NCBI GenBank assembly: GCA_002170775.2
Contig: NHIP02000003.1
Span: 221,776-271,404 of the forward strand
Direction of reading: 5' to 3'
DNA length: 49,629 nt
Source: Euryarchaeota archaeon TMED192
Lineage (GTDB): Archaea; Thermoplasmatota; Poseidoniia; Poseidoniales; Thalassarchaeaceae
Part shown: piece by piece, positions 1 to 49,629 of the stretch
How the letters are laid out: the number at the start of each line of letters is the position of its first letter
Position numbering within the stretch: the stretch's first letter is position 1
Notes under the pieces: generated by a model
Databases searched by the model: none
Told to the model about the DNA's origin: nothing
What the model saw: the letters and a program-made list of their open reading frames with translations, nothing else
Made by a program: the position numbers and the translations under genes

Positions 1-282
1 GAAATCATGTCTGAATGGGGTCAGCATCTCGACGGTTTGAAGACCAACAATGCAGTTATCATCCTTGAAGACGGCTCCGCTACAGATCCTGTTGGCGCTG
101 GCAAGCTTGAAGCTGCACTCGATGAGATTGAAAACGCTCAAGGATTGGTCTTTGCAGGAAAGATGAGCGATCGTATCTTCGATCTTGCTAGCAAAGGTGG
201 TATCGAGAACGTTCTTGCTAGCTCTGTCTCTGGCACTGCTCGTAAAGGGACTGTTTCAGCTTACACGCCTTCCGACCTATGA
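1..282 (+). CDS. dnaG: Archaeal DnaG-like primase, C-terminal fragment
   Basis: Only the last 93 codons are present; the frame is open to the window edge, so the start lies outside. The residues match the C-terminal region of archaeal DnaG: an alternating strand around AVIILEDG, an LVFAGKMSDRIFDLA segment that corresponds to the family's pattern VFDG..xxRLxDIA, and a GIENVLA strand. Archaeal DnaG has a TOPRIM primase core and is also found associated with the exosome, where it helps bind RNA. The TOPRIM core is not in view, so the call rests on the tail alone. An internal ATG at base 7 is probably just an internal methionine. The next gene starts 78 bp downstream. Confidence 0.7.
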   Translation, partial: EIMSEWGQHLDGLKTNNAVIILEDGSATDPVGAGKLEAALDEIENAQGLVFAGKMSDRIFDLASKGGIENVLASSVSGTARKGTVSAYTPSDL

Positions 283-360
283 CCGCTTTCGATAAACAGG
301 CGCTGAACCAGCGTCTGGCTCCTATGCGGGATAGAAGGCATCAAAGCCTCAACGAATGCG

Positions 361-2628
361 ATGGGGTTTGTGGTTGAGACGACGCAGGTCGTGATTGGGG
401 TCTATGGATTCCTAATTGTTGCTTATGCGTCTGCATTTCTGCGTCAGAAGTCCGCTAGGAAAAAGGCTGCAGCCATGAGGGACGAATTAGACAGTATGGC
501 GTCTGCGTTCAACGAAGTTCATCGTGAATTGTCAACCATGAATGACGGGATTGACTCAGTTCTCGAGAAAGGTGATCCAGTGCACGACCGTTTGTCTGCA
601 CATACTGCATTAGAATCTGCAGAGAGGATCATTCGAAGACAGGATAATCTGAGCGTAGGGGGCCTTTGTGAGATTTTGACGCATCCCGCCCGACTACTAG
701 CGCATGCGATGGAACACCATGAATCTGAGTCAGAGGGTTCGCTGATTGGGATGGGGACCTTGACCCATAGGCTCGCCGGCATTCTTGACGCTTCAGGAAT
801 CAGACCTGATGATCTGGGCCTCAATTCTTCTGAATTCGAACGCCTTGGATGTCTTTTCGAGGAACATGGAGGCCTAAACAATGCTAGAGATGCATACGAG
901 GCTTCTCTCAGAGAAGGGCATAGATACGATGGTATGACGGGGCTCCTCAGAATACTTCGTTCAATGGGGTCGGGTTCTGATCTTGTTGAGGCTCTAGAAA
1001 GTCATATTCTTGCAGAGCCTGATGAAATTGCAGCCTTGGTGGAGCAACTATCTTTGTTACCAGAAAGCGATGCTAGAAGCAGACGGAACAAGAAAAGGTT
1101 GTCATCACTAGGATGGGATGGAGAGACAGAAATCGAGTTAATTGGTTCAATGGGTGGTCTAAGGGCACGTGCTACGGGCCCATCGATGACAGAGGTTTCC
1201 CCATCGGTGAAGATTAACAGGGCAGCATCGAGGATAGAAAATGGCAAGCCAGACGAAGGGCTTGAGATTCTCGACATGCTTTCTATGGAAGATAGAATCT
1301 CTCCCGGTGTTCTAATCCTACGTGCTAAAGCGTCCCATCTGAAAGGAGATCATGAATTGGCTTTGAAACTGGTGAGAAGATCGAGTATCGATTCAGATGA
1401 TGCTATCTTGCTGGAGGTTTCCGCCATGGTTTCCATGGGGGAGACGGAATCTGCACTGAAGCGCCTTACGAATCGGGTCTACAACGACAGGTGCACGCCT
1501 GCTCTTTGCGAGGCGGCGGCAAAGCTGGCAATTGCCATGGGTCTGCTAGAAGTAGCGTGGCGGGTCCTTGATGCGTGTGACGAGGGAACTAGGACTATCG
1601 GGGTACTCGATGCCCGCGCTATGGCGTTGGTTCACAAATCAGATACAGAGCGAAATCAGAGTGGATCGGTTTCAGACAGTATTTTATCCGACCTCGAGGA
1701 ATGCGGGCGAAAAATGGTTGAGATGGATCGTGAAGATCATCGGGGATGGCTCACAGCCTCCATAGCCCAGCGTATGAACAGCAATCCCGAAGATGCTGAG
1801 ACGTGCATCGTCCGGGCACGCAGAATTGCTGAGAGGGAGCCTCGAGTTCTCATTGAAGAAGCACGTGTGAGAATTGATCGGATGGAGTTCGGAGAGTCAA
1901 GATCTGTGTTGATGGAATGCGATAAGCTTCGTGCGGACAAAGTCGAGATTGAATTCTTGAATGGGCTATCTTATGCAAGAGAAGGTCGTATGGAGGACGC
2001 GGGAAGGAGGTTTGTATCCGTTCTGGAATTAGATCCTTCACATGTAAGCGCCCGCCTCAATCTCGCATCAGTGTACTTGGCTCGAAATCAGTACAATGAC
2101 GCTGCAAATCATGCTATGGTAGTTGTGGATTCTCACCCCGACAACCCATCAGCTATGCGTCGTGCCAGCGAGGCGATGATTGGTCTCTCAGATTGGTCTA
2201 AGGCAATCGATTTGCTTGAGAGGTCACTTTCAATCGATCATGGACACGTGCCATCGATGACGAGGCTTTCCTCTTGTCTGCTCAGGACAGGTAGAGGGGA
2301 GCAGGCAGAAGAAATTCTAAATCAGGCTATTAGAATCGACCCCAGTCAAAGCGGCCCTTGGAGTTGCAGGGGATCTCTGTATCTAGAGTTCAATCGTATA
2401 GCAGAAGCGACATCGGATCTTGAGAAAGCATGGGAATGCGATCCTCGCCGTTCTGATGTACTCATGATGCTTGCTGAACTGGAAGAACGAACTGGTGATT
2501 TCCGGGCTGCTTCGATAAGATGGAGGCAAGTACTCGATCTAGACCCCACGGATCAGCATGCAAGATCTAGATTGGAGGTTGTAAGGGCCAGAACCCCGGA
2601 AGAGGCGGAAAGGATTCATCTTAGGTGA
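361..2628 (+). CDS. Membrane-anchored TPR-repeat protein
   Basis: A 755-residue protein with one hydrophobic helix at about residues 8-28 (VVIGVYGFLIVAYASAFL), followed by basic residues (RQKSARKK) and a coiled-coil-like stretch to about residue 60. This suggests an N-terminal membrane anchor with the rest in the cytoplasm. The C-terminal third (about 535-745) holds five or six tetratricopeptide repeats, visible as recurring pieces such as ALELDPSH, ARLNLASVYLAR and AEEILNQAIRIDPS; weaker repeats probably fill the middle. TPR solenoids bind other proteins, so this is likely a scaffold or assembly factor, but no partner can be named. No enzymatic motif is seen. The ATG at 361 is the first in frame. 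Confidence 0.75.
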   Translation: MGFVVETTQVVIGVYGFLIVAYASAFLRQKSARKKAAAMRDELDSMASAFNEVHRELSTMNDGIDSVLEKGDPVHDRLSAHTALESAERIIRRQDNLSVGGLCEILTHPARLLAHAMEHHESESEGSLIGMGTLTHRLAGILDASGIRPDDLGLNSSEFERLGCLFEEHGGLNNARDAYEASLREGHRYDGMTGLLRILRSMGSGSDLVEALESHILAEPDEIAALVEQLSLLPESDARSRRNKKRLSSLGWDGETEIELIGSMGGLRARATGPSMTEVSPSVKINRAASRIENGKPDEGLEILDMLSMEDRISPGVLILRAKASHLKGDHELALKLVRRSSIDSDDAILLEVSAMVSMGETESALKRLTNRVYNDRCTPALCEAAAKLAIAMGLLEVAWRVLDACDEGTRTIGVLDARAMALVHKSDTERNQSGSVSDSILSDLEECGRKMVEMDREDHRGWLTASIAQRMNSNPEDAETCIVRARRIAEREPRVLIEEARVRIDRMEFGESRSVLMECDKLRADKVEIEFLNGLSYAREGRMEDAGRRFVSVLELDPSHVSARLNLASVYLARNQYNDAANHAMVVVDSHPDNPSAMRRASEAMIGLSDWSKAIDLLERSLSIDHGHVPSMTRLSSCLLRTGRGEQAEEILNQAIRIDPSQSGPWSCRGSLYLEFNRIAEATSDLEKAWECDPRRSDVLMMLAELEERTGDFRAASIRWRQVLDLDPTDQHARSRLEVVRARTPEEAERIHLR

Positions 2629-2643
2629 TTCATAGCAAATGCC

Positions 2644-3198
2644 ATGACGACTGCCCACGGGACCGAGCCTGGAGCTCTTGCGCCTATATTCAGATTGCCG
2701 AATGCCAATGCCTCTGTAGGTGGGCCGGAGATTGATCTTGAGGACGTGCTAAAGGGTGCGGGGGGGATTGTGATGTTCACATGCAATCATTGCCCATATG
2801 TCGTAGCCTCGGAGGAACGGATTGAGATTGTGGCATCGTTTGCTGAAAAATCTGGTCTCGGGTTCGTTGGAATCAATTCGAATGACCCGGTGAGATACGT
2901 TTCGGACAATTGGGAACATATGGTTAAGCGAGCCTCGGAGGGCATGTCATATCCGTACCTTCACGACTCGACACAAAATATTGCAATGGCCTACGGGGCA
3001 GAAAGAACTCCGGAATTTTACTTGATATCCAACTCGAGAGAGATAGTGTATAGGGGGCGTCTGGATGATTCTCCGAGGGACCCTTCTTCTTCAAAGACCA
3101 CCGATTTGATGGATGCTGTCGAAGAATATCTTGAGGGGAAGGCGATCACGAATAATCGAACTGAAAGTATCGGATGCTCAGTAAAATGGAAGGAGTAG
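2644..3198 (+). CDS. Thioredoxin-fold redoxin, PRX-like family
   Basis: A 184-residue thioredoxin-fold protein. After an AhpC/TSA-like opening (GALAPIFRLPNA), it has the sequence MFTCNHCPYVVA, the NHCP signature of the PRX-like1 redoxin group, giving a CxxC pair at about residues 47-50. The cis-proline region appears as ERTPEFYLI. These proteins are thiol redox enzymes or peroxiredoxin-like; substrates are mostly unknown. There is no signal peptide, so it is probably cytoplasmic. It starts 15 bp after the TPR gene and ends 7 bp before the methyltransferase, so the three may be cotranscribed. Confidence 0.8.
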   Translation: MTTAHGTEPGALAPIFRLPNANASVGGPEIDLEDVLKGAGGIVMFTCNHCPYVVASEERIEIVASFAEKSGLGFVGINSNDPVRYVSDNWEHMVKRASEGMSYPYLHDSTQNIAMAYGAERTPEFYLISNSREIVYRGRLDDSPRDPSSSKTTDLMDAVEEYLEGKAITNNRTESIGCSVKWKE

Positions 3199-3205
3199 GT
3201 AGAAC

Positions 3206-4078
3206 TTGAGGATGGGCCTGCCGGCGAAAATATTCGTCACTTTGTTACGACTATCTCCTGCTCGTATCCAGAACAGGATGTGGAAATGGTGGTATCAAAA
3301 AATGGCTAAAACTAACGATGATTCGCGTTTCCGATTCATGAATTATGGTTTTGAAGATGGTGACGGCCCGGATCTTTATTCATCTGACGAAGTTAATCGG
3401 CTGTTCATTCAACTCTATTCTATGAATCTTAGAGGTGCTGAAATTGAGGGACGAGATGTCCTTGAAGTGGGATCTGGACGAGGTGGGGGGGCCAGTTGGG
3501 TCGCTAGATCACTGCAACCGAGAAGGGTTGTAGGTGTTGATTTTTCATCAGAAGCGGTGAATTTGTGCAACCAATGGTATGGAGATCAGGATAATCTGAG
3601 TTTCGTGGAGGGGAATGCAGAGGACCTGCCTTTCGATGACGAGTCATTCGACTTGGTTTACAATGTCGAGTCATCGCACTGCTACGGAGACATGGGTGCT
3701 TTCATTGAGCAAGTTCACAGAGTGCTTCGAGAAGGAGGTACATTCTGCTGGACGGATCTTCGTGATTCAGAGACCATGTCTCTTCTCCCCGGGATGTTCG
3801 AATCACGGGGATTTGAGATTGTGGAGTCAGCGATTGTGGTCGATGAGGTCCTGAGGGCTCTCGATGAGATCAATGAGGCGAAGATCGAACAAATAACCAA
3901 TCAGGTCCCCAAGTCCATAAGGAAGAGTGTGGAAACTTTCGCGGGAGTCAAAGGGACTCCGGTGTACGAAGGATTCGTGAATGGCTCGATGACGTATCAC
4001 AGACACATGATGAAGAAAATAGATGTCAATCCTAGCTCAGGCGGCGGTGTAGAAAGCGCGCGAATGAAGATTCGATGA
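3206..4078 (+). CDS. Class I SAM-dependent methyltransferase
   Basis: A 290-residue methyltransferase of the UbiE/Methyltransf_11 type. Motif I is DVLEVGSGRGGGASWVA (about residues 86-102), motif II is VVGVDFSSEAV, and the post-motif region is EGNAEDLPFDDESFDLVY followed by VLREGGTFCW. The overall look is like sterol, phthiotriol or phosphoethanolamine-type C/O/N-methyltransferases acting on lipids or small molecules; the substrate cannot be read from sequence. The start is TTG at 3206, chosen because AAGGAG lies 10 nt upstream; an ATG two codons later (3212) is the alternative. The N-terminus (IFVTLLRLSP) is mildly hydrophobic and may touch membrane. Confidence 0.82.
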   Translation: MRMGLPAKIFVTLLRLSPARIQNRMWKWWYQKMAKTNDDSRFRFMNYGFEDGDGPDLYSSDEVNRLFIQLYSMNLRGAEIEGRDVLEVGSGRGGGASWVARSLQPRRVVGVDFSSEAVNLCNQWYGDQDNLSFVEGNAEDLPFDDESFDLVYNVESSHCYGDMGAFIEQVHRVLREGGTFCWTDLRDSETMSLLPGMFESRGFEIVESAIVVDEVLRALDEINEAKIEQITNQVPKSIRKSVETFAGVKGTPVYEGFVNGSMTYHRHMMKKIDVNPSSGGGVESARMKIR

Positions 4079-4084
4079 TTCGAA

Positions 4085-4140
4085 GGTCGGGGTTACTAGT
4101 GTCTGGGCTTTAGGAATCTTCACAGCATTGCACCCCGACC
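4085..4140. repeat. Inverted repeat upstream of enolase
   Basis: GGTCGGGG at 4085-4092 is the exact reverse complement of CCCCGACC at 4133-4140. The arms are separated by 40 nt, and the second ends 7 bp before the enolase GTG. The pair could be a spaced stem in a 5' leader or a two-site operator. An 8-bp match at this spacing could also arise by chance. Confidence 0.35.
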
Positions 4141-4147
4141 GGATGCT

Positions 4148-5398
4148 GTGAAGGGACTAATTACGGACATCCACGCTCGATCTATACTCGACTCTCGTGG
4201 ACGCCCGACAGTCGAAGTCGAATGTTTTGTAGACGGTTCTCTGATGTCGAGGGCGGCTGTGCCATCAGGTGCCAGTACCGGTTCGCATGAAGCTGTTGAA
4301 CTGAGAGATGGGGGCGATTTATGGCATGGCTCAGGTGTCGAAAAGGCCGTGAAAAACGTAAACACTGTGCTCAGGGATGTCCTTGTCGGAAGCGATGTTT
4401 CGGATCAAGAGGCGATCGATGGATTACTGATTGAGGCAGATGGGTCGATGAATAAATCAATCATGGGTGCTAATGCAATTCTTGGTTGTTCCATGGCAGC
4501 GTTCAGAGCGTCTTCGTTAGCCAAGGGCGTGCCCCTATGGCAAAATCTACCAGGCACGTGGCCGAATCCTAGTTTACCGGTGCCTCTGATGAACATCTTG
4601 AATGGCGGCGCTCATGCCTCAACTAATGTTGATGTGCAGGAATTCATGGTCGTCCCCTATGGGTTCCCTGATTTTGATTCGGCTCTTCGTGCTGGGACGG
4701 AAACATACCATGCTCTGAAAAAAACTCTCGGTGAAAAGGGCCTTCTTGGAGGAATTGGCGATGAGGGGGGTTTCGCACCGTCTCTTCAGAAAAATGAGGA
4801 TGGCTTGAGGCTCTTGGTAGAAGCCATTGAACGGGCCGGTTACTCTTCAGAGACTCAGATTGGTATTGCCTTGGATGTGGCAGCCTCTGAATTCTATAAA
4901 TCGGGCAAGTATTCATTCGACGGCAGGGAAATCGGTGGCGCGGATCTTTCAGCTATCTACTCGTCCTGGGTAGACAGATATCCGATTGTATCAATCGAAG
5001 ATCCGTTTGACGAAGATGATTGGATGTCTTGGATTTCTTTCACGGAAAGAGGGCATGATATCAGAATAATAGGAGATGATTTGTACGTCACCAATCCCAT
5101 AAGGTTGCAGAAGGGAATCGACGAAGGGGCTTCAAATTCGATATTGATAAAACCAAATCAGATAGGAACGCTGACTGAAACTCTGAAGGTGATGGGGATT
5201 GCAAATCAGGAGGGTTTCGACTGCATAGTCTCACATCGCTCGGGTGAAACATCGGATGACACGATCTCCGACATAGCTGTTGGAACGGGATGTGGATGGA
5301 TCAAAACCGGGGCTCCTGCGAGATCCGATCGGACATCCAAATACAACCAACTACTCAGAATATCTGAAGCCGGGCTCCCGTATTCAGGATGGGTTTGA
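4148..5398 (+). CDS. eno: Enolase (phosphopyruvate hydratase)
   Basis: Converts 2-phosphoglycerate to phosphoenolpyruvate in the cytoplasm. The 416-residue length fits the family. Visible signatures are the N-terminal ARSILDSRGRPTVEVE, the mobile loop SGASTGSHEAVELRD, GGAHASTNVDVQEFMVVP, GDEGGFAP (general acid/base region), metal ligands in VSIEDPFDEDDW and IIGDDLYVTN, the catalytic lysine in ILIKPNQIGT (Lys335), and SHRSGETSDDT. The start is GTG at 4148; no in-frame ATG lies nearby and the N-terminal motif begins only a few residues in. It is followed, 7 bp away, by the convergent deoxyhypusine synthase gene. Confidence 0.97.
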   Translation: MKGLITDIHARSILDSRGRPTVEVECFVDGSLMSRAAVPSGASTGSHEAVELRDGGDLWHGSGVEKAVKNVNTVLRDVLVGSDVSDQEAIDGLLIEADGSMNKSIMGANAILGCSMAAFRASSLAKGVPLWQNLPGTWPNPSLPVPLMNILNGGAHASTNVDVQEFMVVPYGFPDFDSALRAGTETYHALKKTLGEKGLLGGIGDEGGFAPSLQKNEDGLRLLVEAIERAGYSSETQIGIALDVAASEFYKSGKYSFDGREIGGADLSAIYSSWVDRYPIVSIEDPFDEDDWMSWISFTERGHDIRIIGDDLYVTNPIRLQKGIDEGASNSILIKPNQIGTLTETLKVMGIANQEGFDCIVSHRSGETSDDTISDIAVGTGCGWIKTGAPARSDRTSKYNQLLRISEAGLPYSGWV

Positions 5399-5405
5399 AT
5401 ACGGT

Positions 5406-6359
5406 TTAATTCTCCATAATCGCTTCGAGTATGAGAGGGAGAACTATTGATGCATCGGACTCTATAACGAATGTGGGGGTTTCCAAACTCAACTTCCCCC
5501 AACTAATCTTCTCATTCGGAGGAGCTCCTGAATATCCGCCATACGATGGTCTTGACTCGGATATCTGAGCGAACCAGGACCAGAGATTGACATCGATGCC
5601 TACGTCTTGTCTGAGCATTGGGACCACACAGATCGGAAAGTCGCCCGATATGCCTCCGCCCACTTGAAGAAGTCCTGTTGGAGAGTCATCTTCACGGTAC
5701 CAATCCGCCAGATCTTGCATTGCATGGAGTCCGCTCAATACGATATCTTGGGAAGACAGTGTGAGGTCTATGACACGTGCAACTAGAATATTGCCGAGAG
5801 TGGAGTCTTCCCACCCAGGAGTGAATATCGGGAGGTTTGCATCTGCGGCGGCCATCAACCATGATTCATTTGGATCGCCGTCGAGATCAAGGTCCCCATG
5901 CAAAAGCAGGTCGTAGATATACTCGTGAGGGAATCTTCTGTCACCAGCCGCTTCGGCATCTTTCCATAGTTCTAACATTTGTTTTTCGACATATCTTATC
6001 GCCTCTTGTTCAGGAATTGCCACGTCTGTTACACGATTCAACCCCCTTTCATGGAGATTCAAGTCGTCTGAAGCAGAGAAATCCCTCCAATTGGGTATTC
6101 TCTCATAATCTGATCTTGCTATCAGATTGAACAAGTCTTCCTCGAGATTCGCACCGGTACAGCATATTGCATGTACTTTCTGAGATCGTATCGCAGGTGC
6201 CAGAGTTTTGCCGATCTCAGCAGTCGACATCGCGCCTGCAAGGGTGATCATCAGTCGGCCATCATTTTCCAGAAATGTTCTAATCGATTCAATACAATCG
6301 GATAGTGCACCGGCATTGAAATGCCTGTAATTCCTCTGAATGAAGTCTCTTACGGACAT
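5406..6359 (-). CDS. dys: Deoxyhypusine synthase
   Basis: Transfers the 4-aminobutyl group of spermidine to a specific lysine of archaeal translation factor aIF5A, the first step of hypusine formation; NAD-dependent. The 317-residue protein shows the family layout: LAGAMSTAEIGKTLAP, the NAD-binding TGANLEEDLFNLI, HEYIYDLLLHG, IFTPGWEDSTLGN, QVGGGISGDFPICVVPML, SGAPPNEKISWGK with the catalytic Lys289 of the WGK motif, and DASIVLPLI. It sits 12 bp downstream of SAM decarboxylase, which makes the aminopropyl donor for spermidine; pairing the two is functionally sensible. The start is preceded by GAGGG. Homospermidine synthase-like paralogs exist, but the full active-site set favours true DHS. 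Confidence 0.93.
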   Translation of the reverse strand: MSVRDFIQRNYRHFNAGALSDCIESIRTFLENDGRLMITLAGAMSTAEIGKTLAPAIRSQKVHAICCTGANLEEDLFNLIARSDYERIPNWRDFSASDDLNLHERGLNRVTDVAIPEQEAIRYVEKQMLELWKDAEAAGDRRFPHEYIYDLLLHGDLDLDGDPNESWLMAAADANLPIFTPGWEDSTLGNILVARVIDLTLSSQDIVLSGLHAMQDLADWYREDDSPTGLLQVGGGISGDFPICVVPMLRQDVGIDVNLWSWFAQISESRPSYGGYSGAPPNEKISWGKLSLETPTFVIESDASIVLPLILEAIMEN

Positions 6360-6371
6360 CTGAATCCCTCA

Positions 6372-6785
6372 TCAATTCGAGTGTTTTTCTTCCTCAGTGC
6401 TGGTTTGTGGGTGTATGAATCGATTTACTGTATCTCTTCTCATTTGAATGATGTTTGGGCTGGATAAAGTCAAGCTCTCATGGATGATATCGATGATGTT
6501 CTCAGGATCATGGTCGCCGCATGTGAAAGCGTCTATCGCCAGCCAACCACGATCTGAATAGCAGTGCGCTGAGACGTGGCTTTCGTCGATTAGTACGACT
6601 GCGGCAAAACCAGGGGGGGAGTGTTCTCCATCAAAAATCTCCACATGTGAATGGACCTCTCTTATTCCACACTTATTCACAGCATTCTGAAGAATTTTAA
6701 GGATATATCGGCCATCTATGGGGCTTTGGTTCGGTTGGAATCCCACATAGTCCACATACACATGCTTGCCGTGCGCCCTATTCAT
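6372..6785 (-). CDS. speD: S-adenosylmethionine decarboxylase proenzyme
   Basis: Pyruvoyl enzyme that makes decarboxylated SAM, the aminopropyl donor in spermidine synthesis. The 137-residue size fits the class 1b (SpeH-type) family. The self-cleavage site is visible as LIDESHVSAHCYSD: Glu68-Ser69, with Ser69 expected to become the pyruvoyl group, then His70 and downstream DAFTCGDH with Cys89. It is placed just upstream of deoxyhypusine synthase, which uses spermidine. A TATA-like box about 23 bp before the ATG suggests its own, possibly leaderless, transcript in addition to read-through from the Nudix gene. The acidic/basic tail after residue 120 looks disordered. Confidence 0.93.
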   Translation of the reverse strand: MNRAHGKHVYVDYVGFQPNQSPIDGRYILKILQNAVNKCGIREVHSHVEIFDGEHSPPGFAAVVLIDESHVSAHCYSDRGWLAIDAFTCGDHDPENIIDIIHESLTLSSPNIIQMRRDTVNRFIHPQTSTEEEKHSN

Positions 6786-6803
6786 CTGAAACCCTCTATT
6801 TTT

Positions 6804-6815
6804 GATTTAAAAATC
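6804..6815 (-). promoter_or_regulatory. TATA-like box for speD-dys
   Basis: On the minus strand the sequence reads GATTTTTAAATC, centred about 24 bp before the speD ATG at 6785, the spacing expected for a leaderless archaeal transcript. It overlaps the last codons and stop of the upstream Nudix gene. The call is by position and composition only. Confidence 0.45.
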
Positions 6816-7319
6816 GCTATGTTGAACATGTAAATAATATGGTGACTTTGCTTCCTCAGACCCATCTAGACAGAGCATGTGCGGGACGTTCATCAAGGCA
6901 CATTTTACTATTGATTTCATTGTCTTGCTGATGAATTTAACAGACTCTATTTCCATTATGTCAAACCACCCAAAATCTGATATTTCTTCATTATCGATAG
7001 TTACGTCAGTCGTTTTCGGATGGATTGAATATGCGATGAACAGCGCTGGCATGCCTGACCTAATTGTCTCACGCACGGCGATTATTCCTTTGATATCGCC
7101 ATCTACCCCGCACTCCTCTTTCAATTCTCTGAGAGCCGATTGCATGGGATATTCATCGGAGTTTGCGTATCCTTTAGGCGCCCCCCATAGCCCTGCATGT
7201 TTACCTGCAGCTTCCTTTACGAGGAGGATCTTGTCATCGTTTACAACGCATGCAGCCACGCCCAGATCGCAGGATATGAGATGTGCTCTGAGGGCGGTGA
7301 TTGGCTGTTCAGGCGTCAT
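6807..7319 (-). CDS. Nudix hydrolase
   Basis: A 170-residue Nudix-fold pyrophosphohydrolase. The complete Nudix box lies at residues 50-72: Gly50, Glu56, Arg64-Glu65, Glu68-Glu69 and Gly71 follow the pattern Gx5Ex7REuxEExGu, preceded by GLWGAPKG. Such enzymes hydrolyse nucleoside diphosphate-X compounds, including oxidised nucleotides, NADH or ADP-sugars; the substrate is not decided by sequence. Its start overlaps the end of the aminotransferase gene by 11 bp, so the two are translationally linked. The C-terminal part beyond residue 140 has no recognised motif. Confidence 0.88.
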   Translation of the reverse strand: MTPEQPITALRAHLISCDLGVAACVVNDDKILLVKEAAGKHAGLWGAPKGYANSDEYPMQSALRELKEECGVDGDIKGIIAVRETIRSGMPALFIAYSIHPKTTDVTIDNEEISDFGWFDIMEIESVKFISKTMKSIVKCALMNVPHMLCLDGSEEAKSPYYLHVQHSDF

Positions 7320-8448
7320 CCAAAAGCCAACCCCTGATTCTACTTATTCCTTCTTTGATATCGGCTTCAGGAGCTGCATAAGATATTCTTACGAATCCTT
7401 CGCCCCCCGTGATGAGGGATGCTGGAATTAATTGCACTCCGGCATTAAGAGCGCCATCTGCAAATTCTATGTCTGTCATCCCAGTTTCAGTGACGTCTAC
7501 GAAGAGGTAGAATGCCCCCTCTGGATCTACTATCCTCAGTCCGGATATGTCCGACAGGCCGTCGATCATCAGATCTCTTCTTTTCCTATATGCCTCAGAA
7601 AATTCCTCAACCTCGTCATCGCAATCCAACGCAACTCTGGCGGCTTCCATCATGAATGTGGGGATGTGTGATGCAGAATTGGCCTGGCATTTCAAGGCAG
7701 CCTTGACTACGGGATTTGGTCCAGCCAAGAATCCCACACGCATTCCCGTCATTGCCCACGTCTTTGACCATCCGCTGATTACAATCGTTCGTTCGGCGCC
7801 CCCCTCTATTGTGGCTGGAGAGACGTGTTCGACACCATTCCATATTAGTCTGGAATATATTTCATCTGAAATAATCCATAGATCGTTTTCTACCGCTATC
7901 TCAACAATCTCCGCTATCTCTTCCCTGGAATAGACAGCACCAGTCGGGTTGCAAGGTGAGTTGATCATGATGGTCCGTGTTCGCCCGGTTATCGCAGATC
8001 GAATAGCATCCATATCAGGGTGGAAATTGGTCCTATGGACAGGCACGTTTACTGGAACGGCGCCTATGAACGATATCATCGGCTCATAAGAAGCCCAAGA
8101 TGGTGAAAGCAGGATTGCCTCATCCCCCTGATTGAGGGTAATCATGTATGCATACAGTAGAGCCTGCTTGGCTCCGGGAGTGATGAGTACGTTCTCACCG
8201 GAAGTTGTTATGCCGCTGGTCCTCATGAGGTGTTTAGCGACGGCTTCGCAGAGTTCGGGTGAGCCTTGGCCTCTGGTGTACTTGGTTCGGCCGGCTTCCA
8301 AACCCTGTATGGCGGCCTCTATTATCGGCTGCGGTGTTGAAAATCCTGGTTCTCCTACTGTCCAACGTATCACACCATCAGGAGGAGGTTGAAGGTATGG
8401 TGCGAATCCGACTCCAAGGCCTTCGAATCGGGTCGCGGTGCGTGGCAT
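7309..8448 (-). CDS. PLP-dependent aminotransferase, AspC-like (class I/II)
   Basis: Transfers amino groups between amino and keto acids, probably aspartate or an aromatic/branched substrate; exact specificity cannot be told. Motifs: WTVGEPGFSTP, the family's N-P-T-G turn in NSPCNPTGAVYS, ISDEIYSRLIW, the PLP-lysine motif SGWSKTWAMTGMRVGF (Lys229 from the chosen start), and a C-terminal FVRISYA containing the carboxylate-binding arginine. The ATG at 8448 is chosen because homology-like sequence begins at MPRTATRFEG; an in-frame ATG at 8547 would add 33 residues without motifs and would reach to within 3 bp of the tRNA-Cys gene, leaving no room for that gene's promoter. Length of 379 is normal for the family. 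Confidence 0.88.
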   Translation of the reverse strand: MPRTATRFEGLGVGFAPYLQPPPDGVIRWTVGEPGFSTPQPIIEAAIQGLEAGRTKYTRGQGSPELCEAVAKHLMRTSGITTSGENVLITPGAKQALLYAYMITLNQGDEAILLSPSWASYEPMISFIGAVPVNVPVHRTNFHPDMDAIRSAITGRTRTIMINSPCNPTGAVYSREEIAEIVEIAVENDLWIISDEIYSRLIWNGVEHVSPATIEGGAERTIVISGWSKTWAMTGMRVGFLAGPNPVVKAALKCQANSASHIPTFMMEAARVALDCDDEVEEFSEAYRKRRDLMIDGLSDISGLRIVDPEGAFYLFVDVTETGMTDIEFADGALNAGVQLIPASLITGGEGFVRISYAAPEADIKEGISRIRGWLLDDA

Positions 8449-8550
8449 AACTAGCGGTTGTGCTTGGCGTCCATGAAGGTATTCTAGGCAGGGTGCATGA
8501 TTTCTAACTCGGGAAGCGTTGAAATCGGAATCTTTGGTGGCCCACATGCT

Positions 8551-8624
8551 GCACGAGTGGCAGAGTAGCTATGCAACGGACTGCAGATCCGTGTACCCGG
8601 GTGCAAATCCCGGCTCGTGCTCCA
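8551..8624 (+). tRNA. tRNA-Cys (GCA)
   Basis: A full cloverleaf can be drawn by hand. Acceptor GCACGAG (8551-8557) pairs with CTCGTGC (8614-8620). The D stem has 3 bp. The anticodon stem ACGGA/TCCGT encloses loop CTGCAGA, giving anticodon GCA. The T stem CCGGG/CCCGG encloses loop TGCAAAT. The discriminator is U73, an identity element for cysteine tRNA, and CCA is encoded. No intron is present. Odd feature: position 55 is G rather than the near-universal T (pseudouridine), and the D loop has GC rather than GG at 18-19. Confidence 0.95.
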
Positions 8625-8628
8625 CAAT

Positions 8629-9645
8629 TTACCCCATTATAGCATTCAATGTAAACAACAGGCCCAAGACCAGTCCGAAACTAATCACCATGACGTTGAA
8701 GTCTTCAGCCTTGTTGGGCCATTCTTCTCCAGCGTTAGTCATACCGTCCTCTATGCCCTCGGGCCTTAGCCTGTAGTAACTGAACAAGACGAGTAGCAGA
8801 GCAAGCGGGCCTGCAACTGCATCTTGTGTGGTGGCATCTGTGATGGCTCTTCGGGCTTCGTCGCCTGCTGATGCGTATCCGACATAATTCTGAATCGTTA
8901 AAGCCAGCAGAGCGAAAATTCCCGGGTGGATAATGGCCCACTTACCGCTAGCCCCGTCCAAGATGGTCAGAATGGTCCATAGGAAATACACAAGGAATAG
9001 ACTGCCACCAACAGCCACAGTCACATCAGAAGGCGCACCTAGGCCATGTGCAAGGGCCCCGGGTTCTACGAGATCGCTGACAGATTCTGGGCTCAATAGA
9101 GCTCGGAAGCAGTAGTAGCCGCCCATCAGCGTTACAAGGGATAGCGAAATCAAGGCAGGAGTGTCCTTGATATTCTGTCCCGGGGAGAAATCTGAGAGTC
9201 CATCATCCACCTCATCTTCACCCTTCAACAAGAAGTAGGCCGCCGTATAAGCAACCAGAAGAATGGGTGTGACATATTTCGGAGTCTTCGCGGAGTCCAG
9301 GTCTTCGCCCCAGTATAGCCAGAGTACGGCCGTCATTGTAGCAAGACCCATCATGACGGGGATCATCGTACTCCACTTGCCCTTAGCACCCTCATTCAAA
9401 ATAATGGCAGTAGACATGAAGATACCAAACATGAGCACCCCGTTGAAGGCGGTCTCAGGCCCTCCGTTGCCCCATGAGTTCATACCCTCGGATGTATCGT
9501 TTGAGAGAAGTGTAAAGCAATCTGCACCACCAGTCACAAAGCAGTCAGCGAAGAACATGAAGTTCAACGCGTATACCAGGGAAACAATCGCGGTAAACGA
9601 TAGCAATACGGCAGCAGGTGTTGATTTGACTCTGAGAAAGCCCAT
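8629..9645 (-). CDS. Nine-helix membrane protein with internal duplication
   Basis: I do not recognise the family. About nine hydrophobic segments are visible. The protein contains two similar halves: the first has LNEGAKGKWSTMIPVMMGL, the second LDGASGKWAIIHPGIFALL, each preceded by one helix after a polar loop and followed by another, so a roughly four-helix unit appears twice, with one extra C-terminal helix. A GxxGKW motif precedes the third helix in each unit. Transport or channel activity is possible but unproven. ATG at 9645 is chosen over an in-frame TTG at 9663 because a TATA-like box lies about 28 bp upstream of it. The gene ends 5 bp after the tRNA-Cys. Confidence 0.72.
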   Translation of the reverse strand: MGFLRVKSTPAAVLLSFTAIVSLVYALNFMFFADCFVTGGADCFTLLSNDTSEGMNSWGNGGPETAFNGVLMFGIFMSTAIILNEGAKGKWSTMIPVMMGLATMTAVLWLYWGEDLDSAKTPKYVTPILLVAYTAAYFLLKGEDEVDDGLSDFSPGQNIKDTPALISLSLVTLMGGYYCFRALLSPESVSDLVEPGALAHGLGAPSDVTVAVGGSLFLVYFLWTILTILDGASGKWAIIHPGIFALLALTIQNYVGYASAGDEARRAITDATTQDAVAGPLALLLVLFSYYRLRPEGIEDGMTNAGEEWPNKAEDFNVMVISFGLVLGLLFTLNAIMG

Positions 9646-9668
9646 ACTTCCAACAGAAAACAAGCGGC

Positions 9669-9677
9669 TTAAATAAT
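9669..9677 (-). promoter_or_regulatory. TATA-like box for the nine-helix membrane protein
   Basis: On the minus strand the sequence is ATTATTTAA, centred about 28 bp before the ATG at 9645. The spacing fits a leaderless archaeal promoter. It shares a 97-bp divergent intergenic region with the VOC gene. Confidence 0.45.
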
Positions 9678-9705
9678 ACCGGTATAGAAATTGTATATCG
9701 AATCG

Positions 9706-9715
9706 CTATTTAATC
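9706..9715 (+). promoter_or_regulatory. TATA-like box for the VOC gene
   Basis: CTATTTAATC is centred about 33 bp before the ATG at 9743. It is flanked by an imperfect inverted repeat (TGTATATCG on the left, CGCGATACA on the right) that could be a shared operator for the two divergent genes. Confidence 0.4.
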
Positions 9716-9742
9716 GCGATACATGCAAGGGGACGGTTTCAG

Positions 9743-10162
9743 ATGAGCGCGACTTTTCATTTTGCGGTTCCCGCTGGCGATTTATCCATAACTGAAAGGT
9801 TCTATGTTGAGGTTCTGGGGTGTGCCACGGGAAATCGAGAAGTCGGTCGCTGGGTAGATATCGATTTCTGGGGAAACGAGTTGACTCTCCACCAAAGTAC
9901 TGAGATGTTGCCTTCGGTGAGGCATGATGTGGATATGGGCAAAGTGGAGGTTCCACATTTCGGGGTCCATCTCAGCGAAGAGGATTTTCAGAGCGTAAAA
10001 CTTCGAGTTGAAGCGTCGGGTTTCGATTATCTCCAAAGGCCATATCGTCGTTTCATCGGCACAGAGTTCGAGCAAGAGACTTTTTTCATCGAAGATCCTA
10101 ATGGTAATATTCTAGAGTTGAAAACTTTGGTTGATCCTGACAAAATATTTGGGATGAAGTGA
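9743..10162 (+). CDS. VOC-family (glyoxalase/dioxygenase fold) protein
   Basis: A 139-residue vicinal-oxygen-chelate protein resembling the predicted extradiol dioxygenase group COG3565. It shows the two beta-alpha-beta-beta-beta halves: TFHFAVPAGDL with a likely metal histidine at residue 6, FYVEVLGC, WVDIDFWG, the second module starting VPHFGVHLSEED with another histidine, and the C-terminal FIEDPNGNILELKT with the metal glutamate. The reaction is unknown; members of this fold include dioxygenases, lyases and resistance proteins. It stands alone, divergent from the membrane protein gene. Confidence 0.8.
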   Translation: MSATFHFAVPAGDLSITERFYVEVLGCATGNREVGRWVDIDFWGNELTLHQSTEMLPSVRHDVDMGKVEVPHFGVHLSEEDFQSVKLRVEASGFDYLQRPYRRFIGTEFEQETFFIEDPNGNILELKTLVDPDKIFGMK

Positions 10163-10192
10163 CTCTATTTGAGGTTCTTCTCCTCTAACTTT

Positions 10193-10618
10193 TCAGATGT
10201 CTAGGCGCGCGTATGTCGCTTGAGCGACTGCAACTTTACGACCTTTGGTGTCAAGTAAATCTGCTTCTGCTACACAGAGGCGTCTTCCTGATCTTATCAC
10301 TCTAGCATGACACACTGCATCAGTCAAACAGGGCCTTAGGAATCTGATATTGAAATCGGTTGTCGCTACCTGCTCCTCTGCACCTATCTCTGTGAGTATC
10401 GCCCAACAGGTTACTGAATCTGCTATCGTAGCCAGAATTCCGCCGTGCATTGTCTGGTATATGCCGTCCCATTCAACTCTTCTCGGGACCTTTGCATCGC
10501 ATTCTCCTTGATCTAGACGCAATATCTCGAGATCCAGTGTGTGCATCATCGGCACCGAATTCACTCTGTCCATCATCGCCTCGATAATCTCCTTGCTCAG
10601 TGTTGTTGTTTCTACCAT
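10193..10618 (-). CDS. Hotdog-fold thioesterase, PaaI/4HBT type
   Basis: A 141-residue single hotdog domain, probably an acyl-CoA thioesterase. The signature is the hotdog helix MHGGILATIADSVTCWAI (about residues 57-74), followed by TTDFNIRFLRP and a last strand with VAVAQATYARL. PaaI-like enzymes work as tetramers and release aromatic or short acyl groups from CoA; the substrate is unknown here. It is 16 bp downstream of the acetyltransferase gene and probably in the same transcript. Confidence 0.85.
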   Translation of the reverse strand: MVETTTLSKEIIEAMMDRVNSVPMMHTLDLEILRLDQGECDAKVPRRVEWDGIYQTMHGGILATIADSVTCWAILTEIGAEEQVATTDFNIRFLRPCLTDAVCHARVIRSGRRLCVAEADLLDTKGRKVAVAQATYARLDI

Positions 10619-10634
10619 GGTGGATTCCCTCTTT

Positions 10635-11087
10635 CTATTTCATCTCAACTTTATCTGGGTTCCAATGCATTTGGTAATGCATTCCGATATGCTCAATCTC
10701 GAAAAGTTCAGATGTGATTTTGAATCCTTTGCGTTCATACATGGTCATTGCCTTTATTCGAGCATTGCACCATATTCCCGTATTCAATTCAGCAGCATAA
10801 TCCTGTAACATCACAACAAGGCTGGAACCGATTCCTCTGTTCCTATAGCTAGGATCGACGGCCATCCCCCTTATCCTTAGGTTGGCTTCATACTTAGGGT
10901 CGTATTGTAGCGTTGCACAACCAACCATTTTGCTACCGTCGAATGCTCCGACGAATTTCGTTCTCATGTCCTCGTCTATGCCTGGGTATCTTGCAGTCTC
11001 ACGGGGCATCCCCTCCCTCAGGACTCTGAATCTGAGATCGAGGTGCTCTACATCGGGTTTCCCGATCCAACGGAACACGACGCTCAT
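10635..11087 (-). CDS. GNAT-family N-acetyltransferase
   Basis: A 150-residue GNAT protein. The acetyl-CoA pyrophosphate-binding motif A is IRGMAVDPSYRNRGIGSSLV (about residues 72-91), and the later ARIKAMTMYERKGF matches motif B. The N-terminal half, with REGMPRETARYPGIDED and MVGCATLQ, resembles the ElaA/YitH type of small-substrate acetyltransferase. The acceptor is not known. It belongs to a minus-strand run with the thioesterase downstream and a small membrane protein 6 bp upstream. Confidence 0.85.
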   Translation of the reverse strand: MSVVFRWIGKPDVEHLDLRFRVLREGMPRETARYPGIDEDMRTKFVGAFDGSKMVGCATLQYDPKYEANLRIRGMAVDPSYRNRGIGSSLVVMLQDYAAELNTGIWCNARIKAMTMYERKGFKITSELFEIEHIGMHYQMHWNPDKVEMK

Positions 11088-11093
11088 GCTTTG

Positions 11094-11372
11094 TCATTCG
11101 GACTCGTTCATATCAGACATGCGGGTAACTGCTTTAGTCAATGCAACTGTTTCCCGGCCCTCGCCGATGGTATTGAGGAAGAACCAACCGATGTTTAGCA
11201 ATGCAGTGGCCATCACAAGACCGCATGCAGATCCAATCACTATATTACCGTCAGAGACGCTTAAACCAACGACCAGGCTTAGGATCGTGACTAGAACGAA
11301 CCATGCTCTGGATGCCTCGCTAGGTGTCTTGCGGCCTTTATGGTCGTGGAGAGGCGCAAGCATGTCGGGCAT
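11094..11372 (-). CDS. Small two-helix membrane protein
   Basis: Not recognised. The 92-residue protein has two hydrophobic segments, about residues 23-39 (AWFVLVTILSLVVGLSV) and 43-66 (IVIGSACGLVMATALLNIGWFF), with a basic N-terminus (DHKGRKTPSEASR) and a short charged tail. Both termini are probably on the cytoplasmic side. It ends 6 bp before the GNAT gene. Confidence 0.6.
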   Translation of the reverse strand: MPDMLAPLHDHKGRKTPSEASRAWFVLVTILSLVVGLSVSDGNIVIGSACGLVMATALLNIGWFFLNTIGEGRETVALTKAVTRMSDMNESE

Positions 11373-11458
11373 GCATTACGGTAGGCGGGTGCCTGTTTGA
11401 ATGCCCGTTAAGCGCCTGAGACCCGTGGAATCATGAGGTAGACCGGCAATCGGAGGTC

Positions 11459-11860
11459 ATGGAAGAGAATGCCGCATGGGTTGGCCTGGGTATTTTTGGG
11501 TTGGTTGTCATGGTTGATGTGCTCATCATCGGATGGGCTCCCTATGGGCCTTGGAATGATGATTCATTCTCTCTTGGGGTTCTGGGCATGATTGGAATTG
11601 CTGCACTGTATATTAGTTGGTATCGTTGGAGATTCAAGCAGAAGGGGGTTGTTCCATGGTTGAGGCTTTGGAAGGACGTTCGGGGCGGGGGTGTGAAGGT
11701 GTCAATTGTTGGATTGATGGTGATGTTGGGCACATGGTCCCTGTATTCCTCTGGCCCCTTTCCCCCTGCAGGTGGCCTAATTCTGAATCTGATAGGTGCG
11801 CTGATGATCTTACAAGGAGCTTATGCAATACTCAGTTCAGGGTATCTAAGTGAATCTTGA
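11459..11860 (+). CDS. Four-helix membrane protein, unknown
   Basis: Not recognised. The 133 residues contain about four hydrophobic segments: GLGIFGLVVMVDVLIIGW (8-25), LGVLGMIGIAALYISWYRW (39-57), VSIVGLMVMLGTWSLY (79-94) and a C-terminal glycine-rich segment (LILNLIGALMILQGAYAIL, 105-123). A basic loop (RFKQKG, LRLWKDVRGG) lies between helices 2 and 3. No conserved polar or catalytic residue stands out. It is divergent from the preceding small membrane protein gene. Confidence 0.55.
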   Translation: MEENAAWVGLGIFGLVVMVDVLIIGWAPYGPWNDDSFSLGVLGMIGIAALYISWYRWRFKQKGVVPWLRLWKDVRGGGVKVSIVGLMVMLGTWSLYSSGPFPPAGGLILNLIGALMILQGAYAILSSGYLSES

Positions 11861-11968
11861 TTGCTTCGCCTCAATCTAATCAAATAGATGACGCTTATTC
11901 CTGAATATCGACCTTGTTGCCTGCATGGGATCATACGTTGTTGAAGAATTTGGCATCAGAAAACGAGA

Positions 11969-12009
11969 TATTAATCAATAAATCAAAACATTATAATTTT
12001 TTGAAGGAG
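11969..12009 (+). promoter_or_regulatory. AT-rich promoter and Shine-Dalgarno of pectate lyase gene
   Basis: A strongly AT-rich stretch holds TATA-like elements AATAAATC (about 11977-11984) and TTATAATTTT (11991-12000), followed by AAGGAG at 12004-12009. AAGGAG lies 3 nt before an in-frame GTG (12013) and 6 nt before TTG (12016). This placement argues that the coding start is there and not at the weak TTG 99 bp upstream. Confidence 0.5.
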
Positions 12010-12012
12010 AGG

Positions 12013-13131
12013 GTGTTGAGTCGTATACTTGAGTATTGGAGGGCCGCGGTAATCATTCTGCTACTTCTTCTGAGCTTGTCATTCGGTGGTGTTTATGATC
12101 TTGGAGATAGCGATGAGGAGGTTGATCTTCAAGTCCTGTTAGAAAATTGGAGATCCTACAGGGAATTCGAGGCTAGTGGCACTAATTCTGAATGGTACGC
12201 GATGAATATCACTACATGGCAGGCAGAAAATGGAGGGTGGAGAAAGGGCAACTTGGATGGTTATGCGACACCGTATGATGGAGTTGGATTCCAAGACTCA
12301 TACTTTGCGAATTTAAGCACACTCGCTGACAAGGCTACTACTGGAGAAATTAGATTCCTGGCAGAACAGTATTCAATCTCTGAAAATGAGAGCAATATGA
12401 CGATTTTCAAGAATGCTGTAGAACGAGGTGTGGATTTCATCGTTGACGCACAGCACTCTTCCGGAGGTTGGCCGCAGGTTTATCCTGCTATTGACTGCCT
12501 TGGTTGCGAATATCATAATTTAATGACATACAACGATTATGTAATTCCCAGTGCGATGTTACTTCTTTGGGACGTATCTGTCAAAATGGACCCATTCAAT
12601 TCTGACATTGTTGACGATTTGAACCACTCACAGATACAACTGGCTTTGGATAAGGGAATGGATTTTATTCTAAAATCACAGATAATGGTCGACGGTAAGC
12701 CAACTATATGGGGTCAACAACATCACCCTGAGACGTATGAATCTATGTCCGGTCGTTCGTGGGAGCTAGCTTGTAGAACCCCAAATGAGTCTTCTTTTGT
12801 TACAGCGATACTCCTGAATTGGCCAGATAGATCCCCTGATATCGTAAACGCAACCTGGGGGGCAGTTGGTTGGTATGAAGACAATGCGATTGAAAATATG
12901 TGGTTCGATCAAAACAGTGGCACGATAACGGAACGCGATGGTGCGTCAATGTGGTACAGATACTACAACGTTAGTCAAGATGAGTATTTTTTCACGGGAT
13001 ATGATTCGAAGAAAGTGTATGATTTATACGACATACCGGAGGCACAGCGCTCAACTTACTCCTGGGCATATAATTGGGGCGAAAGGATAGTCTCCGAAAC
13101 CTCGAAGATTCCTCTCGAGGAGAGAATCTAG
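12013..13131 (+). CDS. Pectate lyase, polysaccharide lyase family 10-like, membrane-anchored
   Basis: Predicted to cleave polygalacturonate by beta-elimination. The C-terminal 280 residues show PL10 hallmarks: ENGGWRKG, SSGGWPQVYP, HNLMTYNDYVIPS (Asp in the calcium/active-site region), WGQQHHPETYE, GRSWELACRTPNESS (region of the catalytic arginine), WYRYYNVSQDEYFFTGYD and YDIPEAQRSTYSWAYNWG. The N-terminus is a signal anchor (AAVIILLLLLSLSFGG), so the enzyme should face the exterior. Start GTG 12013 (or TTG 12016) is chosen from the promoter and AAGGAG just upstream; an in-frame TTG at 11914 would add 33 residues. The gene is visibly more AT-rich than its neighbours and has no neighbouring carbohydrate genes, which suggests acquisition. 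Activity on other uronates is possible. Confidence 0.82.
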   Translation: MLSRILEYWRAAVIILLLLLSLSFGGVYDLGDSDEEVDLQVLLENWRSYREFEASGTNSEWYAMNITTWQAENGGWRKGNLDGYATPYDGVGFQDSYFANLSTLADKATTGEIRFLAEQYSISENESNMTIFKNAVERGVDFIVDAQHSSGGWPQVYPAIDCLGCEYHNLMTYNDYVIPSAMLLLWDVSVKMDPFNSDIVDDLNHSQIQLALDKGMDFILKSQIMVDGKPTIWGQQHHPETYESMSGRSWELACRTPNESSFVTAILLNWPDRSPDIVNATWGAVGWYEDNAIENMWFDQNSGTITERDGASMWYRYYNVSQDEYFFTGYDSKKVYDLYDIPEAQRSTYSWAYNWGERIVSETSKIPLEERI

Positions 13132-13156
13132 ATTTTCATAATAAGATGGTTCTTGA

Positions 13157-13687
13157 TTATCTTACACCTGGTTTCCAGAACTGTAGTGGTTCTGGATTTC
13201 TTCCTTCCATTGCCCTGTAGGCCAGATGATCTGCACGTTCGTTCCAACGATGTCCTCTGTGCGCCCTTACGTGCTCGATAGAAAGGGGCCTGGCAGATTC
13301 GCATTCGATCCACAACTCCCTCACTCTGTGTGCGATTTCTTTATTGGTCTTGGGCTTCCACGCACCTGTAGCCAAATTAGATGCGTATGATGAGTCGGAT
13401 CTTATCCTCGCAGGGCTATCTTCCCCGTTTATCAGGAGCCATCTGAGGGCATGAGCAATTGCTGAGAGTTCGGCAGTGTTGTTCGAGCCGACGGAGGCAC
13501 CGATGTACCCAGGGGCGTCTGGATTGGTGACCACTCTCCCGCTGGTCTCTTCCATAACCTCGCCCTGACCACGTCCGGTGCCGGAATCTCCAGACACTAT
13601 ACAGACGCCCCAGCCAGCTATCGTATCCTTCGTTACATTCCTGTTATCTCCGCATGACCCATCCACATACAGGTGGATTAGAGACAT
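13157..13687 (-). CDS. rnhA: Ribonuclease HI
   Basis: Degrades the RNA strand of RNA/DNA hybrids such as R-loops and primers. All four acidic catalytic residues are present: Asp9 (YVDGSC), Glu73 (NNTAELSAI), Asp98 (RSDSSYA) and Asp153 (ERADHLA), along with the active-site-side histidine region HVRAHRGHRWNE. The 176 residues include a glycine-rich insert after strand 2 (SGDSGTGRGQGEV), somewhat longer than in the E. coli enzyme. Archaea usually rely on RNase HII; type I enzymes are sporadic. It is 3 bp downstream of gcvH. Confidence 0.93.
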   Translation of the reverse strand: MSLIHLYVDGSCGDNRNVTKDTIAGWGVCIVSGDSGTGRGQGEVMEETSGRVVTNPDAPGYIGASVGSNNTAELSAIAHALRWLLINGEDSPARIRSDSSYASNLATGAWKPKTNKEIAHRVRELWIECESARPLSIEHVRAHRGHRWNERADHLAYRAMEGRNPEPLQFWKPGVR

Positions 13688-13690
13688 GCA

Positions 13691-14071
13691 TCAATCACCG
13701 ACTAGGGACCTGTATTCCTGAGCATTCAGAAGTTTGGAGGATTCCTCCGATTCTAGTCTGATTTTGCATATCCAGCCATTCCCATACGGATCTTCGTTTA
13801 TGGCCTCAGGCGTTGTTTCGAGTTCTTCGTTTACTTCCACCACTTCTCCTGAAATTGGAGCGTATATTTCAGATACGGATTTCACCGACTCGACGCTTGC
13901 GAAGGCTTCCATGGATCTGACCTGATCGCCGACCACAGGCAATTCGACCCATACGACGTCCGTCAAAGCATCCTGAGCATAATCAGTGATTCCTATCGTG
14001 GCCACGCCCTCGGAGACCCTCATCCATTCATGCTCTTCGGTATAGCTCAGATCCTCCGGGATAGAAGACAT
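13691..14071 (-). CDS. gcvH: Glycine cleavage system H protein
   Basis: Lipoyl carrier that shuttles the aminomethyl intermediate between the P, T and L proteins of glycine cleavage. At 126 residues it matches the family. The lipoylation site is ESVKSVSE with Lys64; other landmarks are YTEEHEWMRV, IGITDYAQDALTDVVWVELP and the C-terminal NEDPYGNGWICKI. No other gcv genes are in the window, so the gene is separated from its partners; a role as a lipoate carrier for other pathways is also possible. Confidence 0.95.
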   Translation of the reverse strand: MSSIPEDLSYTEEHEWMRVSEGVATIGITDYAQDALTDVVWVELPVVGDQVRSMEAFASVESVKSVSEIYAPISGEVVEVNEELETTPEAINEDPYGNGWICKIRLESEESSKLLNAQEYRSLVGD

Positions 14072-14114
14072 CGGACCCCTACGGGAGCAGGCGGAGAGTC
14101 AAGTTTTCGCTTAG

Positions 14115-14486
14115 TTACTCGGATTCTTGTATTCCTAAGCCGACTTCTAATTTAGCCCATGCGTCTGACATTTTTTCAATGTCATCAGAATCGATCCTCT
14201 CACCTTCTAGACGATTCCACATATCTACTTCGGATTCGTTCGAGAAGATTGAATGTAGCTGTTTCTGAAAGGGGACTGGGGTTGCGACCCTCAGGGCCCA
14301 ATAGAGATACATCGATAGGATAGCAGAGAAAAGCAAAACGGCGACAATCAGCGAGTCTGGGGTGCAATTTGATCCGCATTGCGCGGTTGACAGAAAACCG
14401 CTCCGAAGCCCAAGTGCGAGTATAAGAAGAAGCGATGCGGAGAAGCCGAAGAAAATACGGGAGGCTCGTTCTGCAGGCGTGTCCAT
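14115..14486 (-). CDS. Small two-helix membrane protein
   Basis: Not recognised. The 123-residue protein has two hydrophobic helices, about 10-28 (IFFGFSASLLLILALGL) and 46-66 (LIVAVLLFSAILSMYLYWAL), linked by a short loop with two cysteines (QCGSNC). The soluble C-terminal half is acidic and probably helical (MWNRLEGERIDSDDIEKMSD). The cysteine pair would be outside if both termini are cytoplasmic. It lies between the THEP1-type NTPase and gcvH in a minus-strand run. Confidence 0.6.
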   Translation of the reverse strand: MDTPAERASRIFFGFSASLLLILALGLRSGFLSTAQCGSNCTPDSLIVAVLLFSAILSMYLYWALRVATPVPFQKQLHSIFSNESEVDMWNRLEGERIDSDDIEKMSDAWAKLEVGLGIQESE

Positions 14487-14525
14487 GTTGCTATCAAGAT
14501 GAGTGCTGGGTTCTCGAGCAATAAG

Positions 14526-15110
14526 TCAATAGGTCTCACGGACCAGCTTATGCACCTTGTATGGCAAGAGCGCACGATTGACGGGAGTGACTTCGAGGAT
14601 TCTAGCATCGTCTCTTCTACGGATATCTTGGAGCAGGGGGTGTCTGGATTTTTTGTGCAACGTCAAGACGGTTGGCATATCGAATTCCAGAGCGGCGCGG
14701 ACTGCCTCGACAAATGCCTCGGACTCAACGGAGAATTTTCCAATCTCGTCAATGACCAGCATCTCGCATGACTCGACCGTTCGCTCGATCGCGGGGACGG
14801 CGACCTTGTCGAGCCCTGTAGGGTCGATTCCCATTCCGAGAATTGTATGCCTGGAGTCGATGTCCTTGTGTGCTATCACAGCTCTGTCTCCGGTGATTAT
14901 GTCAACGCATTCGAAGCCAACTCTGACCCCATCCTCAAGAATGGGCTCTGTTCTCATGCCTCCGATGATCGGACGGTCCTGAGACCGTTCATTCCGTGTT
15001 CTGCGTTCCTCGGTTCTCTCGCTGATCATCATCTCAACGACTTTCTCTAGAACGGCGGACTTGCCCGATTTTGGCAATCCTGTGATACCTATTTTTGGAT
15101 GAATTCCCAT
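14526..15110 (-). CDS. THEP1-type nucleoside triphosphatase
   Basis: A 194-residue P-loop NTPase of the NTPCR/THEP1 family, which hydrolyses nucleoside triphosphates slowly in vitro; the cellular role is not established. The Walker A is GLPKSGKS at residues 10-17, Walker B is MLVIDEIGKFS, and the family's GFECVDI and LTLHKKSRHP segments are present. Usual family length is about 180-190. The gene's start is overlapped by a possible 45-codon ORF on the same strand. Confidence 0.85.
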   Translation of the reverse strand: MGIHPKIGITGLPKSGKSAVLEKVVEMMISERTEERRTRNERSQDRPIIGGMRTEPILEDGVRVGFECVDIITGDRAVIAHKDIDSRHTILGMGIDPTGLDKVAVPAIERTVESCEMLVIDEIGKFSVESEAFVEAVRAALEFDMPTVLTLHKKSRHPLLQDIRRRDDARILEVTPVNRALLPYKVHKLVRETY

Positions 15111-15226
15111 CTATTGAATCTCCTTACAAGTCGGCTACGCTGGACAGTATGTCTTCGATTAGAGAGGATATAGGAATTAACATCTTTCATCAACGCTGAT
15201 ACTACGGATTCCGGAATCTGCTCCAT
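15089..15226 (-). CDS. Possible 45-residue basic protein
   Basis: An ATG-initiated ORF of 45 codons (starting MEQIPESVVSALMKDV) fills the gap between the hypothetical gene ending at 15248 and the NTPase starting at 15110. It overlaps the NTPase start by 22 bp. The second half is rich in arginine (SNRRHTVQRSRLVRRFNRW), suggesting nucleic-acid binding if real. No family is recognised. The position in an otherwise tightly packed operon supports it; the short length makes chance a real alternative. Confidence 0.35.
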   Translation of the reverse strand: MEQIPESVVSALMKDVNSYILSNRRHTVQRSRLVRRFNRWEFIQK

Positions 15227-15247
15227 AAACTCAATTTCTCGAACGAT

Positions 15248-15862
15248 TCAACGGTCATCGTTGATTATGAATTTTCCGAATACGAATTCGATCAATTGTT
15301 CGTTCTGAATAAGATGTGCGAAGGCCTCGTCGACCTCCTCTTCCGAGATTCCCCCGGGTATCAATTCCTCGGTCACTTCCTCCCAGCTGATGCTGTCAGT
15401 TCCTTCGGCATGGGCAGACTCAGCCATGTCTAAGATTCTCGCCGATATTATGGCGAGCAGCGGGTCATCATCGGTTGCTATAGGTGAGGGGATGGATGCG
15501 GCTCGGGCCGCTTCATTGAGAATTTTTCCGATTTCATCGTTTTCTGATCCATCCGCATCGTACACGTCAAACAAATTTCTCTGGAAGGAGTCCTTGTGAA
15601 TCGACACATTGGTTTCTTGGGTTCTGCCGAGTTGTTTTGCAATGTCTTCCACTCTTCGGAGTCTCTGCTCTAATCTCATTTTCTCTCTCCCGAGATGCGA
15701 TGAGGCTAATTCGAGTTCTTCTGTGGCGCACCTGTCTAACCATCTGTCAAGACTCCATTCAGGGTCTATTCTGAGCATTGTATCGCACAGCATGGCTACC
15801 GAATTAGGCAAACCGGCTATGTCGATAGGAGACTTGCCGTCAGCAGAACCGCCGTCACCCAT
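15248..15862 (-). CDS. Hypothetical acidic protein
   Basis: Not recognised. The 204 residues are acidic and helical. The middle (about 50-85) is a charged, coiled-coil-like helix (ELASSHLGREKMRLEQRL). The C-terminal 60 residues (SWEEVTEELIP, EEVDEAFAHLIQNEQLIEFVFG) look like a winged-helix domain by their helix-helix-helix-hairpin pattern, so it may be a nucleic-acid or protein-binding adaptor. It is upstream of the THEP1-type NTPase on the same strand and divergent from the dehydrogenase gene. Confidence 0.6.
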   Translation of the reverse strand: MGDGGSADGKSPIDIAGLPNSVAMLCDTMLRIDPEWSLDRWLDRCATEELELASSHLGREKMRLEQRLRRVEDIAKQLGRTQETNVSIHKDSFQRNLFDVYDADGSENDEIGKILNEAARAASIPSPIATDDDPLLAIISARILDMAESAHAEGTDSISWEEVTEELIPGGISEEEVDEAFAHLIQNEQLIEFVFGKFIINDDR

Positions 15863-15962
15863 GGGATGTCAATTCTGCATGGACGTCTATGAACAATGTG
15901 CATGATATCATCTATGTTTTTTCAGGGGTTGCTTGATGAAGGACTTCATTCTGGGGAGTACG

Positions 15963-17147
15963 ATGTCCGCGTATCGCATCGTCGCACTTCCGGGAGACGG
16001 TACAGGTCGAGAAGTGATGCGTGAGGCGCTAAAAGTACTGGATGTTATTCAAGAACACGGGCCGGTGGACTTCGATATCAGGGAGATTCCCTGTGGTGGT
16101 CAGCACTATCTCGAAACGGGCGAGCAATGGCCCGAGGGGTCGTTTGAAATCTGTCGTGATCAGAGTGATGCTATTCTCCTTGGTGCCATTGGTTGGCCGG
16201 ATGCAAGACTCCCCAATGGGGACGTAGCAGGCGGAGAAGTAATTCTCGGTCTTAGATCAGGGCTCGACCTTTACGCAAACGTTCGTCCGGTGAAGCTCTA
16301 CGAAGGGATTCTTCACAAAGTGCATGGAAAGCATAAGAAAGTCTGGGATTCTTCCCTTGTAGACCTAGTAATGGTTCGTGAAAATACAGAAGGCCTGTAT
16401 CACTCTCTTCTAAGGAGGATGGCCCAATCTGCTGTAGGCAAAAAGGATGAGAAGCTCGTCATTGAAAAGTTCCCCGGGCTAGAAGGCGAGGTCAAATGGG
16501 ATCCACGACCGATATCAAGAACTGGGAGTGAACGAATCCACAGATTCTGCTTTGACCTCGCGGAACGCCGGGCTAAGAAACTCGGAAAGGCACAGAGTGT
16601 GACCTGTGTCGATAAATCGAATGTCCTACGTGGGTGTCAATTATTCCGTGCCATATTCAGAGAGATGTCTGACCAATATCCTAGCATTGATGCTAAAGAG
16701 GCTTACATAGATGCTTTCACTATGTGGTTGGTTCGCGACCCTGAAGATCTTGATGTCGTTGTTTTGCCGAACATGTTTGGAGACATAGCCACCGATCTAG
16801 CATCAGTACTGCAAGGAGGAATGGGAATGGCAGCTTCAGCGAATCTCGGTGATCGCCACATGATGTTCGAACCTGTTCACGGGTCTGCTCCTAAGCACGC
16901 GGGGAAGAATATAGTGAATCCAATAGCGATGCTTTCCTCTCTACAATTAATGCTGGAAAACTTAGCTATTCGACATTCAGATGAGAGTCTGGATGTATGC
17001 GGAAGTATACTGCAAAGGGCCATCTCAGAATTGCTTTCATCTGATGGGCCGAAGACCTATGATATCGGTGGTTCGGCAACCACGTCTGAAGTAGGTGATG
17101 CTGTGGTCTCCAGGGTCCAAGGTTTGCTTAAGTCGGAGTTTAGTTAG
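15963..17147 (+). CDS. Isocitrate/isopropylmalate dehydrogenase family enzyme
   Basis: A beta-decarboxylating dehydrogenase acting on a 2-R-malate-type substrate with NAD(P). Motifs: [30 protein letters not shown], the substrate-binding [12 protein letters not shown], the Mg-binding Asp in [10 protein letters not shown] and [13 protein letters not shown], and the cofactor region [19 protein letters not shown]. Candidates are 3-isopropylmalate, homoisocitrate and tartrate dehydrogenase. A 30-residue insert after the active-site arginine loop ([18 protein letters not shown]) is unlike typical LeuB, so I leave the substrate open. Start ATG 15963 has GGGGAG 4 nt upstream; in-frame TTG 15933 and ATG 15936 would add 9-10 residues. 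It overlaps the convergent gene by 8 bp. Confidence 0.87.
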
Positions 17148-17946
17148 TCGTCTGATTAAAAGATCGTATCGCTGCTTTGCCCATTGTATCGATCGCATCT
17201 ATCAGAGCAGTTCGATTATCCCATGCGATATCGAGGGGTGCTGGCTTTTCCAACGCAATTTTGACCATTTCGTTAAATGCGCGCGAGACGTTATCCACAA
17301 TAGTCACATTAGCAGTCCTTGCTGTCCTGGAAAGAGGGTTCAGATCCACTACAAGTACTTGTTTTCCCATCTGGATTAGGGCTTCGCAGCGGTCTCCGTC
17401 CTCGAGCGGTACGAGTACTGTGTCAGCACTATGTATTCCTTGACTGCAACAATTAGCCCTTGGACCCTCTAAGCCGGGTATTCGGGCATCGGGACTCATT
17501 CCAAGTATCTCGACACCCGCAACCATTTGAGACCATATTTCAGAGGTTATTTCATCAGAGGGATTTTCAGAAGCAACCTCATTCTTAATCAGATTCAATG
17601 TCTGAGAAAGAAGGTTGACTCTTGATGCCGTCCTGTAAAATATATTGATCTCGATCTTGCAACCCATCAGAGCGGCCAGTTTCACTGCATCTCTACCAGC
17701 AAGGACCGTTGAGTTTCCATTTAGAGAAATCACAGGGCGGCGTGCAGCAGCAAGGCGATTCACGGATTCTTCTTCTGCTCTTCTGGCAGAAGGGATGGTG
17801 CATTCACCGAGAAGGTAATCAAATGCTTCGCCTCTTCCGTGAGCGATTAATGCAGAGTCTGCTAACAGGCCCTTGTTCTGCGCATCAACGATCTTCTGCC
17901 TTGACAGCAGCGAATCTCTTCTAGGATGGTTATCATGGACGGTCAT
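17140..17946 (-). CDS. 4-phosphopantoate--beta-alanine ligase (phosphopantothenate synthetase)
   Basis: Joins 4-phosphopantoate and beta-alanine using ATP in the archaeal route to coenzyme A, replacing bacterial pantothenate synthetase and kinase. The 268-residue protein matches the COG1701 family: HPRRDSLLSRQKIVDA, the highly typical SALIAHGRGEAFDYLLGE (residues 31-48), RRPVISLNGNSTVLAG, and NPLSRTARTANVTIVDNVSRA. It overlaps nadC by 4 bp, so the two coenzyme genes form an operon. Confidence 0.92.
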   Translation of the reverse strand: MTVHDNHPRRDSLLSRQKIVDAQNKGLLADSALIAHGRGEAFDYLLGECTIPSARRAEEESVNRLAAARRPVISLNGNSTVLAGRDAVKLAALMGCKIEINIFYRTASRVNLLSQTLNLIKNEVASENPSDEITSEIWSQMVAGVEILGMSPDARIPGLEGPRANCCSQGIHSADTVLVPLEDGDRCEALIQMGKQVLVVDLNPLSRTARTANVTIVDNVSRAFNEMVKIALEKPAPLDIAWDNRTALIDAIDTMGKAAIRSFNQTTN

Positions 17947-18848
17947 CTATCTGCCTCCATGAGCATTGTCATGTCAATTGGCGAAGAATCCATTGTTAGT
18001 GCTCCCGATGATACGACATCCATACCTGAATGGGACCATCTGGCCAATTCGCTTGTCCGCACACCGCCGGAGCCCTCTAGCACGAGTCCGCCTCGAAGGC
18101 CCTTCGTTTCCAATTGGCGTGCGACATCAAGAGACCCCTCGGGTCCCAAGTTATCTAGTAATAGAGTCAGAAGGTCAGTGATCTCATTTTTCTGTATGTT
18201 GTTTTTCCATTCTCGTGCCACGGTAAGTGCGTGTTCCATTGATGTGACTTCGATGACGAGGAAGTCACTGTTGAAAGCAGCATTAGACATTTGATCAGTG
18301 AGTGAGATAGTGGAAAGCGCCGAGTCATTTTCCTTTATCATCGGAGCATCTGATCTGTCTATTCTGTGCGTCAAGCCGCCTCCCACGTGTACAGCCCACT
18401 TGTCAAGTACACCCCAGAGTGTTTTTCTGGTTGCAGCAATAGCTACCCCGTCAAGGATTTTCACCCATTTTGACGTCTTAGTAGCAATACCGCTCATCCT
18501 AGTAATCAGATTCATCGCAGTTCGCTCAACCGACAAAATCTCCGTTCCATCTGCTTCTATTGATAATATCACATCTCCGTCTAGAAATCCATCTCCCTCG
18601 GAAATATTCCATTTCAGATGTGAATTCTGACAATTATTTGAAAAGAGGTGATTCAAGACTGGTTGCCCAGCAAGTATACCCGATTCCTTAGCGATTATTT
18701 TTGCAATCGCATGGGGATTTGGTGTTAGCGGAGTTCCAGATGGGTCGTCACCAATCAAGGTCTTCGTCCATCGATCCATAGATTCAGTGAATCGTGCTGT
18801 GGGCGCGTCGGTCCAGAGCAAATGGGACCTGTCGTGGGGTAGACCCAT
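17943..18848 (-). CDS. nadC: Nicotinate-nucleotide pyrophosphorylase (carboxylating)
   Basis: Makes nicotinate mononucleotide from quinolinate and PRPP in NAD synthesis. Landmarks in the 301 residues are ESGILAGQP, ERTAMNLITRMSGIAT, ATRKT, VGGGLTHRIDRSDAPMIKEN, a core IEVTSMEHAL, LLLDNLGPE and VLEGSGGV. Two small departures from the usual family text are TRKTLWGVLDKWA (commonly TRKTTPGLR) and KENDSA (commonly KENH). A symmetric TATA-like box 25 bp before the ATG fits a leaderless start at 18848. The phosphopantothenate synthetase gene follows with a 4-bp overlap. Confidence 0.93.
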   Translation of the reverse strand: MGLPHDRSHLLWTDAPTARFTESMDRWTKTLIGDDPSGTPLTPNPHAIAKIIAKESGILAGQPVLNHLFSNNCQNSHLKWNISEGDGFLDGDVILSIEADGTEILSVERTAMNLITRMSGIATKTSKWVKILDGVAIAATRKTLWGVLDKWAVHVGGGLTHRIDRSDAPMIKENDSALSTISLTDQMSNAAFNSDFLVIEVTSMEHALTVAREWKNNIQKNEITDLLTLLLDNLGPEGSLDVARQLETKGLRGGLVLEGSGGVRTSELARWSHSGMDVVSSGALTMDSSPIDMTMLMEADR

Positions 18849-18866
18849 GCTTGTGCGTCTAATAGG

Positions 18867-18879
18867 GGTTAATTTAACC
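18867..18879 (-). promoter_or_regulatory. Symmetric TATA-like box for nadC
   Basis: GGTTAATTTAACC is a perfect inverted repeat around one central base. Its centre is 25 bp before the nadC ATG, where a TATA box of a leaderless archaeal gene is expected. The symmetry may mean it also serves as a regulator-binding site. Confidence 0.5.
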
Positions 18880-18910
18880 GTCCTAGGGGTATGTTCGTCT
18901 TAGTTTTTCA

Positions 18911-19000
18911 TTAGGCCAAGATTGGGGCAGCAGCCATTACCGCTATCGCGAAAGAGGCGTAACTTCCAATCAAGAACACTAGTATCTGTCCTGCATTCAT
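18911..19000 (-). CDS. Possible 29-residue single-helix membrane peptide
   Basis: A short ATG-initiated ORF whose product is almost entirely one hydrophobic helix (it starts MNAGQILVFLIGSYASFAI and ends in alanine-rich residues). The frame upstream of the ATG stays open for seven codons and is basic. It sits alone in a 247-bp gap between nadC and pcc1, with a hairpin and TATA-like loop 27-54 bp upstream. No family is recognised; small membrane peptides of this kind are often overlooked. Chance cannot be excluded. Confidence 0.4.
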   Translation of the reverse strand: MNAGQILVFLIGSYASFAIAVMAAAPILA

Positions 19001-19026
19001 AATCCGTCTGTAGAAACGAGGTTACT

Positions 19027-19054
19027 ATGAAGGGATGTATTTTATTCCCTTCAT
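19027..19054. repeat. 9-bp perfect hairpin with AT-rich loop
   Basis: ATGAAGGGA (19027-19035) pairs exactly with TCCCTTCAT (19046-19054), leaving a 10-nt AT-rich loop that reads ATAAAATACA on the minus strand. It is 42 bp beyond the pcc1 stop and 27 bp before the possible small membrane ORF. It could be a terminator for pcc1 or a palindromic operator around a TATA box. Confidence 0.45.
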
Positions 19055-19095
19055 CCCATAAATATCCATGTATTTCTGCAACCTTTCTCGGATTC

Positions 19096-19335
19096 TCAAT
19101 CTTCCAAAACGTCGTCTGCAACCGTTGCAGCCCCGAGACATGCGAGGATGTCGTCTGCAGTTGCCTTGGCAGTGCTCAAAGAGCTGGCCTTTACAGTAAT
19201 GATGGCCTCGATCGAAGATTCATGATTCACGAAATCGACGCTGAATGCCTCGGGGTCATCTGGTTCTATTGACTGTATGGCTCTTTTTATTTTGCCTGGG
19301 TCGCCTGACCATCTAATCTCGATAGCCGACTCCAT
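19096..19335 (-). CDS. pcc1: KEOPS complex subunit Pcc1
   Basis: Small dimerising subunit of the KEOPS complex that installs t6A at position 37 of ANN-decoding tRNAs together with Kae1, Bud32 and Cgi121. The 79-residue size and the alpha/beta pattern fit: AIEIRWSGDPGKIKRAIQSIEPDD, FVNHESSIEAIITVKASSL, and the C-terminal helix STAKATADDILACLGAA, matching the family's conserved LRATxNDxLR helix. TsaC, which supplies the threonylcarbamoyl-AMP for the same modification, is encoded at 42.7-43.3 kb. Small size limits certainty. Confidence 0.72.
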   Translation of the reverse strand: MESAIEIRWSGDPGKIKRAIQSIEPDDPEAFSVDFVNHESSIEAIITVKASSLSTAKATADDILACLGAATVADDVLED

Positions 19336-19417
19336 GGGCCACCGACGGCGTGATTATGCTTTGAGTCATCGGAGAATTGACCGATGACCACTTCAACCCC
19401 AATACGTCCGCCATGAC

Positions 19418-21070
19418 GTGGTACGAGAGCTCATCAGGCTAGAGGACGTGCACCGCTCCTTCGGGCCGGTGACGGTTCTAGAAGGTGTAAACGTCAGAAT
19501 CGACGAAGGGGATAGGATTGGGATTGTCGGACACAATGGTGCTGGTAAAACAACGCTACTGAGGACTGTTTCTGAACAAGATCAGGATGTCGGAGAGATA
19601 TCATTTGCTCCAGGTCTCCGCATTGCGTTTCTAACACAGGTCAGGGATATCAATGACGGTGCTACACTAGAAGAAGAATTAGGGCGAAAAGGTCGCCAGT
19701 TCGAGGAGATCGATGAAGAGTTGTCCATGATAGAGGCGAAGATGGCTGATCCGTCCTTTTACGAAGGAGATTGGCAGGTGGATATTGACCGCTACCAAGA
19801 ATTGCAGAGCATGAATGCGAAAAGTGGTGGTTCGAATGTGGCAAGTCATGCGCAGGAAATCCTTCGTGCTCTTGATCTCTCACAACACCCCATGGAAACG
19901 CCGCTTGAATCCCTTTCAGGAGGGGAGCGGGCAAAGGTTGCCCTTGCCCGACAGCTTGTTGGTCTCTCTGAAATCGAGGTATTCTTCCTAGATGAGCCTA
20001 CAAATCACCTCGACTTAGAAACACTGGATTGGCTTGAGAGGTTTCTCCTTAATTTCAAAGGCGCCATAGTTGTAGTTAGCCATGACAGGTATTTTCTTGA
20101 TCGTATCTGTAATGCTGTTTTAGAAGTGCAAGATGCGCATGTTAGGGGATACACCGGCAATTACACATCCTATCTCAAGCAAAAAGAGCTCTTTCTCCAA
20201 ACTCTTGAAGATCGGATTGAAAAAACGCAGAAAGAATTGCGTCGATTGAAAGGCGCAGTTCAATCCATGAAATCAGCCAATAAGTACGATAAATCAATCT
20301 CACAGAAACATGTAATGATCAATCGTTCTCAACGTGAATTGAAATGGCTCCGTTCTTTGAAACCTAAAGCGAGACGTGCATTGAAATTCACATTGGAATC
20401 GAGTGAGAAATCAAGTCTTGAAGTTCTAGATATAGCAGATGGGACATTGCTTTTCGATGGACTTCAAAGGCCTATTTTCAAGTCGGTCGAGGCTAGTGTT
20501 AGGAGAGGCCAGAAGATAGGCGTAGTTGGAGGAAACGGGGCGGGGAAGACAACTCTGCTGAGGACCATAATGGGAGAGATCAAACTAGATTCTGGGAAAA
20601 TAGATGTCAGGCCCGGTGTACAGATTGGCTACTTTCACCAAGATCATCGGTCTCTTGACTTTGAATTGACCCCAGTTGAACAGATACGCTCCCTGAAACC
20701 AAGAATGGAGTACGGGGATATACGGGCCATGCTGGGACAGTTCCAATTCACAAAGGATATGGTTAGTACCAAATTGAAGGCACTTAGCGGTGGTGAGAGG
20801 GCGCGGATAGCACTGTTGAAGCTACTTCTTGAGGAGAATAATCTTCTCTTGTTAGATGAGCCTACCAATCATTTGGACACAGACGCAAAAGAAGCCTTGG
20901 AAGGGGCTCTGGGGGATTATGATGGCAGTATAATCACAGTTAGCCATGATAGGTGGTTCTTGGACAGGGTTTGCGATACCATCTGGGAGCTCCCGGGGGA
21001 TGGACGGATTATCATCTGGCCAGGAAACTACACTCGTTATCTCGAAAGGGTTCGAAATCGAAAAAAGTAG
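19418..21070 (+). CDS. ABC-F family ATPase, two nucleotide-binding domains
   Basis: A 550-residue soluble ABC protein with two ATPase domains and no membrane segments. First domain: Walker A GHNGAGKTT (38-46), signature LSGGERAKVAL, Walker B VFFLDEPTNHLD. Second: Walker A GGNGAGKTT (about 370), signature LSGGERARIAL, LLLLDEPTNHLD, switch histidine in TVSHDRWFLDR. The inter-domain linker has the charged helical region (QKELRRLKGAVQSMK) typical of ABC-F proteins that enter the ribosome E site. Role probably in translation or ribosome rescue; ABC-F proteins are common in bacteria and patchy in archaea. The GTG at 19418 is the only start near the first conserved strand. Divergent from pcc1. Confidence 0.9.
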   Translation: MVRELIRLEDVHRSFGPVTVLEGVNVRIDEGDRIGIVGHNGAGKTTLLRTVSEQDQDVGEISFAPGLRIAFLTQVRDINDGATLEEELGRKGRQFEEIDEELSMIEAKMADPSFYEGDWQVDIDRYQELQSMNAKSGGSNVASHAQEILRALDLSQHPMETPLESLSGGERAKVALARQLVGLSEIEVFFLDEPTNHLDLETLDWLERFLLNFKGAIVVVSHDRYFLDRICNAVLEVQDAHVRGYTGNYTSYLKQKELFLQTLEDRIEKTQKELRRLKGAVQSMKSANKYDKSISQKHVMINRSQRELKWLRSLKPKARRALKFTLESSEKSSLEVLDIADGTLLFDGLQRPIFKSVEASVRRGQKIGVVGGNGAGKTTLLRTIMGEIKLDSGKIDVRPGVQIGYFHQDHRSLDFELTPVEQIRSLKPRMEYGDIRAMLGQFQFTKDMVSTKLKALSGGERARIALLKLLLEENNLLLLDEPTNHLDTDAKEALEGALGDYDGSIITVSHDRWFLDRVCDTIWELPGDGRIIIWPGNYTRYLERVRNRKK

Positions 21071-21073
21071 GCG

Positions 21074-22351
21074 CTATGCAAAGTCTGAGATTCTAGTTTG
21101 GTTCAATCTTTTCCCAAACCATGATTTCATCACTTCCTTGGAGGAGGACGCTTCCATGGCCATAGTGGAAATCGCGTCGTTTACTGTGTCAAATTTTTGG
21201 GGGGTGGCGTTCAATGCCTCTCTACAGGCCTCACGGATGAGCCAGACGCCAACAGGAGCCCAATAGCCAGGCCCTATATCCCTCCATACGAATGCGGACC
21301 CTGATCTCCGTATGGATTTGAGATGCTCTAGGACCGATAGTCGTGCCGCATAATAAGCTCCAGTAACGTTGTCGGCATACTTGGCCCTTGGGCGTCCGTC
21401 TTCCCAGTCGGAAGACACATTTCCGGGACTGGACCACAATGAGTCTTTCATCCAAGCCTCGGACATCTGGAAGGCCCATGACCCTGGTGCGATGACTATC
21501 CAGAAGCGATTATCTAGATACTCGGAACGATGCAAGTGAATCTTGTCAAGTGACGGGAAATCAAGAGTCTGACTCCAGATTCGATCTCCTAACGCGCTGT
21601 CTGTTGCTGTGATAGACCATCTTGTAGGTACTAATCGTCTTTGTTCGTCTTTTCCCAGAAGACCAGAGGATAGTAGTCTGGAAAGATGTGCCTCGCCGAC
21701 TCCGTTCATTGAGAGTTCATCTATTGCTTCGGTGGCCAAGAGGTCGGTCTCGTCGACAATAGAGTCAACTTTCCTGGGTATTCTGGCATGTCCAATTACT
21801 TCCAAATCTTCGATTGTTCCACTTGGGCCGAGTGGTGTGCTCATGGAGTCGAAAGTCAGAGGCGTGCTCAAATCGACTGGTCCTCTGAAACCGATCCCGA
21901 TCTCGACCTCCTTTTCGGCCATTGCAATTTCTTGTGTTGAAGCTAGGACTCTTCCAGGTTTTTCTGCTTCCCAAACTTTTGATGAACGGCCTCCTGTGAC
22001 TAGGCCTGCGTGTCTTGTTGCAACTTCCTCGATAGGTCGGCCGTAGAGTTGCGCCGGGTCAGAAATTGGGGTAGCGTCGTCTTGTGTCCAAATCGTAGAT
22101 GGCCCCACCCTTACATCCGGATATCCGTATCTTCCTACGAATACCTGGGGGGGAGAAGGACCTTCAATCCGATCGGTGATACGTGGTTTCGTCGGCTGAA
22201 ACCTGTTTCTTACCTCAAGAAGCAGTGGGCATGGGTCTAACCCGCAGAGCGATTTCTTCCCTCTGCAGTCTATACACTCGGGGAACACTGGCCTGTAATC
22301 GTCATCGGGCGCTCTTAGCGATAATGGCGGAAAAGCGTTCATATCCCCCAA
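21074..22351 (-). CDS. nreA: NreA-type archaeal DNA repair protein
   Basis: Archaeal Nre proteins protect against DNA damage and bind the sliding clamp PCNA. The 425-residue protein has an N-terminal cysteine cluster (CIDC..C..C, residues 26-41) likely binding zinc, the family strand SPPQVFVGRYGYPDVRVGP, and VPTRWSITATDSALGD. The extreme C-terminus is a PCNA-interacting box, QTRISDFA, with the expected Q-x-x-I-x-x-F spacing. It overlaps the downstream end of the DUF373 gene by 13 bp, and priL lies just upstream of that, consistent with a replication/repair cluster. The enzymatic activity of Nre proteins is not established. Confidence 0.9.
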   Translation of the reverse strand: MGDMNAFPPLSLRAPDDDYRPVFPECIDCRGKKSLCGLDPCPLLLEVRNRFQPTKPRITDRIEGPSPPQVFVGRYGYPDVRVGPSTIWTQDDATPISDPAQLYGRPIEEVATRHAGLVTGGRSSKVWEAEKPGRVLASTQEIAMAEKEVEIGIGFRGPVDLSTPLTFDSMSTPLGPSGTIEDLEVIGHARIPRKVDSIVDETDLLATEAIDELSMNGVGEAHLSRLLSSGLLGKDEQRRLVPTRWSITATDSALGDRIWSQTLDFPSLDKIHLHRSEYLDNRFWIVIAPGSWAFQMSEAWMKDSLWSSPGNVSSDWEDGRPRAKYADNVTGAYYAARLSVLEHLKSIRRSGSAFVWRDIGPGYWAPVGVWLIREACREALNATPQKFDTVNDAISTMAMEASSSKEVMKSWFGKRLNQTRISDFA

Positions 22352-23457
22352 TGTCGGTTTGCATTGGGGTCGTCGTCTTCATTCCTTAGAGAGTCAACTA
22401 CGACTCTCAAAAGATAGTAGAAGACGACAGAAATGAATGGGAGGCCCCAATCATCAACCACGGTTGACACTGATGGCTGGTAATTCGGCCACTCCTGCAA
22501 AAGATCGACAGTGGCGTTGATGAACGCATAAGAAACAAGTCCTAATCCGATCATGAGGATTGACTGCCCGCGGAATGTGCCTTCTTTCCATCTAAGCACC
22601 CCCAGTGAAAGTGAGAAACAGACTCCCGCTATAACAAGCCACTGGAGAGCATCGTCGATGGCTCTGGCCCATATCCATACCGTTGATTTATCTCCATAAA
22701 GGGAGTTATTCGTAAACACGTCAAATGCGGCGAGTATGCTGAATAACACAGAAACTACCGAGACCGCCCATAGTAGAGATGAGAATAATCCTCCAGATGC
22801 GCTGTTCCGCATATCGTCGAAGAGTCGTTCGAGTTGCTGCTCCCACCCTAGGCCTTTAGCAAGAATCCATGCTCCGATGATAAGGGGAAGTGAACCTATC
22901 ACGATGTTCCCATATTTCGGTACAATGAGTCCCAGACCCAGTATTAGGAGAAAAGTTGCAATTGGTACTAGGAGTCTTGCTCTCCATCGGGGGTCTTCGA
23001 TTGCCTTTGCAATGTAATAGTAGGTGCTCTCGATTCCCTTGGACTGTCTAACAATGATTTTCTCGATATGATCGATACGGACCCTTGAAGAAATAATCGG
23101 AAGTGATGCTTCATCTTCGGCGCCGTCTGTTACAAGAACCGCAGTATCTGGTTGAAAAAGCCGGATTACTTCATCCAGTTGACTTGCAATCGCTCGATCG
23201 CTTCTAGGCCCCACTCGCACGTCTCCTGTGAGGATTGCTACTTCGACTCCATCGTTCGATTCAGATTTTTCGACTAATCTATCATGATGATGCAATGCTC
23301 CCATGATAGCGTTTGTATCGCTCTCTTCGGGATCTGCGATTCCAAGTCTCAAAGCTGCTGTCAGAGTAGCCTTTCGGCCTATGACTGGCCCCCTCACGCC
23401 AGCTTTGACCCCGAGATCATTATCTCGGTCAACAGTGACGACTAACGTTCTCACCAT
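22339..23457 (-). CDS. DUF373 family membrane protein
   Basis: A 372-residue archaeal protein of the DUF373 family (COG2237), function unknown. The soluble N-terminal half begins VRTLVVTVDRDNDLGVKAG and contains VEVAILTGDVRVGPRSD, then PDTAVLVTDGAEDE, an alternating beta-alpha pattern with conserved acidic residues like a phosphate- or nucleotide-binding fold. From about residue 160 there are seven hydrophobic helices. Family members are widespread in archaea. It lies between nreA (13-bp overlap) and priL. Confidence 0.85.
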   Translation of the reverse strand: MVRTLVVTVDRDNDLGVKAGVRGPVIGRKATLTAALRLGIADPEESDTNAIMGALHHHDRLVEKSESNDGVEVAILTGDVRVGPRSDRAIASQLDEVIRLFQPDTAVLVTDGAEDEASLPIISSRVRIDHIEKIIVRQSKGIESTYYYIAKAIEDPRWRARLLVPIATFLLILGLGLIVPKYGNIVIGSLPLIIGAWILAKGLGWEQQLERLFDDMRNSASGGLFSSLLWAVSVVSVLFSILAAFDVFTNNSLYGDKSTVWIWARAIDDALQWLVIAGVCFSLSLGVLRWKEGTFRGQSILMIGLGLVSYAFINATVDLLQEWPNYQPSVSTVVDDWGLPFISVVFYYLLRVVVDSLRNEDDDPNANRHWGI

Positions 23458-23541
23458 GGTAGTACCAATACGGAATAGAGGGGGTGAAGATTTGAATTGT
23501 TTGCCGACATGGGAGAAAAATAGTCGGTCGGAGAAGATTGC

Positions 23542-24708
23542 TCACGTTTCGAACCTTGCTCTCGAACGCTGTTTGGCTCGAAGATATTTGAGTGGATGCG
23601 TCAACCACTCTTGATCGCACAGCCTATCGTCTCCCTGGGAGACCGGGCACCTTGCGGCTGCCTTGAGTGCTGCACAAGCATGAGGCGTGTATTCACGCTC
23701 GTAGACATGTCCGACTTGATAGGCGGTTGTTTGAGGGTCGTAGTCAGGTGCGCCTTCAAACATTGAGCAAGCCACATCAACGGGTATGCCGATGCTACTA
23801 GCCATCGCAGCAACGAATACCCTACCGACGTGATTTACGTTGACTCCCGAAGCCAGCTCCTCAATCGATGTTGAAAAGCAAGGAGGCCAATCATCACGAG
23901 TGGCGGCGGATACTGGCATCTCAGATCTGACTTGGGAGCCGAAAAGTTCGGTTATTCTTGTCACTTCTTCCCCCAGGCGATCTGCCATTGGCTCAGACAT
24001 TTTTTCCATGCTTTCACGGCACCTCTGGATCAAATCCTCCCGAATTCTTTCTTTTATCAGTCGTGCAACACGCTCTCTGCTGCTCTCACCGGAAGCGGGG
24101 TCTAGAGTTACCCAACCGTTCTTCACCGGTCTATTGACAAGCCTCCAATAGGAGCCGGATATTCTAGGGCACAATTCTAAGAAATCAGCTATAGGAACCG
24201 AATAGATTACTTGACCGTCACGGAATGTCGACTCGATAGATGATAGATATGTCCCAGCTACTAATTCGAACCTCTCACTATCTCGCCCTATGTTTTTGTC
24301 TGCAAGGCTGGATTCGCCTTCCGCCCAGCGCGCCATGAGCCTCTCGTCAAAAGAAGCGCATACGACAAGAAAGGCATACTGATATGCAGCTATTGCAAAA
24401 AGCCTGGATGCCTCATTCGCCAGATCGACAGAAATCATGGGATCTGCGTCTGACTTGTGTACGATAGACTCCACGAGCCTGAGGCGTCCAAGTGATCTCG
24501 CCTCCTCGAGCCATCCTTGTTCGATGATAGCGTCGATGTCGATACCATTCTCATCAAACAGCTTTCGAATATGGGGTCGTGCCTGTGGTAGGAATGGGTA
24601 TCGTGCCAATGCGCTCGGATCGACGAGGTCCGGTGGCGTGACGGGCATCGGCATGCGTCTGTGAGTGACCGGCAGGGTTCTTGAACGCTCACGATAGGCG
24701 TACGACAT
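23542..24708 (-). CDS. priL: DNA primase large subunit PriL
   Basis: Regulatory Fe-S subunit of the archaeal/eukaryotic-type primase. The C-terminal domain contains the four expected cluster cysteines in order: DDWPPCF, YTPHACAAL, KAAARCPVS and DRLCDQ, together with GVNVNHVGRVFVAA and the family text PDYDPQTTAYQVGHVY, then HPLKYL. The N-terminal helical domain begins near LVDPSALARYPFLPQA. The ATG at 24708 shares its bases with the start codon of the divergent mptE gene (CATG); internal ATGs at 24654 or 24648 would give a start closer to the conserved part and avoid the overlap. PriS is not in the window. Confidence 0.93.
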   Translation of the reverse strand: MSYAYRERSRTLPVTHRRMPMPVTPPDLVDPSALARYPFLPQARPHIRKLFDENGIDIDAIIEQGWLEEARSLGRLRLVESIVHKSDADPMISVDLANEASRLFAIAAYQYAFLVVCASFDERLMARWAEGESSLADKNIGRDSERFELVAGTYLSSIESTFRDGQVIYSVPIADFLELCPRISGSYWRLVNRPVKNGWVTLDPASGESSRERVARLIKERIREDLIQRCRESMEKMSEPMADRLGEEVTRITELFGSQVRSEMPVSAATRDDWPPCFSTSIEELASGVNVNHVGRVFVAAMASSIGIPVDVACSMFEGAPDYDPQTTAYQVGHVYEREYTPHACAALKAAARCPVSQGDDRLCDQEWLTHPLKYLRAKQRSRARFET

Positions 24709-25447
24709 GGAGGGTCAGAAAGACCCAAGTCGAAGGTCCAATCTTTTACAGTTGCAAAATGAGATCAGATTGGCATTCGGTTGGAGTTTGGAAAGCGATG
24801 TGGGTGTCGCTAAATGGCTCATTGATGAAGTGATGAAGAAGGGATATCCGAACTGGTCTTTTGATAAATTCGATTCAAACTGGTTCAATGTTAAATCAGA
24901 ATTGCTCAGTAGGAGCGAATGCGTCTGCATAGTAGGCGCGGCAGTTGAAGAATATGAAGTGGAGAAAGCGCTTGAAAAAGGCTGTTCTTTGATAATTGCA
25001 GATGGCTCAGCAGGCGTTTTTTCAGAATTAGAAGATCCGACCAATGGGTGGAATCAGACAATAGCGATTGTCACCGATGGTGATGGGGGCAGGGGCTTAG
25101 ATGAGGCGATTGAGCGTAATGTTCCACTCTTCATACACGCGCATGGCGATAATCGAATGGCTTTGGAATCGCTCATCTCAAAACTGGGAGATCATCCAAT
25201 TTCTCTAACCCATCAAACGCCTCATGAGATACTAGGCATGCGCAATCCCGGAGGTTTCACAGACGGCGATAGGGCGGCTTGTATTGCAATTTCGATGGGT
25301 GTAGAGTTGAGCCGTATCGACCTTTTGGGGACTAGGTCGGATATGGTGGGGAAATATTCAGGGGTTACCAATCCAGAAAGGAAGATGAAGAAGTTGGCCT
25401 GGATGAAGAGGATTCTGGAGGATCTCGGATTCGTGGGTATCAAATAA
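24707..25447 (+). CDS. mptE: 6-hydroxymethyl-7,8-dihydropterin pyrophosphokinase MptE-like (DUF115)
   Basis: Archaeal replacement for FolK, activating 6-hydroxymethyldihydropterin in folate or methanopterin-type synthesis. The 246-residue protein has the DUF115 pattern: CVCIVGAAVEEYEVEKAL, a strand ending LIIADGSAG, IAIVTDGDGG, PLFIHAHGDNRMAL (the HAHGDN motif) and GGFTDGDRAACIAISMG. These are the residues associated with nucleotide and pterin binding in the family. It is divergent from priL with a 2-bp start overlap, and its stop overlaps the DP2 stop region by 8 bp. Confidence 0.87.
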   Translation: MEGQKDPSRRSNLLQLQNEIRLAFGWSLESDVGVAKWLIDEVMKKGYPNWSFDKFDSNWFNVKSELLSRSECVCIVGAAVEEYEVEKALEKGCSLIIADGSAGVFSELEDPTNGWNQTIAIVTDGDGGRGLDEAIERNVPLFIHAHGDNRMALESLISKLGDHPISLTHQTPHEILGMRNPGGFTDGDRAACIAISMGVELSRIDLLGTRSDMVGKYSGVTNPERKMKKLAWMKRILEDLGFVGIK

Positions 25448-28400
25448 AATCGCTCAGCGTCATCACGGTAACTTTGTCGTTATCGAATAACGAATCAACG
25501 CTGGACTGCATCCATTCCACACGTTGTCTGGTGTAGAGATCTATACCATACATATCCATAACATCATTCGTGACTTGGATGTACTTTCTAACTGACTTGG
25601 GGAATACCGTAAGAGTCAGATTTCCTCCACAAACGTTAGCATGCCTCTCGTCGCTTGAATTGTCTAAACGACTGGTCTGATTGTTCCTAGCTACCTTAGC
25701 AATGCATGATCCTGAGAGTGGTATTCTGCGATAAGACGTGTTGCATTTGACGCAGCGAATTTTCTGCCTTGAAAAGGCAACTAGATTTCCGCGTATATCT
25801 CTAAGGAAATGCGACTCAATGACTTGCTTGGCGACCCTCTCCACGGAGACTGCGCGAAGTTGTGAAGCCAATGCGAGTTGTGCGTCCATTTTCTCCCTCA
25901 TTGTATCAAGAATCTTGTATTGGGAGTTTGATGGGCCAGAAGAAAGGCCTGCTGAATCATGAGTCCAGCCATAACCGCGGACATCCCCCACCGTTCCCAC
26001 TCTGTTGTCTACCATGTCGACAATATGTTTCACTTCGGAGGGATGCAGTTGGGACATTGTCGCTTCATAAAATTCAGGGGGGTACATCCACGAGCAGTCT
26101 ACGTTGAGTGCTTCTTTGTCTATCTGACTGGGGAGTAATTGAGTAGTGAGTACAAGTGGGGCGTCCATTTGTCCCCCGCGATTTGATGGGAGGATGTCCC
26201 TCGAAAAATTAAGGAGTCCCTCCAGTAGTAACATGACGCAATCTTCATCTCCATCGCAATTGCGTCTCTTCGCCGCATGAAATAGCGGGTGTGCGTAACC
26301 GGCCGATGCATCTGACCAACCAATTATCCTACAAAGTACACCGCCAGATGTGTGAGGCGCCAACCCTATTGCGAGATGGCCAACGAGGTCTTGCTTACCT
26401 TCATATTTGTAGAAAGACTGCATATCATACATTTTTGTGAGTTCGTCATCAACAAACCTACAAGTTCTCGAAAGATGGTCTTCTGCATTTGTTGAAAGTA
26501 TGATGTCCTGAGGGAATATTTCGAGTATCTGTTCATCGGAGGAAAGGGGTTCTCCATCCATATCTTTAGTGTATCCGAGGTCCAGCAGAGTTCTCCATGG
26601 AGTCCCTATCTCAGATGGCCGAAAATGAGTAATTGGAACATCGATCATATCGAATCTGGATGTTCCGTCTTTGTTCACTGAAACATCATGCAGTGCTCTT
26701 AAAATCCCTTTCTCGAGGGGTTCTGGGGTCTGTAGTCTAGATTCGAGTTCTCTTGTCGCCTTCATTGGTCTTGGAAGAGAATTGAGGCCGAGATTCTTTC
26801 TTGCTGATTCTAGAATCGTGGTGAATTGTACGTGTCTTTTTTCTCCCAGCCTACGGTTACTTTCTTTGCGCCTTCTTATCTCCGTCCTCCCGTTGCATTG
26901 GCCACTGCCATCACCATGATCATGACGACATGTGATTTCATGGGTATCCCTGCCGCATTCTATGCAGCGCCTTATGCTCACATCGACACTCAAAGCACCC
27001 TTTCCAATTTGGCCGAGCAGTCTTTGGGGGCCCCCATTGTTTCCAATGGGATAGAGTGCATGGGTATACTGCTTCATCTCCCTTCTCTGGGCCTTTTCCG
27101 GTCGGCCCATTCTAGCTCCTATTCGAGTTGGGGCTGAATCTTCCCACCGATGCTTAGAGATTTTTCTGACGAGCCAAAGTGACTGTTCTACTTCGTCATC
27201 GTCAATTAGAATTTTCGAAGTTAACAATTCATCTGGATTCGGGGGGCCGGGATCTTCGATCTCAGCAGCTGCTGCTTCGCCTATTTTCTCAGTCTCTTCC
27301 ACACCGAGATTCTGTTGTCTGGCCTCAGTCTCAGCACTTATTCTACGCTCTGTCTTAACTATCTCTATCTGCTCAATTCGTTTTCTTTCGGCCTCAAGTA
27401 CGTCTCTCGCCTCTCTAATTGCCGAAAGCCTTCGATTGGCAATCTCTAACACAGTGTCATGTCCATCTATCTGATTTTCATCGGCGAGGGTGTCGAATAA
27501 AGGTTGCCAGCCCTTCTCTATGATGATGTTCTTTCCACTCATTCTGTGCTCTATTCCCAATCTCATGAGAGAGAATCTGATTGGACCATAACGATCGATT
27601 ATGGGGGCACTGCGTTCATCGATGGACTGGGTTTCAAGGTCATCCAAGAATGGGATTATGAGTTTTTCAGAATCCATTTCGGAAGCGGATATAGCTGCGA
27701 GCAATGTTGGGATTGCAGCTAGAGGGAGATCCGACCACCAGAGATTCCAAGGAGGGGGTATGGCAGTCCCAAATTCTTCAGAAATCATGGTGGATTGCTT
27801 CCAACTCAACTCTGCTGATCTGAGTAGCCTGTCCCAATCCCTTCTCCGTCGTTCTCTCTCATGATGCGTTTCTCCCCCTCTTTTTATTGCCCCATTGAAC
27901 GGAAGTCCGCCCGGTATCTCGGTTTCATCTATGTCCAAAATCTCAACTAGCCGGTCAAGTTTGTTTGGCATGTCTATTTTCATTGCAAGTTCACTCGCCC
28001 ACCAATCTCTGTTGTAGGCAGAAGGGACCAGCGGCTTGTTGTTCTCAAGAAATTCTCCAAATCCAATCAATATCTCTCCAGCGTCCCAGATTAATTCTAC
28101 CTCGTTCTTGACTCGATGCCATTCCTCTTCGCTCTGAATTCTCTTGAAATTACCATCGCTCAAGATGACCATGGGGCCTTCTACTGACGATGTGGGAGTC
28201 ACTGCGCATGCCTTCCCCGGCCTTTCGATTTTCATCTGGGTGCCGACCGAAAGAAAGCCGCCAAGAGCATGCATACTTACTGGATTCAGACCTGCGGCGG
28301 CGAGACCTGTTGTACGACTTCTACCGTACCTAAGTCGGAAGCCTCCTGGCTCACAAGGCTCGCCAAATACTGGCCTACCAGCGATTATATCCTCCATGTA

Positions 28401-29360
28401 TCTAGAATTGGGTTTTATCGCCCTGTGTTTCAGATTGGCTTCTTCGGCTGTATCCTTCTTGCCCTTAGATGCCAGGATATCTATGAAATCCCATCCTTCC
28501 ACACCCAGTCTGTCTGTGTGCTTCTTGATTTTAGGAGCCTTTAGACAGAGACCTTCAGCAATGACAAGAAGCACGCCTTGACGGATTCTGGATCCCTGTA
28601 TATTCGGCACCTCTCTATACCCGGCTACCTCAATCCTCTCAGTGCCCTCTCCATTCACCATGACCGGGCACGCCCTGACAATCATGTCCACTTCTTCTGG
28701 AGGAGGTTTGTACTGAAGCCCTCCTCGATAAAGGCCAAACTCTTCCTTGACTCGCTCTACTTCTCCATCACTTGGGTGATATCTATCCAGGCCTAATTCT
28801 CTTCTTATCACGTCACCGATGAGGACGCCCAAAGCTTGCGCCGTACCTCCTGCGGCTCTTATAGGGCCACAGAAGTCAATCGACAAAAAGGGAGTCCCAT
28901 CTTCGTGGTTATTGAGAATCTTGACTTCTCCTATCCCTTCCAAAGGAGCGACAAGTACTGCTTCTGTGAGGACGGCTAGACCGACTCTGAGACCCGTATC
29001 GATTGATTTCTGCAGATCTCCTGTCAATTCGTGCATCATTTTAGCAGACTCCCTGGCTATGGCGATGGAGGCAGACTCTCGATCTAGAGATTCCAATAAG
29101 TCCCTGAGTCTTTCTTCGATATCAAGAGGAGGTTTGTCTGGCTCTGGCCTTAGATATGCATCCAGTAGCCTAACTGTACGACTAGCAAGATCTTTGGCAC
29201 GAGGTATCTCGACCTCTGTCTTGAAATCTAATCCTTTCAACCTCGCCTGTGATGCAAGTTCGTAAATTGCGTCAGTCTGTGCCTCCATCATATCCAGATA
29301 TCCCTGGTATTCTGACTCCAAATGAGTCGTATCCAAGGTTGTATGTGATGGCTTATCCAT
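25440..29360 (-). CDS. polC: DNA polymerase D (II) large subunit DP2
   Basis: Catalytic polymerase subunit of the euryarchaeal replicative PolD. The catalytic aspartates sit in NCDGDEDCVMLLLEG (Asp1036, Asp1038 from the chosen start), followed by RGGQMDAPLVLT. Two zinc-binding clusters are seen: CIECGRDTHEITC near the middle and CVKCNTSYRRI plus later cysteines near the C-terminus. The family's GPIRAAGGTAQALGVL and RQGVLLVIAEG segments are present. There is no intein; 1306 residues is normal. The C-terminal TLSDFI resembles a PCNA-interacting tail. The ATG at 29360 is chosen; the frame stays open to 29558 but those 66 residues are low-homology and would overlap pyrE. DP1 is not in the window. 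Confidence 0.96.
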   Translation of the reverse strand: MDKPSHTTLDTTHLESEYQGYLDMMEAQTDAIYELASQARLKGLDFKTEVEIPRAKDLASRTVRLLDAYLRPEPDKPPLDIEERLRDLLESLDRESASIAIARESAKMMHELTGDLQKSIDTGLRVGLAVLTEAVLVAPLEGIGEVKILNNHEDGTPFLSIDFCGPIRAAGGTAQALGVLIGDVIRRELGLDRYHPSDGEVERVKEEFGLYRGGLQYKPPPEEVDMIVRACPVMVNGEGTERIEVAGYREVPNIQGSRIRQGVLLVIAEGLCLKAPKIKKHTDRLGVEGWDFIDILASKGKKDTAEEANLKHRAIKPNSRYMEDIIAGRPVFGEPCEPGGFRLRYGRSRTTGLAAAGLNPVSMHALGGFLSVGTQMKIERPGKACAVTPTSSVEGPMVILSDGNFKRIQSEEEWHRVKNEVELIWDAGEILIGFGEFLENNKPLVPSAYNRDWWASELAMKIDMPNKLDRLVEILDIDETEIPGGLPFNGAIKRGGETHHERERRRRDWDRLLRSAELSWKQSTMISEEFGTAIPPPWNLWWSDLPLAAIPTLLAAISASEMDSEKLIIPFLDDLETQSIDERSAPIIDRYGPIRFSLMRLGIEHRMSGKNIIIEKGWQPLFDTLADENQIDGHDTVLEIANRRLSAIREARDVLEAERKRIEQIEIVKTERRISAETEARQQNLGVEETEKIGEAAAAEIEDPGPPNPDELLTSKILIDDDEVEQSLWLVRKISKHRWEDSAPTRIGARMGRPEKAQRREMKQYTHALYPIGNNGGPQRLLGQIGKGALSVDVSIRRCIECGRDTHEITCRHDHGDGSGQCNGRTEIRRRKESNRRLGEKRHVQFTTILESARKNLGLNSLPRPMKATRELESRLQTPEPLEKGILRALHDVSVNKDGTSRFDMIDVPITHFRPSEIGTPWRTLLDLGYTKDMDGEPLSSDEQILEIFPQDIILSTNAEDHLSRTCRFVDDELTKMYDMQSFYKYEGKQDLVGHLAIGLAPHTSGGVLCRIIGWSDASAGYAHPLFHAAKRRNCDGDEDCVMLLLEGLLNFSRDILPSNRGGQMDAPLVLTTQLLPSQIDKEALNVDCSWMYPPEFYEATMSQLHPSEVKHIVDMVDNRVGTVGDVRGYGWTHDSAGLSSGPSNSQYKILDTMREKMDAQLALASQLRAVSVERVAKQVIESHFLRDIRGNLVAFSRQKIRCVKCNTSYRRIPLSGSCIAKVARNNQTSRLDNSSDERHANVCGGNLTLTVFPKSVRKYIQVTNDVMDMYGIDLYTRQRVEWMQSSVDSLFDNDKVTVMTLSDFI

Positions 29361-29473
29361 GGGAATCAACAGACGAGTACAACAAGCCCCGGGATGGCGC
29401 CACAAGAACATTGGCGACGAAATGAGTTCTCGACGGCTAAGGTTCATTGGTCGAGAGCGCCGGTTACTGAAGG

Positions 29474-30058
29474 ATGGCGAATAGCGCAGAGGGAGTTCAA
29501 GGCCGACTTGCAGCGAGAGTTCGAGACCTTGCTTACCTTTACTCTCCGGACGAGCCATTCACTTTAGCGAGTGGCCGTGTAAGCCCTCACTTTTTTGATA
29601 TGAAGCCTGTTATGATGGATCCTGAATGTGCTCATTTGATTGGTATTTTGATACATGAGATATTAGGTGAAATAGGTGATGTGGACGCAGTCGGCGGCCT
29701 TGAATTGGGCGCGGTTCCCCTGACGGGGGTCGTCATCGCTAAATCATCAAAGGGGAGCGGACTTAGAGGCTTCATTGTTCGCAAAGAAGCGAAGGGCCGG
29801 GGAGGCAGGAAGACTGGTAATCCGGCAGGAATCGAAGGTTCGACCATAAGAGAAGGGGATCGGGTGGTTATACTCGAAGATGTGACGACTACTGGCGGCT
29901 CGGCCATAAAATGCGCAGAGAGGCTCCGTGAGCTTGGCTGCGATGTGGCAGCTTGTATTACGATCTTGGATCGAGAAGAAGGGGGTCAAGACGCTTTTCG
30001 ATCCGCAGGGATTAGCCTGCGCCCACTGATTCTACGCTCCGATGTTACGGGTGAGTGA
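29474..30058 (+). CDS. pyrE: Orotate phosphoribosyltransferase
   Basis: Forms OMP from orotate and PRPP in pyrimidine synthesis. The 194-residue protein shows FTLASGRVSPHFFDMKPVMM, GGLELGAVPLTGVVIA, FIVRKEAKGRG (catalytic flexible loop) and the PRPP-binding motif RVVILEDVTTTGGSAI. It is divergent from DP2 across 113 bp in which I see no clear TATA box, and it is followed immediately (TGA then ATG) by csaA. Confidence 0.95.
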   Translation: MANSAEGVQGRLAARVRDLAYLYSPDEPFTLASGRVSPHFFDMKPVMMDPECAHLIGILIHEILGEIGDVDAVGGLELGAVPLTGVVIAKSSKGSGLRGFIVRKEAKGRGGRKTGNPAGIEGSTIREGDRVVILEDVTTTGGSAIKCAERLRELGCDVAACITILDREEGGQDAFRSAGISLRPLILRSDVTGE

Positions 30059-30454
30059 ATGTCAGAACATGTAATTGACTCTAGCCAACCATACCATCCA
30101 GAAAAGCTTGAGAAGAAAGAGTATGTTGGCGCATCTGCATATTTTGACTTGGATTTGAGATCTGGAATTATTCTGAAGGTCGAAGAATTTCCAGAGATGC
30201 GTAAACCCTCATACAAAATTGAGGTTGACTTTGGACCAGTGATTGGCAAACTTTGGAGTTCGGCTCAAATTACAAATTATTCCCGTGAAGAGTTGCTAGG
30301 ACGAGTTGTGGTCGGAGTATTAAATCTAGGGGGCAAGACATTGCCAACTGGATTTGTAAGTCAATTCCTAGTCTTGGGAGCATTGGATCCCGATGGCGCA
30401 GTTAGGCTGTTAGAACTTCCAAAAGAGGTAATGATTGGGTCGATGGTTGCATAA
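30059..30454 (+). CDS. csaA: CsaA-like tRNA-binding-domain protein
   Basis: A 131-residue OB-fold protein related to the tRNA-binding domain of methionyl- and phenylalanyl-tRNA synthetases. The family core is visible as YFDLDLRSGIILKVEEFPE, KPSYKIEVDFGPVIGKLWSS, ELLGRVVVGVLNLGGK and LPTGFVSQFLVLGALDPDG. CsaA binds tRNA and has been described as an export-related chaperone in Bacillus; the archaeal role is not known. An N-terminal extension of about 22 residues precedes the core. The ATG follows the pyrE stop directly, so the two are cotranscribed. Confidence 0.9.
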   Translation: MSEHVIDSSQPYHPEKLEKKEYVGASAYFDLDLRSGIILKVEEFPEMRKPSYKIEVDFGPVIGKLWSSAQITNYSREELLGRVVVGVLNLGGKTLPTGFVSQFLVLGALDPDGAVRLLELPKEVMIGSMVA

Positions 30455-30498
30455 AATCACATCGTTAGAATATTGGACTGCTTACTATTGGCAGTAGC

Positions 30499-30990
30499 AT
30501 GCCGACCATGGTTAGGATGACAACGAGTGCTGGAGATATCGATATTGCATTGTATACTGAGGACTGCCCGGAGACAACCGGCAATTTCCTCAGATTAGTT
30601 GACGATGAGTTCTACAACGGACTACACTTTCATCGTGTGATCAAGAGTTTCATGATTCAAGGGGGATGCCCGAGATCAAAAGATCCGTACGATGGGAGGG
30701 CCGGTACAGGCGGCCCCGGCTGGAAAATACCTTGCGAGACTTCCGCGCTGGCGAAGAAGCACGACAGGCCGGGGCTATTTTCTATGGCAAACGCGGGCCC
30801 CAATACTGGTGGCTCACAATTCTTTCTAACCACTGTTCCAACTCCATGGCTAGATGGCAATCATGCGATTTTTGGAGAGGTTGTATCTGGTATGGAGAAT
30901 GTGTATAACATCGAGAACTGCGATACAAAACCCGGAGATAGACCTCGTGATCCTCAGAAAATCATCTCTGTTCAACGGTTAGGTGAATAA
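30499..30990 (+). CDS. Cyclophilin-type peptidyl-prolyl cis-trans isomerase
   Basis: Catalyses proline isomerisation during protein folding in the cytoplasm. The 163 residues hold the compact cyclophilin domain: FYNGLHFHRVIKSFMIQGGC with the catalytic arginine in FHRVI, GTGGPGWKIPCE, LFSMANAGPNTGGSQFFLTT, WLDGNHAIFGEVVSGM. There is no signal peptide. Start ATG 30499; an ATG three codons in is also possible. It is 44 bp after csaA. Confidence 0.95.
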   Translation: MPTMVRMTTSAGDIDIALYTEDCPETTGNFLRLVDDEFYNGLHFHRVIKSFMIQGGCPRSKDPYDGRAGTGGPGWKIPCETSALAKKHDRPGLFSMANAGPNTGGSQFFLTTVPTPWLDGNHAIFGEVVSGMENVYNIENCDTKPGDRPRDPQKIISVQRLGE

Positions 30991-31017
30991 TCGCTGAAAG
31001 GTAATTCAATAATTAGT

Positions 31018-31047
31018 TTTATTAAATATTAATTAATAATAAAAATC
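31018..31047 (+). promoter_or_regulatory. AT-only promoter with palindrome before the RHH-fumarase gene
   Basis: All but the final base are A or T. TTTATTAAAT (31018-31027) is centred 25 bp before the ATG, as a leaderless TATA box would be. Immediately downstream TATTAATTAATA (31027-31038) is a perfect 12-bp palindrome lying between TATA box and start, the classic place for a repressor site. The encoded protein itself begins with a DNA-binding domain that recognises palindromic sites, so self-control is possible. Confidence 0.55.
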
Positions 31048-32640
31048 ATGGCCAAGCATAGGGCGGGAAATCGACGAATCATTAGCATTAGCATACCGGA
31101 AGATCTAGCGATCAAACTTGATCGTAGAGTTGGAAAGGGACGTTCGAAGGGTCGATCTGCGACCGTATCTCGTTTGATAGAACAGAGTTTGGAAGGTAAT
31201 ATCTCCCCGCCCACCTCAGTTCCAGCTGCTCCTCTGAATGGAAGTTTGCCTGGAAACACTCGAAAAGAAATTGACTCTCTTGGTGTAGTCGATGTTCCCG
31301 AAAATGCATACTATGGGGCCCAAACGGCTAGATCGCTTGTCAACTTCGATATTGGTTCGGACATCATGCCGCGGTCGATGATACGAGCTTTTGGTCTCCT
31401 GAAACAGGCTGCTGCAAGGGCTAATGTCGAATTGGGGGATCTAGATGAAGAAATAGGAAGTCTGATTTCTAGAAGTTGTGAAGAGGTCATTTCAGGTTCA
31501 CTAGACGCACATTTTCCACTTCGTATATGGCAAACAGGTTCGGGAACTCAGACAAATATGAATGCCAACGAGGTTGTCTCTAATCGATCGATAGAAATGT
31601 CAGGAGGAGTCATAGGTTCGAAAGTCCCGGTTCATCCCAATGACCACGTAAATCGTGCTCAATCGAGCAATGATACGTTTCCAACTGCGATGCACATAGC
31701 AGCAGCGGAAGAAATCCATCATCGATTGATACCGGCGGTCAGACATCTCTTGGAACAATTGGACGACCGGCGGAGAGCGTTCGATCACATTGTTAAGATC
31801 GGCAGAACGCACCTCATGGATGCCGTTCCTCTTACTCTCGGTCAAGAGTTCTCAGGATATGTCTCAATGCTCAATGCAGATGTTAGTCGCTTAATCCGGG
31901 CGAAGGAGTCTTTGCTCGCTTTAGCGATCGGAGGGACTGCCGTTGGAACAGGGCTGAACACAAGAAGGAAATTCTCGGGATTGGTATGTGATCAAATTTC
32001 TGAAGAGACGGGATTATCATTCTACCCTGCTGAAAATAAATTTGCTGCGCTGGCAGGCCATGATGCTCTTCTGGAAGCTTCAGGGGCGATGGCAGGCCTT
32101 GCTTCCACGGTCATGAAGGTCGCGAATGATATCCGATGGATGGGATCTGGGCCCAGATCCGGATTCGGTGAATTGTCATTACCAGAGAATGAGCCCGGCT
32201 CCAGCATAATGCCTGGAAAGGTGAATCCTACCCAGGCAGAAGCCATTACGATGGTTGCATGCCAAGTTATTGGTAACCACACAGCGGTGACTGTGGGAGC
32301 GAGCCAGGGTAATTTTGAGTTGAACGTGTACAAGCCGATGATAATACACAATGTGTTGCACTCCTGCAGGCTTCTGACAGACTCTTGCATTTCCTTTGCA
32401 GATAAATGCGTGATCGGCCTAGAGGCCAATGAAGATAGGATCGGCGATTTAGTTGAAAGGTCCCTGATGCTAGTGACAGCATTGAATCCTCACATCGGAT
32501 ACGATAATGCAGCCAAAATAGCAAAGTATGCTCATGAAAAGGGGATTACTCTGAAGGAATCTGCCATAAAGTTGGACATGGTCACGGCAGAGGAATTTGA
32601 TAATTGGGTCAGACCAGAAGATATGATAGGGCCGAAATGA
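31048..32640 (+). CDS. fumC: Class II fumarase with N-terminal ribbon-helix-helix domain
   Basis: The C-terminal 460 residues are a complete class II fumarate hydratase interconverting fumarate and malate: [68 protein letters not shown] and the signature [16 protein letters not shown]. Ahead of it, residues about 9-50 look like a CopG-type ribbon-helix-helix domain: strand RRIISISIP, helix [12 protein letters not shown], helix [14 protein letters not shown], then a Pro/Ser-rich linker to about 70. Frame continuity and an AT-rich promoter directly before this ATG show that the extension is part of the gene; the next in-frame ATG lies inside the fumarase. The bacterial precedent for an RHH domain on a metabolic enzyme is PutA. 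DNA binding is inferred. Confidence 0.9.
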
Positions 32641-32699
32641 CGGTGCTAAGCATATCACTCAGAAAGACGGTCATAAGACACTCCTTCATCCGAAATGAT

Positions 32700-33360
32700 T
32701 GATAGTCTGTTTGAGGGGACCACAAAGCGTCCGATTGGACAAGGTGGGAGCAACAGGGGGCTTGCCTATGGGGGAGCGAACCCCCTGCTGACTCCGCGGT
32801 TGGGGTTCACCCGGGCCCTAAGGCCCGGGTGTTCCCGGGTAGATGATTTGGGCGCTCGTTGTCCGCCTTCACCATTCGCCGATTAGGACGAAGTCCCCTT
32901 CGTCTTCACCGTATCCGCTTTTAGTCCTCAGATAATGTCCCTGATTTCCTCAGCGTCCGATGCCAGTCCTCCACGGATCTCTCCGCTCTCGTCCCTGGTG
33001 CGTTTCTTTCCCGTGTTTTACTCCGGTTCTTTCCCGCACTACGCTTCTAGGATTGTCTCCTCCCCCTTCTGCATTGCACCTCTTCGGGATAGTTTTCTGA
33101 TTCGGTTTGTGTTTTCCCCCCGAAGGGTTCGGTTGCGTTTTCCTCAGTTTCCTCCTCAAATTTGCTCTTCTTTCTTGCGTCAGAATTGCTCTTTTGTGGT
33201 TCTCCCGCATCCTTGTCACCCACAAGCAACAAGGTGTGTCCCCGACTTTTTACGGCCGGTTTCACCGCTCCGATCTCTTGGATCGGTTTTTGTGGCCCGC
33301 GGGAGGTGCCGAAGCCCTCCCACACCACTCCCCCGGAGCGGCAAAGTCAACAGGGTAAGG
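32700..33360 (-). ncRNA. Candidate large structured noncoding RNA
   Basis: The 783-bp gap 32641-33423 lies between convergent genes and has no credible protein. The minus strand is purine-rich and holds many stable hairpins: 33301-33321 (GGGAGG arm, C-UUCG-G loop), 33270-33286 (CCGATC/GATCGG), 33211-33234 (CCTTGT/ACAAGG), 33115-33126 (CCC-UUCG-GGG), 32887-32904 (7 bp, GNRA-type loop GGGA), 32808-32831 (10 bp), 32754-32787 (CAGGGGG/CCCCCTG). The last two are enclosed by 32737-32742 with 32859-32864. Stable UUCG and GNRA loops occur only when read on the minus strand, which sets the orientation. A possible end-to-end pairing (CTGTT with AACAG) closes a molecule of about 650 nt. I could not match RNase P RNA (no conserved core text), SRP RNA or rRNA. 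Confidence 0.4.
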
Positions 33361-33366
33361 GGTAGT

Positions 33367-33375
33367 CCATAAACC
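33367..33375 (-). promoter_or_regulatory. TATA-like box before candidate RNA
   Basis: On the minus strand GGTTTATGG follows the purine-rich AAGGAAA, which could act as a BRE. A start about 25 nt further would fall near 33345, just before the first hairpin of the candidate RNA. The match is weak. Confidence 0.3.
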
Positions 33376-33423
33376 TTTCCTTGATATTGGAGCAGTCCAC
33401 TGGAAATGGGGGTCGATAACCCC

Positions 33424-34506
33424 TTATTTCTCTTCCAAGGAATTGTTCTTATCTCCAAATCTTAACATTCTAAGGCGTGCTCTAATCAAAGAGTCGTCGT
33501 CTTCTGAAAATTCTGATTTAGTGATTCTCCTCTTCAGAACATTCGTTTCCAAAAGGAGGATTTCTCCGTTTAGACAGCCCAACACTGTTCTATCCAAATG
33601 GCTGTGCACTACCGTTATCTCGTTGGTATGAGTCCAGTTCATTCGCATTTTCCCAATAGAGATCACGCCGGATAATTCGGGTTTCTTCATAGCTAACAAA
33701 GTCATCTCACCAGTGCTAGTGAGATATTGTGGAATGCCTTTCAATTGCTCGAGTAGGGGTTCTGTGTTCTCAGCACCCTCATTTTGATTATATGTGATCC
33801 ATCTTCCATCATGCATGAATCCTGCCAAAAACACGCGTTTCACTGTATCTATAATCTTGCCATTCTGATCAATCTGGATTGCTTGGAAATCTGAAGTTGT
33901 GAAGGACATGTGGTTGTCGGCAGATGTAGACGAACGTGATATTGGGGCTCTAGGAGTGCCTTCGAGATGGTGCAAGACATCATTCCCGGTTTGTATGGTA
34001 TATATTCCTGGTTGGGGTCTCCCCAACCCCAAGATGCAGCCTTGACCAAAGGCGTCTAATGTCCATGCTTTCGATTTCAAGGGGATCGATTGTTCGACTA
34101 TCCCCTTGCGTGGTTCGATTCGCATAATTCGGCATGCCACGTAATCTTCGATTTCAATCTCGTAAACAGAAGAAGTAACCCATAGCGATTGGCCGTCAAA
34201 TACAACGAGATCGCATGCACCGTCTACCGGGATTGACCAAATTAACGTGCCATCATCGGAATTAACCGCTGTTATGGATGCCCCGTGCGCAATCGCTACG
34301 ATCGCATCGGCGAATGCGATAGACGAGACAGATGGTTCGAGATTGATTGACCAGAGAGGGGCTCCATCTGAAACAGACCAAGCGGATGCTATTCCTTCAG
34401 TATCTCCGGCGATGAAGGACTCGGCGTTCTGTTCGATGGTTGTGACGGAAGATTTGAGAGACCTGACCAATGAAGACAAATCTGAAAGACGAGCGTTGCT
34501 ATTCAT
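33424..34506 (-). CDS. Beta-propeller (PQQ/WD40-like) protein
   Basis: A 360-residue protein composed of repeated strands typical of a beta-propeller: AGDTEGIASAWSVSDGAPLWSI, AIAHGASITAVNSDDGTLIWSI and later similar units with D-G-x-x-x-W endings. It has no signal peptide or membrane helix. The C-terminal 40 residues are charged. This is likely a protein-interaction scaffold; no catalytic motif is seen. It ends at the edge of the 783-bp noncoding region, and it is 15 bp downstream of the M32 carboxypeptidase gene. Confidence 0.65.
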   Translation of the reverse strand: MNSNARLSDLSSLVRSLKSSVTTIEQNAESFIAGDTEGIASAWSVSDGAPLWSINLEPSVSSIAFADAIVAIAHGASITAVNSDDGTLIWSIPVDGACDLVVFDGQSLWVTSSVYEIEIEDYVACRIMRIEPRKGIVEQSIPLKSKAWTLDAFGQGCILGLGRPQPGIYTIQTGNDVLHHLEGTPRAPISRSSTSADNHMSFTTSDFQAIQIDQNGKIIDTVKRVFLAGFMHDGRWITYNQNEGAENTEPLLEQLKGIPQYLTSTGEMTLLAMKKPELSGVISIGKMRMNWTHTNEITVVHSHLDRTVLGCLNGEILLLETNVLKRRITKSEFSEDDDSLIRARLRMLRFGDKNNSLEEK

Positions 34507-34521
34507 TTTTACACTTCACTC

Positions 34522-36060
34522 TCAGATTTCGATATCATACAAGCGCCGGACCTTGTCTGACAGATACTCGACAAATGGTTGTGGGGAAGGATATGTGCCC
34601 GTTGCCTCTTTGATGAGTTCAGTAGGCTCAAGGATGCTTCCTCTGGTGTGGATTTTCGATCTCATCCAACTAAGAAGAGGTTTGAAGTCTCCGTTTAACA
34701 CTCTCTCGTCGTGATCAGGGATGTCATCTCTTGCTGCTTCTAGTAATTGGGCAGCATAGAGGTTCCCGAGGGTATATGTCGGGAAGTAACCGATTGCCCC
34801 CATACACCAATGTATGTCTTGTAAAACCCCAATAGTACGATTTGGTGGTTTGATACCCAGATATTCTTCATACATTGCATCCCATGCATCTGGAATTTCA
34901 TCAACTTCTATATCCCCTTCGACCATTAGTTTCTCTAATTCATATCTGATCATAATGTGAAGATTGTAAGTTGCTTCATCTGATTCAGTGCGTATGTAGC
35001 TTGGTTGGATGGTGTTGACGCTTCTCCAAAGTATCTCTGGCGTAACGTCATCCATCTGCCCTGGAAAGCATTCCCTCCACATCGGAAGCACCCATTCACA
35101 GAATTGTATCGACCTGCCCACTTGATTTTCCCATAAACGAGATTGACTCTCATGGACGCCGAGGCCGCATGCTTTCCCTGCGGGTTGGAAGTCAAGATTC
35201 CTTGGACGGCCTTGTTCATAAGTGCCATGGCCTGTTTCATGCATTGAGCCAAACAAAGACCCAAACGGCTCTGATTCATCGTAGCGGGTTGTCCATCGAA
35301 CGTCGCTTGGATTGGGCCCTCCGCAGAAAGGATGTACTGACGCATCCCTCCTTCCGGCAGTGAAATCAAAGCCTATTGCTTCCGATACTCTTTGACTGAG
35401 TTGGGTTTGTGACGATTGTGACCATTTTGATCGTTCGACCCATGTCATATCTGGTTGTTTTCCAGATTCTGTGACTTTCTTGACGAGCGGCGCCACGCTG
35501 TCTCTTAGGCCATTGAAAAGCGGATTCAATCGGCTAACAGTGAGTCCGGTCTCGTATTGATCTAGAAGAGCATTGTATGGGGACTCGCTGTAACCAAAGT
35601 ATTCCGCTTTTCTACGTGTCATGTCGAGGATCTTCTCCATATCATCTCTAAATATAGAATAATCATCTTCTTCCCTTGCTTTGACCCATGTGTGATGAGC
35701 ATTGGATCTTAATCGGGCGAATTCTTCAACAAAATCTGCAGGAAGGCACGTGGCACGCTCATAGGAAACGGTCGCTAGCCTGAGGTTTGCAGCCTGTATC
35801 TGATCTAAAGAGGTTGAATCTAATTCAGATATCAACTCTCCAACTCGAGGATCGGTAATCTTCTCATGGACTGTTTTGGATATCCATGCCAGATGCTCTG
35901 CTCTGCTTTCCGCAGCGGCTTTGGGCATAATCACCTCTTGATCCCAGCTCAAAATACTCCCAATCTGAGATGCCAAATCGATATCTCTGAGTCGATTGAG
36001 TAGTTGCTCATACGAGTCCATGGTGGGTGGAGGGGGACACGGCACATAATCGGGTGGCAT
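34522..36060 (-). CDS. Metallocarboxypeptidase, family M32
   Basis: Zinc/cobalt carboxypeptidase releasing C-terminal amino acids. The active site HETGH is at residues 274-278 within SMHETGHGTYEQG, followed by GLGVHESQSRLWENQVGRS with the third ligand glutamate, then IRTESDEATYNLHI and GVLQDIHWCMGAIGYFPTYTLG, all M32 hallmarks. The 512-residue length is normal. The first 13 residues are proline-rich and non-conserved, so the start may be the ATG 13 codons in (36021). Probably cytoplasmic; family members are typical of peptide-scavenging organisms. Confidence 0.93.
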   Translation of the reverse strand: MPPDYVPCPPPPTMDSYEQLLNRLRDIDLASQIGSILSWDQEVIMPKAAAESRAEHLAWISKTVHEKITDPRVGELISELDSTSLDQIQAANLRLATVSYERATCLPADFVEEFARLRSNAHHTWVKAREEDDYSIFRDDMEKILDMTRRKAEYFGYSESPYNALLDQYETGLTVSRLNPLFNGLRDSVAPLVKKVTESGKQPDMTWVERSKWSQSSQTQLSQRVSEAIGFDFTAGRRDASVHPFCGGPNPSDVRWTTRYDESEPFGSLFGSMHETGHGTYEQGRPRNLDFQPAGKACGLGVHESQSRLWENQVGRSIQFCEWVLPMWRECFPGQMDDVTPEILWRSVNTIQPSYIRTESDEATYNLHIMIRYELEKLMVEGDIEVDEIPDAWDAMYEEYLGIKPPNRTIGVLQDIHWCMGAIGYFPTYTLGNLYAAQLLEAARDDIPDHDERVLNGDFKPLLSWMRSKIHTRGSILEPTELIKEATGTYPSPQPFVEYLSDKVRRLYDIEI

Positions 36061-36066
36061 GATGTG

Positions 36067-36525
36067 TCATTTCAACATCATACGGAGTTCTTCGACAGAT
36101 CGAAGCTCATCGAAATAAATCACTTCGAGGGCATCGTAAAGTTCAGAGTCTTCGATTTCTTGAATCATGGGAAGTATTCTCCCATAAGTTTCACTTGCAT
36201 TTTTCTCAGTCTTGTAGGCTTCTTTCAACATTTCAAGATAGTCAGACGTATGAGGGATTGCTGTTGGATCCCTCTCAGTAATGGCTTCCCCATCTAGTTT
36301 CACAATAGCGGCTCTGACTGTTGCTGCATGGGTTATCGATTCCGTAACTTCATTGTTGAAGTACGTCGCTAAGTGGGATCTGTGTATTCCAGAGACATAC
36401 GCTGAATAGTGCGCATACAATGTTATGGCTCTGAGTTCCCAAGCAAGAGCTTCGTTCAGGGCAACGACGATTTCAGTCCGGGTCAGCATCCATCCCTCAT
36501 CAGTGTCATCAATGAAGGGGTTCAT
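36067..36525 (-). CDS. Ferritin-like (bacterioferritin-type) protein
   Basis: A 152-residue four-helix-bundle protein of the ferritin-like superfamily. Helix 1 has ALAWELRAITLYAHYSAYV with a metal-type glutamate, helix 2 has YFNNEVTESITHAATV with the ExxxxxH pattern, helix 3 YLEMLKEAYKTEKNASETY, helix 4 YFDELRSVEELRMML. This gives the glutamates and histidines expected of a di-iron site. It may store iron or act as a Dps-like protector. The gene lies 6 bp upstream of the M32 peptidase gene. Confidence 0.7.
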   Translation of the reverse strand: MNPFIDDTDEGWMLTRTEIVVALNEALAWELRAITLYAHYSAYVSGIHRSHLATYFNNEVTESITHAATVRAAIVKLDGEAITERDPTAIPHTSDYLEMLKEAYKTEKNASETYGRILPMIQEIEDSELYDALEVIYFDELRSVEELRMMLK

Positions 36526-36600
36526 GAATCCATTGAATCTAATTGGGTTCAGTCGAAAGTTGAGCGAACCATTGATGGCAGGGCTGATTCATGCAGATTC

Positions 36601-38094
36601 ATGGGGGAAGGTGCCCGTGTTAACGTGGCTGTGGCGGATAGGATTCTCCTGCATCTATTGAATCATGTATCTCAGGTGGATCTCCATACCGTCACTTCTG
36701 AAATTACTAGGCGTGGGATATCGATAGCATGTGCAGTCCATCCACCCAATGTTTCTCGGAGTATGCGAGATTTGGTGGCAACTGGCATTGTTGCGCAAGG
36801 CATGCGCTTGGTGAGGGGTGAAAATCGACGTCAGAAGGTGTGGTATCTCACGTCGCTAGGAATGGAAATGGCCGCAGCGGTGAAGGAGAGGCTTTCGGAG
36901 ACCCCCGTTCTCGTTCGAAGTCGAAATGGAGATCTTTTGGAGATATCCGCATCAGAGGCATCTGATCGATTGAGAGCGGACCTTGATCTTCTATCTGTTT
37001 TGATGCACGCCCAGCATGAGGGAGCTCTCAGTTACGGAGATATTCGTTTTGGGCCAATACGAAACAAAAAAATTGAGCCGGGTTCGATTAGGATGATGGC
37101 TGGGGCCCATTCCACATATCACACTGAACCTCCAAAGACCAGAGACATACATGGTAGGAATGAGGAAAGAAAATCTCTGGATGTGTGGTTTTCAGGTACT
37201 GAGGGCATTTGTACGATAACTGGAGTCGCTGGTTGTGGAAAGACTACTCTGGTATCTGACTGGTTCAGGACACGTGATTCTGGGATTGAGGATATGCTCG
37301 TCATGTACTATCCATGTCAGCCATGGGATACCGCAATTGGCCTGACTACGAGCATATTTCATAGACTTGGATTAGGGCATAAAAATGAAATTGATGATTC
37401 ATATGATTTGGTTTCCGTTCTGCCTCCGCCCGGGAATCCTCTTGATCACGATCTTCTGAGGAGGAGGTTGACTGCTACACTGATTGATGAAGACGGGGCC
37501 ATAGGGAGTAAGTCGAAGCTGTTCCTAATTCTTGATGATGTGCATAATCTCGACAAAGAGGGGGTTCGTCTCCTGGGTGTGTTGATGCAGGTTATAGAGG
37601 CCTCTCATTCGAGAATGATCGTCATATCCAGATCGTCTCCGGATTTCTATGACAGGCGGGATGTCATGACAAGGGGGAGGGTTGCGGAAATCGCCCTGGG
37701 AGGCCTGAGTCGAAACGAGCTTGAGATGTGGGTGAAAAGCATAGGTCTCTCTGATAAGATATCGGCAGAGGCCCTGCATGAGCGTACGGGAGGTCATCCT
37801 TTGGCGATTGAGCTCTTGGAAATGTACGGCGAGATGAATCATCGCGATTGGATTCGATTTCTAGATTCAGAGATAGTGGACGTGCTTCCGGATGAAGATC
37901 GGTCTATTCTTCTGGCTCTTTCCAGGGCGAAAAGACCCATGCCTTGGAAAGAATTGTCTGAATCAGTGGGGTATGTGGGTCGGCCTCCAAAATCTTTGAT
38001 TTCTAGAGGCCTGATGATTGAGCTTGAAGATGGTATGTGGCTCCATGAAGCATTGAGGAGTCGCTTACAGATGCATACGGAGAAACAAAACTGA
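36601..38094 (+). CDS. Winged-helix/P-loop NTPase regulator (STAND-like)
   Basis: From the ATG at 36601 the protein has 497 residues: an N-terminal winged-helix domain (about 5-95; RILLHLLNHVSQ, NVSRSMRDLVATGIV, VWYLTSLGMEMA), then a P-loop ATPase with Walker A GVAGCGKTT (about 208-216), Walker B KLFLILDDVHN (about 305-315), a sensor-like MIVISRSSPDF, and a C-terminal helical region with TGGHPLAIELLE, the GxP motif of STAND NTPases. This is the plan of nucleotide-gated transcription regulators. The frame is open from 36409, but the extra 64 residues overlap the divergent ferritin-like gene and show no motif. Confidence 0.8.
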   Translation: MGEGARVNVAVADRILLHLLNHVSQVDLHTVTSEITRRGISIACAVHPPNVSRSMRDLVATGIVAQGMRLVRGENRRQKVWYLTSLGMEMAAAVKERLSETPVLVRSRNGDLLEISASEASDRLRADLDLLSVLMHAQHEGALSYGDIRFGPIRNKKIEPGSIRMMAGAHSTYHTEPPKTRDIHGRNEERKSLDVWFSGTEGICTITGVAGCGKTTLVSDWFRTRDSGIEDMLVMYYPCQPWDTAIGLTTSIFHRLGLGHKNEIDDSYDLVSVLPPPGNPLDHDLLRRRLTATLIDEDGAIGSKSKLFLILDDVHNLDKEGVRLLGVLMQVIEASHSRMIVISRSSPDFYDRRDVMTRGRVAEIALGGLSRNELEMWVKSIGLSDKISAEALHERTGGHPLAIELLEMYGEMNHRDWIRFLDSEIVDVLPDEDRSILLALSRAKRPMPWKELSESVGYVGRPPKSLISRGLMIELEDGMWLHEALRSRLQMHTEKQN

Positions 38095-38117
38095 CAAAGA
38101 GTCGGTTGTTTCGATGT

Positions 38118-38435
38118 TTATGCCATGTGTCGATTCAACCAATCGTCAAAGTAAGGCTTCGGTGCAGCCCCCGTGTGTTGATCAACGGGTTGCCCGTTGT
38201 GAAAAAGGACGAGGAATGGAATTCCCCTTACTCCATACTGGCCTGGGGTCAGGGGGTTGGTGTCCGTGTTGACTTTCGCAATCGTGATGTCTCTCTCCTC
38301 TGCAATAGAATGCAGAACGGGTGAAATCATTTTACATGGCCCGCACCAGGGCGCCCAGAAGTCTACTAAAACCCATTCTGATTCTGAAATCACGGATTGA
38401 AAATTCGAGTCTGACGCGTCCAAGACTTGGCCCAT
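38118..38435 (-). CDS. trxA: Thioredoxin
   Basis: A 105-residue thioredoxin reducing protein disulfides. The active site is WAPWCGPCKM (Cys31, Cys34), with FQSVISESEWVLVDF before it and the cis-proline GVRGIPFLVLFHNG after. The frame is open to 38588, but the extra 51 residues would cover the divergent rpe start; ATG 38435 gives standard length. Divergent from rpe across a 109-bp region with palindromes. Confidence 0.95.
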   Translation of the reverse strand: MGQVLDASDSNFQSVISESEWVLVDFWAPWCGPCKMISPVLHSIAEERDITIAKVNTDTNPLTPGQYGVRGIPFLVLFHNGQPVDQHTGAAPKPYFDDWLNRHMA

Positions 38436-38438
38436 TAT

Positions 38439-38540
38439 GTGTCTTAATGAGTGTCTTATGTATGAATCCTTGCTGTAACCCATATGGGTATTTCGTACTC
38501 TGAGCCCCCCCAAGTGTTGAGAACCTCTTTGTTCAGAGGG
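38439..38540. promoter_or_regulatory. Divergent trxA/rpe intergenic region with symmetric sites
   Basis: Three ordered elements lie here: a direct repeat GTGTCTTA at 38439-38446 and 38451-38458 (12-bp period), a perfect palindrome ACCCATATGGGT at 38478-38489, and a short hairpin CCTCT/AGAGG at about 38524-38539 whose right arm contains the Shine-Dalgarno-like GAGGG of rpe. They could be operators for the redox gene and a translation-blocking hairpin for rpe. No clear TATA box is seen. Confidence 0.4.
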
Positions 38541-38544
38541 GCAT

Positions 38545-39222
38545 GTGGACATGCAGATCGCGCCGAGTATCTTGACTGCTGATTTCACGCGTCTCGGCGA
38601 TGTCCTTGAAGAGTCCGTCGATGCTGGAATAGATTGGATTCATCTTGATGTGATGGATGGAAATTGGGTGATAAATGAGACCATCACGTTCGGGCCTGCA
38701 CTCGTACGGTCTGTGAGGGACAGGGTGGGGCCGGACATCTTCGTCGATTGCCACCTCATGATCACGAATGCTGAGAGGACGTGGAAGCAGTACGCCGATG
38801 CAGGGGTAGACCTGATTATTGCACATATAGAGGCAATCAACGACCCAGTAGGGCTTATCTCAGAAATAAGAGAATCAGGCACGATGGTTGGGCTTGTTCT
38901 GAATCCAGATACAGAACCTGATGCGATATTGCCCTATCTTTCCGAGTTGGATCTTGTGTTGGTGATGTCAGTCGTCCCAGGCAAAGGAGGGCAGTCGTTC
39001 ATGCCGGAAGTGGAAGGAAAAGTACGCGATTTTAGAGCGGCGATAGATAAGCAAATCTCTGGCGGGGGCAGAAAGACGAAGTTGATGATTGACGGGGGCA
39101 TCAAGGCACACAACGCATCAATGGTAGCCTCGTGGGGGGTGGATGTTGCAGTCATCGGTAGTGGTTTGATAAATGACAAGGCTTCGATTGCAGAGAATAT
39201 TTCTGAAATACGTTCGAAATAA
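38545..39222 (+). CDS. rpe: Ribulose-phosphate 3-epimerase
   Basis: Interconverts ribulose 5-phosphate and xylulose 5-phosphate. The 225-residue TIM barrel has QIAPSILTADFTRLGD, WIHLDVMDGNWV (metal-binding His and Asp), VDCHLMITNAE, MSVVPGKGGQSFMPE and LMIDGGIKAHNA, all expected. Start GTG 38545 has GAGGG 4 nt upstream; ATG 38551, giving MQIAPSIL, is equally likely. The following BolA gene is 39 bp away on the same strand. Confidence 0.95.
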   Translation: MDMQIAPSILTADFTRLGDVLEESVDAGIDWIHLDVMDGNWVINETITFGPALVRSVRDRVGPDIFVDCHLMITNAERTWKQYADAGVDLIIAHIEAINDPVGLISEIRESGTMVGLVLNPDTEPDAILPYLSELDLVLVMSVVPGKGGQSFMPEVEGKVRDFRAAIDKQISGGGRKTKLMIDGGIKAHNASMVASWGVDVAVIGSGLINDKASIAENISEIRSK

Positions 39223-39261
39223 TTGATTTTCGTCACAATAGTTCAAATCTGACTGGCTCGA

Positions 39262-39603
39262 ATGCAATACGTGCCCAGCGATGAGTGGATAGGGGAAGAA
39301 ATTCGAAAAATCGTCCCTGACTCTGAAGTTCAAGTCAGCGACCTACATGGGACGGGGGATCATTTCCATGTCAGAGTTATCTCTGACACTTTCGATGGCA
39401 TGCTCCCTCTTGAGAGACAACAACCGATCCTATCGCATTTCATGCCTTACATCCAAAATGGCAGCGTGCATGCACTAGACTTGAAGTGCATGACTAAGAA
39501 GCAAGCAGAGGCCTCGGGCAACACGGTTTTCGATCCTCACGGCGAGGGAGAGAAGCAATTTTTAGGAGTACATATACGCCGACCAAAGGAGGGTCGTTCA
39601 TGA
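39262..39603 (+). CDS. bolA: BolA family protein
   Basis: A 113-residue single-domain protein with the BolA fold: VQVSDLHGTGDHFHVRVIS (strand pair with the conserved glycine and histidine), TFDGMLPLERQQPILSHFM (helix) and VHALDLKCMTKKQA (the last strand with the conserved ALxLK..T pattern). In bacteria and eukaryotes BolA partners with CGFS glutaredoxins to bind a [2Fe-2S] cluster and manage iron or thiol state. The very next gene, overlapping by 4 bp (ATGA), is exactly such a glutaredoxin, which strongly supports function. BolA is rare in archaea. Confidence 0.9.
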   Translation: MQYVPSDEWIGEEIRKIVPDSEVQVSDLHGTGDHFHVRVISDTFDGMLPLERQQPILSHFMPYIQNGSVHALDLKCMTKKQAEASGNTVFDPHGEGEKQFLGVHIRRPKEGRS

Positions 39604-39932
39604 CCGGTTTTAATTGGACATCAGAAGAATTGCAAGGAATAGTGGATAGCAACAAGATCGTACTCTTCATGAAGGGGACTCCTGAAGCACCTCAGTGCGG
39701 GTTTAGCAACAGGGCTGCTTCAGTCGTATCGCAACTCAATGTGCCTTTTGCTACTGTGAATGTACTTTCAGATCCACGAGCAAGAAATGCTCTAAGAGAC
39801 TGGTCTGGTTTCCCGACGATGCCTCAGCTTTTCATCGGTGGTAAGTTGATTGGTGGATCGGACATAGCTCTCGAGCTCTTTGAGAGCGGAGAACTTCAAG
39901 CACTGGCTTCCAATGCGATGGCTGATGAGTGA
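39600..39932 (+). CDS. grxD: Monothiol CGFS glutaredoxin
   Basis: A 110-residue Grx4-type glutaredoxin that binds and transfers [2Fe-2S] clusters. The active site is PQCGFSNRA (Cys33 to Ser36), preceded by KIVLFMKGTPEAP and followed by SGFPTMPQLFIGGKLIGGSDI, the family's glutathione-binding TVPQxFI and GGxDD positions. It overlaps bolA by 4 bp and the aquaporin by 8 bp. Archaea generally lack glutathione, so the cluster ligand would have to be another thiol; that is inference. Confidence 0.93.
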   Translation: MTGFNWTSEELQGIVDSNKIVLFMKGTPEAPQCGFSNRAASVVSQLNVPFATVNVLSDPRARNALRDWSGFPTMPQLFIGGKLIGGSDIALELFESGELQALASNAMADE

Positions 39933-40563
39933 TTTCAGTACACGTGCCAAACTAACAACTGAGTTCATTGGAACGCTATTCCTGACCCTCGCTATTTGCA
40001 CTGCGGCTGTACTGGGGACTGCCGGGGCGCTTGCTCCATTTGCAATAGCCTCCACTCTTATGGTGATGATATATGCAGGCGGACATATATCAGGGGCGCA
40101 CTACAATCCTGCTGTGACGCTCTCAATTTACCTCAGAGGAGCGTGCAAGAAGTCTGATTTGGCCCCATATATCGCGACTCAACTGGTTGCTGGCACAACA
40201 GGCGCTATTATTGCAGTGAACATGCTTGTCCCAGAGGGTAACGTCGAACAAATCGTACTAGAAACAGGACCCGCATTCACAGCGGAATTACTGTTTACAT
40301 TCGCACTTGCATACGTTATATTGAACGTAGCAACATCCGAGTCGACAGAGGGTAATGGATTCTATGGCGCTGCAATCGCTTTGGTTGTACTCGCAGGGGC
40401 TCTTTCGGTTGGGTCTATCTCAGGAGCCTCGTTCAACCCAGCAGTGACGGTGGCTCTGATCGCTTCAGGCACACTTGGTGTCGAAGACTCATGGATTCAC
40501 TTCATCCCGCAGGTAGTGGGAGGATGTCTGGCAGCATTGGTATTCAAGGCTCAGCGTGTTTGA
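39925..40563 (+). CDS. Aquaporin/glycerol-facilitator family channel, atypical filter
   Basis: A 212-residue six-helix channel. The first pore motif is GGHISGAHYNPAVTLS (NPA at 61-63), the second GSISGASFNPAVTVAL (NPA at 171-173). In nearly all family members the second NPA is followed by arginine, part of the selectivity filter; here residue 174 is valine. A wider or differently selective pore is expected. Start ATG 39925 overlaps the glutaredoxin stop by 8 bp and gives a normal N-terminus (MSDFSTRAKLTTEFIG); the frame is open 45 bp further up. Position in an operon with two redox/Fe-S proteins suggests a link to oxidant or metalloid permeation, unproven. Confidence 0.92.
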   Translation: MSDFSTRAKLTTEFIGTLFLTLAICTAAVLGTAGALAPFAIASTLMVMIYAGGHISGAHYNPAVTLSIYLRGACKKSDLAPYIATQLVAGTTGAIIAVNMLVPEGNVEQIVLETGPAFTAELLFTFALAYVILNVATSESTEGNGFYGAAIALVVLAGALSVGSISGASFNPAVTVALIASGTLGVEDSWIHFIPQVVGGCLAALVFKAQRV

Positions 40564-40623
40564 ATTGAGCTATCGATGAAGATGTTATGCAGAAGGATTA
40601 GAAATACTCGTCTGGAATAAATA

Positions 40624-41547
40624 ATGGTGTCTGGCGGTTATTCAGTCAGGAGTTTGATGGGGATCGCACTGGCCGGTGCGACTGCAATTTCGTTCGCACC
40701 GATGCTATATTCCATTTCAGGGGAAGGCCCGCTGACTGGCGCATTCTTCAGAATGCTCTATGCTGTTCCTGTCCTGTGGTTCATGTCGCTTTTGTGGGGA
40801 GGGGTCGACGAAAGAGAAGGGCGAAGGAAATGGATGGCGTTTGGTGCAGGGCTCGTATTGGCGTTGGATTTCCTTTCATACCATAGTGCAATTGACTGGG
40901 TTGGTACTGGAATTGCGACCCTCATAGGGAATTCGCAGGTGATAATCGTCACATTGTTGAGTTGGTGGTTGTTAGGGGAGAGGCCCAATAAAGCCATCAT
41001 GATTGCTCTTCCAATAGTGGTACTAGGGCTCCTATTCATTTCAGGCATATGGGATGACTCACCGTATGGAGAAAAACCGAAAATGGGAGTCATGGCGGGT
41101 GTTTTCACCGCGTTTTTCTATTCGGCCTTCCTAATCATTTACAGGTATGCAAACAAATCCCTAGCCCCTGCCACTAAGCTTCAGTTTGAATCAACTGCAG
41201 GGGGTGCATTTGGTATTCTGGTCTTGGGCTTACTGCCTCTTAATTCTCTAAACATAGAGCCGATTGCATTTCAACCAACCTTTCCAGCGCATGCTTGGCT
41301 GCTTCTTCTAGCGGTGATGTGCCAATGTATTGGTTGGGTTGCTATCACCTACTCTCTCCCTCGTCTTCCAGCGGCACATACCTCATTCGCGGTTCTGCTT
41401 CAGCCGGTTCTGACAATCGTCTGGGGGATATTACTACTGGGGGAGGATCCCTCGACACAACAAACAATCGGGATGTTTCTTATCCTGATAGCAGTGATTG
41501 GTGTGACTCTGAAAGGTGCTGTTGAGGCTACCGCCACCGATTATTGA
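40624..41547 (+). CDS. EamA/DMT-family transporter
   Basis: A 307-residue drug/metabolite-type exporter with ten hydrophobic helices in two homologous five-helix halves. Landmarks: AISFAPMLYSISGEGPLTGAFFR in the first half; TGIATLIGNSQVIIVTLLSWWLLGERPN at the end of the first EamA unit, answered by AHTSFAVLLQPVLTIVWGILLLGEDPS at the end of the second. Substrates could be amino acids or metabolites. It is 60 bp after the aquaporin on the same strand, so cotranscription is possible. Confidence 0.88.
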   Translation: MVSGGYSVRSLMGIALAGATAISFAPMLYSISGEGPLTGAFFRMLYAVPVLWFMSLLWGGVDEREGRRKWMAFGAGLVLALDFLSYHSAIDWVGTGIATLIGNSQVIIVTLLSWWLLGERPNKAIMIALPIVVLGLLFISGIWDDSPYGEKPKMGVMAGVFTAFFYSAFLIIYRYANKSLAPATKLQFESTAGGAFGILVLGLLPLNSLNIEPIAFQPTFPAHAWLLLLAVMCQCIGWVAITYSLPRLPAAHTSFAVLLQPVLTIVWGILLLGEDPSTQQTIGMFLILIAVIGVTLKGAVEATATDY

Positions 41548-41682
41548 AGTGTACAGGGCAGAGACACAAGCGAGGGGATGGGATGCACTCAGCGAGAACC
41601 TCAGTTCCCTGTACGATTTGACGAAGAAGTTCAAGCCTTGATAACCCTTGTGAATGGCCAGAACAGTGGATTGGGCAAATTC

Positions 41683-42693
41683 TCATTCGACTGTGAGTAC
41701 TTCTGGGCCGCCTTCGGTCATCCATACTGTATGCTCGAACTGCCCTACTGGGCCCCTGTCTACACACCTAAGTGCCGAGTAAGATTCCAAGAATCTGATG
41801 CTTGTGAGTTTCTTAATCAGCGAATTCCACTTTCTTCTGATGGATTCTTGTTCTTCTTCAGGAAATGGCTTCTCGAGGAGGGAATAGGCCCACCTCTCCG
41901 CAAAGGGAAGAGTGGAATACCTCTCTTCGATGTATCTAGCCATCGTAGCACCAAGCGGCTTCAGCTTCTTCTTTGCCACTGCACGACGGACGGTTATGTT
42001 GCCCGTGACTCGATGGATGTTGGAAGATGTGGCAGGGGGTATATCTTCGATTTTACCGCTTTTTCCAGTGGTGTTGAACGGTTCAATGGCATAAAATGCA
42101 TCAACCTCTGGACCTCCTTTGAACGACGGGTTTGATTCCCCGCAATCGAAAGAGGGGACGGAGACCCCCGCATGCAAATTCCAGCGCTCTAGCTGATGGC
42201 CACAGAGATTTGTGATCGGTTGGAAGCCTGCATCTTTGTGGACCTGTTCTGATGCTGCGCCTACCTGTGCCCATGTGCCTCCGGGCACCATCGCTTCGAT
42301 GGAAGCATCTCTCGCTTCGCGCGCTGCGCGGATTTGGTCTGTGTGCTTACCGCCGCCGCCGACTTCGACAGTTAGTGCGTTGTCCGCGAGTGCACCTTTG
42401 ATGTGGACTCCCACATCCAGCTTTACCAAATCACCTTTCTCAAAGGTCATTTCACCCTCGAAGCCATCGGGTTTCGATAGCATGGAATTCGTAGTGTAGT
42501 GGGCGGCGATATCATTCACCGAAATAGTGACGGGGAATGCTGGCGTACCGCCGTGGCGTCGTATGAATCTCTCTGCTGAATCGATTAAATCGTCCCATGA
42601 TTTACCGGCCACGATTTCTCCTTTGATTCCCTCTACGGTTCTTCGTGCCACGTGTCCAGCGTCTTTCCAGAATTTTAAATCGGATTCTTCCAT
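41683..42693 (-). CDS. map: Methionine aminopeptidase, type II
   Basis: Removes N-terminal methionine from nascent proteins. All five metal ligands are in place: Asp93 and Asp104 (KLDVGVHIKGALADN), His166 (LCGHQLER), Glu204 (YAIEPFNTT) and Glu320 (QFEHTVWMTE). The type II insertion between His166 and Glu320 is present; 336 residues is longer than most archaeal enzymes (about 295). It overlaps the upstream tsaC by 19 bp, so the two are cotranscribed. Confidence 0.95.
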   Translation of the reverse strand: MEESDLKFWKDAGHVARRTVEGIKGEIVAGKSWDDLIDSAERFIRRHGGTPAFPVTISVNDIAAHYTTNSMLSKPDGFEGEMTFEKGDLVKLDVGVHIKGALADNALTVEVGGGGKHTDQIRAAREARDASIEAMVPGGTWAQVGAASEQVHKDAGFQPITNLCGHQLERWNLHAGVSVPSFDCGESNPSFKGGPEVDAFYAIEPFNTTGKSGKIEDIPPATSSNIHRVTGNITVRRAVAKKKLKPLGATMARYIEERYSTLPFAERWAYSLLEKPFPEEEQESIRRKWNSLIKKLTSIRFLESYSALRCVDRGPVGQFEHTVWMTEGGPEVLTVE

Positions 42694-43286
42694 GCACTAA
42701 TTACCTCTCTAATTGGGATTTTTCCTTCTCTCAGAATCTTGGGCGCGCGAGACGCATTCAGCCCAATCTGTAGGGGCCATGATATCAAAGTACTGGGGGG
42801 ACCGCCTGGACAGATGGCATCAATCCAATCGATTCCAGCATTGCGACCGCCTAATTCTAGAGCAGCTTCGGAGCATGACGTAAGCGGGTCTGTTCCAGAC
42901 ATATTTGCACTGGTGGCTGATAACGGCCCTGTTTGTCTAACCAATTCTCGAGCTATCGGGTGGTCAAGTATTCTGACTGCGACCCCTTGAGTGCCAAGTC
43001 TCGGGTCTAATTCTATTTTTGCAGGCAGAAGTACAGTGACAGCGCCTCTTTCGAAGGATGTTAGGAATGATTCAAGATTGGGTGGGATAGTGACGTAATC
43101 AGATGCCTGTTCTAAACTAATGACTCCGATTGAAACCGGTTTATCGTGGCTCCTTTTCTTGATTTCGAATAATGAGTTGAGGTTTTTAGTCGAGGGCAGG
43201 CAGCCCAGAGCGGGTTGAGTCGTGGTAGGGTAAACACACAAACCTCCGGAAAGAATCCAGTCAACCTGTGCTTGCAACATATTCAC
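42675..43286 (-). CDS. tsaC: L-threonylcarbamoyladenylate synthase (TsaC/YrdC)
   Basis: Makes threonylcarbamoyl-AMP, the donor for the t6A tRNA modification completed by KEOPS (whose Pcc1 subunit is encoded at 19.1-19.3 kb). The 203-residue YrdC domain has GGLCVYPTTTQPALGCL, IKKRSHDKPVSIGVIS, GAVTVLLPAK, VAVRILDHPIARELV and LSATSANMSG. Start GTG 43286 overlaps the RDD gene's stop (GTGA); ATG 43280 is an alternative. The C-terminal Sua5 domain is absent, making it a single-domain TsaC. Confidence 0.92.
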   Translation of the reverse strand: MNMLQAQVDWILSGGLCVYPTTTQPALGCLPSTKNLNSLFEIKKRSHDKPVSIGVISLEQASDYVTIPPNLESFLTSFERGAVTVLLPAKIELDPRLGTQGVAVRILDHPIARELVRQTGPLSATSANMSGTDPLTSCSEAALELGGRNAGIDWIDAICPGGPPSTLISWPLQIGLNASRAPKILREGKIPIREVISAWKNPI

Positions 43287-43768
43287 CTTAAATGACGTCT
43301 AAGTGCCGGGGGAAGCGAATTTGAGATTACAACTATTGATCTTATGTTTCGATCTAAATTCGACTGGTGGGTGTGCCTCTGCCGGATCCTCTGTATCTCA
43401 TAGGCCGCGTGATATATGTTGAACAACGGTATCAAGAACAATAGTTTGCCCCTGCTTCTTTGGTCCCACATGGCACTCGTCATTTCAGATCCATCTTCTG
43501 CCACTATAGCCAGGGAGAACATCCTTTGACCTAGTGATCTAGAAAATACTACGCCAGTCAGACGGAAATATAGCCATGTAGAGCCTGTTAGGATTATCAC
43601 CATCGCAATCCAGTAGTGAAAACCCAAACTGAGCAGCAAATCTGGATTCCAAACATTCACAATTCTTCCTCTTGTGATTACGATAAGTACCGCAGACAAT
43701 AGGGTCATGTCGATAATTAGAGCAGCGGATCGTCTCGATGCACTTGCTAATATGACTCCCTCGGGCAT
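43283..43768 (-). CDS. RDD-family membrane protein
   Basis: From ATG 43768 a 161-residue protein begins MPEGVILASASRRSAALIID, with the RDD family's first helix containing the R...D pattern, a second helix HYWIAMVIILTGSTWLYF and the family text TGVVFSRSLGQRMFSLAIVAEDG. Function unknown; some RDD proteins act as ion antiporters. The frame is open to 44137 but those extra 123 residues overlap the divergent zinc-ribbon gene and look random. It overlaps tsaC by 4 bp. Confidence 0.75.
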   Translation of the reverse strand: MPEGVILASASRRSAALIIDMTLLSAVLIVITRGRIVNVWNPDLLLSLGFHYWIAMVIILTGSTWLYFRLTGVVFSRSLGQRMFSLAIVAEDGSEMTSAMWDQRSRGKLLFLIPLFNIYHAAYEIQRIRQRHTHQSNLDRNIRSIVVISNSLPPALRRHLR

Positions 43769-43980
43769 GGGCCAAGCTGAATTTTCTTGATTGGCTACGA
43801 CCTCGCGGGCGAGGTTGAATCCCCCGCTGTGTATGGAAATGGGGCTCGAGTGGTCTTGCGTCACGTGCCATGTGACAAGGTTCAGATGTCTGAAGGTTTG
43901 GATTGTATCAGACCTTAACAAAACGTAACGAGAATGAACAGAGATTAAACCCGTAGCAATGCAGGTTCGTTCCGCTGAGC

Positions 43981-45309
43981 ATGTTTTTCGGGTGGGGTAA
44001 GCGTTCGAAGGACCTAGTCGAGTGCCCACTTTGTCAACAGTCGAACAATGCTGAAGAAATAACGTGTAAGCGGTGTGGATACCAGTTGGGACGTTCTGGA
44101 AATCAACAGATCGATCAGGGTGTGCAAGGACAAGCAAGCGATCTTTTCACAGCACTAATGGAGGATGCTGAAGAAGAAGTGAGCGAGGGCCCCACTGTTG
44201 ATTGGACCCAGTCCACATTCACAATGGATGACGTGACCATTGAAGTTTCACAATATGATGATGATCATGAAGTCGAGTTGTCCACAGCCCCCAGTTTCGC
44301 CACACAATTCGGAGATATGCCGGATGAGGCGAAGACCATTCTGCCATCGAATGTGGAATCTCATGTGAAAAAAGAGGATTCACAGGATGGTGCCGAAGAA
44401 TATGAAGAGTTACCACCGGTTGAGGCTGCCCCAGATGATGATTTTCCTTTAGCAGAGGCCGTCCCGGATGAGGACCTCCCGATGGTTGAGGCCGTCCCGG
44501 ATGAGGACCTCCCGATGGTTGAGGCCGTCCCGGATGAGGACCTCCCGATGGTATCTGAATCTCTCCAAGTCATAAGTGAGGAAGAAGAGGTTGGGGCTAT
44601 AGTGGATATTGAGAATAGTGGGGGAGATCCTGTGCCATCAATGGGTGAAGATGAGCTATTATCTCTCACGAATGCTGAATTGAGGTCAATGCTATCCAAT
44701 CTTGGCGCTCCTACACGAGGAAACAAGAAGGCACTTGTTGAGCGGCTTCTTGCCGTTGATGCCAGCGTATTGGAAGAGGAGTCGCATCAAGAAGAAGCGG
44801 AAGAAATTCTGGTTGGTGATAATTATGAGGAAGAAGTCGGAGAGACTGGTGAGGACAGGATAGTAGCTGATATTCTTCCAACTCAACCACCATTGATACC
44901 AGATATTCCTGATATGGATGAATCGGATGTGCAAACGAGTGATGAACACAACAAACTTGTTTCGAGCCTGCCAGAGATCGATGCTGTGCTAGATTCTCCC
45001 CCTGAAATTCTGGAAAAGAGCTCGTATTGGCCGTGGGCACAAACGATGCCTTGGATTGAGCGAGATATAGCGATCAAACTCAAACAAGCTATGGAAGAGG
45101 CTCGAGAAAAGAGGATGGGGAAGGCGAGGAGCTTGCTTGATGAAGCAGGCCCTCATCTGGGAGAGCGCACTCGGCTCCTATTTCCTGTTTGTCGACTTCT
45201 TCAGGCATTGGGCAGAGGCGATGAGGTGCCGGGCATTGTCGCAGGGGCCGAGGAAATGCATCCATCGGATCCTGCTGTAGCAGATGCCAGGTATCGTCTT
45301 GGAGTATGA
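43981..45309 (+). CDS. Zinc-ribbon, acidic-repeat, SAP-domain protein
   Basis: A 442-residue modular protein with no single named family. Residues 15-32 are a zinc ribbon (CPLC..CKRCGY). Residues about 55-220 are very acidic and include four tandem 11-residue units (consensus EAVPDEDLPMV). Residues about 225-260 are a SAP-like helix-extended loop-helix (LTNAELRSMLSNLGAP, NKKALVERLL), a fold that binds DNA or RNA. After another acidic linker, the last 90 residues are helical and TPR-like (ARSLLDEAGPHLGERTR, VCRLLQALGRGDEVPGIV). It may bridge nucleic acid and protein partners. The downstream acetyltransferase starts right after its stop. Confidence 0.75.
   Translation: MFFGWGKRSKDLVECPLCQQSNNAEEITCKRCGYQLGRSGNQQIDQGVQGQASDLFTALMEDAEEEVSEGPTVDWTQSTFTMDDVTIEVSQYDDDHEVELSTAPSFATQFGDMPDEAKTILPSNVESHVKKEDSQDGAEEYEELPPVEAAPDDDFPLAEAVPDEDLPMVEAVPDEDLPMVEAVPDEDLPMVSESLQVISEEEEVGAIVDIENSGGDPVPSMGEDELLSLTNAELRSMLSNLGAPTRGNKKALVERLLAVDASVLEEESHQEEAEEILVGDNYEEEVGETGEDRIVADILPTQPPLIPDIPDMDESDVQTSDEHNKLVSSLPEIDAVLDSPPEILEKSSYWPWAQTMPWIERDIAIKLKQAMEEAREKRMGKARSLLDEAGPHLGERTRLLFPVCRLLQALGRGDEVPGIVAGAEEMHPSDPAVADARYRLGV
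44422..44553 (+). repeat. Four tandem 33-bp coding repeats
   Basis: Three units at 44455-44553 are almost identical at DNA level (each starts GAGGCCGTCCCGGATGAGGA and differs only at the last base or two); a diverged unit precedes them at 44422-44454. Each encodes 11 residues in the acidic linker of the SAP protein. Near-identity including third codon positions indicates recent expansion, and copy number probably varies between strains. Confidence 0.93.
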
Positions 45310-45310
45310 T

Positions 45311-45880
45311 ATGAGTAGACGACCGACGGTTTCAATACGGGTTGATGAGCGATTGGTCCTCAGACCAGCAGCAGTCAAGAGTCTTGAAGATTTGACAGAG
45401 GCTTTTCTAGAAACATGGCCAGAAGTGAGTAGGGCTATGCCCTGGATCAATCCGGACAAAGACGTGGAAGAGCAACTCTTCGATTTTTTAGAAGAGGCGG
45501 AACGGATGGGTAGGGCTGGATTACTACATCATTGGGTAATGATCGACCCTCGGTCGGACAGACTGATCGGACTGATTGGTTTTGACAGAGTAACTCGTTC
45601 GGATAGAAGCGACTGGAATCTTGGATACTGGGTAAGAAGTCTAGATCAACGCCAGGGTATTGCTAAAAGATCAATCGATGCTGTTCTCAAGTGGATTGGT
45701 GAAGGCTCTCAAAAGGTGATAGAGGTCAAGGTTGACCCAAACAACAAGGCCGGGCTCACAACCGTCAGGAGGGCACTTCGTGACTGGGGGGGAGTTAGGG
45801 CCCCAGAGGGCGATGCATCCATCACAGTGGCGGGGCTAAGGACAATGCATCACTGCCATCTCATCGAAGTTGGGATGTAA
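45311..45880 (+). CDS. GNAT acetyltransferase, RimJ/RimL-like
   Basis: A 189-residue acetyltransferase. It has the RimJ/L-type opening (ERLVLRPAAVKSLEDLTEAF), the core strand RLIGLIGFDRV, then WNLGYWVRSLDQRQGIAKRSI, the acetyl-CoA-binding motif A with Q-x-x-G-I/A, followed by IEVKVDPNNKAGLTTVRRAL. Members acetylate N-termini of ribosomal proteins or small molecules. ATG 45311 comes one base after the stop of the SAP gene; an in-frame TTG nine codons earlier overlaps that gene. Confidence 0.85.
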   Translation: MSRRPTVSIRVDERLVLRPAAVKSLEDLTEAFLETWPEVSRAMPWINPDKDVEEQLFDFLEEAERMGRAGLLHHWVMIDPRSDRLIGLIGFDRVTRSDRSDWNLGYWVRSLDQRQGIAKRSIDAVLKWIGEGSQKVIEVKVDPNNKAGLTTVRRALRDWGGVRAPEGDASITVAGLRTMHHCHLIEVGM

Positions 45881-45957
45881 TTTCACCACATCAACAAGGA
45901 TAACAGTCGTGTGGGAGGTTGAAAGGTATCCCCCATTTCGGTAATAGAGGGGAGTGC

Positions 45958-48600
45958 ATGGGACGGAGGGCTCATCTTCCAGACGCTGATCCGGACGAAA
46001 CCGGCGAATGGATTGAGGCTCTTCGTGATGTGGCAGGTAAAAGCGGGGTATCAAGAGCGAGGATCTTGCTCCATGAGATTCTTGGCGAGGCGTATGATCT
46101 CGGGATCCCTATTTCACCAATTTCTAGAACGCCCTACCTGAACACAATACCAAGAGAGAGCGAGGGGTCTTACCCCGGAAATGAAGGTCTGGAGGTTGAA
46201 TTTCAAAATCATGTGTTGTGGAATGCAGCCGCCATAGTATCTGATGCCAATAGAAGAATCGATGGCATAGGGGGCCATATCTCGACTTATGCCTCATCTT
46301 CTACCTTGTATGAGGTGGGATTCAATCATGTTTTCCGAGGCAAGGAGAGCGGTATTGGAGATGCTGTTTACATCCAAGGGCATGGTAGCCCTGGAATTTA
46401 TGCTAGGGCCTTCCTAGAGGGGCGCCTCGACCGAGGGGCGCTGAAGAATTTCAGACAAGAAGTGGGGGGAGGAGGGTTATCTTCCTACCCTCATCCTAGA
46501 TTGATGCCGGATTTCTGGGAGTATCCGACGGTCTCAATGGGTCTAGGGCCACTTGCCGCTGTGATGCAGGCCAAATTTTGGAAATACCTCCACAATAGAG
46601 GGCTTGCAGACACTTCGAAGTCTCGTGTCTTTTCATTTCTCGGTGATGGGGAGATGGATGAGCCGGAATCAATCGCCTCAATTGCTATCGCTGGACGTGA
46701 GCGGCTGGACAACCTGATTGTGGTTGTTAACTGTAATCTACAACGGCTTGATGGCCCCGTTCGAGGCAATGCCAAGATCATTCAAGAGCTAGAAGGGCTT
46801 TACAGAGGAGCTGGCTGGGAAGTCATAAAGGTCCTGTGGAATGAAGATTGGGACAGTTTGCTTCGGAGGCATGGAAGTATTCTCTTGGATCGTCTGGAGG
46901 AGATAACGGACGGAGATTTCCAAAGAATGAGTATATTAGACGCCCAGGCATTTAGAATTGAATTCTTCTCAGGGTCCGATGAATTAGAGAAGATTGGGTC
47001 TTCTCTTTCAGATGATGAAATTAAGATGCTGGGCAGGGGCGGCCATGATCGGCGAAAGGTGCTTGCAGCGTATCGTGCCGCTGAGAGGTCGGATCGCCCT
47101 GCTGTGATTCTTGCACATACCGTTAAAGGGTGGGGGATCGACTCTTTCCTAGCAAGGAATTCAACGCACCAGAAGAAGAAGATGGATCGTGGTTCGCTTA
47201 TGGCGTATCGTGATCATCTCGGCGTAGGGGTTTCTGATGACATGGTGGAAGAGGATCCTTTCGTCGAGTTCTCATCTGATAGTCGGGTCTTGGCTTACGC
47301 AAAGGAAAGACGTACATCTCTTGGAGGGCCCTTGCCATCTCGGAGTCCTTCTCCAATGGGATTTGAAATTCCAGATTCCTCGGTGTTCTCAGAATTCGAC
47401 ACAGGTACTCCGGAGAAACAAAAGGTTTCGACGACGATGGTTTTCGTGCGGTTGTTACGCAGTCTCATGAAATCTGATATTGGAAAACGGGTGGTTCCAG
47501 TGATACCGGACGAAGGGCGGACTTTCGGAATGGACCCGTTGTTCAGTGAATTCGGGATTTTCTCTCTTGGGGGTCAAAAATACACTCCTGTGGACCATGC
47601 TATGCTCATGAATTACAAAGAATCCGAGTCCGGCCAGATTTTGCAAGAAGGGATTTCTGAAGCCGGTGCGATGGCTACCTGGACTGCAGCTGCTACTTCA
47701 TATGCACACTCAGGAGTGGGTTCGCTTCCTTTCTACATATTCTACTCGATGTTTGGTTTCCAGAGAGTCGCTGATCAAGTATGGGCTGCTGCAGATGCTC
47801 GGGCAAGAGGATTTCTGATGGGTGCAACCGCGGGTCGGACCACATTGAATGGAGAGGGTTTGCAACATCAAGACGGGCATAGCCTTCTCCTGGCGTCAAC
47901 TGTTCCTTCAGTCCGAGCATGGGATCCTGCGTATGCGTATGAGCTTGCTACGATAATACAACATGGGATTCAAGAAATGGTGGAGGAGGAGAAGGATATG
48001 ATTCACTATATCATGCTCTACAACGATAATGAGAGCCAACCTCAGAAGCCCGAGGGCTGCGAAGAGGGGATTATACGAGGGGCTTATGTAATCAAGAAGC
48101 CCTTACATGAAGGCGGGCCGTTGGTGAGGTTGTTAGGTTCAGGACCGATCCTCAAGAATGTGGTTGCAGCCTCCGAGAAGCTTGGTGAATACGGGGTTAG
48201 AACAGAAATATGGTCAGTTACATCGTATGGCGAGTTGCGTCGTGAAGGGATTGAAGCCCAGCGAATGAAAAGACTCGATCCTTCAGATGTTACAATACCT
48301 TACGTCGTTTCATGTTTCGGCGACGATGTCCCCACTGTCGCTGCCTCGGACTACATAGCTGCGGTACCAGAAATGATCCAGAGATGGGTGGGGGGATCGT
48401 TTTGTGTGCTCGGAACAGACGGGTATGGCAGAAGCGACACGCGAGATGCACTCAGAAAATTCTTCGAAGTTGATTCGGATAGCATAGTCGTCGGGGCTCT
48501 TTCACTACTCGAGAAAGATGGAAATCTCAAAAGCGGCACGGTTGCATCGGCGATTGAAACGATGGGGATTGATACAGAACGATTCGATGTGACTGTTTGA
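45958..48600 (+). CDS. aceE: Pyruvate dehydrogenase E1, homodimeric (AceE type)
   Basis: Thiamine-dependent decarboxylation of pyruvate for acetyl-CoA formation. The 880-residue protein closely follows the bacterial AceE plan: GGHISTYASSSTLYEVGFNH, the TPP/Mg motif SFLGDGEMDEPES with NCNLQRLDGPV, HTVKGWGID, VIPDEGRTFGMDPLF and a C-terminal transketolase-like domain. ATG 45958 follows GAGGGGAG, a good ribosome site. Archaea that have a pyruvate dehydrogenase normally use heterodimeric E1. E2 and E3 are not adjacent: the next gene is on the opposite strand. Confidence 0.95.
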   Translation: MGRRAHLPDADPDETGEWIEALRDVAGKSGVSRARILLHEILGEAYDLGIPISPISRTPYLNTIPRESEGSYPGNEGLEVEFQNHVLWNAAAIVSDANRRIDGIGGHISTYASSSTLYEVGFNHVFRGKESGIGDAVYIQGHGSPGIYARAFLEGRLDRGALKNFRQEVGGGGLSSYPHPRLMPDFWEYPTVSMGLGPLAAVMQAKFWKYLHNRGLADTSKSRVFSFLGDGEMDEPESIASIAIAGRERLDNLIVVVNCNLQRLDGPVRGNAKIIQELEGLYRGAGWEVIKVLWNEDWDSLLRRHGSILLDRLEEITDGDFQRMSILDAQAFRIEFFSGSDELEKIGSSLSDDEIKMLGRGGHDRRKVLAAYRAAERSDRPAVILAHTVKGWGIDSFLARNSTHQKKKMDRGSLMAYRDHLGVGVSDDMVEEDPFVEFSSDSRVLAYAKERRTSLGGPLPSRSPSPMGFEIPDSSVFSEFDTGTPEKQKVSTTMVFVRLLRSLMKSDIGKRVVPVIPDEGRTFGMDPLFSEFGIFSLGGQKYTPVDHAMLMNYKESESGQILQEGISEAGAMATWTAAATSYAHSGVGSLPFYIFYSMFGFQRVADQVWAAADARARGFLMGATAGRTTLNGEGLQHQDGHSLLLASTVPSVRAWDPAYAYELATIIQHGIQEMVEEEKDMIHYIMLYNDNESQPQKPEGCEEGIIRGAYVIKKPLHEGGPLVRLLGSGPILKNVVAASEKLGEYGVRTEIWSVTSYGELRREGIEAQRMKRLDPSDVTIPYVVSCFGDDVPTVAASDYIAAVPEMIQRWVGGSFCVLGTDGYGRSDTRDALRKFFEVDSDSIVVGALSLLEKDGNLKSGTVASAIETMGIDTERFDVTV

Positions 48601-48602
48601 CC

Positions 48603-49629
48603 TCAGTCCTCTACGAATCCATCCCATCGGCACATGTAATCTATGAATACAGGGCTCAAATCTGCTTCTGAAAGCTGTTTTCTCGTGAAGGGCGGGCGTG
48701 TGTTGTTGTCGGTATGTACTCTTGAGGGCCAATCGGGATGGGCGATGCCGGCTCTTCCGACGCCCAACATGTCTGCGCCTTGGAAAAATGCCTCGGATAC
48801 ATCATTCTCATCCCATATCCCCCCTGTTGTAAGGATGGGTATCTGGCCACCTATTTTTCTAGAGAATTCAGCGGTTATCGGTATTGCGTCCGATCCGTCA
48901 TGGGTCTTTTTTGATATGTCCCAACAAGACAGGTGAAGAATATCGATGCCTTCGTCGATTAGATCTCTCGACAAATCTAGGCTGTCTTCGATTGTTATTC
49001 CGCAAGATGGGTATGTCGGAGATATCCTTACAGCGATTATGAAATTGGACGGGACGGTTTTCTTGATCCTCCGCACTATTTCCATTAAGAATCTAAATCT
49101 ATCCTTTCTCGAACCGCCCCAGTCATCTTCTCTTCGGTTGGTTTTGGTTCCTAGAAATTGAGATATCAGATACCCATGGGCGCCATGTATCTCAATACCA
49201 TCGAAACCTGCATCTGAGCATCTTTGTGCCGCGGTAGCGAACCATTGTATTGCTTCTTCGATCTCCTGCTCCCCCATAGAGCGGGAATAACCTGTTGAAG
49301 ACTGCTCGGTCTTATTCACACTGCTAGATATCGGAATTTCTCCAGTGAGATCTGTCGGGGCCCTCATGCCCCCGTGAAAAATTTGAACGAGGCTCCCAGC
49401 TCCATGACGTCTTATTCTCCCGGATAGTTCCTCCAAACCAGAGAGCATGTCGTCACTGTGTACGCCCAACTCACCGACCCAAGATTTGCCGCTGGGATGG
49501 ACGAATGCTGCGGCGGTGGTCACGATGCCAAAACCGTCCTTTGCACGTCTTTCAAGCCACCTCATCTCATCTTGAGTGAGTGTGCCGTCTTCTCGGCTTT
49601 GCTTGTTTGTGAGTGCTGCTAAGACGCTC
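48603..49629 (-). CDS. Old yellow enzyme family NADH:flavin oxidoreductase, partial
   Basis: FMN-dependent oxidoreductase of the OYE/2,4-dienoyl-CoA reductase group; the frame is open to the window edge and the first ~20 codons in view (SVLAALTNKQSREDG, TLTQDEMRWLERRAKDGFG) match the family, so the true start is outside. Visible motifs: QIFHGG, DGIEIHGAHGYLISQFL, NRREDDWGGSRKDRFRFL, ILTTGGI and ADMLGVGRAGIAHPDW. No Fe-S domain follows, so this is the short OYE form. Substrates are usually activated alkenes. It converges on aceE with 2 bp between stops. Confidence 0.9.
   Translation of the reverse strand, partial: SVLAALTNKQSREDGTLTQDEMRWLERRAKDGFGIVTTAAAFVHPSGKSWVGELGVHSDDMLSGLEELSGRIRRHGAGSLVQIFHGGMRAPTDLTGEIPISSSVNKTEQSSTGYSRSMGEQEIEEAIQWFATAAQRCSDAGFDGIEIHGAHGYLISQFLGTKTNRREDDWGGSRKDRFRFLMEIVRRIKKTVPSNFIIAVRISPTYPSCGITIEDSLDLSRDLIDEGIDILHLSCWDISKKTHDGSDAIPITAEFSRKIGGQIPILTTGGIWDENDVSEAFFQGADMLGVGRAGIAHPDWPSRVHTDNNTRPPFTRKQLSEADLSPVFIDYMCRWDGFVED

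Follow-up and report, generated by a model that had tools for sequence, protein, structure and literature searches.

The minus strand of the gap between two convergent genes of a planktonic marine archaeon very probably encodes a large structured noncoding RNA, and what we claim here is this RNA gene together with its anatomy. A first-pass annotation of the DNA had proposed a large, structured, archaeal RNA of about 600-650 nt on this strand, and homologues, covariation, and fold energies all support the proposal. To our knowledge, the large noncoding RNAs of archaea are essentially rRNA, RNase P RNA, and SRP RNA. The RNA described below is larger than the RNase P and SRP RNAs, is sharply bounded at both ends, and matches no family of Rfam 15. 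Most of an order of abundant planktonic marine archaea has retained it, although it is missing from some genera. RNAs of this kind have often been found to act as regulators or at the core of cellular machines. Because the target is gene-sized, with a defined promoter, relatives that have an empty site, and a viral counterpart, its expression, partners, and role are directly testable.

Locus and coding potential

The DNA analyzed, referred to as the window (49,629 nucleotides), comes from a Poseidoniales (Marine Group II) genome, where it is part of contig 12; g1 denotes the genus of the window, f1 its own family, and f2 the sister family within the Poseidoniales. The gap (32641-33423) lies, as first described, between convergent genes, fumC ending at 32640 on the plus strand and a beta-propeller gene ending at 33424 on the minus strand, the latter being upstream of the RNA and codirectional with it (Table 1). 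Ahead of its lyase domain, the fumC ORF has about 80 additional N-terminal residues (31048-31290), which appear ribbon-helix-helix-like by eye and had no Pfam match.

The two gap ORFs that were tested had no Pfam match, and the candidate frames showed no codon-position bias among seven congeners. In a 145-aa antisense ORF, substitutions were spread evenly over the codon positions (45, 48, and 41 of 137 each), and the spread was similarly even in the sense ORFs; the long ORFs on the plus strand result from the purine-rich opposite strand. The gap, described in the first-pass annotation as carrying no plausible protein, thus holds no conserved coding frame, as expected for a structured noncoding RNA, and a check for a conserved protein on the minus strand found none.

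Table 1. Features of the RNA locus, in minus-strand order, with positions in the window
Feature	Position	Strand	Basis
Beta-propeller (PQQ-like) gene	33424..34506	-	Weak PF13360 match, below cut-off; same neighbor in relatives
Putative archaeal promoter, BRE/TATA-like GAAAGGTTTATGG	33367..33379 (TTTA 33370-33373)	-	Fixed spacing to P1; TATA-like element conserved in alignment
Large structured noncoding RNA gene (very probable)	32730..33346	-	Homologues and covariation; both ends inferred
P1, 5' hairpin GCCGCUCC-GGG-GGAGUGGU	33324..33342	-	99.3% of cells paired in 19 sequences of both families; three pairs with double changes
P2, UUCG-loop hairpin straight after P1	33299..33323	-	All three basal pairs with double changes; apical stem redrawn per genus
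P4 hairpin (CCGAUC/GAUCGG) and 5' strand of P5, GCGGU	33264..33286	-	g1 consensus
P7 hairpin	33211..33234	-	Six of nine pairs with double changes in the genus; also across genera
P8 subdomain, including C-GCAA-G hairpin CUGACGCAAGAAAG, a type repeated in other genera	33085..33207	-	Compensated pairs within and across genera
P9 subdomain (GGUGC...GCAUC), three branches including GCGGA/UCCGU	32959..33080	-	Compensated pairs across genera
P10 and P11 hairpins, GGGA loop on P11	32880..32955	-	Double changes in g1 in 7/10 and 8/12 pairs; also across genera
P12 and P13 hairpins; P13 is a 10-bp CACCCGGGCC/GGCCCGGGUG helix with a 3-bp outer part	32803..32875	-	P13 invariant in g1
P14, conserved 3' module: GGAG...hairpin...CUCC, then CA	32745..32795	-	22 copies, both families
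fumC (fumarate hydratase)	31048..32640	+	PF00206 and PF10415; convergent neighbor; same neighbor in inspected relatives

Promoter, extent, and strand

In nearly all readable homologues, TTTA and P1 are separated by exactly 27 nt, and in two by 26 nt, while in a few f2 members no TATA box was recognized by the script. The usual archaeal spacing between TATA box and start puts the transcription start at about 33346, just ahead of P1, where the 5' end of the RNA would accordingly lie. The 3' end probably falls at about 32725-32745, just beyond CUCCCACC. Among the homologues the 3' motif CUCCCA occurs 481-921 nt past the start of P1 (598 nt in the window), and T-rich DNA follows it in many members. 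A promoter conserved at a fixed spacing is indirect evidence that the RNA is transcribed from its own TATA box, and, as far as sequence can tell, the constant 27-nt spacing gives it the promoter expected of a separate noncoding RNA gene. Because the RNA is downstream of the beta-propeller gene on the same strand, it could instead be a structured 3' untranslated region or terminator of the beta-propeller mRNA, with no gene of its own. This reading is very improbable in our judgment: the TATA box stands at its fixed 27-nt spacing, the 5' module begins at this promoter and not at the stop codon, and a virus carries the promoter and P1-P2 away from the beta-propeller gene, as described below.

The first-pass annotation had chosen the minus strand from its strong hairpins with two C-UUCG-G loops and a GGGA loop. 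These loops are present there, and the fold energies are stronger on this strand than on the antisense. For the single sequence, comparison with 20 dinucleotide shuffles gave z = -4.89 for the minus strand and z = -2.61 for the plus strand, which places the hairpins beyond chance. Within-genus alignments, computed for five of ten genera, gave z values of -18.5, -7.9, -9.5, -13.3, and -7.2 on the minus strand and of -11.1, -3.6, -4.6, -4.9, and -3.8 on the antisense, the minus strand being always the stronger.

Covariation and anatomy of the RNA

The consensus structure of seven g1 sequences has 164 pairs, and 39 of these showed compensatory double changes, compared with 18.0 (sd 2.7) in shuffled and 2-7 in slid controls. 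In the 5' module (19 sequences, both families), double changes were found in 6 of 11 pairs versus 1.4 after shuffling. In the 3' module P14 (22 copies), they affected 8 of 20 pairs and 50 cells, the shuffled mean being 17.1 cells and the slid controls 0-6 cells. The least circular of the tests took the structure derived from g1 alone and counted changes in 44 sequences drawn from six other genera, in a cross-genus alignment built from sequence only. Here 43 pairs combined pairing of 85% or more with a minimum of two double changes, versus 1-9 in slid controls, the mean pairing was 0.77 versus 0.35-0.43, and the double-change cells numbered 1052 versus 336-443. Covariation among relatives, on whose presence the original proposal had been made to depend, is thus strong, and the homologues carry the compensatory changes expected of a structured noncoding RNA. 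A covariation test over all pairs with a tree-based null returned one pair at E < 0.05 (52 sequences, low power), as expected when the deep clades are few and the middle aligns poorly.

The two end modules are conserved, while the middle varies among lineages. Compensation across genera was seen in P9 (pairs 270-385, 311-346, 351-382, 363-372, 364-371, and 365-370) and in the P12/P13 region (474-502, 481-495, and 511-544). P5, which would close the central domain, is invariant within g1, and its pair 81-549 is the only one that covaries across genera. For g1, a 3-bp GGG/CCU contact is predicted to join the 5' module to the 3' end; it never varies, and covariation is hence uninformative about it. 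Covariation support is accordingly small or nil for P5 and for this end-to-end contact; in the modeled fold the ends of the RNA would meet in space. The helices noticed at first at 32754-32787 and 32808-32831 fall inside P14 and P13, respectively. However, the GGACAA/TTGTCC helix that had been drawn to enclose them is not supported, because the g1 consensus pairs this stretch locally (GGCG/CGCC) and a local hairpin is found there in other genera as well.

Two further observations concern variation among the homologues. A small module, CYGGAC-GCAA-GGAAGG, made up of a GNRA hairpin and a GGA/GAA internal loop, recurs in L012, L015, L010, and L016 and was apparently inserted at several points of the RNA middle. 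In genus g3 (L143, L144, and other genomes), a second 3' module lies about 330 nt further on; there, either the RNA may be longer or part of it may be duplicated in tandem.

This anatomy bears on two possible functions. A ribozyme, with the conserved modules as catalytic core and the middle as periphery, would suit the large size and the conserved unpaired purine stretches beside the core helices; we nevertheless consider it unlikely, as no known family matches, the most conserved parts are the end hairpins, and nothing hints at a substrate. The short, sequence-conserved, and apparently unpaired motifs could also belong to a regulatory or guide RNA that acts by base pairing, for example through GUAGAACC or the tail past CUCCCA. 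We give this possibility little weight: no C/D or H/ACA family of Rfam matched at a meaningful score, CUCC is paired in P14, and known archaeal guide RNAs are far smaller than the present RNA.

Distribution among the Poseidoniales

The gap DNA matched 20 of 40 relatives, and the extracted loci lie between the same two genes; wherever the flanks were inspected, the homologues were found between convergent fumC and beta-propeller genes. By searching with these two neighbors, a diverged version of the RNA with no DNA match was reached in the same gap of g2, g5, and the f2 genera g15 and g17. A covariance model of the 5' module matched 148 of 319 Poseidoniales genomes, mostly in single copy, and these represent 14 of 22 genera, namely all 11 of f1 (g8 weakly) and three of f2. 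A 3'-module model built from divergent members matched the same loci and confirmed g8 (E ~1e-8). The 5' model gave no match in 21 genomes from the rest of the class or in eight f2 genera, and those of the eight that were tested more sensitively had no 3'-module match either. In f2 genera that lack the RNA, the 3'-module model gave weak matches (E 0.17-4.8), which we regard as noise. The absence from eight f2 genera indicates that the RNA is not indispensable to the order. In one genome without it (G032, genus g16), fumC directly abuts the beta-propeller gene, apparently forming an empty site.

An exact 20-base pattern of P1 was found in 58 stretches among 84,980 species genomes. All except one stand under Euryarchaeota, Marine Group II, or Poseidoniales titles (57/58), and the remaining one is labelled Acidimicrobiaceae; Candidatus Thalassarchaeaceae is also among the names in the titles. 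The contig of the latter (L207, Acidimicrobiaceae bacterium RS349) holds the RNA with MGII peptidase and beta-propeller neighbors, and its bacterial label looks like a binning error.

A partial counterpart on a virus contig

The exact P1 pattern was also found at position 64174 of a 72-kb IMG/VR contig, IMGVR_UViG_3300007514_000005 (L231). A TATA box lies 26 nt upstream of P1, approximately as in the cellular homologues, the R1 match has E = 2.9e-7, and 24 of 24 bases over P1 are identical to a genus g10 host. The contig carries genes for a terminase, a portal, a clamp loader, and a GroEL-like chaperonin, and from these it is likely to be a tailed archaeal virus. P2 can be drawn at the matching place, the sequence beyond P1-P2 differs, and the viral RNA past this point has an unremarkable fold energy (z = -0.7). 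Judged from these comparisons, the viral version appears to be a partial counterpart of the host RNA, consisting of promoter and P1-P2 only on an otherwise different sequence. In the virus contigs, two looser promoter-plus-P1 patterns found the L231 contig only, and two other patterns gave zero matches. The 3'-module pattern gave eight matches in the virus contigs, none with a recognizable P1 in the 1,400 bases upstream, and these were treated as chance. BLAST found no match to the RNA among phage or plasmid records, nor to the viral copy among phage records.

Known RNA families

Rfam 15 scans with gathering and permissive thresholds (up to E = 10 for the gap and E = 0.5 for 11 homologous loci) gave no convincing match, and sub-threshold matches were taken as chance. 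The archaeal RNase P (RF00373) and archaeal SRP (RF01857) models found nothing in the gap at E ≤ 10, and the OLE, GOLLD, and ROOL models were not among the matches of the gap (E ≤ 10) or of the 11 loci (E ≤ 0.5). RNase P, SRP, and rRNA being the usual large RNAs of archaea, a diverged relative of one of them might be suspected here, but this is exceedingly unlikely: the RNase P RNA (G000:C12:11967-12264, E = 1.2e-73) and the SRP RNA (G000:C5:21088-21395, E = 4.3e-35) of the same genome are located elsewhere, and no rRNA or other Rfam model matched. The first-pass annotation had recognized none of the three and had asked for an Rfam scan that might reveal an ordinary RNA; the scan bears it out, with no confident match. 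In another genome bin, two RNase P RNA matches (G010:C10 and G010:C28) were observed, possibly owing to contamination. A search of the open literature, with subscription papers and supplements outside its scope, found no description of the RNA.

Possible role and comparison with known RNAs

We propose that the RNA would be trans-acting and read from its own TATA promoter on the minus strand. It very probably folds into a many-branched particle with a conserved 5' module (P1, P2, and P4), a lineage-variable middle, and the conserved 3' module (P14). The middle is built of stacked hairpins with GNRA or UUCG caps, joined by purine-rich symmetric loops, and would form a variable body, while the end modules would serve as a platform binding protein or RNA partners. 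By analogy, the RNA may be the scaffold of a ribonucleoprotein, much like RNase P, SRP, or OLE RNA. Of the roles considered we favor this one, and regard it as quite possible, if somewhat short of probable. The viral promoter with its version of P1-P2 would, speculatively, fit a mimic or user of a host partner. In its widest form the proposal is tentative and on the doubtful side: the RNA would be a new class of large archaeal RNA and the core of a ribonucleoprotein (or an RNA-only particle), and the virus would have taken over the promoter and 5' module as a means of copying, occupying, or redirecting the host particle.

An RNA-only assembly would need no dedicated protein: like GOLLD or ROOL, the RNA would build a cage or other oligomer by self-association via loops and A-minor contacts. 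Several features speak for it: a length of 481-921 nt between P1 and the 3' motif, numerous GNRA and UUCG hairpins, conserved ends with a variable remainder as in GOLLD, a virus contig that carries a related 5' part, and the fact that OLE, GOLLD, and ROOL form homo-oligomers. We still think it rather unlikely, since no Rfam match to GOLLD, ROOL, or OLE was found and the RNA is chromosomal and syntenic, not mainly phage-borne.

As a candidate ribonucleoprotein scaffold, the RNA resembles RNase P RNA and SRP RNA in being a large, single-copy, structured archaeal RNA, but this genome encodes both of them at other loci, and the gap matches neither of their models. GOLLD and ROOL are large, many-hairpin noncoding RNAs without assigned function that were found in phages and prophages, and GOLLD has one conserved end region with a less conserved remainder (PMC12286853). 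The present RNA is similarly large and rich in hairpins, and it recalls GOLLD in the contrast between a conserved end and a variable rest; however, whereas GOLLD and ROOL are bacterial and phage-borne, it is archaeal, chromosomal, and syntenic, and both of its end modules are conserved. OLE RNA, a structured ribonucleoprotein component of about 600 nt that is chromosomal in bacteria (PMC9723947, PMC12286853), is alike in length, structure, and chromosomal location, but it belongs to Gram-positive bacteria, has other neighboring genes, and its Rfam model has no match in the present RNA. Finally, Tan1 is a 229-nt abundant noncoding RNA of Candidatus Thalassoarchaea that reportedly ranked fifth in RNA-seq (PMC5069720). 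It comes from the same archaeal group (MGII), its function is likewise unassigned, and its predicted structure is complex, but it has 229 nt as reported versus about 600 for the present RNA, the two being compared by description only. There is a real, though minority, chance that Tan1 is a fragment of the present RNA; in that case an earlier study would have caught sight of the transcript, but the extent, structure, and distribution of its gene would be new.
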